Below are positions 1-37,884 of a DNA stretch of 37,884 nt, piece by piece; within the stretch, counting starts at the first letter, position 1, and each line of letters opens with the position of its first letter. The notes beneath the pieces are model-generated. The model saw only the letters and a list, made by a program, of their open reading frames with translations. It was not told the origin of the DNA and did not search any database. A program made the position numbers and the translations under genes. This DNA is from Candidatus Zixiibacteriota bacterium (GTDB lineage: Bacteria; Zixibacteria; MSB-5A5; GN15; FEB-12). Where the stretch lies: NCBI GenBank assembly GCA_020351995.1, contig CP070674.1, positions 2,080,683 to 2,118,566 of the forward strand. Reading direction: 5' to 3'.

Positions 1-1
1 C

Positions 2-655
2 CTTTTCTTCACCAGCACCAGGAGAGGCACCGAAGACATTTACTGGGTTGACGCCGGGCTCATTGACCGCCTCAGAACAGAGGATTTAAACACATCGGAT
101 ATGCTTTTCAACGTTATCATGATGAATGATAGCGAGGGGGGCAGGTACAAGTACGACCAGTTGCAAAAGCAGTTCGAAGAGTGCTGTGTTTTCGACGGAA
201 GATTGCTGGTAGCGGTCGGGGATCGCCTTATGGGTGCCGGAAGGGTTGATGATGCTGTCGCCGTGATAAAAATGGGAGCCGAGCTTCATCCGCAAACATT
301 GACGATCGCTCAGCGCCTCAAGCTGGCTGTTTTGACTGACGATCAAGTTCTTTTCAATGATGTGGCCGGTCAATTGCGCGAGCATGCGGCCGGTCTTGGC
401 GGTAGACAGGAAATCCAGCTCAACGGCCTTGGCTATCGCCTTATGTTCTGGAGAAGACTGGAGGATGCCCTCAAGATCCTGAAGCTGAATGTGGAGTTGT
501 TCCCAAATTCGTTTAACGTCTATGATAGTTACGGTGAGGCCTTGATGTACTACGGGGATACGGCAAATTCTATTCTAAACTACGAAAAGTCGTTTGAGTT
601 GAACCCGGACAACACCAATGCCGTGGAGATTCTTAAGAGGCTCAAAGGAGAATAA
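2..655 (+). CDS. PD40 beta-propeller / TPR protein, 3' end only
   Basis: The frame is open from the first bases of the window, so this is the last ~217 residues of a longer gene whose start lies outside. The first visible residues (FFTSTRRGTEDIYWVDAG) match the end of a WD40-like PD40/TolB-type propeller repeat, which normally reads F-x-S-x-R-x-G-x-x-D-I-Y. The remainder is helical, and the last ~50 residues form a clear TPR unit (YGEALMYYGDTANSILNYEK, then LNPDN). This PD40-then-TPR layout is known from bacterial periplasmic or secreted proteins, sometimes attached to hydrolase domains. The enzymatic part, if any, is not visible, so no activity is assigned. An internal ATG at position 101 is not the real start, because coding sequence continues upstream of it without a stop. 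Confidence 0.7.
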   Translation, partial: LFFTSTRRGTEDIYWVDAGLIDRLRTEDLNTSDMLFNVIMMNDSEGGRYKYDQLQKQFEECCVFDGRLLVAVGDRLMGAGRVDDAVAVIKMGAELHPQTLTIAQRLKLAVLTDDQVLFNDVAGQLREHAAGLGGRQEIQLNGLGYRLMFWRRLEDALKILKLNVELFPNSFNVYDSYGEALMYYGDTANSILNYEKSFELNPDNTNAVEILKRLKGE

Positions 656-835
656 CCTGACTTCCGGTTAGCTGACGAAAAGACCATTGCTGTCATCACT
701 CGGTTTTCCTCGATAACCGGCCTAACGGCCGCCCCTTCCAGAAATGTAAGGAAACTTCGCAAGGATGAGGTTAAACCGGATATCATAGCGAGAGACGGTA
801 AGCCGCTTTACCGGCTCAATCGGGTTCCACCGCAG

Positions 836-1256
836 GTGCTTGTCATCCATTGGGGCGATGCCCGTTTTCAGGAGGCTTTCCGGCGCTTCATCACCGAAGA
901 ACCAGGCATCGGGAATTACGCTCCCATTATAGTAAGCGGAGGTGTTCACGCTTCTCGGGTTGCAGAGTTTCCTGCCCAAGAACTTCGAAATCCTCTGGGA
1001 ACAGATTAAGTTCTTCATCAAACAGCAAAGGCTGACCCAGGTGATTATCATCAATCACGAAGACGGCATGTGGTATGAGAAGATGAAAGGCTATCATCCC
1101 AGGGTTGACAAGCTCTTGAAAGGTAAGCTGAATGTCTTGTCGGCAGCGAAAGTAATTCTGGCCGATTTTCCGCTGGTGGAAGGGCGTGCTTTCCGGGCAG
1201 GCCGTGACGGCGAAACGATCACGTTTACCGAGTTGACCGATAATCCCCTCTGGTGA
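836..1256 (+). pseudogene. Degenerate beta-carbonic-anhydrase-like protein, frameshifted
   Basis: Two reading frames join into one protein-like sequence. Frame A, open from 656 with a possible GTG start at 836, gives VLVIHWGDARFQEAF and then PIIVSGGV. Frame B continues with LLGLQSFLPKNFEILWEQ, VIIINHEDGMWYEKMKGYHP and a C-terminus ending at 1256. A +1 shift near 944-955 restores a continuous protein, so one base appears inserted, or this is an assembly error. The spacing resembles beta-carbonic anhydrases: C-x-D-x-R is replaced by W-G-D-A-R, and the later H-x-x-C by H-E-D-G. The two zinc-binding cysteines are therefore absent. Frame A has no ATG, so the true N-terminus is uncertain and could lie anywhere after 656. 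Family assignment is by eye; both loss of function and a non-catalytic paralogue are possible. Confidence 0.5.
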
Positions 1257-1271
1257 GTTAACTATTTTTAT

Positions 1272-1305
1272 AAAGGGACTCTGCTTTGTTCAGGCAGAGC
1301 CCTTT
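1272..1305 (+). terminator. Intrinsic-type terminator after the CA-like gene
   Basis: AAAGGG-A-CTCTGC (1272-1284) pairs with GCAGAG-CCC-TTT (1294-1305), giving a 12-bp stem with a single bulged A and a 9-nt loop. It is followed by a T-rich stretch and lies 16 bases after the stop codon at 1256. Confidence 0.75.
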
Positions 1306-1440
1306 GTTATTTGACCTTTCGCAAAATTTCAATCATGGATCTTCGCGAGGTGCGCTGCCGCTGGTGCCGATTCTGTAAACTTTTCACTTGCCTGCGTGTT
1401 GTAGGTTCGTACGGAACGCAGCTGAATAAAAGGGGCAAAT

Positions 1441-1815
1441 TTGAAACCACCGTTGATTGTCATCTTTTATGGGACCTATGTCTTCGCTATCGGATTGGTC
1501 GGTCTGGCCCGGGCAGGATCGTTTACCCCGTTGTTTGTCAACGGAGCCATAGCGGCTGTAACAATCTGGCTGGGATGGCTGTTAGGTAAAGGTCTGAGAT
1601 CGGTCCGTGGAGCCACTATAGCCTGGCTGGTAGTAAACACCGCCGGGCTCGCCTACATGGCTTTTGAACAGATAGGGGCTCACGCTAAGTCGGATACAGG
1701 TTCCGTGTTTATCTTCGGCTCGATGGCGCTGTTTGCGCTGGTAAGCCTGTTGTTTGTTTGGCGGGCCGATCCGCGTCGATGGCTACGTAACGGCCTGCGA
1801 TCAACCAACCGGTGA
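1441..1815 (+). CDS. Small four-helix membrane protein, TMEM14-like
   Basis: This 124-residue protein is almost entirely hydrophobic and shows four predicted membrane segments, at roughly residues 5-22, 30-50, 58-75 and 88-105, with an Arg-rich C-terminus. The segment GLVGLARAGSFTPL resembles the G-x-x-G-x-x-K-A-G-S-x-x-S-L motif of the Tmemb_14 (TMEM14/UPF0136) family, whose bacterial function is unknown. The start is TTG, supported by AAAAGGGG a few bases upstream; no ATG lies in the N-terminal part. It is a single gene between a terminator and the TetR promoter region. Coding status is fairly sure, the family moderately so. Confidence 0.6.
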   Translation: MKPPLIVIFYGTYVFAIGLVGLARAGSFTPLFVNGAIAAVTIWLGWLLGKGLRSVRGATIAWLVVNTAGLAYMAFEQIGAHAKSDTGSVFIFGSMALFALVSLLFVWRADPRRWLRNGLRSTNR

Positions 1816-2062
1816 CATAGTCTCAGGGTCGAATCCGGGAACGGCCACCTCGCTCTGAACTGGAAGCCAATTCAAGGGGTAAGAGCGAGTATTGGTGGAT
1901 GGCTCGGTATAATATTAATGAGCATCTCTTTGGCCGAAACCGTGAGAATTCGAGCGGCACTGGGAACCGGAAACCTTCAGGCGAGAGAGGATGCCGTAAG
2001 AACTTCTAAGCCTCTATTTTACAACCCATTAAGAAAATATTACAGGCTCCGCTCAAAAAAAG
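1816..2062. other. Non-coding stretch before the exporter operon
   Basis: Together with the promoter region this makes 314 bases without a convincing gene. A 64-codon open frame beginning near 1918 has no ribosome-binding site or recognisable protein character and runs through the promoter and operator, so it is not called. Apart from the signals at 2063-2116 I see nothing else here. Confidence 0.6.
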
Positions 2063-2092
2063 TTGGATTTTTAATGAGAGTTACCGTATATT
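2063..2092 (+). promoter_or_regulatory. Sigma-70-like promoter of the tetR-exporter operon
   Basis: TTGGAT (2063-2068) and TATATT (2087-2092) are separated by 18 bases, close to the -35/-10 consensus. It lies 38 bases upstream of the tetR start and directly abuts the inverted repeat at 2094-2116, as expected for an autoregulated TetR-family operon. Confidence 0.6.
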
Positions 2093-2093
2093 T

Positions 2094-2116
2094 AACTAAA
2101 CAGTTAGTTTGAACTG
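2094..2116 (+). promoter_or_regulatory. Inverted repeat, probable TetR-family operator
   Basis: AACTAA-N4-TTAGTT (2094-2109) is a perfect 6-bp inverted repeat. It overlaps a second one, CAGTT-N6-AACTG (2101-2116). The pair begins two bases after the -10 box and ends 14 bases before the tetR ATG, so it covers the expected transcription start. A bound repressor would block initiation. Assignment to the adjacent regulator is inference from position. Confidence 0.6.
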
Positions 2117-2129
2117 AAAGGTTGAAAAT

Positions 2130-2771
2130 ATGGATGATTCCACAAAGCTTTCTGATGCGAACCGGTCCGGGTCAGTTGGAGCCAGGGATAAGATAGTCCG
2201 GGCGGCTATCAGGGAATTTTCCGAGAACGGGCTGGCCGGTGCTAGAGTTGACCAGATCGCTCTGGAGGCGGGCGTCAACAAGGCCATGATTTACTATCAC
2301 TTCTCTTCCAAGAAAAACCTCTATTACCAGATTATCAAGGAACTGTTGGCTGGGCGTCTGGCAGATCTTCAGCGTAGTCTTGAAGAACAGCAGAGTCTGG
2401 AGGCAGCCCTGAAACAGACCCTGGATCTGCACGCCGGCCTGTTCGTCGAAAGGCCGGAGATAATCAAGATTCTTCTTCGAGAGTTGGCCGATCCCGGGAG
2501 TGAAGTTGTAGCGACGATTGCTGGAATCATTCAGCAGTCCGGCCTGCCAGCGCAATTGTCAAAGCGGTTGACCGATGGCGTCGGGCGCGGCGAGTACCGC
2601 CCCGTCAATGTGCGCCAGACGATAATTTCGTTCGTGACAATGAGTATTGGGTACTACCTTCTCTCGCCGATGTTCGATAAGGTCTGGCGGACCGTTCACC
2701 AGCCGACTTTCATTGATGAACGTAAGACTGCCATTGTCGATTTGTTCATGAACGGAGTGAGGGCGCGATGA
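2130..2771 (+). CDS. TetR/AcrR-family transcriptional regulator of the exporter operon
   Basis: This 213-residue protein matches normal TetR length. The N-terminal helix-turn-helix spans roughly residues 14-60 and includes AIREFSENGLAGARVDQIA, EAGVNKAMIYYHF and SSKKNLY, the classic TetR DNA-binding pattern. The C-terminal helical region (about 70-205) is the ligand-binding and dimer domain. The ATG at 2130 is preceded by GAAAGG at an 8-base gap. It is the first gene of a run of overlapping genes for a tripartite exporter; its stop overlaps the next start as ATGA. In E. coli the analogous YbhGFSR system is controlled by the TetR regulator CecR (YbiH), which supports a local repressor role here. 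The inducer is unknown. Confidence 0.93.
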   Translation: MDDSTKLSDANRSGSVGARDKIVRAAIREFSENGLAGARVDQIALEAGVNKAMIYYHFSSKKNLYYQIIKELLAGRLADLQRSLEEQQSLEAALKQTLDLHAGLFVERPEIIKILLRELADPGSEVVATIAGIIQQSGLPAQLSKRLTDGVGRGEYRPVNVRQTIISFVTMSIGYYLLSPMFDKVWRTVHQPTFIDERKTAIVDLFMNGVRAR

Positions 2772-4078
2772 AAACAAAATATTACTTCCTTATTGTGGCA
2801 ATACTCCTGCCAGCGTCTGGCGTGTCTCCGCGGGAGTTGACACTCGAAGAAGTTCTGAAAATGGCGGAAAGCCACTCGTACCAGATTAAGGCCAGCCTGG
2901 CCCAGAGGGAAGCTTTTCAGAACGGCTTGAGAGCAGCCACATCCGAACGGTGGCCCACCTTATCGGTTTCCGGTGTGGCCTCTTACCGGGACGAAGTTGC
3001 ACAGTTTGAAGTGGTGCTGCCTACCGGAGATGTCTTTCGTCGGGACGTGGGTCTCAAGGAGAATTACCAGGCCGACCTGCGATTGAACTTACCACTATTC
3101 ACGGGCGGTCGCGTCGGTGGCGGTATCGATTTGGCCCGTGCGAGCAGTGATTATTACGGGGCTGTTGAAAGGGCCACTGTGGACGAGGTACTTTTGGCGG
3201 CCCGCGTGGCCTTTATGTCACTTTATAGAAGCGATCGTCTTGTGGAGGCGGCCCGGGCCGGCCTGAAAAGAGCCCGGATCATAGCCGGCGATGTTCAGTC
3301 ACTTTACGATGCGGGCGCAGCGGACTCGGTGAGCCTTCTTGACGCGCGCTTTGCACTCATCGAAGCGGAGTCAAGACTAACAAACGCTCTCAGTTTGCGC
3401 CGTCAGAACGAGATCAGGCTTTTGGTATTGGTGGGTCTGGACCCGACCGAAACCATCACCTTACTCTTTAGACCGGCCCCGCCGGAGGTTAATGATCTGG
3501 TTCCCTCGAGTGTGTCTGAGTCAAAGCCGGAACTGGCAGCGGCCTTTTCGGCAGTGGGGATGAGCCGTTCGCTCGTGAAAGTCAGTCAGGCTGCCCTGTG
3601 GCCGTCGGTGTCGCTGTTTACCGGCTACTCGTGGGGGAAACCGAATCTGGATCAGTTTCACGATGAGTTTAATGACTACTTCACGGTTGGAGCGGTAGCT
3701 AGCTGGGTGTTCAATCTTGGAGGGAAGCCGGTCAGGAATATCGCAAAAGCCAGAAGCCGGTTGAGCGCAGCGCAGTTCGAATTCGAGAAGACACGGGAGC
3801 AGCTTGACCGCAATGCCCGGATCATTCTCGAAAATTTGAAACTGGCCTACGAAAATTATCAGGCAGCCTCGGAAAATCATCGTGTCACGTCAGAGCATTA
3901 CCGGCTGGCCACCGAGAAACACCGCGAGGGCGCTCTGTCCGCTAATCGGTTGATAGAGATCGAGGCGTTATTAAGCCAGGCTGAAGCCTCGCTGGCCTCA
4001 ACTATGGCGGAATTCTATGTGGTACAAAGCCAATATTATCACGCGGTCGGATCAGATCTGCTCAAGGAGGGCATGTAA
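2768..4078 (+). CDS. TolC-like outer-membrane efflux protein
   Basis: This 436-residue protein begins with a signal peptide (residues ~1-20, hydrophobic YYFLIVAILLPASG). The mature part starts with L-T-L-E-E-V-L, typical of outer-membrane efflux proteins (OEP family). Two OEP repeats rich in long helices follow, including RAARVAFMSLYRS-like and LKLAYENYQAA stretches with many Ala, Glu and Gln residues. Length and layout fit the TolC/OprM type, which forms a trimeric channel spanning outer membrane and periplasm. It overlaps tetR by four bases and is followed immediately by the membrane-fusion gene, so the operon encodes its own outer-membrane exit duct. The E. coli YbhGFSR operon lacks this gene. 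Confidence 0.88.
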   Translation: MKTKYYFLIVAILLPASGVSPRELTLEEVLKMAESHSYQIKASLAQREAFQNGLRAATSERWPTLSVSGVASYRDEVAQFEVVLPTGDVFRRDVGLKENYQADLRLNLPLFTGGRVGGGIDLARASSDYYGAVERATVDEVLLAARVAFMSLYRSDRLVEAARAGLKRARIIAGDVQSLYDAGAADSVSLLDARFALIEAESRLTNALSLRRQNEIRLLVLVGLDPTETITLLFRPAPPEVNDLVPSSVSESKPELAAAFSAVGMSRSLVKVSQAALWPSVSLFTGYSWGKPNLDQFHDEFNDYFTVGAVASWVFNLGGKPVRNIAKARSRLSAAQFEFEKTREQLDRNARIILENLKLAYENYQAASENHRVTSEHYRLATEKHREGALSANRLIEIEALLSQAEASLASTMAEFYVVQSQYYHAVGSDLLKEGM

Positions 4079-4079
4079 T

Positions 4080-4964
4080 ATGAATAAGATCACGTTGTTG
4101 ATTATATCTTTCGCGATGCTGCTCGTGATGGGTTGCGCAGGCAGCGGCGATGGAATCGGAGGCTCGGGATTGATGGAGGCGGATGAGTCGATTGTCTCGG
4201 CCGAAACGTCGGGACGCGTCCTGTCTCTGTTGTTCAAAGAGGGTGACGAAGTGAGCAAGGATGATACTCTCCTTGTAATCGATCCCAGCCGGCTGGAGCT
4301 TCAGCTGGCGTCTGCGCAGGCAGGTAAGAAAGTCGTTCAGGCCCGGCTCGGGTCAGTTCGCGTGGAACTTTCCAGAGCTCAGGAAACCGAAGCTTTTGCC
4401 GGAAGGGAGCGTGACCGCGTCGCCCGTCTTCTGGAATCTGGTACCGCCACGCAAAAGCAAATGGATCAGGTCGAATTCGAATTTACTCAGGCCGTGCTTT
4501 CAGCGGAAACGGCGAAGGCGGCTGTCTTGACTTCCGAGGCGGAACTGACTCGAATCGAAGCTGACATCAAGCGCATCCTTCGCGAGCTGGACGACTGTTA
4601 TCCGGCGGCGCCCATCGACGGCATTGTGACCGAACGTTATGTCGAGGTGGGTGAACTGGTCAGTCCCGGTAAGGCCGTGGCCAAAATCTCACAGCTAAAA
4701 TCACTGTGGGTCAAGGTGTATCTTCCGGCCGGAGATTTTGCCAATGTCAAAATAGGCCAGTCTGCCACTGTCGATACCGAGGCCGGAGGAAAGCAGTACC
4801 AGGGAGAGGTAGTGTGGACCTCCGAGGAGGCCGAGTTCACCCCCAAGAATGTTCAGACCGAAAAATCCCGCGCGAACCTGGTTTACGCCGTAAAAGTCAG
4901 GGTCGAGAATACCGATGGCGAACTTAAGATAGGAATGCCGGTCTTTGTGACGATAGGTGAATGA
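4080..4964 (+). CDS. HlyD/YbhG-like membrane-fusion (adaptor) lipoprotein
   Basis: The start is ATG at 4080, placed by AAGGAGG just upstream; a longer open frame reaching back to 4017 inside the TolC-like gene has no such signal. The 294-residue product begins with a lipoprotein signal ending L-L-V-M-G-C, with lipidation predicted at Cys ~18. A biotinyl/lipoyl-like half (SGRVLSLLFKEGDEVSKDD) follows, then a long alpha-hairpin (about residues 75-165), the second lipoyl half (APIDGIVTERYVEVGELVSP) and a beta-barrel domain. This is the standard HlyD_D23/YbhG layout, bridging the inner-membrane ABC transporter to the TolC-like channel. It overlaps the downstream ATPase gene by four bases (ATGA). 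Confidence 0.9.
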   Translation: MNKITLLIISFAMLLVMGCAGSGDGIGGSGLMEADESIVSAETSGRVLSLLFKEGDEVSKDDTLLVIDPSRLELQLASAQAGKKVVQARLGSVRVELSRAQETEAFAGRERDRVARLLESGTATQKQMDQVEFEFTQAVLSAETAKAAVLTSEAELTRIEADIKRILRELDDCYPAAPIDGIVTERYVEVGELVSPGKAVAKISQLKSLWVKVYLPAGDFANVKIGQSATVDTEAGGKQYQGEVVWTSEEAEFTPKNVQTEKSRANLVYAVKVRVENTDGELKIGMPVFVTIGE

Positions 4965-5875
4965 TGAGTTTTGTCAGCGTGCAGGGCCTTGGCAAGAGTT
5001 ACCGTGGTGTCAGGGCGGTTAATGATTTTACCTTTGACGTAAGGCAAGGTGAAGTATATGCGTTAGTGGGGCCCGACGGTGCGGGAAAGAGCACCGTAAT
5101 ACGAACTTTGTGTGGATTGATAGACTCGGACACGGGCGAGGCGTCGATAAATGGTTTCGACTGCCGTAAGCAGTTTAACCACATCAAACCGATTCTGGGA
5201 TATATGCCGCAGGTCTTCTCGCTGTATCCCGATTTGACGGTAACAGAGAATCTGGCTTTTTACGGCGGCATCTACGGTGTGGTAGGCCCTGAATATCTTG
5301 AGAGGGTTGAGTACCTGTATCGCTTCTCGAACCTTAAACCATTCGCCGACCGGCGGGCCCAGGCGCTCTCAGGAGGAATGAAGCAGAAACTGGCGTTGTC
5401 GTGCGCCTTGATGCACCAGCCTAAGATCCTGATTCTCGATGAACCGACCACTGGTGTCGATCCACTATCGCGTCGCCAGTTCTGGGAAATTCTGCTTCAG
5501 TTGAAGGAAGAAGGGGTGACGATTATTGTCTCAACACCATACATGGACGAGGTTGCCCGTGCCGACCGGGCCTGTTTCGTCTTCAGGGGCGAGAAACTGG
5601 CCGAGGGGAAGCCGGCGGAACTTCCCGGACTGTTCGAAGGCACACTGTATTACTTTGACGGCCCGCCGACGATGGAAACCATTGATCGGCTTAACCGGCT
5701 TGGGGATATCCGTGCCCGCCGCTTTGGAGGAGGCGTTCATGTATATCTGAAACGAGGTATTACACTGGATGAGGTTACGCCTGCGTTATCAGAAATGGGA
5801 TTCGATATTAAGGATTTCAATCCGATAAAGCCGGATCTTGAAGACTGTTTTATACAGCTTATGGAGGAATCGTGA
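4961..5875 (+). CDS. ABC exporter ATPase, YbhF N-half type (H-loop degenerate)
   Basis: This 304-residue nucleotide-binding protein has Walker A GPDGAGKST (about residues 36-44), signature LSGGMKQKLALS, and Walker B ILILDEPTTGVDP. The switch segment reads STPYMDEV, where the usual His is replaced by Pro. A ~75-residue C-terminal extension follows the ATPase core. In E. coli YbhF two such domains are fused in one polypeptide; here they are separate genes overlapping by four bases (GTGA). With the next gene it should form an asymmetric heterodimer at the cytoplasmic face, driving the two ABC-2 permeases encoded downstream. The transported substrate cannot be inferred. Confidence 0.92.
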   Translation: MMSFVSVQGLGKSYRGVRAVNDFTFDVRQGEVYALVGPDGAGKSTVIRTLCGLIDSDTGEASINGFDCRKQFNHIKPILGYMPQVFSLYPDLTVTENLAFYGGIYGVVGPEYLERVEYLYRFSNLKPFADRRAQALSGGMKQKLALSCALMHQPKILILDEPTTGVDPLSRRQFWEILLQLKEEGVTIIVSTPYMDEVARADRACFVFRGEKLAEGKPAELPGLFEGTLYYFDGPPTMETIDRLNRLGDIRARRFGGGVHVYLKRGITLDEVTPALSEMGFDIKDFNPIKPDLEDCFIQLMEES

Positions 5876-6624
5876 ACGCCGGGAATGCCGTGGTAATAGA
5901 CAATTTGTCGCGCCACTTCCGGAGTTTCAAGGCGGTCGACAGGATCTCACTCGAGGTGCGAACCGGTGAGACGTTCGGCTTTCTCGGAGCCAACGGCGCC
6001 GGCAAAACAACTACGATAAGAATGCTCTGCGGATTGCTGTCCCCGACCTCCGGAACGGGTACCGTTGCCGGCTTTGACATTAATCGACAGGCCGAAGAGA
6101 TCAAAAAAAGCATCGGATACATGTCCCAGAAATTTTCGCTCTATCCTGACCTGACTGGAAAGGAAAATCTTTCGTTCTATGGTGCCGCGTACGGATTGAC
6201 CAGACAAGAGGTTCGCGAGCGCACGGCAGAACTCACCGACCGATTGAGTCTGGGCGATTTTATCGATCGGCTGACGAAATCCTTGCCGGTTGGCTGGCGG
6301 CAACGGCTAGCCCTGGGAGTATCTCTTCTTCACAGGCCCAGGATCCTCTTTCTCGATGAACCCACCAGCGGAGTCGATCCCGTGTTCAGGCGTAAGTTCT
6401 GGCAGATACTATATGAACTCGCCGAGGAAGGCGTGACCGTCTTTGTCACCACCCATTATATGGACGAAGCAGAGTATTGCGGGAGGATATCCATTATGCA
6501 CCAGGGTAGAATTGTCGAGGCCGGCCAACCGTATGAGCTGATCCGGAAACATCGGTCGGAAAACCTCGAGGAATTGTTTATCGATCTGATTAAGAATCGG
6601 GAAACACTGAATGCAGAAGCTTAG
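5872..6624 (+). CDS. ABC exporter ATPase, YbhF C-half type (signature degenerate)
   Basis: This 250-residue ABC ATPase starts at a GTG that overlaps the previous stop. It has Walker A GANGAGKTT, Walker B ILFLDEPTSGVDP and a normal switch His in TTHYMDEAE. The ABC signature is changed from LSGGQ to LPVGWRQRL. Its partner has an intact signature but lacks the switch His, so the defects fall in the same composite nucleotide site of a heterodimer, leaving one canonical site. The 3' end overlaps the first permease gene by 14 bases, showing translational coupling. Function in the tripartite exporter is well supported; substrate is unknown. Confidence 0.92.
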   Translation: MNAGNAVVIDNLSRHFRSFKAVDRISLEVRTGETFGFLGANGAGKTTTIRMLCGLLSPTSGTGTVAGFDINRQAEEIKKSIGYMSQKFSLYPDLTGKENLSFYGAAYGLTRQEVRERTAELTDRLSLGDFIDRLTKSLPVGWRQRLALGVSLLHRPRILFLDEPTSGVDPVFRRKFWQILYELAEEGVTVFVTTHYMDEAEYCGRISIMHQGRIVEAGQPYELIRKHRSENLEELFIDLIKNRETLNAEA

Positions 6625-7717
6625 GTTCCTCGCTCAAAAAGAATTTCGCCACATCCTGCGCGACCCGCGTTCGTTGGTAATTGTGGTGGTCATGCCCATC
6701 ATGATGACCTTTCTATATGGCTACGCGATCAGTCTGGATGTGGACAATATTGTTATCGGTGTAATAGACTATGACCGTACGGATGAGTCGCAGCAGCTGA
6801 TTGACCGCTTTTACAATTCGGCCTACTTCAGCAAACCCGATGTGAATTCGGAAAGTACCGATCCAGAAACCTGGCTTCTTTCGTCGGAAGCCAAGGCGGT
6901 GATGATCATCAAGCCGGGTTTTGCCGGGTCGCTCCGGGAGAGAAGTGATTTTTCCCTGGGTATGATTGTGGATGGGTCAGATAACACGGTCGCGGCGGCG
7001 GTGCAGAACTATGCATCGGCCGTAGTCAGTAAGTATGCCTTGGACCAGATTCCGGTCGGTAGGGATATCCCCGGGATCACCATATCGACGCAGGTGCTTT
7101 ATAATCCCGACCTTGAGTCTTCCCACTTCTTTGTTCCCGGGTTGGTGGCCATAATATTGATGATGATATCGGCCCTGCTTACATCGATTACGATTGCTCG
7201 CGAGAAAGAAACCGGTACCATGGAGCAACTGCTTACCGCCCCGGTTACCCCGGTTCAGATAATCATAGGCAAGATTCTTCCCTATGTCGGGCTGGCGCTT
7301 CTTGACGGAATCCTGGTGTTGGTGTTTGCCAAGATCGTTTTTGGTGTTCCCTTCGTAGGTTCGTATCTGTTGCTGTTGGCCTTCGGTCTCATTTACGTTT
7401 CCGCGGCGCTTTCCATCGGCATTCTAATCTCATCTTTGGTGAAGACTCAGCAGGTGGCTATGATGTTCGCGCTGGTCACGACCCTGCTTCCCTCGGTGAT
7501 GCTTTCTGGGCTGGTTTTTGCCATTCGCAACATGCCGCCGGTCTTGCAGGGGTTGGCTCAAATCGTGCCGGCCAAGTATTTCGTAACTGTTATACGCGGT
7601 ATAATGCTCAAAGGGGCAGGGCTGGGAACGCTTGCCTTGAACGGTCTGGCTCTGTTGTTACTGATGGCCTTCTTGATGACTGTTGCCGCCCGGAAATTCA
7701 ATACAAGGATTGACTGA
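6611..7717 (+). CDS. ABC-2 type permease, YbhS/YbhR-like (first)
   Basis: This 368-residue inner-membrane protein has one N-terminal membrane helix after a conserved amphipathic start (LAQKEFRHILRDPRSL). An extracytoplasmic domain of ~150 residues follows, then five C-terminal membrane segments from about residue 175. The sequence EKETGTMEQLLTAPVTP just after the second membrane helix is the hallmark of the ABC2_membrane_3 family. With the second permease it should form a heterodimeric channel contacting the membrane-fusion lipoprotein. The gene overlaps the upstream ATPase and is two bases from the next permease. Confidence 0.92.
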   Translation: MQKLRFLAQKEFRHILRDPRSLVIVVVMPIMMTFLYGYAISLDVDNIVIGVIDYDRTDESQQLIDRFYNSAYFSKPDVNSESTDPETWLLSSEAKAVMIIKPGFAGSLRERSDFSLGMIVDGSDNTVAAAVQNYASAVVSKYALDQIPVGRDIPGITISTQVLYNPDLESSHFFVPGLVAIILMMISALLTSITIAREKETGTMEQLLTAPVTPVQIIIGKILPYVGLALLDGILVLVFAKIVFGVPFVGSYLLLLAFGLIYVSAALSIGILISSLVKTQQVAMMFALVTTLLPSVMLSGLVFAIRNMPPVLQGLAQIVPAKYFVTVIRGIMLKGAGLGTLALNGLALLLLMAFLMTVAARKFNTRID

Positions 7718-7719
7718 TC

Positions 7720-8817
7720 ATGAACAAAGCTTTTTGGGGTCTGGTGAGAAAAGAGTTCATTCAGGTATTTCGCGACCGGAACATGCTGCGGATAGTCTTC
7801 GCTGTGCCCATTATTCAATTACTTCTGTTCGGTTATGTGGTGAAGCTGGACGTCAAGAACATCCGGATGGATGTCTATGATTTTGACCAGAGCAGGCTCT
7901 CGCGTGAGTTTGTGAATTCAACCTCCGCGGGGGAGTATTTTCTGCCGACGCCCGCTCAGATAGCAATTCTTGATCTGGAAGCCAATTTTCAGGATGGCAG
8001 CCGTGACATGGCCTTGATAATCCCCGATGGCTTCGGGAAAGGACTTGAAAGCCATCAGAATGTGACAATTGGGTTGGTTGCCGACGGCTCCGACGCCAAC
8101 ATGACCGCTATCGGTTCGGGGTACATGGCCCGGATGGCGCAGAAATACGCTCGCGATGTAGTCAACCTGCGCATGCCGCTGGAAGTGAAATATGATGTTC
8201 TCTATAACCCGGAAGCCGAATCGGTCTATTTCATGGTCCCCGGAATTGTCGCTACTCTGTTGACGATGGTGACGATTATGCTGACATCAATGGCCATCGT
8301 CAGGGAAAGAGAAAGTGGAACCCTTGAGCAGTTGCTGGTAACCCCGATATCGTCCACCACCCTACTGTTCGGAAAAGTATTTCCGTTCGCAGTATTAGGT
8401 TTGTTTGAAATGACAGTAGCCCTCGTGGTCGGTGTGCTCTGGTTCGATATCCCGTTTGTCGGTTCGCCGGTACTGTTGTTTGGGCTATCGGCTCTTTATC
8501 TGCTGACGACTCTGGGACTGGGCCTGTTTTTCTCGACGGTAACCTCGACGCAGCAACAGGCGATGTTCTTCGCGTGGTTTTTTTCGGTATTCGCCATACT
8601 GACATCGGGCTTCTTTACGCCAGTATGGAACATGCCGAAGTGGCTGCAGTACGTGACCTATGTCAACCCCATGCGATTCTTCATGAACATCGTCCGGGGA
8701 ATCATGATGAAAGGCGCCGGCGTGACTCACCTTCTGCCGGATATTTACACCTTGGCGATTTTTGGTGTTATCGTATTTGGCTTCTCGGCGGCGCGTTTCT
8801 CCAAGCGGGCTCGATGA
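7720..8817 (+). CDS. ABC-2 type permease, YbhS/YbhR-like (second)
   Basis: This 365-residue paralogue of the preceding permease has the same layout: N-terminal LVRKEFIQVFRDRNMLR followed by a membrane helix, a periplasmic domain of ~145 residues, the RERESGTLEQLLVTPIS motif and five membrane segments. The two permeases are clearly diverged duplicates. It starts two bases after the previous stop and is the last gene of the seven-gene operon. Its stop lies 18 bases from the convergent end of the Wzz gene, and I see no strong terminator between them. Confidence 0.92.
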   Translation: MNKAFWGLVRKEFIQVFRDRNMLRIVFAVPIIQLLLFGYVVKLDVKNIRMDVYDFDQSRLSREFVNSTSAGEYFLPTPAQIAILDLEANFQDGSRDMALIIPDGFGKGLESHQNVTIGLVADGSDANMTAIGSGYMARMAQKYARDVVNLRMPLEVKYDVLYNPEAESVYFMVPGIVATLLTMVTIMLTSMAIVRERESGTLEQLLVTPISSTTLLFGKVFPFAVLGLFEMTVALVVGVLWFDIPFVGSPVLLFGLSALYLLTTLGLGLFFSTVTSTQQQAMFFAWFFSVFAILTSGFFTPVWNMPKWLQYVTYVNPMRFFMNIVRGIMMKGAGVTHLLPDIYTLAIFGVIVFGFSAARFSKRAR

Positions 8818-8835
8818 TGCGCCTGAAGGCAAGGA

Positions 8836-9936
8836 TCACACCGGTTCTTTTTCGGACAGTTTCAACCTGTTTACTAGGCGTGAAGTTTTCGGGAAGGCTG
8901 TTGTTACATTGTCGCGAAATGTCCGATAGGAGTCGTCGCCGGTCGACCGCGACCTCTTGCCGATGCTATCGTTAATCACAACAGCGAGGGTCGCCATCAT
9001 GGCTGTAATCATTCCCATCAGCATCAGGATAATCGTGCGACGGGGACTGGATTTCTGCGTTGGCAACGACGGCGAGTCAAGCAGCCGGACTATCGGCACA
9101 TCTTTCTGCGCCTCGAACTTGGCCATTTCGTGTTGCCGCGTGAGGTAGAGGTAAGCGGTGGATTTTATCTCCGCTTCTCTCTGCAGGCGAGTCAATTCGT
9201 GAAGGATCTCCGGGCTGCTGGTGGAACTCCAGTTTCGGTTTTCCATTCTGAATTGCTCGAGCAGCCTTTCGGCCTCGGCCAGTTCCAGCTTCTTCGACTC
9301 CATTTGCCCGGCCAGATAGATTTCGTTGTCCCTGGCGGTAGACCGGCGTTTGTGCAAGTTGAAATTCTCAAGTTCAGTGACGTAGGCCGATAGAATGGCT
9401 TGTGAGAAGGCAGGGTATTTGGTTTCAACCGCAAGACGTATCACGCCCGTCTTTTTGTCGATGCTGAAGGTGGCAATTTCACCAAGTTCACGTTGCAGCA
9501 GATCGGGATCAGCCTCGTCGAAGTATTCCTCGAGCGTAGTTGTCATTTCCTCGCCATCGTGGTCGAACGAATAGGTTCTGGACAATACGGCATCTTTCAC
9601 CAGCCGGGACTGGAGAATTTCCGGAAACAGTTCCGACGAGTTCTCATCGGCCTGGGTAAGGCTGTTGAAACCGGCCAGCGACTTGAGGCTCGAAAGTTTG
9701 TCGGTCTTTCCCGAAGGGAGGATGGTTACGGTAGAGGTATACCGGTTCGGTGTGAACAGCAATACTACGGCGGTGATGAACATTACCGCCAGCACGGGGT
9801 ATACTATGAATCGTCTTTTTCGAACCAGGGTGGTGCCGAACTCAAAAAGATTGATCTCGTCATCCGGATTCTGCCGCAACGAATGATCTACGGGTCCGTC
9901 CGATTCAGTGTGCTTCAAACTTATTCTTCTTCGCAT
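8836..9936 (-). CDS. Wzz-family polysaccharide chain-length regulator
   Basis: The product (~366 residues) is an inner-membrane protein with an N-terminal helix (FIVYPVLAVMFITAVVLLF), a large periplasmic coiled-coil region (residues ~60-310), and a second membrane helix near the C-terminus preceded by a proline-containing segment (SPSLPTQKSSPRR). This is the Wzz/GumC layout; there is no fused tyrosine-kinase domain, and ~35 residues follow the last helix. It sets polymer length in Wzy-dependent pathways. ATG at 9936 was chosen; the frame extends 27 codons further to a TTG at 10017 without good support. It is the last gene of the leftward polysaccharide locus, separated by ~195 bases from the gene before it. 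Confidence 0.85.
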   Translation of the reverse strand: MRRRISLKHTESDGPVDHSLRQNPDDEINLFEFGTTLVRKRRFIVYPVLAVMFITAVVLLFTPNRYTSTVTILPSGKTDKLSSLKSLAGFNSLTQADENSSELFPEILQSRLVKDAVLSRTYSFDHDGEEMTTTLEEYFDEADPDLLQRELGEIATFSIDKKTGVIRLAVETKYPAFSQAILSAYVTELENFNLHKRRSTARDNEIYLAGQMESKKLELAEAERLLEQFRMENRNWSSTSSPEILHELTRLQREAEIKSTAYLYLTRQHEMAKFEAQKDVPIVRLLDSPSLPTQKSSPRRTIILMLMGMITAMMATLAVVINDSIGKRSRSTGDDSYRTFRDNVTTAFPKTSRLVNRLKLSEKEPV

Positions 9937-10131
9937 TGTGTTATCCGTATTTCTCCGGTTATAAAGCAAACAAATTGCTTGCCGACCAGCCGTCAAATTC
10001 GTGTTGTAAGGCGCCAATTAGCAGGGTCTTACAGGCCAGTTTTGGGCGGTGTTCGGCGGTAATCACATATCAGAACATAATTTCCTTACCGGGTTGAATA
10101 TTTTTCCCTTTCTAATCCTTCCCTTGATACT

Positions 10132-11340
10132 TTAGCCAGCCAGTATTTCCTCCGCTGAATCGACCAGGTTCTGCTCCTGACTCTTCAAATTCTGGCTGTC
10201 GCCGATTCCGCTATCTCTGTTTTGGATATGCTTTCTGATTGCATTATCCACAAAATCCCGGAATTCCTCGTGGAAACGGTCTTTGGAGAACCGCAGAGCG
10301 TTCCGCCTGATGGTCTCGGGGTCGAAGCGGTCGCTATTGCGTTCAAAGTAACTTACGGCCCGTATGATTTCCTGTTCATCCTGACGGTCGAAGAACACCC
10401 CGGTCTCGCCATTGATAACGGTTTCGAGGATGCCGCCCTTGCCGAAGGCGATTACGGGTGTGCCACAGGCCTGGGCTTCAATCGGCGCGATGCCGAAATC
10501 TTCTTCGGCGGCGAAAACGAACGCCTTTGCCCTCCGCATATACTGCTTGAGGACATCGCCCGGCTGATATCCCAAAAGTTGGATGTTATCCCCGGCCACA
10601 CTTCTGACCTTGGCGTAATCGGGCCCATCGCCGATTACGACAAGTCTCCGGTTAGGCATAAGCGAAAAGGCCCGAACAATAAGATCCATCTTCTTGTAAG
10701 GAACCATCCGCGACGAGGTCATGTAATAATCATCCTTATCGACGCAAAGCTGAAAGGTATCGGAGTCGACCGGGGGATAGATGACAGTCGAATCACGTCC
10801 GTACACTTTCTTGATTCTGCGGGATATGTAATGCGAGATCGCTATATACTCATCGACGCCGACAGAACTCGAGCGATCCCAGAGGCGGAATCGATGCAAA
10901 ATGTACTTCGCCAGCCAGCCCTTCAGGCTTCTGTTGAGTCCAGCCTCTTTCAGATATTGATGCGTCAAATCCCAGGCGTATCGAGCCGGAGAGTAGCACA
11001 TGCATATGTGAAGCTGAGCAGGTCCGGTGATGACACCTTTGGCGGCGGCATGTGAACTTGATATTACGAGATCGTATTCGGACAGGTCGAACTGTTCGAT
11101 GGCCAGCGGCATCAGCGGAAGATAATCCCGATATCTCGTTTTGGCCAAAGGGAACTTCTGCAGGAACGAGGTAATGACGGGTTTGTTCCTTATGAAGTTG
11201 CGTTGGTCAGGTTCGAGAAAGTCGTATAATGAGAACAGGTTGGCGTCGGGGAATTGTTCCAGTATCGCCTCTAACACTCTTTCAGCGCCCCCATAGGTGA
11301 CTAACCAGTCGTGTACGATTGCTGTTCTTGGTTTCTTCAT
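10132..11340 (-). CDS. Glycosyltransferase, GT4-type (WbaZ-like)
   Basis: This 402-residue GT-B fold enzyme has N-terminal TAIVHDWLVTYGGAERVLE, a glycine-rich acceptor-side loop, and the C-terminal donor-binding motif EEDFGIAPIEAQACGTPVIA, the E-x7-E pattern of GT4 retaining transferases. The overall pattern resembles WbaZ-type mannosyltransferases, but donor specificity cannot be read from sequence. It is a cytoplasmic or membrane-peripheral enzyme adding a sugar to the lipid-linked repeat unit. It lies 18 bases downstream of the neighbouring glycosyltransferase on the same strand, so the two are co-transcribed. Confidence 0.9.
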   Translation of the reverse strand: MKKPRTAIVHDWLVTYGGAERVLEAILEQFPDANLFSLYDFLEPDQRNFIRNKPVITSFLQKFPLAKTRYRDYLPLMPLAIEQFDLSEYDLVISSSHAAAKGVITGPAQLHICMCYSPARYAWDLTHQYLKEAGLNRSLKGWLAKYILHRFRLWDRSSSVGVDEYIAISHYISRRIKKVYGRDSTVIYPPVDSDTFQLCVDKDDYYMTSSRMVPYKKMDLIVRAFSLMPNRRLVVIGDGPDYAKVRSVAGDNIQLLGYQPGDVLKQYMRRAKAFVFAAEEDFGIAPIEAQACGTPVIAFGKGGILETVINGETGVFFDRQDEQEIIRAVSYFERNSDRFDPETIRRNALRFSKDRFHEEFRDFVDNAIRKHIQNRDSGIGDSQNLKSQEQNLVDSAEEILAG

Positions 11341-11358
11341 TAGTGCTCTACACCGTGC

Positions 11359-12531
11359 CTAACTAACAATAAGCTCGTTTTTTCGGTCTTCAATTTCTAC
11401 TGACGGGCGATGCAATATAAGCGAACTCCGACTGCGGTTTGAAGTCTCTTCGATGACATCCATTATGGCCTTAACAGGGTTATCCCATGAGAATCGCCTT
11501 ACTCTTTCGTAGCCAGACTTGATAAGTCGTTGACGTAAGGAGGCGTCAGATACAACATGATAAATCTTGTCGGCAATGTCGTGGGGATCGTAGGGGTCGC
11601 AGTATACCGCAGCGTTACCGCAGATTTCCGGCATAGCACCTGCCCTGGACACGACACATGGGCACCCGTACGACATAGCTTCAAGGGGTGGCAGGCCAAA
11701 TCCTTCATACAGGGATGGCAATACCAGAACACCCGCATTCCTGTACATGTCGGGCAGTTTCTTGTCGTCAAATCTTCCCGTGAAGGTAATCCACCGGCCC
11801 CAGGATGACTCGGAAATTTCCTCTCTAAAACCGGGGATGCCGGTGATGAAATGATCGACTTCACCAACAATTACCAGTGGCAATGTCATATGGTAGTGTT
11901 CGTGAAGGCGTTTGTATGCGGCAACCAATCGCCTCAGATTTTTGTGTGGCTTGACGTTACCGACATAAAGGAGGAATGGCTTATCTTCGGATGTTTTCGG
12001 GTGTGCACGATCGCAAGTGGCCGAATTGAAGCCCAGGTGTACCACCTTAACTTTTGCGAGGCATGGTAACCCGTACTTTTTCATCTCAGACAACGTGAAT
12101 TGCGAAGGAGTGAACACAACCCGGGACTTTCTCAGAGCCAGCGCAAGCATTGTTCTTGCGTATTTTTGCTTAACAATAGACTTGTCATCGTTTTCTTCGG
12201 CCAGATGAAATATGTCATGTATCGTCGTTATCTGGATTCCACGGTAGAACAAGGGGATATTGTAATGAGGCGAAAACGACAGATCACACCGTGCGATCTT
12301 TCTGGCGAGTTCGAACTGTTCGGCAATTGAATAGATTGGCGCTGTGCATTCAACGAGCTTGACCTGATGATTACCATTGCGGGCTATGTCTTTCAAATCT
12401 TCACTCCGGCCCAAAAGGAAGAAATGCAGGTCCGGCAGTGATGCAATTAGCTGTGGCACCACGTTTCTCAAGTAGGTGCCAATCCCGCCGGAGCGCCACA
12501 TTCGACAATCAATTGCAAACCGCATTGTCAA
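11359..12531 (-). CDS. Glycosyltransferase family 4
   Basis: This 390-residue GT-B enzyme has the N-terminal GGIGTYLRNVVPQL loop, a middle segment LLYVGNVKPHKNLRRLV marking the start of the donor domain, and the E-x7-E motif within SLYEGFGLPPLEAMSYGCP. These are standard GT4 features, of the type often annotated as mannosyltransferase in O-antigen loci. The start overlaps the end of the polymerase gene by about 20 bases; ATG at 12531 or two codons later are both possible. It most likely adds one sugar of the repeat unit. Confidence 0.9.
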   Translation of the reverse strand: MTMRFAIDCRMWRSGGIGTYLRNVVPQLIASLPDLHFFLLGRSEDLKDIARNGNHQVKLVECTAPIYSIAEQFELARKIARCDLSFSPHYNIPLFYRGIQITTIHDIFHLAEENDDKSIVKQKYARTMLALALRKSRVVFTPSQFTLSEMKKYGLPCLAKVKVVHLGFNSATCDRAHPKTSEDKPFLLYVGNVKPHKNLRRLVAAYKRLHEHYHMTLPLVIVGEVDHFITGIPGFREEISESSWGRWITFTGRFDDKKLPDMYRNAGVLVLPSLYEGFGLPPLEAMSYGCPCVVSRAGAMPEICGNAAVYCDPYDPHDIADKIYHVVSDASLRQRLIKSGYERVRRFSWDNPVKAIMDVIEETSNRSRSSLILHRPSVEIEDRKNELIVS

Positions 12532-13777
12532 TCCTTTCGTTTTTTAGCAGATGAAAATAACAGACTATAGGGAATACACAAAGAACCCAAAAAGGATATA
12601 GCAGTAGGTTGTTTACATTAGAGATCACCAAACTTACCACAATGTAGTTTAGAAACACGCCCCTGAAAAACAGCTGGTCTTGAGCCGCGGGTGATTCGGC
12701 TGTTTTGAAAAAGTAATAGAGACAGCCTACTACTATACAGAACACAGGAACACCCAGGGTAACCATCATCGATAGCAGCGATGAATCTATCAAGGAGGAT
12801 GTGGTCACACCCAGATAAGTGAAGAAGTTGAATCCAATGCCGAAAACAAAGATATCACCTTCCGTCAGTAAACTCAGGCCTAACGCCAGATCGTGTACCC
12901 TTTGCGCCGCGGAATTATCCTGGCTGACGAATATGAACCTTTCGGCAATTCTCTGGGCTTCGCCCGGCAGGAAGTAGAGAAAGCCTATGAGCCCGAGTAT
13001 TAGAATAACGAGGTTATAAGCCAGCGACTTTCGGACTTTTAGAGCGAATAGCGAGCGCTTGACAAGAGGCGCAAAGTAAAGGATGAGTCCCAGTGACAGG
13101 CCCAGCAAAGAAGATCTCGAAAACGTGAAAAACTCGGCAAGGATGAGCAAGGTGAGTACACCGAGGTAACGCTTTTTTTGCGTCGTATCATACAGATACA
13201 AACAATACAGTACAGGCAGTATGAGTAAATTGCCGAGGAAGTTCGGGTCAAAAAGCGTGCCCAGCAATCGATGTACATGGGGATCGCCGTTAAAAGTAAT
13301 CCCATAGGAAGCCAGAAATGCCCACAGCTTAGTCGAGTCAGGAAACACAAAGTAGATTATCCAGGCACATGCCACATTAAATAAGAACATAGATAGATGG
13401 AAATGCAGCAGTTTTGTTAAATTGTGGTGGAATATCCTGTACAATGAAAGGCCAATCACATAACTGGAAGTAAAGAACAACAGAATTCTGATGTTGTAAG
13501 TCAAGGCGATGACATCCATTTCCTGGACCCTGACGGCGCCCAGCATATAAGACACGAAAAAACACATGTAAACGACAATAAGGGCCGCCGGAAACTTGCT
13601 TGCCTCTCTTAGCGATAGGATCAGCACAATCAGACAATAACAGTGCAGAGCAATCTCGATTGTATTTACCGAGCCGACAGCGCTGGCCATCGGTATCAGT
13701 CGCAGAACATTCCCCAGCGAGAAGTATAGAAAGAAGCACAACAGGACCGATTTGTATTTCAGAACTTGTGTTTTCAT
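12509..13777 (-). CDS. wzy: O-antigen polymerase/ligase-like membrane protein (Wzy-like)
   Basis: This ~422-residue polytopic protein has about 11-12 predicted membrane segments and a larger periplasmic loop between the middle helices. The segment RLLGTLFDPNFLGN and the FTFSRSSLLGLSLG stretch are typical of the Wzy_C/O-antigen ligase superfamily, where Arg and Ser/Asn residues cluster near periplasmic loops. In a locus holding a Wzx flippase and a Wzz regulator, the polymerase role is most likely; a ligase role cannot be excluded. The frame opens nine codons earlier (13804), overlapping the upstream gene; ATG at 13777 was preferred but neither start has a strong ribosome-binding site. Confidence 0.8.
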   Translation of the reverse strand: MKTQVLKYKSVLLCFFLYFSLGNVLRLIPMASAVGSVNTIEIALHCYCLIVLILSLREASKFPAALIVVYMCFFVSYMLGAVRVQEMDVIALTYNIRILLFFTSSYVIGLSLYRIFHHNLTKLLHFHLSMFLFNVACAWIIYFVFPDSTKLWAFLASYGITFNGDPHVHRLLGTLFDPNFLGNLLILPVLYCLYLYDTTQKKRYLGVLTLLILAEFFTFSRSSLLGLSLGLILYFAPLVKRSLFALKVRKSLAYNLVILILGLIGFLYFLPGEAQRIAERFIFVSQDNSAAQRVHDLALGLSLLTEGDIFVFGIGFNFFTYLGVTTSSLIDSSLLSMMVTLGVPVFCIVVGCLYYFFKTAESPAAQDQLFFRGVFLNYIVVSLVISNVNNLLLYPFWVLCVFPIVCYFHLLKNERIDNAVCN

Positions 13778-13794
13778 ATCATCAAGTATACATC

Positions 13795-15051
13795 TTAGAA
13801 ACAATGGTCAACGATACGCTTTGAGAAATTGGAGTCATGAGCGTTGAACAATGCTTTTACCTTGGCTCTGCTTTCGAGATATGGGTCATCCGTACCTGTC
13901 CTGATTGACCTGGCGGTCTTCTCGATTTCATCGATCACCGCTCTCCAATCGGTGCATTTCGGCCCGGGAGTGACTTCATCATAATCATAATAAAAGCCTG
14001 CGTTGCGGCGTACGTAATCCGGCATATCAAACGGTGTAAAAATCATCGGTTTGCCGACTAACAGGTAGTCGAAGTAGACGCTTGAGTAGTCTGTAATCAG
14101 AATATCTGTATAGCGGATCAACGGGTAAGGATCGGCATGGTTATATACCTGGATATTGCTACTATCTTTCAGGTACTCGTTCAGGAGGTCGAGTTCCAGA
14201 AAATGCGGTTTTATCACCAGGACTGCTTTGAGATCTCGCAGGCGCTTGTTAACCTCTCGTTCACTGAATCCGTAATCATCCAGTAAATTAACTATGCTGG
14301 TGGGCGCGGGTTTGCGATAAGTGGGCAACCAGCTGATAACGAGTTCCCAATCGTCGCGTAACTTCCTGAGAAATTGGGATTCACTAAAGATTTTGGTATT
14401 CATGACAAAATCTCCGGACAGGCAGTCGTTGCGCGGCTGTCCGGCAACCGAAATACGCGTTTTGTCTATTCCGAACGCGCTCATGTATGACGGAATCAGA
14501 AATTGAGACGAAGCGACGATGAAATCAAATCTATTGCTCCCGTATAGATAGGGGAACAGAGCGTAAGAAGCTTTCCGAACCATATTCTTCAGGAACGCCT
14601 TGGTGTTTTCTGAAATCCAGTTGGCGTCATTGCCAATTTTCTTCAACGGCGTGCCGTGCCAGAGCTGAATCACCTGAGCTCCTCCAAGGAGCAAAGGGTG
14701 AATGTCATTTAGGGAATGCGAGAGAAACGCTTTCTTGGCACGCATCACCGTTCTTAGTCCGGCGAAAGAATACAGAAATTCAGCTTGCATGTTGTTACTT
14801 CGTAACAGACCAACGACCCGGCGATTTTTCGAGATAAAGACCGATGTGATGTTTTTCACATTTTCGTTGGCATACAAGAACAGGTATTTGCTGTTGTCGG
14901 CGAAATGATAACCCAGGGAAGAGCCAAATACGTAAAGCCTGTTATCTTTCGGTATGAGCTTGCCTAACAGGTATACTGGAAAAAGGGCTATCAGTATGAG
15001 AAAATCAAAAACGTTCCGCCTGACTCTCATATTTCGTGGAGATCCGGTCAT
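13795..15051 (-). CDS. CDP-glycerol:glycerophosphotransferase family protein (TagB/TagF-like)
   Basis: This 418-residue protein has an N-terminal hydrophobic anchor (FDFLILIALFPVYLLGKLI) followed by a GT-B-like domain of the Glyphos_transf family. Key motifs are QLWHGTPLKKIG and, near the C-terminus, ILITDYSSVYFDYLLVGKPM. These are the conserved blocks of teichoic-acid TagB/TagF enzymes, which transfer glycerol phosphate from CDP-glycerol. In Gram-negative capsule or O-antigen loci such proteins can add glycerol phosphate or related polyol phosphates to the polymer. No CDP-glycerol synthesis gene is visible in this window. It sits between the Wzx and Wzy-like genes on the same strand. Confidence 0.87.
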   Translation of the reverse strand: MTGSPRNMRVRRNVFDFLILIALFPVYLLGKLIPKDNRLYVFGSSLGYHFADNSKYLFLYANENVKNITSVFISKNRRVVGLLRSNNMQAEFLYSFAGLRTVMRAKKAFLSHSLNDIHPLLLGGAQVIQLWHGTPLKKIGNDANWISENTKAFLKNMVRKASYALFPYLYGSNRFDFIVASSQFLIPSYMSAFGIDKTRISVAGQPRNDCLSGDFVMNTKIFSESQFLRKLRDDWELVISWLPTYRKPAPTSIVNLLDDYGFSEREVNKRLRDLKAVLVIKPHFLELDLLNEYLKDSSNIQVYNHADPYPLIRYTDILITDYSSVYFDYLLVGKPMIFTPFDMPDYVRRNAGFYYDYDEVTPGPKCTDWRAVIDEIEKTARSIRTGTDDPYLESRAKVKALFNAHDSNFSKRIVDHCF

Positions 15052-15094
15052 CGAAGCACCCTTTCGCGACCGGCAGCTACCGTTGGTGAAGTTG

Positions 15095-16375
15095 TCAAAA
15101 AGATGGTTTGCATGCTACCCTCCACAGGTGATATTTCCGAACCCCGTATGCCCGTATAGCGAGCACGATCGATTCGGTGATTATCGTAATAATGGCAACC
15201 CAGTATATGTTTATGAATGGGATGGCAATAAGCAGAAGAAGTACATGGCATATTGAGCCGGCCACGACACTGAAATTCGCGTACCGCGAGTGGTCTAAGG
15301 CCGCCAGGAAAGGATAGCCAATAAGGACCGAGGCGACGTTGATCAGAATAAGCAACGCGAATAACCTGAGCAGGTCGGCGGCTGGTTCAAAACCAGCACC
15401 AAAGATCAGAGAAGTTATCGGGCCGCTGAATGCGAACGCGATCGCAGCGATAACTGATGCCGCGCTCATGGCGCCGACATAGATCTTTCGAAAGAGAGCT
15501 ATATTCCTTTCCTTGGAGACAAAAGGATATAGCGCATTGGCCAGCGGAACAAAGACACCCTGCATGCCTTTATATAACTGCTCCGCCGCGGCATAATAAC
15601 CAGCGGCTGTATTACCGACCAGCAGTCCAAGGATAAACGTGTTCGATGATGTATAGAGAGATACCGAGACTCTCGACAGGAAAAACTGTCCGCTCTGTCT
15701 GAGTTGACCGATAAGCTGAGGCATCCGGGGCAAAATCGGCTTGACCTTGAATCGCCTGAAGACGATCCAGATACTAAGACAGCCCGCCACGATAAATCCG
15801 GCCGAATTCAAAAGAGGCACCAACAGGTAATCGTCGCGATTTCTCACGAAGATAAAAAGCGTTACGGTGAATATTACCTTGGCAGTTATATTCAGCATGG
15901 TGATGTATTTCATCTTCTCCATTCCCTGGAAAAACCAGACAGGGAAAAGGACCTGGCCGGCAACAATGCCGTAGGTGATGAGAAATATCAAATAGTCTTT
16001 CTGGAATTTGGGAACAATGACGAGCAGAGCGACCAAGAGGAGCAACCCGGCCAGGAGAAGTAGAGACTTGATAATCATTACTCCGTTAAATATGGCTGCT
16101 ACTTTGTCAGGGTCATCTCTGTTCACGGCTATTTCTCTGGTAGCCGAGAGATTAAAACCGTAATCGGTCAGGACTACGAAGTACTGGATGAAGGCATGGG
16201 CAAACATGACCAGGCCGTACACTTCGACCCCCAGTACCCTGACCAGATAGGGAAGGGTTACGAGCGGAAGAAGGTAGTTGACTACCTGCAGGGCGGAAAG
16301 AGATACGTAGTTTTCCGCCAGCCGTATCTCTTTGCTGCCTTTGTAGCGGTTATGTAACAGCCTGATAAATTTCAT
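15095..16375 (-). CDS. wzx: Wzx-type polysaccharide repeat-unit flippase
   Basis: This 426-residue MOP-superfamily protein has about 12 membrane segments. Its N-terminal block (LAENYVSLSALQVVNYLLPL, then PYLVRVLGVEVYGLVMFA) is the signature of Polysacc_synt flippases such as RfbX/Wzx, and TDYGFNLSATREIAVNRDD lies after the second helix. It would flip undecaprenyl-linked repeat units to the periplasmic face before polymerisation by the Wzy-like protein. It is the first of the closely spaced genes running leftward; the next gene starts 43 bases after its stop. Confidence 0.92.
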   Translation of the reverse strand: MKFIRLLHNRYKGSKEIRLAENYVSLSALQVVNYLLPLVTLPYLVRVLGVEVYGLVMFAHAFIQYFVVLTDYGFNLSATREIAVNRDDPDKVAAIFNGVMIIKSLLLLAGLLLLVALLVIVPKFQKDYLIFLITYGIVAGQVLFPVWFFQGMEKMKYITMLNITAKVIFTVTLFIFVRNRDDYLLVPLLNSAGFIVAGCLSIWIVFRRFKVKPILPRMPQLIGQLRQSGQFFLSRVSVSLYTSSNTFILGLLVGNTAAGYYAAAEQLYKGMQGVFVPLANALYPFVSKERNIALFRKIYVGAMSAASVIAAIAFAFSGPITSLIFGAGFEPAADLLRLFALLILINVASVLIGYPFLAALDHSRYANFSVVAGSICHVLLLLIAIPFINIYWVAIITIITESIVLAIRAYGVRKYHLWRVACKPSF

Positions 16376-16446
16376 GTCATTTTATAGGGAACTGACTCCC
16401 ATCCACTGTCATCCCTGACCTTTGTTGAGGCGAAAGTGATTCCGGG

Positions 16447-16489
16447 CTTAAGGCTGGTACGAAGAAGGCTCAAGACATGGGGCCTTAAG
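16447..16489. repeat. Short inverted repeat upstream of wzx
   Basis: CTTAAGGC (16447-16454) and GCCTTAAG (16482-16489) are perfect 8-base inverted copies 27 bases apart. They lie in the 163-base gap between the small basic ORF and wzx. A hairpin or operator is possible but not demonstrated. Confidence 0.3.
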
Positions 16490-16538
16490 TCGCTTCCTTG
16501 AAGTCTCCTTTCTGGCCCGCCGGAGATCATAGAAAGTC

Positions 16539-16712
16539 CTAATTATTATTCACCGAAAAGACTTTGGTTCGGTCGCGGGAATTCTTCCTGAGCCGCTCTA
16601 CAACTGTCCGGGGGTTTGAAAAATTGGCGACAAAGGAGCCGCCACTTGACATCAGGGCGAAAAACCGGGATTTCTTCTTCCCGCCGCCCTTTAAGTTCTT
16701 GATTCGGGCCAT
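16539..16712 (-). CDS. Small basic protein (57 residues), unknown function
   Basis: ATG at 16712 reads 57 codons to TAG at 16539-16541, preceded by CGGAG at a gap of about 7 bases. The product begins MARIKNLKGGGKKKSRFF and continues with a Ser/Gly-rich centre and a second basic stretch (TVVERLRKNSRDRTK), giving a strongly cationic, soluble small protein. No family is recognised. It lies between wecB and wzx on the same strand, with a nested inverted repeat directly upstream (16731-16783). Good ribosome-binding site, amino-acid composition and conserved strand support it being real; it could instead be a leader peptide. Confidence 0.5.
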   Translation of the reverse strand: MARIKNLKGGGKKKSRFFALMSSGGSFVANFSNPRTVVERLRKNSRDRTKVFSVNNN

Positions 16713-16730
16713 CTTAGCACTCCGTTGCTG

Positions 16731-16783
16731 ATATGGTTCTTTCTTAGCAATCCATTGCTATTTTCGTCGCACAAGAACCATAT
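16731..16783 (-). repeat. Nested inverted repeat (hairpin leader) upstream of the small ORF
   Basis: An outer perfect 11-base pair of arms (ATATGGTTCTT at 16731-16741, AAGAACCATAT at 16773-16783) encloses an inner perfect 7-base hairpin (TAGCAAT-CC-ATTGCTA at 16745-16760). On the minus strand the inner unit GCAATGGATTGCTAAGA is nearly repeated by GCAACGGAGTGCTAAGA, which carries the ribosome-binding site of the small ORF. RNA folding here could therefore compete with translation initiation. Confidence 0.55.
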
Positions 16784-17031
16784 ACAAACCTCGTGCCAGC
16801 CCTCGAAACGAGACGCAACTCTTTGTTATACAATAATATAACATCCAGAATCAGGCCGCTTTTGGACTTCACGGCGTCTTCGGACGGAAAAAAGTTCTAG
16901 GTTTTCGGGGAAAAATCTGGCCCCTATTAATAGAGGGAGGGGACTTATCGTTGTTCGCGCGGCCCAGACTGGGCTGCGCACGATATGTCTAATAAAAACA
17001 ATAACTTAGGTTATGGCGGCAGCGCTGTCGG
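16784..17031. other. Intergenic region after wecB with palindrome and hairpin
   Basis: No gene is evident. CCCCTATTAATAGAGGG around 16921-16937 contains the perfect palindrome CTATTAATAG. A strong hairpin follows at about 16957-16979 (GCGCGGCCC-AGACT-GGGCTGCGC, one mismatch). Neither is followed by a T-run in the wecB direction, so a classical terminator is not shown. A TATATTATTG-like AT-rich stretch near 16833-16843 on the minus strand could be a -10 region for the small ORF. Confidence 0.4.
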
Positions 17032-18135
17032 TCAGAATAGCTTGTCGATCAGGATATCGACAATCCGTCCGGCTGTCTTGCCGTCCCAGAGTTCCGGGAC
17101 AGTCCCTTTCTTGCCGGTACCATCGAGCGTGGCTAAGGCACCTTCGGTGATCCTTTTGGGGTCGGTACCGGCAATAACATTGGTGCCGATATCGACCGTG
17201 GCGGGGCGTTCGGTATTCTCCCTCATGGTGATACATGGAATCTGCAGGTAGGTAGTTTCCTCCTGTATACCGCCGGAATCGGTCAGGACCAGTCGGGAAT
17301 CCGCCTGAAGCTTGAGAAAATCCAGGTAGCCCAGCGGCTCAATAATCCTCAGCCCCGTGCTCTGGCTGGACTTAAGGAGCCCGAACTCCTCGATACGGTT
17401 TCTGGTTCGCGGATGGCAGGGAAAGACTATTGGAAGACGCTCACTGATCTTTTGAATACTGGTTATGATGCCCTTGAGGGTTTCGGAATCGTCCACATTG
17501 GCGGGCCGGTGCATGGTCATGGCAATGTATTCCTTAGGCCGCAAATTCAGACGCTGAAGTATGTCGGATTTGTTGGCGACCGCGAGGTTACTGACCAGCG
17601 AATCGATCATTATGTTCCCGGTGAAAAAGACTTTCTTGTCCGCCACGCCCTCTGCTTTCAGGTTGGCCAGGCCGGACGGTTCCGATACAAAAAGATAGTC
17701 CGATAGCCGGTCGGTCACGATCCGGTTGATTTCCTCGGGCATGGTGTTGTCAAAGCTGCGCAGGCCAGCCTCGACATGGCCCAACTTTATCCAGAGTTTG
17801 GAGGTAACTATCGAAGTGGCCAGGGTGGAGTTAACGTCGCCGAAAACTATAACGAGATCGGGTTTAAGCTCGGTAAGCTCGTTTTCCAGGCTGGTCATAA
17901 TTCTGGCCGTCTGCTCGGCATGACTGCCCGAACCGACACCGAGATAGATATCCGGTTTGGGCATTTTCAGTTCGTCAAAAAATAGCTGCGACAGCTTATG
18001 ATCGTAGTGTTGCCCGGTATGAATCAGGAGAGTCTCAAACCTGTCGCCGTGTTTGCCCAGCTCCCGCATGAGGGGGGCCGATTTCATGAAGTTCGGACGG
18101 GCGCCAACGACCAGTACAATTTTCTTCTTTAACAT
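17032..18135 (-). CDS. wecB: UDP-N-acetylglucosamine 2-epimerase, non-hydrolysing
   Basis: This 367-residue enzyme interconverts UDP-GlcNAc and UDP-ManNAc in the cytoplasm, feeding ManNAc-derived sugars into surface polysaccharide synthesis. It opens with VLVVGARPNFMKSAPLM and HTGQHYD, and contains GDVNSTLA, GHVEAGLRSFD, MPEEINR and the later MTMHRP block. These carry the conserved Asp, two Glu and His of the WecB/MnaA family. TDSGGIQEETTYL near residue 285 is the UDP-binding region. Length equals the family norm. It lies just upstream of the polysaccharide genes on the same strand, after the divergent promoter region shared with the 18319 gene. Confidence 0.95.
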   Translation of the reverse strand: MLKKKIVLVVGARPNFMKSAPLMRELGKHGDRFETLLIHTGQHYDHKLSQLFFDELKMPKPDIYLGVGSGSHAEQTARIMTSLENELTELKPDLVIVFGDVNSTLATSIVTSKLWIKLGHVEAGLRSFDNTMPEEINRIVTDRLSDYLFVSEPSGLANLKAEGVADKKVFFTGNIMIDSLVSNLAVANKSDILQRLNLRPKEYIAMTMHRPANVDDSETLKGIITSIQKISERLPIVFPCHPRTRNRIEEFGLLKSSQSTGLRIIEPLGYLDFLKLQADSRLVLTDSGGIQEETTYLQIPCITMRENTERPATVDIGTNVIAGTDPKRITEGALATLDGTGKKGTVPELWDGKTAGRIVDILIDKLF

Positions 18136-18151
18136 TTTCTAAACCCTTCGA

Positions 18152-18209
18152 TAGAGTCTGCCTTTTTTGGTGTGAAATTGTAGCCCTGCGTTGAAATTAG
18201 AGTCTGCCT
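18152..18209. repeat. 12-base direct repeat in divergent promoter region
   Basis: TAGAGTCTGCCT occurs at 18152-18163 and again at 18198-18209, a spacing of 46 bases. Both copies lie between the divergently transcribed wecB and the 18319 gene. Paired sites for a shared regulator are possible, but nothing else supports it. Confidence 0.35.
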
Positions 18210-18318
18210 CTCAAAAAAACAATTGAATTCTCGGCTCTATTTCCTAACTTGAGTCGACTACCGGCGCTACGCGCGGTACGCTACTGTAAACAACAACTTT
18301 CAGGAAAAGTTCAGTACT

Positions 18319-19287
18319 TTGACGGATATCAGTCGTTCACCCGGGGCCGGTCGTAAGTCGCCCGTTATCATTATCCTGAAGTATGTCCTTATAGCTATCG
18401 TTGTCTATTTCGTAGGCAGAAAGCTGGTCGCCAACTGGCAGGAAGTGGTTGCCTATCGATGGAGTATTAATCCTTACCTTCTGGCTTTGTCGGTGGCGGC
18501 GCATATTTTGACCTTTGTCCTTCTCGCGCAGGTGTGGTGCTTTATAATTTCCGGGTTCGGTTTTCGGGTTCCCCTGGGCCAGGCGTTTAAGATCAGCTAT
18601 ATCGCCAACCTCGGGCGTTATATACCGGGCAAGATATGGCAGATGTTCGGGATGGTCTTGCTTGCTAGAAAGATTGATATCAGCGAAGAAGTTGCCGTCG
18701 CGTCGTGGGCATTGGCGCAGGTGTACGCTATTCCCGCGGCTTTTCTGGCTTGCGCAGTGAGTCTTGTTTTTCACCCCCAGATGTACACCGATTACATCAG
18801 TTCACTGGTTGGAACGGCCATGTACGTTGTTGCCGCTGTCATTTTTGTCATTTCCGTGCTAGTAATTGTCGTACCCGACAAAGCTCTGCTGTTGTTTAAT
18901 GTTCTTCTCAGGATCTTCAAAAGGCCACAGGTTACCTTTCGTCTTAGCAAATTGACCGCACTGAAAGTGTACCTGGGATACTTTGTGTGCTGGCTGCTTT
19001 TTGGCTTTTCATTCTGGCTGTTTCTCAACGCTGTGATTGAGGATCCGCAGATTCCGATAATGGCTGGAATTGTGACCTTTCTTCTGGCCTATCAGGTAGG
19101 CTACCTGACGGTCTTTTCACCCGGAGGACTCGGCGTGCGCGAACTGGTGTTGACCTCCTTATTGACGCCGTTCGTCGGGCCGGTAGCGGCGGGAGTTGCG
19201 GTAGCTTCGCGCCTGTGGAACATGATTGCCGAAATCATCGCGGCGTTGATAGCCTTGAAAATCAAGCTACCTGAATCTAACCATTAG
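18319..19287 (+). CDS. Lysylphosphatidylglycerol-synthase-like membrane protein (AglD/UPF0104)
   Basis: This 322-residue integral membrane protein has about eight predicted helices. It matches the LPG_synthase_TM/UPF0104 pattern: NLGRYIPGKIWQMFG after the third helix and SPGGLGVRELVLTSLL near the end are the two hallmark blocks. Members include the flippase part of MprF and archaeal AglD, linked to lipid or glycan handling; the exact role here is unknown. The start is a TTG preceded by AGGAAAAG with a 9-base gap. It is transcribed divergently from wecB and could act with the polysaccharide locus, though that is inference. Confidence 0.82.
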   Translation: MTDISRSPGAGRKSPVIIILKYVLIAIVVYFVGRKLVANWQEVVAYRWSINPYLLALSVAAHILTFVLLAQVWCFIISGFGFRVPLGQAFKISYIANLGRYIPGKIWQMFGMVLLARKIDISEEVAVASWALAQVYAIPAAFLACAVSLVFHPQMYTDYISSLVGTAMYVVAAVIFVISVLVIVVPDKALLLFNVLLRIFKRPQVTFRLSKLTALKVYLGYFVCWLLFGFSFWLFLNAVIEDPQIPIMAGIVTFLLAYQVGYLTVFSPGGLGVRELVLTSLLTPFVGPVAAGVAVASRLWNMIAEIIAALIALKIKLPESNH

Positions 19288-19306
19288 ACGGTAGTATTTA
19301 CTGCGG

Positions 19307-20080
19307 TTATTCCCTCGAGACATATCGGGAGGCCCAGGCGGCGAGAGTGGCGCCGACGAATTCCGCGTCTTGTTTGCGGCTGAGCAGGTGATCGGCCTTG
19401 TCGAGGGAGACGAAGCTCTTAGGGTGCCGGGCAGCCTGGAAGATCTGGACGGCGTTTTCGATATCAACTACAGCGTCGATCGGCGAATGGAAAATAATCA
19501 GAGGCCGGTTTAGCTCGGTCAGCACCTTCTTCATGTTTTGGGCGGAGATGTCGTCGAGGAACTGCTTCTTGATGGTAAAGGGCCGACCGGCGATATTTAC
19601 CACTGCCTGTCCATTCGCGACTATTTCCGCTTCAGCGGATTTCAGTACCCGCCGCAGATGGGCCGGTTCCGAGGGCGCGTTGACGGTGGCCACGGCCTGT
19701 ACTGAGGCAAGTCGTGAGGCAGCCACGATAGCAGCCGTTCCGCCCAGGGAATGTCCCACAATCAGTTTGGGTGCCTCATATTTGTCGGCGAGAAAAGCAG
19801 CTGCGGCCAAAAGATCATCTACATTGGACGAGAAGTTGGTATTGGCGAAATCTCCCTGGCTGTTTCCCAGGCCGGTGAAGTCAAACCTTAGCACGGCGAT
19901 ACCCTCCGCGGCCAGCGCCCTCGAGATCCAGGTGGCCGCTACGAAGTCCTTCGAGCACGTAAAACAGTGGGCAAATAGCCCGTAGGCCCGGGGCGTTTCA
20001 GGCGGCAGTTCCAGGCTGGCGGCCAGCAGGGCACCCTCGGATGAAGGGAAGGTTATTTTCTGACTTGAAGTTGTGGCCAT
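19307..20080 (-). CDS. Alpha/beta hydrolase (type usually fused to OsmC)
   Basis: This 257-residue alpha/beta-hydrolase has oxyanion region GLFAHCFTCSKDFVAAT, a nucleophile elbow GHSLGG with Ser ~111, and a C-terminal acid/His pair within the SPIDAVVD and KADHLLS segments. The phrases HCFTCSKD and RFDFTGLGNSQGDFANTNFSSN are characteristic of the hydrolase half of bifunctional hydrolase/OsmC proteins. Here the frame stops after the hydrolase domain, so this is a stand-alone version, and no OsmC gene follows. The substrate is unknown. The gene converges with the 18319 gene and is divergent from the Do-like protease. Confidence 0.88.
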   Translation of the reverse strand: MATTSSQKITFPSSEGALLAASLELPPETPRAYGLFAHCFTCSKDFVAATWISRALAAEGIAVLRFDFTGLGNSQGDFANTNFSSNVDDLLAAAAFLADKYEAPKLIVGHSLGGTAAIVAASRLASVQAVATVNAPSEPAHLRRVLKSAEAEIVANGQAVVNIAGRPFTIKKQFLDDISAQNMKKVLTELNRPLIIFHSPIDAVVDIENAVQIFQAARHPKSFVSLDKADHLLSRKQDAEFVGATLAAWASRYVSRE

Positions 20081-20276
20081 TAGCCATTTCTCCGGAAATC
20101 ACTTAAGACAATATAGACAAAAAAGTTGACGTATCAAATCCAATTTTGGACTTCACAGGGTAGCTACATGTACGGAGCTTCGTTGTGGAACGATGAGCTG
20201 CCACTAGTGTAAAATACAGGAAACAAAAGATGGGCTGAAAAGTTTATGATTACACGTATCATGGAGGACGTTTTAA

Positions 20277-21755
20277 ATGAATAACAAACATATTAGACTG
20301 ACGGTGATTTTGCTGGCAGTCGTAGCGATAGCATTGAGCTCCGGGCCGATTCTAAAGATAGGTGGAGACGATTATGTTGCTGTCGTAGCGGCTACTGTTA
20401 AGACCGATTCGCCTCAGGACCGTCCTATTACGTCTCTTCGAGATCTCAATAATGCCTTTATTGAAATCGCCAGCGAAGTGAAACCGACGGTGGTGACGGT
20501 GTTCACCGAAAAGACCCTTAGACTCAGACAGAACCCTTTCCTGATGAACCCGTTCTTGGATTTCTTTTATGGACCCGATCAGCGCCAGCAGCCGGAGCAG
20601 GAATTCCGGCAGCAGGGATTGGGTTCGGGGGTAGTCATTGAATCCGATGGCAAGATTCTCACCAACCATCATGTGATTGCGGAAGCTGACAGTATATTCG
20701 TAAGAACTTTCGATGGGAAGCGCTACGTGGCCAGCGTTCTCGGCTCGGATCCAAAAACAGATATAGCGGTCATTGAGATCGAGGCCCGGGATCTGCCGAT
20801 TATCAAGGTTGGTAACAGTGACAATCTAAAAGTTGGAGAACTGGTGATGGCGGTGGGAAGCCCCATGTCCGAAAACCTGGCTTACACCGTAACGCAGGGC
20901 ATTGTCAGCGCCACCGGCCGTTCCAACATCGGTCTTGCCGATTACGAAGATTTCATCCAGACCGATGCTGCCATTAATCCCGGCAACTCCGGAGGCGCGC
21001 TGGTCAATCTGGATGGCGAACTGGTCGGCATCAACAGCGCCATTGTCTCCCGTAGCGGCGGCTTCCAGGGCATCGGATTCGCGGTCCCATCCAATATGGC
21101 GGTAAGCGTCATGAACTCACTGTTGGCCAACGGAAAGGTAATAAGGGGCTGGCTGGGCGTGCTGATTCAGGATCTCGATGAGGCTCTTGCCGAGGCCATG
21201 GGAGTTGAAGTCAACAACGGGGCGCTTGTGGGTGATGTAGTTTCCGATAGCCCCGCGGGAAGGGCGGGTCTTGAACCCGGCGATGTGATCGTTGCTATGA
21301 ACGACAAGGAAATCACCAACTCCGCTCAGCTTCGCAACAGTGTGGCGGCGACTCCCCCCGGCACTGAGGTCGATTTCGACATTATCCGTGACGGCGACCG
21401 GAAGCGTTTCACCGTTGAACTGGGAGAGTTGCCTTCGGATGTTGCCAGTACCGGTACGAGACAGGGACTGGAGGACCTGCTTGGCTTTGACGTGAGTAAT
21501 CTGACTGTCGACCTGGCCCGGCGATACAACCTGAATCCGAATCTGACCGGCGTGGTTGTGACCGGTATCGATCAGGCGAGCGCCGCTTTCCGGTCGGGTC
21601 TTCGCGAAGGTGACGTTATTTTTTCGGTCAACCGCAAGCGGATCGAGACTGTGAATGACTTCAGTCAAAGATTCGAAAACGCCCAGAAAGGTGATTCAGT
21701 CCTGCTCCGCATCTACCGTAACGAGAACACCTTCTTCCTCGCGTTTACTCTATAA
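20277..21755 (+). CDS. degP: Do-like periplasmic serine protease (HtrA/DegP family)
   Basis: This 492-residue protein starts with an N-terminal signal or anchor segment (LTVILLAVVAIALSS) and has a trypsin-like domain at ~70-260. The catalytic triad is visible: His ~132 in TNHHVI, Asp ~162 in SDPKTDIAVI, and Ser ~238 in NPGNSGGALV. Two PDZ domains follow at ~275-370 and ~400-490. A Gln-rich insert precedes the His, as in the LA loop of DegP. It would act as a periplasmic quality-control protease and chaperone. TGGAGGACG upstream of the ATG supports the start, and a strong terminator follows within 60 bases. Confidence 0.95.
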   Translation: MNNKHIRLTVILLAVVAIALSSGPILKIGGDDYVAVVAATVKTDSPQDRPITSLRDLNNAFIEIASEVKPTVVTVFTEKTLRLRQNPFLMNPFLDFFYGPDQRQQPEQEFRQQGLGSGVVIESDGKILTNHHVIAEADSIFVRTFDGKRYVASVLGSDPKTDIAVIEIEARDLPIIKVGNSDNLKVGELVMAVGSPMSENLAYTVTQGIVSATGRSNIGLADYEDFIQTDAAINPGNSGGALVNLDGELVGINSAIVSRSGGFQGIGFAVPSNMAVSVMNSLLANGKVIRGWLGVLIQDLDEALAEAMGVEVNNGALVGDVVSDSPAGRAGLEPGDVIVAMNDKEITNSAQLRNSVAATPPGTEVDFDIIRDGDRKRFTVELGELPSDVASTGTRQGLEDLLGFDVSNLTVDLARRYNLNPNLTGVVVTGIDQASAAFRSGLREGDVIFSVNRKRIETVNDFSQRFENAQKGDSVLLRIYRNENTFFLAFTL

Positions 21756-21777
21756 AGGATTAATCTCGACGGGTATG

Positions 21778-21807
21778 AAAAAGCGGGCACGCCTTGTGCC
21801 CGCTTTT
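21778..21807. terminator. Bidirectional intrinsic terminator
   Basis: AAAAGCGGGCAC and GTGCCCGCTTTT form a perfect 12-bp stem with a 5-base loop (21779-21807). A-rich and T-rich flanks allow termination from both sides. It lies between the convergent protease gene and S41 peptidase gene and serves both. Confidence 0.93.
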
Positions 21808-21832
21808 CTGTGGCAATCCTGTCTGCGGAATG

Positions 21833-23251
21833 TTACTTGTCCGGATCACGCGGTGACACATCGGTGTGCCCGCCGGCGTACAGCCCCATCAGTTCCACTG
21901 GTTTACCTTGCTCATCGACAATCACCTTCAATCTGAAGTAGTCGATGTCTTCAAAGCAAAATAGATCCTCGGCCATGGGAATCATTTGCCTCTGTGGCCC
22001 GTTCTCCCGCTTATAAAGAAGAACCCCCTTTTCAAAAGTGATTGTGCGGGGGCCATAAGTACCCACATAGCTTTGAAGAATCTCCGGCGCCACTGTCACC
22101 GGATTCAAAAGAGTCTCTTTGGTCTCGATGTTCCACAGTAAGCTTTGCTTTATTTCTTCGTCGGTGGCTTTGTCGGCCAGCTTTTTCATAGCTTCAAGGT
22201 GAGCAACATCGAGAGCCTGTTCCTGCGGCACCGCGATGTCCGGTTCGACCCCGGTTCCTTCCCAGTTTGTTCCGGTGATTGGGTTGATGGCCCTGCCGAA
22301 AGGGCACGACATCGCGACATTTAAGTCGGCAAAGACATGCCGGTCGGTTGGATGCGCTCCACCGCCGGTGGTTTCACCAATGATCGTTGCCCGCTCAAGA
22401 TTTTTCAGGTTGTAGGTGAATTCTTCCGCTGCGGAAAAGCTGTAGCCGCTGGTGAGCACATAGAGATCGACATCGGACATTCGCGGCCCCTGTACCTGTT
22501 CCTGGGTCCAGAACTGTTGAAGGGAATCCGTTTCACGGATATAGAATGTGTTCAGATGGACGGGCTCGTCAAAGAAATAGCTGGTCATAAGCTGAATCAT
22601 ACTGGGCTCTCCACCGCCATTGTTGCGCATATCTATGATAAGAGCGTCACAATAAGCAAGGAAGTTTAAAGCCGCGATGGCTGTGGCACCGCCGTATTTG
22701 GCCTCCATAAAGCCGTCGAGCCGTAAATACCCTACATTGCCGGACAATCGCTCGGCTTTGACGAACGCGAAGTTGTCGTATTCCTTCCGCCGCAAGGCTT
22801 CCTGCTCACGACGTAGTCTTTCTTCATCAGTAAGTGTGTCAGAAGGGGAAAAGCGCTCAGTTTCTTCGCTCGGGATATAGCGAACCCACAGGTGTCCATC
22901 TTTGCTGATCTCGCCCAGTTCTTCGTTTATTTTCTCCGCGAATGATGCCGTGTTGTTTAGGTCATCATAGGCACCGCTTTTCAACTGCTTGCGCATGTGT
23001 TTTTCCATCTTCTGGGCTACTTCCGGGAAAACGTATATTCTGTTGAGTGTCGCCGAGACACTATCGATAATCGCGGCTTTGGTCGTGTTGTCGATTGACG
23101 GTACATCTTCCCGCGGACCGACGACCGTTTGAGCGTTCACGGACACTAAACCAAGTAAGATCACGGCCAGCACGATCATGGCAGGCGTGCGGTATCCGGC
23201 CCAACGCCTATGGCCGGAGGGTAATACGGTTAGTTGACGGAACTGCGGCAT
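21833..23251 (-). CDS. S41-family (tail-specific/IRBP-like) peptidase, exported
   Basis: The start is ATG at 23251, fixed by GAAGGAGG eight bases upstream; the frame opens six codons earlier at a TTG inside that site. The ~472-residue protein has an N-terminal membrane or signal segment (MIVLAVILLGLVSVNA), an N-terminal helical domain (residues ~35-115), the S41 core with MRNNGGGEPSMIQLM, and the nucleophile region LTSGYSFSAAEEF followed by TIIGETTGGGAHP. No PDZ domain is apparent, which fits the IRBP-like S41 subgroup rather than Prc/CtpA. A C-terminal beta-rich tail of ~90 residues follows. Convergent with the Do-like protease. The substrate is unknown. Confidence 0.9.
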   Translation of the reverse strand: MPQFRQLTVLPSGHRRWAGYRTPAMIVLAVILLGLVSVNAQTVVGPREDVPSIDNTTKAAIIDSVSATLNRIYVFPEVAQKMEKHMRKQLKSGAYDDLNNTASFAEKINEELGEISKDGHLWVRYIPSEETERFSPSDTLTDEERLRREQEALRRKEYDNFAFVKAERLSGNVGYLRLDGFMEAKYGGATAIAALNFLAYCDALIIDMRNNGGGEPSMIQLMTSYFFDEPVHLNTFYIRETDSLQQFWTQEQVQGPRMSDVDLYVLTSGYSFSAAEEFTYNLKNLERATIIGETTGGGAHPTDRHVFADLNVAMSCPFGRAINPITGTNWEGTGVEPDIAVPQEQALDVAHLEAMKKLADKATDEEIKQSLLWNIETKETLLNPVTVAPEILQSYVGTYGPRTITFEKGVLLYKRENGPQRQMIPMAEDLFCFEDIDYFRLKVIVDEQGKPVELMGLYAGGHTDVSPRDPDK

Positions 23252-23447
23252 CCCGAAAACCTCCTTCAATTAGTTATTAGATTAACCATTGTACTGCTTT
23301 ATGGCAAACAAGCAATTTTGATGTCCCTGGCCCGGATAGTGTGAGGCTGGATGGCGGCGGGCCCATCTCATATTACGTAGCTCAACTCGTGTAAGTTTCA
23401 ATACCGCTCTCAGGCGGAAAGAGCAGGGTTCTAATCTCAGAATATGC

Positions 23448-23476
23448 TTACCATTGATGCGAAAACGATGTATACT
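23448..23476 (+). promoter_or_regulatory. Sigma-70-like promoter of the methyltransferase gene
   Basis: TTACCA (23448-23453) and TATACT (23471-23476) are spaced by 17 bases. The start codon lies 38 bases further on, with GGAGGA between. This is the best match in the 263-base divergent gap between the S41 peptidase and methyltransferase genes. Confidence 0.55.
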
Positions 23477-23514
23477 TTACCGGGGAATATGGTTGAAACT
23501 GGAGGACCAAAGAA

Positions 23515-24270
23515 ATGCCGGACAAGAACGAATGGAAAAAGTTCTTCGATGAACACGCTCCGAAATACATGGAGAACGTCTTTACTTCCAACACCGCCGC
23601 GGAGGTGGACTTCATAATCCGTGAATTGGCCCTGTCAGGTGGCGAGAGAATTCTTGACGTTGGCTGCGGCACCGGGCGCCACGCGGTGGGACTGGCCCGA
23701 CGTGGTTATAAGGTGACCGGTCTTGATTTGTCGGCCGGGATGCTTGCGGAGGCGAGGAAGGCGGCCGAAAAGGTTGGGGTCGAGATTGAACTCGTCGAGA
23801 CCGATGCCTCTGATTTCGAGCTGAATAGACTCTTCGATGCTGCTATCTGTCTGTGTGAAGGAGCCTTCGGTCTTCTGGGCTCAGCCGATGATCCGGCCGA
23901 ACACGACCTGGCCATACTTCGGAACATCTATCGTTCCCTGAAACCGGGTGGTAGATTCTTGCTAACCGCGCTAAATGGCTTCAAGTTGGTGCGGCAGTAT
24001 GGGGACAAGGATGTTGCCAGCGGCCGTCTTGATCCGGTCTACCTGAGCGAAAGATACGACGTTGAATATGATACTTTGGACGGCAAGAAGTCACTGCGGG
24101 TGACCGAGCGCGGCTTCGCACCGTCCGAACTTCTGCTGATGCTCCGAATGACCGGCTTTACCGTTGACCATATTGGCGGCGGAACAGCCGGAAACTGGGG
24201 CAAAAGGCCAATCGAACTGGATGAATATGAACTGATGGTAATCGCTCACAAGGCGGCCACCGACGGATAG
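23515..24270 (+). CDS. Class I SAM-dependent methyltransferase
   Basis: This 251-residue protein has the SAM-binding motif I ILDVGCGTGRHAVGLARRG (residues ~41-59), an acidic residue closing strand 2 in VTGLDLSAGML, and the motif DAAICLCEGAFGLLG in the motif II region. LKPGGRFLLTALN is a typical post-motif. These place it in the Methyltransf_25/11 group. The C-terminal ~90 residues likely carry the substrate site. The substrate is not identifiable, and it has no obvious partner gene. The start is ATG with GGAGGA upstream; the gene stands alone with its own promoter. Confidence 0.9.
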   Translation: MPDKNEWKKFFDEHAPKYMENVFTSNTAAEVDFIIRELALSGGERILDVGCGTGRHAVGLARRGYKVTGLDLSAGMLAEARKAAEKVGVEIELVETDASDFELNRLFDAAICLCEGAFGLLGSADDPAEHDLAILRNIYRSLKPGGRFLLTALNGFKLVRQYGDKDVASGRLDPVYLSERYDVEYDTLDGKKSLRVTERGFAPSELLLMLRMTGFTVDHIGGGTAGNWGKRPIELDEYELMVIAHKAATDG

Positions 24271-24413
24271 CCCGAAGAGAAGCGGCCAATCCCATAATAG
24301 ATGTTCACTTTCCTTCGGCAGCAAAAACTGTCGTCACACCATCACCGGGCTGATGCCTGCACACTCTTGCGAGGGGGGTCCAAAATGCCATCAGATGCAA
24401 CGCTCTGCACTCT

Positions 24414-24430
24414 TGTTTCAGATTGAAACA
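24414..24430. promoter_or_regulatory. Palindromic operator candidate upstream of the cyclase operon
   Basis: TGTTTCA-GAT-TGAAACA is a perfect 7-base inverted repeat about 100 bases upstream of the kinase start. The 258-base gap between the methyltransferase and the kinase holds no other strong structure. The site does not match the CRP/FNR consensus; the binding protein is unknown. Confidence 0.45.
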
Positions 24431-24528
24431 CCTTCCAAGGTCGGCGTCCTGATCCGAAGTATGCCATACCCCTCCGTATACCCTGCGAATTGTAAAGGAT
24501 TATTTAATTAATACCGATACGTAAGAGT

Positions 24529-26058
24529 ATGCGGATAAACAACCTGAGTTCGACCAACCCCGCATTAGACCTGGTGCTTATTCGCCTCGCTGAAGAGTAC
24601 TCGCTCTTGAAAGCGTACCAGCCCGGCGAAACTATATTCACCGAGGGTGAGCCAGGCAGTACCATGCTTCTTATCCTGAGAGGAACGGTACGCGTTCTAA
24701 AGCAGGGTAGTGAGAAGATTGCGCCGCGCTTGATCGCGATGCGCGGACCGGGTGATTTTCTGGGCGAGATGGCCCTGGTGGAAGAATCACCGCGTTTTGC
24801 CACTCTGGTCGCTGGTACGGAATGTGAGGTTCTCGAATTTTCCAGAGAGAACTTCGAAAAGGTAATTAGCGAACAGCCCGCTCTGGCAACCCGCGTGCTT
24901 CGCAGTCTCAGCAGCAAACTGAGGGAATCCGATTCGTCTCGTCTGGCCGAACTTGAGGAGAACAACCGTCTTCTGACAACGACCAACGAGGAATTGATAC
25001 GCCTCAACTCGTTTCTTGACTGCGTGATTGACCAATCACCCAGTGCCATCCTGCTTGCGACAAGAACCGGTGATATCTTCCGCATGAACAAGGCCACGGC
25101 AAGAATGTTCGAGATACGGGATCCCGATGAAGATATCAACATCACATATCTCTTCTCCGATTTTGAATACTTTGAGGATACTTATCGTGAAACAGAATCC
25201 TGGCACGGCGAGGTTACCGGGGTGCGCAACGGTGAGAAATTCCCCGTCTACCTGTCCGTGACATCGATGTCGGGACACGGCGACAATCACCTGCACCTGA
25301 TTATCTGTCAGGACATTTCGGAATTAAAACTGCTGAACCAGACCATCGTTGATATTGAAAAGTACGAGAGCGCCCAGGAGACGGCCAGTGAGCTGGCCCA
25401 CGATCTCAAAAACTATCTTGGTGTTCTGATCGGGAACGTGGAGCTTGCCCTGACACGTCTCTCCGACGAGCAGAAAATCCAGCTGAAGAACTCGTTCCAG
25501 GCTATCAGCGATTCATCCAAGCAGATTGTTCAGTTCGTTGAGAATATGATGATATACCGGGATGACAAGAGTGAGTTCCGGAGTGTGAACCTTCCTGCCG
25601 TGGTTAACGCCGTCTGGCGTTTCTGCCGTTCGCAGGTAACCTTTCAGACGATCAAGTTCGATTACGAGGTAGCTCCAGACTTTCCCGCCCTGATATCGGT
25701 CAAGGAGGACCAGATGCGGCGCGTTATGGTAAATCTTCTGGTCAACGCCGCTGAGGCTCTGTCACAGACTGACGTTGGCGAAGAAAAACATATCATAGTC
25801 AGATTGGAAAACGCGCCGGAGACCGACAGTGTCATCATCAAAGTGTCCGACAATGGGCCCGGCATCGCAAGCGAGCATGTCCCCAAACTTTTCAGGGAGC
25901 GTTTCACCACCAAGCGGGGTGGACACGGCATCGGATTAATGTCAGTAGCCAAAATAATCCAGGCCCACGGCGGGAAAATCAAAATCGACTCGAATCTCGG
26001 GCAGGGAACCACATTCGAGATGAGTCTGCCGAGCAGGAGGGAGAATCCAGATGATTGA
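24529..26058 (+). CDS. Histidine kinase with cyclic-nucleotide-binding and PAS domains
   Basis: This 509-residue soluble protein has no membrane segments. Residues ~10-130 form a cNMP-binding domain with a phosphate-binding cassette GDFLGEMALVEESPRFATL; Glu80, which contacts ribose, and Arg89, which contacts phosphate, are both present. A coiled-coil linker (~135-160) and a PAS domain (~162-265) follow. The dimerisation domain has phosphoacceptor His291 in ELAHDLKN. The catalytic domain has an N-box (VMVNLLVNAAEAL), G1 (VSDNGPGIA) and G2 (GGHGIGL). It could report cyclic-nucleotide level through phosphorylation; no response regulator is encoded nearby. The last eight bases overlap the DUF3307 gene. 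The ribosome-binding site at ATG 24529 is weak (AAGAG). Confidence 0.93.
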   Translation: MRINNLSSTNPALDLVLIRLAEEYSLLKAYQPGETIFTEGEPGSTMLLILRGTVRVLKQGSEKIAPRLIAMRGPGDFLGEMALVEESPRFATLVAGTECEVLEFSRENFEKVISEQPALATRVLRSLSSKLRESDSSRLAELEENNRLLTTTNEELIRLNSFLDCVIDQSPSAILLATRTGDIFRMNKATARMFEIRDPDEDINITYLFSDFEYFEDTYRETESWHGEVTGVRNGEKFPVYLSVTSMSGHGDNHLHLIICQDISELKLLNQTIVDIEKYESAQETASELAHDLKNYLGVLIGNVELALTRLSDEQKIQLKNSFQAISDSSKQIVQFVENMMIYRDDKSEFRSVNLPAVVNAVWRFCRSQVTFQTIKFDYEVAPDFPALISVKEDQMRRVMVNLLVNAAEALSQTDVGEEKHIIVRLENAPETDSVIIKVSDNGPGIASEHVPKLFRERFTTKRGGHGIGLMSVAKIIQAHGGKIKIDSNLGQGTTFEMSLPSRRENPDD

Positions 26059-26404
26059 CCTGTTATTCTTTCTGCTGCTGGGACATTTTCTCGGTGACTT
26101 CGCCCTGCAAAGTGACCGGGTTGCGGCACGCAAACAACAGTCGAAGAAAGTGCTTACGTACCACGTTCTGATATACACGGCGATTCTGGCGGCCTCTTTG
26201 TTCGTGGGGCTCACGCTCAACGGCAATCATTCGTTCTTCGCGGTCAACACCTTGATCGTGCTGCCGGTTATTTTTCTCGCGCACTGGACACAGGATTACC
26301 TGAAGGCTTACAAGTTTAACGGCACCAAACAAGCATTCTATTTCGATCAGGCGGTCCACGTGGTCATCCTGTTCGCCATTAGGATCCTTGCTTACAATGG
26401 GTGA
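26051..26404 (+). CDS. DUF3307 family membrane protein
   Basis: This 117-residue protein has about four hydrophobic helices. It carries the family's conserved elements: LGHFLGDFALQSDRVA near the N-terminus, a central YHVLIY, and a C-terminal FDQAVHVVILF with an Asp-Gln-x-x-His pattern. DUF3307 proteins have no established biochemical function; some are encoded beside SatD or regulatory genes. Here it is sandwiched between the kinase and the cyclase, overlapping each by eight bases, so all three proteins should be made in a fixed ratio. It is the operon's only membrane protein and could tether or sense for the two soluble partners, which is inference. Confidence 0.82.
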   Translation: MIDLLFFLLLGHFLGDFALQSDRVAARKQQSKKVLTYHVLIYTAILAASLFVGLTLNGNHSFFAVNTLIVLPVIFLAHWTQDYLKAYKFNGTKQAFYFDQAVHVVILFAIRILAYNG

Positions 26405-29400
26405 TTGGCAGACCGACAGCAGAAAACTAACACCATATATCCCTCGTACTATTCTGGAATGGTACCAGACATCGTCCGGGGACGAGGTGCACGTAATCAC
26501 CAAGCATAACGGCTGTGTGGTGTGCATCGATGCGTCCGGTTTTACGGCTCTCACCCGCCAGCTCTCCGCCATGGGGAAGGAGGGTCCCGAGGTTCTCACG
26601 GGTGTTCTGAATCTTTTTTTCGAGGCGGTCTCCGATGTCATCTTCCAATATGGCGGAGATGTGCTGAAGTTTGCCGGCGACGCTCTGTGGGCATACTTCC
26701 CCGAATATCCGGATCTCGCGGTATTCTTTGGAGACATTCTCGAAGCCGTTGAATCCGTGAATTCGAATCCGAGTCTGAAACACAAAACCGAACTGAGCGT
26801 CCATATCGGCGCCGAATCCGGTGAGTTCTTTCTGGCATCACTCGGCGATCGCGGGATCAGGCTGGAAGCCGAGCCACTGGGAAATCTTCTCGGAACCGTT
26901 TACCGTGCCTGCGACGTTGCCGGAGACAACGAGTTCGCCATCGGACCAGCGCTGGCACACCAGTGTGCCGGTATGCTCGAACTTCAGCCTGCCGACAGTG
27001 GATTCAGGCTTGTTACACACCGGCGCTCGGAAGGAAAGCGGCGAGCTGATGCTGACGATTCATACCGCGTTGGCCCGATCGGAAATCGGAAGGTTCTCAG
27101 ATCGTACATTCCCCAGGATGTTCTATCAAGAATTGAAACCTCCGCTCCATCAATGTCTGTCCAGGGAGAACATCGTCAGGTAGTCGTACTCTTTGCCAGC
27201 TTTGAGAACAATATAGGACGCAAAACCGATGATCCGATTATCGCGGTGCAGGTCTTGAACGAAAAGCTCCTGAAGGGCTTCGAGGCCATCCGTGACTCGC
27301 ACGGCAGTATCGCTCGCATTGACCCGTTCAAACGTGGTCACAAGTTGCTGGTCCTGTTTGGCGCTCCGGCGAAGCGCGAAGATGATGAGATTAATGCCCT
27401 TCTGTCGGCGAGAAAACTGTTGGAGTTGAACGACTCTTCGTTTCGAATCAGGATCGGGCTGGCCATAGGTCCGCTGTTTTGTGGCGATGTTGGAGCCGAG
27501 CGGCGCCGCGAATATACCGTGATGGGGGATGGTATAAACCTTGCTGCCCGTTTGATGGCCAAGGCCCAATGGGGCGAAATGATCATTAGCCCCGAGCTCA
27601 AGCCACGCCTCCCGCATGAGGTTATGACCGAACCCGTGACCCTGTCATTGAAAGGAATCGGTGATGGAATCCAGTGTCACCGGTTCGTCGATGTATCGGA
27701 GGCGTCAGCTGGATGTGATAAATCGGTGACTATCGTGGGACAGGAAAAGGAACTCGAAGCGCTTGAGCATGCCTGGCACCAGACCCGGCAGGGGCAGCAG
27801 GCCTCGGTTATTATAAGCGGCTCCGCTGGCGTTGGGAAAACCACGCTGGTGCAGAATTTCCTTGCCCGGAAGGAAGATGTCGAGCCCATAATTCTGGCGT
27901 GCAAGAACACCCGACTGTTCGGCTCCGGTTGGCTGACGCGAAAACTCTTTCAGGAATTGGTCCAGACACACCCGGTTGCTTCCTCGCAGGGTTTCGAGGA
28001 CTTCATACTTGGTCGGGTCGAACAAAGGTGGCATCCCCTTCTTGAGGACATCGTACAGACCGGGGCCGAAGACAACGAATGGACCCGTGGCCTGACTCCG
28101 GAATTGCGGATAGAGAAAACCCGAGAATTACTCGCCGATCTTATTCGGGTTCTGGTGACCTCTCCGCGACCCATCGTGATGGATGACTTCGATATGTCTG
28201 ATGAGATATTCAAAGGTTGGATGCTTTCAATGACAAATGATCTGGCCGATGTTCCCCTGATGCTGATTATGGTCACTCGTGATTCTGAGGCTCTGCGGCT
28301 GCCTGATGACACGGGAGGCTCTCGGGCGGTGGTGCGCGTTACCGGTCCTACAGACAAGCAGTGGTGGGGTTACTTTTCCGCGAATTTCGCCGGCGCAAGA
28401 CGAGAGAAAGAGCTTCTCGAAAGGATTCTGGCCGCCTCGGACCGCAATCCCCATTTCATCATGCGGTTTCTCGGCCAGTGCATGGCCGAACAGAAGCTGG
28501 TCAAAAACGAAGTCACGGGCAAGTGGGAACTGAGGGCCGACCAACTCCAGATATCGGTGCCCGACGGTCTGGCAAACCTTCATCTTTCAGTATTTGATGC
28601 CCTTCCGGAGATCGAGCGTACTATCATGAAGGCGGCGTCGGTAGCCATTGGCGATTTTTCGGCCAAACTCTTAAGTCAGGGCCTTCCCGATATAGGCCTG
28701 GCCACTATCCAGACTCACCTCGAGTCACTGACGAAATCCGGCCTCCTTGAGCGCAGCCCGACTGACAATCGCTTTAGTATTGCGCATACGTCCATGCGCG
28801 AGTCGATTTACCAGTGTATCTCCGAATCGCAGCTACGGCGTCTGCATCATCGTTTCGCGGAGATCATTGAAGCGAAGAATTCCGATAAACACGCCGCTCT
28901 ACTGGCCCATCACTTCTACCGCGCCGGGGTCGCCGACAAGGGTTTCCGGTACTCTCTTGACGCGGCCAGGAAATCCTTCGACCGATACGCGCTCACCGAG
29001 AGTGCGGAGTTCTTCGGCCAGTGTATACGGATATTGAACGAGCGGGATGCCAGGGTAATCGACGCGGCCGAACAAATATCTTTTTATGAGAACTATGCCA
29101 GTCTTCTGTTTTTTGAAGGACGTTACAAGGAAATGCATCCGTGGTTACGCAAATGGCGGAAGCTCGGCAGGTCGTCTGGATTGATCAAGGAAAGTATAAT
29201 GGCTGTTGTTGAAACCGCCAGGGTCCTGTGGAGTCAGACACGTTATTCGCGAAGCCGGCGGGTGTTGAAATATGTTCTGTCCTACGCCGAGGACAATGAC
29301 GCCGACGATGTCAGGGTCCGGGCTCTTATGATTCTATGTCAGCTCGAGCGTCGAAGTGGAGAGTTTACAAGAGCGCAGGAAGTTGGCAGTCAGGCGGTGG

Positions 29401-30485
29401 AGTTGGCCACGCGCCTCAATGACAGCAACCTTGTCGCGGATGCTTATACCAAACTGGGTCTCTCATACTGGGGAGGAGGTAAATTGGACGAAGCTGCCAC
29501 AGCCTTTCAAAAAGCAATTGAATCCGGGGACGTGGATAAGCGGGATCTAGCAGTAAGTTATAACAATCTCGCCATTATTGAACAGGATCGAGGTCACTTT
29601 TTGGAATCCGAAAAACTCCTCATTCAAGCCCTCGAAATCGCCCGAAACATAGGTGATAAGCGCAATGAAGCTTACTGTTCTGGAAATCTGGCGAATCTTT
29701 CACGAGAATTCGGGAAAATCACAAGAGCCGAGGAACTATTCCTTCAGGCCAACCTGATCTTTGAGCGACTGGGTGACCGTCACGCTCACTTTTACACCGT
29801 TGGCAATCTTGGCGATATTGACCTGATGAGAGGCGAAATCTCCTCCGCCGCACGCAGGTTCAATGCCGTCATGGAGTTTGCCAGAAAGGTTGAAGATAAA
29901 GAGCTTATAGCAGAATGTAACGTTCGCTATGGGGAACTGGCATTCTTTACGGGAGATATAGAGAAAGCTAAAGCCATGTATGAAACCGCCATCGATATAG
30001 CCGGGGAGATCGGATCCGCGGAATATTTGACTCGGGCCTGTATCGGTCTGGCTCGTCTTCTTATTGGGCAGCGTAATCATGATCAGGCTTTAGAGGTGAT
30101 TGCGAGGATATCCCACATGGCCAGAGAAAACAATGCCATTCTGGCAGAGAATGAAGCTGCCTTCCTGACCGGTGAGCATCACCGAATAAGCGGCGAACCT
30201 GATAAAGCGACCGCAAGTTATCGCCAGACTTTGGATTATGCCCGTAGCCAAGACCTGTTTGAACTTCGCCTGAAATCGGCGGTTCGACTTCACGAAACTG
30301 ATCCCTTGGCTCGAGACGATACCACCCGCATTCTTAGTGAACTCCGACTTTACTTCGTGGAACACAATAGCCTTCCAGCCTGGGACCAGCTGGTTAATTC
30401 CGCCTACTTTTCCTACTTTGCCGAGACCCTCAAGGAAATCGCCGGTGTCGGTCAGTTGTGCTCTCACCCCACTGTATTGGAATAA
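26397..30485 (+). CDS. Double class III nucleotide cyclase-ATPase-TPR protein, soluble adenylyl cyclase-like
   Basis: The ATG at 26397 overlaps the DUF3307 stop; a TTG three codons earlier is less likely. The 1362-residue protein has cyclase domain C1 (~38-200), with metal Asp45 in VCIDASGFT and Asp95 in LKFAGDALW. Domain C2 (~258-430) has a candidate adenine-contact Lys312 in DPFKRGHK and the block EYTVMGDGINLAAR with Thr374, Asn381 and Arg385. A P-loop ATPase has GSAGVGKTT at ~475-483, and TPR repeats occupy ~950-1330. Each half supplies different active-site residues, so one intramolecular site is expected. Order and residue spacing match animal soluble adenylyl cyclase (ADCY10). The likely product is cAMP in the cytoplasm. 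The last gene of a coupled operon with the CNB kinase. Confidence 0.92.
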   Translation: MGDWQTDSRKLTPYIPRTILEWYQTSSGDEVHVITKHNGCVVCIDASGFTALTRQLSAMGKEGPEVLTGVLNLFFEAVSDVIFQYGGDVLKFAGDALWAYFPEYPDLAVFFGDILEAVESVNSNPSLKHKTELSVHIGAESGEFFLASLGDRGIRLEAEPLGNLLGTVYRACDVAGDNEFAIGPALAHQCAGMLELQPADSGFRLVTHRRSEGKRRADADDSYRVGPIGNRKVLRSYIPQDVLSRIETSAPSMSVQGEHRQVVVLFASFENNIGRKTDDPIIAVQVLNEKLLKGFEAIRDSHGSIARIDPFKRGHKLLVLFGAPAKREDDEINALLSARKLLELNDSSFRIRIGLAIGPLFCGDVGAERRREYTVMGDGINLAARLMAKAQWGEMIISPELKPRLPHEVMTEPVTLSLKGIGDGIQCHRFVDVSEASAGCDKSVTIVGQEKELEALEHAWHQTRQGQQASVIISGSAGVGKTTLVQNFLARKEDVEPIILACKNTRLFGSGWLTRKLFQELVQTHPVASSQGFEDFILGRVEQRWHPLLEDIVQTGAEDNEWTRGLTPELRIEKTRELLADLIRVLVTSPRPIVMDDFDMSDEIFKGWMLSMTNDLADVPLMLIMVTRDSEALRLPDDTGGSRAVVRVTGPTDKQWWGYFSANFAGARREKELLERILAASDRNPHFIMRFLGQCMAEQKLVKNEVTGKWELRADQLQISVPDGLANLHLSVFDALPEIERTIMKAASVAIGDFSAKLLSQGLPDIGLATIQTHLESLTKSGLLERSPTDNRFSIAHTSMRESIYQCISESQLRRLHHRFAEIIEAKNSDKHAALLAHHFYRAGVADKGFRYSLDAARKSFDRYALTESAEFFGQCIRILNERDARVIDAAEQISFYENYASLLFFEGRYKEMHPWLRKWRKLGRSSGLIKESIMAVVETARVLWSQTRYSRSRRVLKYVLSYAEDNDADDVRVRALMILCQLERRSGEFTRAQEVGSQAVELATRLNDSNLVADAYTKLGLSYWGGGKLDEAATAFQKAIESGDVDKRDLAVSYNNLAIIEQDRGHFLESEKLLIQALEIARNIGDKRNEAYCSGNLANLSREFGKITRAEELFLQANLIFERLGDRHAHFYTVGNLGDIDLMRGEISSAARRFNAVMEFARKVEDKELIAECNVRYGELAFFTGDIEKAKAMYETAIDIAGEIGSAEYLTRACIGLARLLIGQRNHDQALEVIARISHMARENNAILAENEAAFLTGEHHRISGEPDKATASYRQTLDYARSQDLFELRLKSAVRLHETDPLARDDTTRILSELRLYFVEHNSLPAWDQLVNSAYFSYFAETLKEIAGVGQLCSHPTVLE

Positions 30486-30731
30486 GCCAACAAAAATCAC
30501 AGAATATCGCCAATTGTTCATCCTTTGTGTGATCTTCGTCAAAAATTGAACACTGTCAAAAGGTTTTGTGATCTAATTGATTAACACCACCGTTAGCATG
30601 ATGATGTAGATTTTCCACGCAACGGCCTTCATGTTGCTTCATTCTGGAACACCGAAAAAGGTCCTGCCGAAAGACCTTTGAAAGACCGAAAGAAAGACAA
30701 GTTTGAATAGGTTTGAGGAAAGGAGCGCTTT
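30486..30731. other. Gap between cyclase operon and lipoprotein array
   Basis: No gene is present in these 246 bases. TTGCTTCATTCTG within 30633-30650 is nearly duplicated ahead of the second lipoprotein gene. A single TGTGATC half-site occurs at 30567-30573. No clear intrinsic terminator for the cyclase operon is visible, so read-through into the first lipoprotein gene is possible. Confidence 0.5.
30633..30650 (+). promoter_or_regulatory. Upstream element shared by lipoprotein genes 1 and 2 (copy 1)
   Basis: GTTGCTTCATTCTGGAAC lies 81 bases before the first lipoprotein ATG. ATTGCTTCATTCTGAAAC at 31623-31640 lies 70 bases before the second. The two differ at only two of 18 positions. It may be a regulatory site or a remnant of duplication of the gene plus its leader. 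Confidence 0.4.
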
Positions 30732-31316
30732 ATGAAAGGCAAGCACGGTAACCGATACGGGGCACCCTGGCGCTTGATCGCGCCACTGGTGGCCATTCTT
30801 TCTCTGGCAGTTATCTTCGGGTTGCCGGGATGCAGCGACCAGCCTCTTGATGTCAATACTTCGCAGGAAGATGTCAGCTTCTTCGACCTTCCTTTTGACG
30901 AGGCCATAGCGAAAAAAGGTCTTGAGTATGATGCTGTTTTCGGAACGGAGGACTATATTGCGGCCGAAGATGGCGGTACAATTGCCATCAATGGCCACGG
31001 TGCCATCTGGTCATTCCAGGTCTTTCCGAATTCGATCCCGAACGATGTAAGGATTACGGTCAGGATCTACATCGTCGAGGATACCCCCGAGAAGACAACG
31101 GTTATTTATGAATTTGGCCCCGATGGGCTGGAATTCAGCGTACCCGCGTTGCTGACTCTGGATGCTGATGCGGTAGCTGGAACGAACGGCCAAACCATTG
31201 ATTTCTACTATCTCAACAAGAACCGGTGGGTATATCAGGGGACATTTAATCGAACCGGTGACGATGAGTTTGTCATCCCCATTCACCATTTTTCGAGGTA
31301 TGGCAGTGGCCGATAA
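30732..31316 (+). CDS. Paralogous lipoprotein 1 of 6, ZU5-like
   Basis: This 194-residue lipoprotein has a signal peptide with basic N-region and lipobox G-L-P-G-C (Cys ~34). A short acidic segment SQEDVSFFDLPFDEA follows, then a beta-rich domain. The motif YEFGPDGLEFSVPALLTLD resembles the P-x-G-x-x-F-x-x-P-x-x-L core of ZU5-type beta-sandwich domains. The domain ends with FYYLNKNRWVYQG and HHFSRYG. The same blocks recur in the next five genes. AGGAG precedes the ATG. It is predicted to be periplasm-facing and outer-membrane anchored (Ser at +2). Function unknown. Followed by a terminator, so it is probably transcribed alone or with the cyclase operon. Confidence 0.85.
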   Translation: MKGKHGNRYGAPWRLIAPLVAILSLAVIFGLPGCSDQPLDVNTSQEDVSFFDLPFDEAIAKKGLEYDAVFGTEDYIAAEDGGTIAINGHGAIWSFQVFPNSIPNDVRITVRIYIVEDTPEKTTVIYEFGPDGLEFSVPALLTLDADAVAGTNGQTIDFYYLNKNRWVYQGTFNRTGDDEFVIPIHHFSRYGSGR

Positions 31317-31362
31317 CAGAGAGTGGTAAATTCCGACCATTGACCAATTATATCAAACAGTT

Positions 31363-31397
31363 AACCCGGGGTCCCATGAAAGGATCCCGGTTTCTTT
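31363..31397 (+). terminator. Terminator after lipoprotein 1
   Basis: AACCCGGGGTCC (31363-31374) pairs imperfectly with GGATCCCGGTT (31382-31392), with one bulge and one G-T wobble. It is followed by TCTTTT. Confidence 0.65.
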
Positions 31398-31710
31398 TGC
31401 ACTTCAATAACTGCGTGCAGACCTCCCTGACAAAGGCATTCTTGCTTGGAAGATTCCGATACGGTATGGCTAGCGTCCCATAATTTACGCCGGAAATTAG
31501 TCGGCGGTGAAATTGTGATACACCCTATGCAAACATTGCACATGCCCCCAACCGACCCGAAGACAGATAGATAAGGCACAGGATAACCCTCCTCTGTGTT
31601 TTTTTGGGGCAGCGGTCTGATGATTGCTTCATTCTGAAACGCGCTGAGAAATGGCGCTGGTTTAGAAGAAGAAAACGAATTTTTATTCGGCTATGAGAAA
31701 GGACGAGAAA
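31398..31710. other. Intergenic region between lipoproteins 1 and 2
   Basis: About 310 bases without a gene lie between the terminator and the next start. It contains the second copy of the TTGCTTCATTCTG element (31623-31640). A short minus-strand frame here has no ribosome-binding site or recognisable features and is not called. Confidence 0.5.
31623..31640 (+). promoter_or_regulatory. Upstream element shared by lipoprotein genes 1 and 2 (copy 2)
   Basis: ATTGCTTCATTCTGAAAC matches 16 of 18 bases of the element at 30633-30650 and sits at a similar distance from its gene. No copy was found ahead of lipoproteins 3 to 6. Confidence 0.4.
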
Positions 31711-32328
31711 ATGGCTACAAAAATCATTCAATCAAGGGTGGCAAAATGGGGCTTGTTAATTTCCGCACTAGCGGTCTTCGCTCTCATCTCGGGGCTTTAC
31801 CTGCCCGGGTGTAGCGAGAATCCCGCCATCCCGTCGGGTACCGACCTTTCTCAGGATGAGACCAGTTTCTTCGACCAGCCGTTTGACGAGGCGGCTTTTG
31901 CTCGGGCGGTAGAACTCCAGGCGGTAGTTGACGTGGAAGTTCTGTATGAGGAAGGGCTGTTTACAAGCTTGGACGGAGGGGAAATTGTCATCGGCACCGC
32001 AGGTAATTTTCAGGAATTCGTTGTTTATCCGTACTCCGTGCCCTACGATGTCACGATCAGTCTTGAGATTACCAGCCTCCAAAGCAAGAAGAATGACGAT
32101 GTTGCCATAGTATATGAATTCAAGCCCGACGGGCTCGAGTTCTTGATTCCCGCCGAACTCAAGATCAATGTCGCCAAAGTGCTCGGTAAAAGGGCCACCT
32201 GTCTTAGATGGTATTACCTCAACGAGCAGACCGGTATCTGGGTCTATCAGGGACAATTCTGTGCCGACCCTGAGACGGGCTTCGCGACTGTTCCCGTCGA
32301 ACACTTCTCAAGGTACGGTGCTGAGTAA
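31711..32328 (+). CDS. Paralogous lipoprotein 2 of 6, ZU5-like
   Basis: The start is ATG at 31711, supported by AAAGGAC eight bases upstream; the frame opens six codons earlier at 31693 without such a signal. The ~205-residue product has a lipobox Y-L-P-G-C, an acidic segment SQDETSFFDQPFDEAAF, a beta domain with YEFKPDGLEFLIPAELKI, then WYYLNEQTGIWVYQG and EHFSRYGAE at the very end. Two extra cysteines (TCLRW, FCADP) in the C-terminal third could form a disulphide. Predicted outer-membrane lipoprotein of unknown function; a clear paralogue of its neighbours. Own terminator downstream. Confidence 0.85.
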   Translation: MATKIIQSRVAKWGLLISALAVFALISGLYLPGCSENPAIPSGTDLSQDETSFFDQPFDEAAFARAVELQAVVDVEVLYEEGLFTSLDGGEIVIGTAGNFQEFVVYPYSVPYDVTISLEITSLQSKKNDDVAIVYEFKPDGLEFLIPAELKINVAKVLGKRATCLRWYYLNEQTGIWVYQGQFCADPETGFATVPVEHFSRYGAE

Positions 32329-32359
32329 ATTAAGCAGAGAGTAACTAATAACCGCTAAC

Positions 32360-32387
32360 CCCGGAGCTTCCCGCTCCGGGTTTTTTT
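32360..32387 (+). terminator. Strong intrinsic terminator after lipoprotein 2
   Basis: CCCGGAGC and GCTCCGGG form a perfect 8-bp stem with a 5-base loop, followed by seven T residues. It lies 31 bases after the stop. Confidence 0.93.
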
Positions 32388-32694
32388 ATGATGGCGCGGT
32401 GGTTGGGCGCTTTCCCGTTTGGATAAGGCTATGGCCCCGTCACCAGAAATTATCGGATATTCCCCATATTGAAAGCGGTAATGTTCGTTCGCTCTGGTTC
32501 TGACCAGCTCCAGTCAAAATTTGCACACCCATATATCTTCTTGTTAACGAACAGGATACATTGACGCAAATTGCCGGCGTGTGAATCTTTGGGTCATCGG
32601 CTTCCCTTTTGCTCCAAATGCAGGCAGGAGAAAAGAACATAAAAGAAACGTTTTGAGAAAGTAATACTAATTATCAAATAACGAGGAGGATGCC
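32388..32694. other. Intergenic region between lipoproteins 2 and 3
   Basis: Just over 300 bases without a convincing gene. An opposite-strand 66-codon frame (32440-32640) has no ribosome-binding site or recognisable features. The end carries AGGAGG ahead of the next start. No promoter could be fixed with confidence. Confidence 0.5.
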
Positions 32695-33384
32695 ATGAAA
32701 ACAAGACCGACACCATCGAAAATGCTTGCACGGGGGGCGTTGGTACTTTTCCTGGCAGCTTTGGTGTTCAGCTTGAGCTGGTTACTGACCGGCTGTGACA
32801 GCAACTTGACCAGCGTAGAGAATGTCGAGTCCCAAGAAGATGTCAACTTCTTTGAGCTGACCTACGACCCGGTCGAACTGGCCAAGGGAAACGATGTCAC
32901 CATAGAGAGCGAAGAAACATTTGAGGCCTGGATTTCTGTCTCGGAGGGTGGTGTCATCCTTCTGGACGAGCCCGATGTGGTTAAGACCCTGGATGGTATT
33001 GAAAGACTCGACGTGCTCGACGGCGGGGGAGAGACACTCGATGCCTTTATAATTCAGCCGTATTCGTTTGTTTCTGACACCGTCTTTACGTTCACAGTCA
33101 CCAAGCTGGTGACAGTTGACGGCGATTTGCCCATCATTTTTGACTGTAATCCTGACGGATTGATGTTTACCAAGCCTGCCATCCTTCTCATTAATGCCGA
33201 AAGAGATTTTGGCAAGAAGACGGAAACAGTTTGCTTCTATTACCTCAATGAGACCACCAACAAATGGGTGCTTCTCGAGGAGGTGGCGGTGGTCGATGGA
33301 TTGGCCGCTACGCAGATGATCACGCACTTCTCCAAGTACGGGGTCGACGCGCCCAAGAATCAGGGAAAACCAGCAGGCATATAA
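32695..33384 (+). CDS. Paralogous lipoprotein 3 of 6, ZU5-like, longest form
   Basis: This 229-residue protein has an N-terminal signal with lipobox L-L-T-G-C followed by Asp at +2, which in enterobacteria would favour inner-membrane retention; the others carry Ser, Glu or Gly there. The acidic segment is SQEDVNFFELTYDPVEL, then a domain with an extra ~20-residue insertion (KTLDGIERLDVLDGGGE) before the strand AFIIQPYSF. The core motif is degenerate but recognisable (FDCNPDGLMFTKPAILLI), followed by FYYLNETTNKWVLLE and THFSKYG. AGGAGG precedes the ATG. Function unknown. Flanked by its own terminator. Confidence 0.85.
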   Translation: MKTRPTPSKMLARGALVLFLAALVFSLSWLLTGCDSNLTSVENVESQEDVNFFELTYDPVELAKGNDVTIESEETFEAWISVSEGGVILLDEPDVVKTLDGIERLDVLDGGGETLDAFIIQPYSFVSDTVFTFTVTKLVTVDGDLPIIFDCNPDGLMFTKPAILLINAERDFGKKTETVCFYYLNETTNKWVLLEEVAVVDGLAATQMITHFSKYGVDAPKNQGKPAGI

Positions 33385-33415
33385 TCAGTCGGCAATCTCT
33401 TAGGAGAAAGTATGT

Positions 33416-33449
33416 AGAGGACAGGCGAAAATGCCTGTCCTCTTTTTTT
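33416..33449 (+). terminator. Strong intrinsic terminator after lipoprotein 3
   Basis: AGAGGACAGGC and GCCTGTCCTCT form a perfect 11-bp stem with a 6-base loop, followed by a run of T residues. Confidence 0.93.
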
Positions 33450-33733
33450 GTCATCGACTGTCAAATTTGAGAATCGGATCCCGCCAATAATGTGTGGTAT
33501 CCCCCCAATATTCTTGACCGAAATTCAGGTTGCGTTTCAACCTTGAACTGGCCTGTGCAATTCTAAGCCACGGCCCTAACCTCAATCCGTACAGCCATAT
33601 GAGTTCACTCCACAGTGCGGGGTGTAGGTTTTTCACCCATTGGCCCAGGCGTTGCATCAGTTCATATCGAAACAGTAGATAGGTACGCCTATCGATTCGT
33701 GGATAATGAAAATGTCAGTTTAACGGAGGCACC
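33450..33733. other. Intergenic region between lipoproteins 3 and 4
   Basis: Roughly 280 bases. An opposite-strand 68-codon frame at 33451-33657 (beginning MQRLGQWVKNLHPALWSELI) has protein-like composition but no ribosome-binding site and no recognised family; it could be a gene remnant. Otherwise nothing was identified before the ACGGAGG site of the next gene. Confidence 0.4.
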
Positions 33734-34369
33734 GTGTCGATACAGAAACCTCACTTAGTATCAGCGAAGCGGCGAACTGTGCTGCTTGGTCTATTTGTTT
33801 TTGGGGGCTTGGCTTTGGGGTTGATCTTTGCCGGATGTAGCGATAATGGTCTGGTTGTCAATAATGATTCGTATGAAGACCAGGTCAGTTTCTTCGATCT
33901 ACCGTATTACCCGGATGCTGTGGCCAGGCGTACCGACCTGTCCGACGCCACCTTCAAAAAAGTGGTATCCAGGCTGCTCACTGACCAGGGTGGTGTTATA
34001 GCCCTGAATGATGATGAGGACGCAGAAGTCTTCGTCGTGGTTCCGGGCTCGTTCCCGGAAGATACGACTTTCACCATCGATGTTACCAAGCTGGTCACCA
34101 CCGACGGCGAGATGCCGGCGATATACGAGTTCGGTCCGGATGGTCTGCAGTTCTCACGACCCGCGGTTTTGAGGCTGGACCTTGAGGTTCTGTTCGGGAA
34201 AAATGCAAAGGCCGTTGAGTGGTACTTTCTAAATGAACAGACCAATTGCTGGGAGTACCTGATGACCTGTGAGGCCGATGACGCGCGGATTGCCTGCGTG
34301 CCTATCTACCACTTTTCAGCATACGGGGCGAAGAACAAGGGCGCCGAGCCAGCCGTGGACGCGAGGTAG
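33734..34369 (+). CDS. Paralogous lipoprotein 4 of 6, ZU5-like
   Basis: This 211-residue protein starts at GTG, with CGGAGG upstream. The signal ends with lipobox I-F-A-G-C-S. The acidic segment is EDQVSFFDLPYYPDAVA. The beta domain contains VVVPGSFPEDTTFTIDVTKL, YEFGPDGLQFSRPAVLRLD, LFGKNAKAVEWYFLNEQ and YHFSAYG, ending with a short Ala/Glu/Lys-rich tail. Three cysteines in the C-terminal third (NCWEY, MTCEA, IACVP) differ from the other copies. It begins the closely packed 4-5-6 group, with only 33 bases to the next gene, so these three are probably one transcript. Confidence 0.85.
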   Translation: MSIQKPHLVSAKRRTVLLGLFVFGGLALGLIFAGCSDNGLVVNNDSYEDQVSFFDLPYYPDAVARRTDLSDATFKKVVSRLLTDQGGVIALNDDEDAEVFVVVPGSFPEDTTFTIDVTKLVTTDGEMPAIYEFGPDGLQFSRPAVLRLDLEVLFGKNAKAVEWYFLNEQTNCWEYLMTCEADDARIACVPIYHFSAYGAKNKGAEPAVDAR

Positions 34370-34402
34370 CAAATTAAGTAGCACATAAATGCAGGAGGGA
34401 TA

Positions 34403-35035
34403 GTGGCCGTACGCAAAACAAGGGACGCTTCGAATAACTATATTCGTACTATAATACTTCTGGCGCTGAGCATTGGCGCACTGACACTGTTATCTGTCGG
34501 CTGTGAGGAATACGCCGTTGTTTCGGAAGGTGATTCCGGAGACAGTGTCAATTTCTTCGATGTTGTATACAACCGCGATGCTCTGTCGACACGACCGGAC
34601 GTATCCGATATACAGAGCAGCAGCTTCGAATCACGTCTCTCGGCGGACAAGGGTGGTATGCTACCGCTGCATGATGCTGCCGAGATACAATCGTTCGTGG
34701 TGTTACCTGCTTCCATTCCCTCCGACACGACGTTTAGTGCGGAAGTCTTGAAAATAAAAACCGTTGACAGAAAGACGGTCATGGTCTACGAATTTGGGCC
34801 TGATGGACTTGTCTTTTCTCGCCCGGCCGTCCTGCGACTCAACCTGCGCGAAATCCTCGGCATAGGCGCCTCTTCGATAAAATTCTACGGGTTAAATGAA
34901 GACACGGCTGAGTGGGTGTACCTGGGGACCTATGATTCCGACACGCAGAACATAGTCAATGTGCCCATAAATCACTTCTCGGTTTACGCAGGATCGGGTG
35001 ACGGTTCCGACCACGAAAAAGACGGTCAAAAATAA
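34403..35035 (+). CDS. Paralogous lipoprotein 5 of 6, ZU5-like
   Basis: This 210-residue protein starts at GTG after AGGAGGG. The lipobox is L-S-V-G-C, with Glu at +2. The acidic segment is GDSVNFFDVVYNRDAL. The domain contains ESRLSADKGGMLPLHDAAE, YEFGPDGLVFSRPAVLRLN, KFYGLNEDTAEWVYLG and NHFSVYAG, with a polar C-terminal tail. It is closely related to copy 6 at both protein and DNA level, pointing to the most recent duplication in the array. Its end is 40 bases before the copy 6 start. Confidence 0.85.
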   Translation: MAVRKTRDASNNYIRTIILLALSIGALTLLSVGCEEYAVVSEGDSGDSVNFFDVVYNRDALSTRPDVSDIQSSSFESRLSADKGGMLPLHDAAEIQSFVVLPASIPSDTTFSAEVLKIKTVDRKTVMVYEFGPDGLVFSRPAVLRLNLREILGIGASSIKFYGLNEDTAEWVYLGTYDSDTQNIVNVPINHFSVYAGSGDGSDHEKDGQK

Positions 35036-35075
35036 GCCTTTTTTTGGTTCGTGGACAAACCAATATAGAAGCGCT

Positions 35076-35699
35076 ATGAAAATGATGCGAAAATCTGGAT
35101 ATGTTTCGGAGGCGCGGATAAGTACGATCCTGATGATGGTGCTGAGTATTAGCGCTCTGGCGCTGCTACCCGTGAGCTGCGGCGATAATGGAATTATCCC
35201 GAGCAACGATTCCGAAAGCCAGGGGGACTTCTTCGACTTACCCTTTGACGGTGATGCCCTGTCAAAGCGTGGGGATATAGTCAGGATCGAGGAAAGCCGC
35301 TTCGATTCGCGTCTCTCGGCCGATGACGGCGGTGTTGTACCGCTGCATGACGTCGCCGAAGTGCAGTCGTTTGTGGTACTACCCGAATCTTTTTTGGCCG
35401 ATACGACATTCACGGTGGCGGTCTCAAAAATTATAACCACCGACGGAAGTACATCGTTCGTTTATGAATTCGGCCCGGATGGGCTGGTCTTCTCTCAAGC
35501 GGCGGTCCTCAGGATAAATGTGGCGGCGCTGTTTGGTCCAAACGTTTCATCAATCAAGTTCTACGGATTGAACGAACAGATCGGCCGGTGGGTATATCTG
35601 GACACGTACGAGGCGGATGATGAAGATATGGTTTATGCTTTGGTCGAGCATTTTTCGAGCTATGGCACAGGCACAGGCACTGGCGTTGGCACCAAGTAG
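35076..35699 (+). CDS. Paralogous lipoprotein 6 of 6, ZU5-like
   Basis: The start is placed at ATG 35076 (two further ATGs follow at 35082 and 35085); the frame also runs back to a GTG at 34998 inside copy 5, which would spoil the signal peptide. The ~207-residue product has lipobox L-P-V-S-C, Gly at +2, and an acidic segment SQGDFFDLPFDGDALSKR. The domain contains DSRLSADDGGVVPLHDVAE, YEFGPDGLVFSQAAVLRIN, KFYGLNEQIGRWVYLD and EHFSSYG. It ends with a Gly-Thr repeat tail (GTGTGTGVGTK). The ribosome-binding site is weak, suggesting coupling to copy 5. Confidence 0.82.
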   Translation: MKMMRKSGYVSEARISTILMMVLSISALALLPVSCGDNGIIPSNDSESQGDFFDLPFDGDALSKRGDIVRIEESRFDSRLSADDGGVVPLHDVAEVQSFVVLPESFLADTTFTVAVSKIITTDGSTSFVYEFGPDGLVFSQAAVLRINVAALFGPNVSSIKFYGLNEQIGRWVYLDTYEADDEDMVYALVEHFSSYGTGTGTGVGTK

Positions 35700-35748
35700 A
35701 GGATTTGCCACCTCTTTGTAACTGACATAGAAGGCTATAATTTGCTGA

Positions 35749-35775
35749 GACAGGCCCGTTCGGGCCTGTCTTTTT
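35749..35775 (+). terminator. Strong intrinsic terminator after the lipoprotein array
   Basis: GACAGGCCCG and CGGGCCTGTC form a perfect 10-bp stem with a 2-base nominal loop, followed by five T residues. It closes the 4-5-6 transcript. Confidence 0.92.
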
Positions 35776-35878
35776 GGGGCAAATTTTTACCTGACGCGCC
35801 GAACCAGGACACAAGTCAGTGAAACTTGTCCAAATACTCTACCTGGAATAAGAGTCGGGTTCCACTCCAGCAACTAAT

Positions 35879-37861
35879 CTATAAATTCTTCTTGACCCAG
35901 TTCTCCAGGCCGTCGGTTACGATCAACTCCTGTGCCGCCGCGCCTACCGGGCTGATTGAGTAATTCTTACCGTCAAAGCTCAGTTCAGATTGGGTAAAGT
36001 CGATCCGGACTTTCTCGCCGGTCGGGACGGTCAGCTTGTCAGCACCATATGTGGCCTTAAGGTCGTTAGCCAATTCCGGTGCCTCGATTGCCAGGAAGCC
36101 ATTGTTGATGGCGTTACGCTTGTATGTCTCACTGAACGACCCGGCCAGGACCAGCCTGATTCCTCGATACTTCAGTGCGGTTGCAGCCTGCTCTCTTGAG
36201 GATCCGGTTCCGAAATTGAACCCGCCGGCGAGTATATCGCCTTCCTTGACAATTCCTCCAAACTCCGGATCGTAGTTTTCCATAACCACGCCCGCCTGTT
36301 GTTTCGGTGTGAAGTCATCTATATAGGTGTACTTACCGGGATAAATACCGTCGGTGTTAAGATTGTCCTGATGGCAGAAGACCAGATCACCCTCAACTGT
36401 CGGTGGAAACCCATCTATAATGGCGACGGCTTCTGTACGGCCGCTCGGCTTCTGGGCTACGTTAATGGAAGCGATGATCTCGGCTGTTTCCATTTCAAAC
36501 GGCATGGCAACGTGGCCGGCGATGGCCGACGCTGCCACCACGGCGGGCGAGGCCAGGTACGCCTCGGCCTGTTTGGAGCCCATCCGTCCTTTGAAGTTAC
36601 GGTTCGTCGCTGAAATGCCGACCTCACCATCTTCAAGAAGGCCCGCACCCAGGCCGATACACGGACCACAGCCGGGAGGAAGCTCGATGGCACCGCTATC
36701 AAGAAGGGTCTGCCAGTCACCGCGGCGACGACTTTCCGCTTCAACTTCGCTTGAGGCGGCGGCGATATAGAATTTGACACCTTTGGACACTTTTTTGCCC
36801 TTGACGACTTTGGCCGCTTCAGCCAGATCCTGAACCCTGCTGTTGACACACGACACCAGATATGCCTTGTGAATCTTCACGTTCTTCATCTTTGAGACCG
36901 GTGTCATAACCTTCACGTGGTTGGGGCCGGATACGTGGGGGGTAACACTGTCCAGCTCTAAGGTAAGCTCTTTGCTGTACAAGGCTTCGGCATCCGCCGC
37001 TACCGCCTCACTTCTGAGTTTCTCAAGTCTGTCGGTGTTCAGCCGGGGATGCGCGCCTTTCCCATCGGCATCCGACGGAACCCCAGCGAGCCCCCGCTTC
37101 CCAACGAACGCAATCCGGGCTTCGAGCCATCTCAAAGTGACTTCATCGATCGGGAAGACTCCTGCCAGAGCGCCCCATTCGGTGGTCATGTTGGCGATCG
37201 CCAGTCGGTCATCGATGGAAAGTGTGGCAATGCTGTCACCAGCGAACTCAATCGCCTGATTGAGTACCTGGTCCTTGTTGAAATGACCGCATAGAGCTAC
37301 AATGACATCTTTGCCGGTAACGCCCGGCCGAAGTTTACCTTTCAACACCACCTTGGCCACCGGCGGCACCTGCCACCAGGTGCGCCCGGTCGCCCAGATC
37401 GCCGCAGCGTCGGTGCGAACGATGGGTGTACCAAGACAGCCAAGTCCGCCATACATGTTTGAGTGGCTATCGGAAGCTACCACCATCGTGCCGGGCCAGG
37501 CATATCCTTCCTCACACATGATCTGGTGCCCGATCCCGCGACCGGCAGGATAAAAATCGACTCCCATTTCCGATGCGAAAGCTTCGATCTTCTTATACTT
37601 GGTCAGGTTGGTTTCGCTGGTGTCCTGTACGTTGTGGTCGAGCGCGTACACGGGCTGCCGGGGATTGGCGATTCTGGAAGCGCCAATAGACCGAAATTTA
37701 GGAATAACCGCCCCCGTATTATCATGTGTCATAACATGCGCGGGACGGATCAATAGATAATCACCGGCATGAACAACATGGCCGTCCTTAAGCCCGACCG
37801 CGAAACACTGGGCGATTTTCTCCACTATATTCTGTCTTCTGGTATTGGTCTTCTCAGTCAT
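35879..37861 (-). CDS. Single-chain aconitase-family hydratase, LYS4-like homoaconitase
   Basis: This 660-residue protein is complete, with ATG at 37861. The N-terminal part holds MTHDNTGAVIPKFRSIGA, FYPAGRGIGHQIM, VASDSHSNMYGGLGCLGT and DAAAIWATGRTWWQVPPVAK. The [4Fe-4S] ligands are Cys338 in VSCVNSR and Cys398 and Cys401 in GCGPCIG. The swivel domain has FNFGTGSSREQAATALKYRG near residue 555. These blocks, with TEWGALAGVFPID and the C-terminal IVTDGLENWVKKNL, look closer to fungal mitochondrial homoaconitase (LYS4) than to bacterial AcnA/AcnB or the two-subunit LeuCD/HacAB enzymes. The reaction would be hydration of homoaconitate in alpha-aminoadipate lysine synthesis, but aconitase or another substrate is possible. 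Confidence 0.88.
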   Translation of the reverse strand: MTEKTNTRRQNIVEKIAQCFAVGLKDGHVVHAGDYLLIRPAHVMTHDNTGAVIPKFRSIGASRIANPRQPVYALDHNVQDTSETNLTKYKKIEAFASEMGVDFYPAGRGIGHQIMCEEGYAWPGTMVVASDSHSNMYGGLGCLGTPIVRTDAAAIWATGRTWWQVPPVAKVVLKGKLRPGVTGKDVIVALCGHFNKDQVLNQAIEFAGDSIATLSIDDRLAIANMTTEWGALAGVFPIDEVTLRWLEARIAFVGKRGLAGVPSDADGKGAHPRLNTDRLEKLRSEAVAADAEALYSKELTLELDSVTPHVSGPNHVKVMTPVSKMKNVKIHKAYLVSCVNSRVQDLAEAAKVVKGKKVSKGVKFYIAAASSEVEAESRRRGDWQTLLDSGAIELPPGCGPCIGLGAGLLEDGEVGISATNRNFKGRMGSKQAEAYLASPAVVAASAIAGHVAMPFEMETAEIIASINVAQKPSGRTEAVAIIDGFPPTVEGDLVFCHQDNLNTDGIYPGKYTYIDDFTPKQQAGVVMENYDPEFGGIVKEGDILAGGFNFGTGSSREQAATALKYRGIRLVLAGSFSETYKRNAINNGFLAIEAPELANDLKATYGADKLTVPTGEKVRIDFTQSELSFDGKNYSISPVGAAAQELIVTDGLENWVKKNL

Positions 37862-37884
37862 GGCAGATTATCCTCACAAATTCG

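Follow-up and report, generated by a model that had tools for sequence, protein, structure and literature searches.

A conserved gene trio in Zixibacteria encoding a histidine kinase with a cyclic-nucleotide-binding domain, a DUF3307 membrane protein and a tandem class III cyclase

The Candidatus Zixiibacteriota genome studied here (a single contig of 3.61 Mb) encodes a histidine kinase with a cyclic-nucleotide-binding (CNB) domain, a DUF3307 membrane protein and a tandem class III cyclase in three consecutive overlapping genes, and the same arrangement is found in nearly all Zixibacteria genomes that carry DUF3307. The operon is probably a circuit leading from a cyclic nucleotide to a phosphorelay, in which the cyclase would make the messenger, the CNB-kinase would read it and DUF3307 would act as their partner. 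The features of the window, which is the whole 37,884-nucleotide stretch of DNA that was analysed, are collected in Table 1.

Architecture and conservation of the trio

Adjacent genes of the trio overlap by eight nucleotides (26051-26058 and 26397-26404), as an earlier sequence-only reading had described, with the cyclase start taken as the ATG at 26397; the mechanical ORF list places it at a TTG at 26388. The gene identities given in that reading were also borne out. The kinase has an intact cNMP cassette; E80 and R89 of the CNB phosphate-binding cassette are invariant in 29/29 orthologues, and the middle gene matches DUF3307 (PF11750) at 68.8 bits against a cut-off of 23 (E=6e-19). The third gene encodes a double class III cyclase, its second domain (C2) being recognised by Pfam as Guanylate_cyc and its first (C1) by alignment to soluble adenylyl cyclase (sAC). 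Terminator-like sites in the window occurred at the level of shuffled sequence, and the promoter-like sites lay mostly within genes or on the opposite strand, so neither kind is put forward as a feature of the locus.

Table 1. Coordinates of the trio, the palindrome copies and the lipoprotein-like genes in the window.
Feature	Position	Strand	Basis or remark
CNB-PAS-histidine kinase	24529-26058	+	509 aa; ORF, Pfam and orthologue residues
DUF3307 4-TM membrane protein	26051-26404	+	117 aa; Pfam and AlphaFold2 model
Tandem class III cyclase-AAA-TPR protein	26397-30485	+	1362 aa; Pfam and sAC alignment
Palindrome GTTTCA-GAT-TGAAAC, candidate operator	24415-24429		exact; 114 nt upstream of kinase start
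Candidate operator	30636-30650		2 mismatches; 96 nt upstream of lipoprotein gene 30732
Candidate operator	31626-31640		1 mismatch; 67 nt upstream of lipoprotein gene 31693
Candidate palindrome copy	33534		2 mismatches; 200 nt upstream of lipoprotein gene 33734
Lipoprotein-like gene 1	30732-31316	+	lipobox-like N-terminus
Lipoprotein-like gene 2	31693-32328	+	family member
Lipoprotein-like gene 3	32695-33384	+	family member
Lipoprotein-like gene 4	33734-34369	+	family member
Lipoprotein-like gene 5	34403-35035	+	family member
Lipoprotein-like gene 6	34998-35699	+	family member

A search found DUF3307 in 32 of 132 Zixibacteria genomes, and the neighbourhoods of the 31 other DUF3307-bearing genomes were scanned with the domains of the window. 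Whether the neighbourhood is conserved in relatives, a question raised by the sequence-only reading, is answered by the recurrence of all three genes, with order and strand unchanged, in 29/32 of these genomes, a count that includes the window and several loci in which the kinase or cyclase is cut by a contig end. A thirtieth trio is possible at locus L108, where kinase and DUF3307 are followed by the end of the contig. The two remaining loci depart from this pattern: at L081 the gene preceding DUF3307 is SatD, and at L109 it is a different cyclase-AAA-TPR gene. Because the same order recurs in so many genomes, the trio is more than a chance or local accident.

The trio spans ten families (f1, f3, f5, f6, f9 and f15-f19), and pairwise protein identity among its orthologues falls to about 20%, which argues for selection. 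Intergenic gaps at the loci measured range from -13 to +28 nt if inflated longest-ORF starts are disregarded. A class III cyclase is present in 37/132 Zixibacteria genomes, 30 of which also have DUF3307 (Fisher p=1e-20, a value that overstates the evidence because the genomes are phylogenetically non-independent). Kinase and cyclase distances are correlated at r=0.94, with shared ancestry uncontrolled.

DUF3307 and its partners in other phyla

Of the three trio members, DUF3307 is the one most widely associated with cyclase-fold and CNB proteins. In Elusimicrobiota a class III cyclase gene lies immediately upstream of DUF3307 at 27/30 loci scanned, being a CHASE2-cyclase in those examined, and one of the three remaining loci has a CNB-GAF protein. 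The upstream gene in Firmicutes is SatD at 25/30 loci scanned, and a class III cyclase is nearby at three further loci. Among 22 Chloroflexota loci, four have as neighbour a CRP-like CNB protein that retains Glu and Arg, three are next to SatD, and 15, most of them encoding a short form, show neither a cyclase-fold nor a CNB gene in the flanks scanned. Spirochaetota yielded three weak to moderate matches, with no recognised neighbours at the two that were scanned, and the phylum of genome G134 yielded no match among 5 genomes.

The short form in Chloroflexota (about 104 aa; L192-L205) has a recurring neighbourhood of its own without cyclase or CNB genes. DUF3307-like genes are also found in Enterococcus phages (for example AP018715.1 122043-122303), and DUF3307-like proteins are found among viral structures (Ralstonia phage RP12 and Rhizobium phage P9VFCI).

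SatD (PF16264; for example L145 7098-7769 and L081 184-837) is predicted to combine a nucleotidyl-cyclase-like fold with a C-terminal HTH-like region. Its AlphaFold2 model (pLDDT 94.3) gave 26 PDB matches at E<=1e-3, mostly adenylyl cyclases, with TM-scores to the target of up to 0.58; the best of these, again mostly adenylyl cyclases, have E values of about 2e-4 and TM-scores to the target of about 0.56. A sequence-profile comparison with cyclase C2 gave 42.6% probability (P=2.6e-4), which is weak alone. The SatD-DUF3307 pair resembles the trio in joining DUF3307 to a predicted cyclase-like-fold protein, here encoded directly upstream of it, but SatD differs in having the HTH-like region and in being without a kinase or CNB partner.

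The AlphaFold2 model of DUF3307 (pLDDT 94.6) consists of four long helices and has no PDB fold match at E<=0.001. Nine polar residues (H12, D16, Q20, H38, H78, D82, D99, Q100 and H103) are invariant over 33 DUF3307 sequences from Zixibacteria, Elusimicrobiota and Firmicutes, and in the model they are found close to where the helices meet loops 1 and 3. Since most of the basic residues are in these two loops, the positive-inside rule predicts that the conserved site faces the cytoplasm, with the invariant residues together on one face of the protein. The cluster may bind metal or be catalytic.

It is possible, though we propose it tentatively, that DUF3307 represents a novel class of membrane-embedded enzyme or gate in cyclic-nucleotide signalling, able to work with any cyclase-fold partner (class III, CHASE2 cyclase or SatD), and that in Zixibacteria it completes a make-modify-sense circuit read by a CNB histidine kinase. 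The term DUF3307 occurs in a single one of the open-access papers searched for it, which is weak evidence of novelty because the search covered open-access papers only. We consider it unlikely that DUF3307 is instead the core of the locus, a membrane enzyme of an unrelated pathway whose expression is controlled by its neighbours and which does not serve the cyclase-kinase pair. Carriage by phages and the 15 Chloroflexota loci lacking such neighbours would fit this explanation, but in Zixibacteria, Elusimicrobiota, Firmicutes and some Chloroflexota the gene lies next to one for a protein with a cyclase fold or a CNB domain.

Predicted catalytic and ligand-binding residues of the cyclase and kinase

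The cyclase comprises C1 (about 30-235), C2 (about 245-440), an AAA_16 ATPase (about 446-603) and TPRs (880-1300). Pfam reports Guanylate_cyc, AAA_16 and the TPRs, and C1 is not a separate Pfam stretch. Invariant residues, in orthologues with the region present, are D45, K91 and D95 in C1 and R307, D309, T374, N381 and R385 in C2; the metal-binding D45 and D95 and the transition-state N381 and R385 show no variation across the 24-28 orthologues that include the region. Six of the eight, namely D45, K91, D95, T374, N381 and R385, align to sAC D47, K95, D99, T405, N412 and R416. The tandem C1-C2 arrangement with five of these residues (D45, D95, T374, N381 and R385) is one that the operon cyclase shares with mammalian ADCY10 and with bacterial AAA-TPR cyclases of the sAC type, and the pattern of retention indicates that the cyclase site is preserved by selection. 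The position of the sAC bicarbonate residue R176 is variable here and bicarbonate control as in sAC is not claimed.

At the base-selecting position, K334 of sAC is replaced by the invariant R307, and the Thr (T374) is kept as in sAC. The product is possibly another nucleotide, because the adenine-selecting Lys of sAC has become an invariant Arg. That the cyclase makes a pyrimidine or other cyclic nucleotide in place of cAMP or cGMP, to be read by the CNB domain with the logic of the circuit unchanged, seems to us rather improbable. R307 and D309 are indeed invariant in all orthologues with the region, but Lys to Arg is a conservative change, the Thr of the second specificity position is retained, and the separate cyclase at L109 (G074) also has Arg at the base-selecting position.

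The kinase consists of CNB (28-115), PAS (about 171-265), an H-box with H291 and HATPase (392-503). The cNMP_binding, PAS_9 and HATPase_c families score above their Pfam cut-offs, the CNB domain reaching 74.5 bits against PF00027 (cut-off 27.5), and HisKA falls just below its own. H291 is present in 28/29 kinase orthologues, and the ATPase boxes N402/N406, D441-G445 and G465-G469 are kept. In the L092 kinase (5788-7314) the phospho-acceptor His is replaced by Cys, which makes it a possible pseudokinase.

The host genome encodes three PF00027 proteins, and only the operon kinase among them keeps the cassette Glu. The cassettes of the other two read FGAWALFDEEPRVVTA, with Glu replaced by Ala, and VVGWSWLFPPHFRLFD, without Glu, so that, within the families searched, the operon kinase is the sole host CNB protein with an intact cassette. 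The operon cyclase is likewise the one PF00211 (class III cyclase) protein of the host, in a search that covered class III. Just downstream of the gene for a small CNB protein that lacks the cassette Glu (L181, G000:C1:2850912-2851160) are a PAS-domain ORF and kinase-like matches.

The kinase CNB domain may be in other use, for example in an unliganded allosteric role. Least probable of the accounts considered is that the trio consists of generic parts co-transcribed in answer to one stimulus, the cyclase product acting on another receptor and the kinase CNB being a structural dimerisation or PAS-relay domain: the three host CNB proteins, and the CNB domains with other or no ligands described in PMC2246266, would allow it, but it sits poorly with invariant E80 and R89, the loss of Glu from the other two host CNB proteins, a sole PF00211 protein and a gene order that survives wide divergence.

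Candidate operator, proposed circuit and known systems

Six tandem lipoprotein-like paralogues follow the trio at 30732-35699, and their relatives flank the trio on either strand in 12/29 relative loci. The family has no Pfam match above cut-off, and a weak ZU5 match (E=0.11) was found in the relative L106 only. In an intergenic alignment of four congeners, GTTTCA-N3-TGAAAC is conserved before the kinase, with a near copy before the first lipoprotein gene. The kinase-upstream palindrome is present in four of four genus members with 0-1 mismatch and, in two other families, at -114 and -126 of the kinase, and the sites orthologous to 30636 in L110 and L111 have <=1 mismatch and are also at -96.

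The 92 kb surrounding the trio contain twelve palindrome sites (<=1 mismatch), each of them preceding the kinase or a lipoprotein paralogue, against a background of 2 per 800 kb sampled from the same four congeneric genomes, an enrichment of about 50-fold that is partly circular because the motif was first seen in these same promoters. More independent support comes from copies at additional paralogues, from how rarely the motif occurs in the background and from its presence in the two other families. The shared palindrome suggests that the operon and the lipoprotein genes form one regulon. CRP-like half-sites that follow the cyclase gene have no conserved counterpart in relatives and were dropped.

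The biochemistry of the proposed circuit and its direction of regulation we infer from these sequence features. A stimulus received through the AAA-TPR region of the cyclase would turn on the C1-C2 site, which would make a cyclic mononucleotide, most likely cAMP to judge from fold and residues, or perhaps one with another base in view of the Lys to Arg change. The nucleotide would bind the CNB domain of the first-encoded kinase, as its intact cassette suggests, and alter its activity. The kinase would then phosphorylate an unlinked response regulator acting on the candidate operator at the operon and lipoprotein genes. DUF3307, with its four TM helices and predicted cytoplasm-facing His/Asp/Gln cluster, would be a dedicated partner of cyclase-type proteins, most likely anchoring or gating the system at the membrane or acting enzymatically on a nucleotide or lipid.

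The sequence-only reading had proposed a self-contained pathway in which the cyclase product tunes the neighbouring kinase. The tuning is made more likely by the conserved neighbourhood, the intact catalytic and ligand residues and the presence of one class III cyclase and one Glu-bearing CNB protein in the host genome, but self-contained is too strong a term because an upstream signal is needed and no response regulator is linked: judged by gene recurrence, as distinct from a REC profile, only the trio itself and members of the lipoprotein family are widespread at the 29 relative loci. The same reading had assigned no part to DUF3307.

The closest precedent for the trio is XC_0250/XC_0249 of Xanthomonas campestris, a cGMP pathway in which the cyclase adjoins a CNB-GGDEF protein (An et al. 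2013, PMC3770947). In both systems a class III cyclase gene lies beside one for a signalling enzyme governed by its fused CNB domain, a control that is predicted for the trio. The output of XC_0250/XC_0249 is a GGDEF diguanylate cyclase and its ligand, cGMP, was shown biochemically (PMC3770947), whereas the trio has a histidine kinase as its predicted output and is distinguished by DUF3307 as a partner and by the candidate operator that it shares with the lipoprotein genes. Fusions of CNB and histidine kinase are classed as the prokaryotic HisK class in the portion of Kannan et al. 2007 (PMC2246266) consulted, which describes the same domain pairing as in the operon kinase and mentions no linked cyclase or DUF3307. 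Exact-phrase searches of the open-access literature for a cNMP-binding or cNMP-regulated histidine kinase gave no match, which is weak evidence of novelty.

The trio is a specific example, open to experiment, in which a classical second messenger would pass straight to a histidine kinase, its candidate producer and receiver being encoded in one operon. For DUF3307, and for SatD, it provides a first clue to function, and the candidate operator may provide a route to the missing response regulator and to the output genes.
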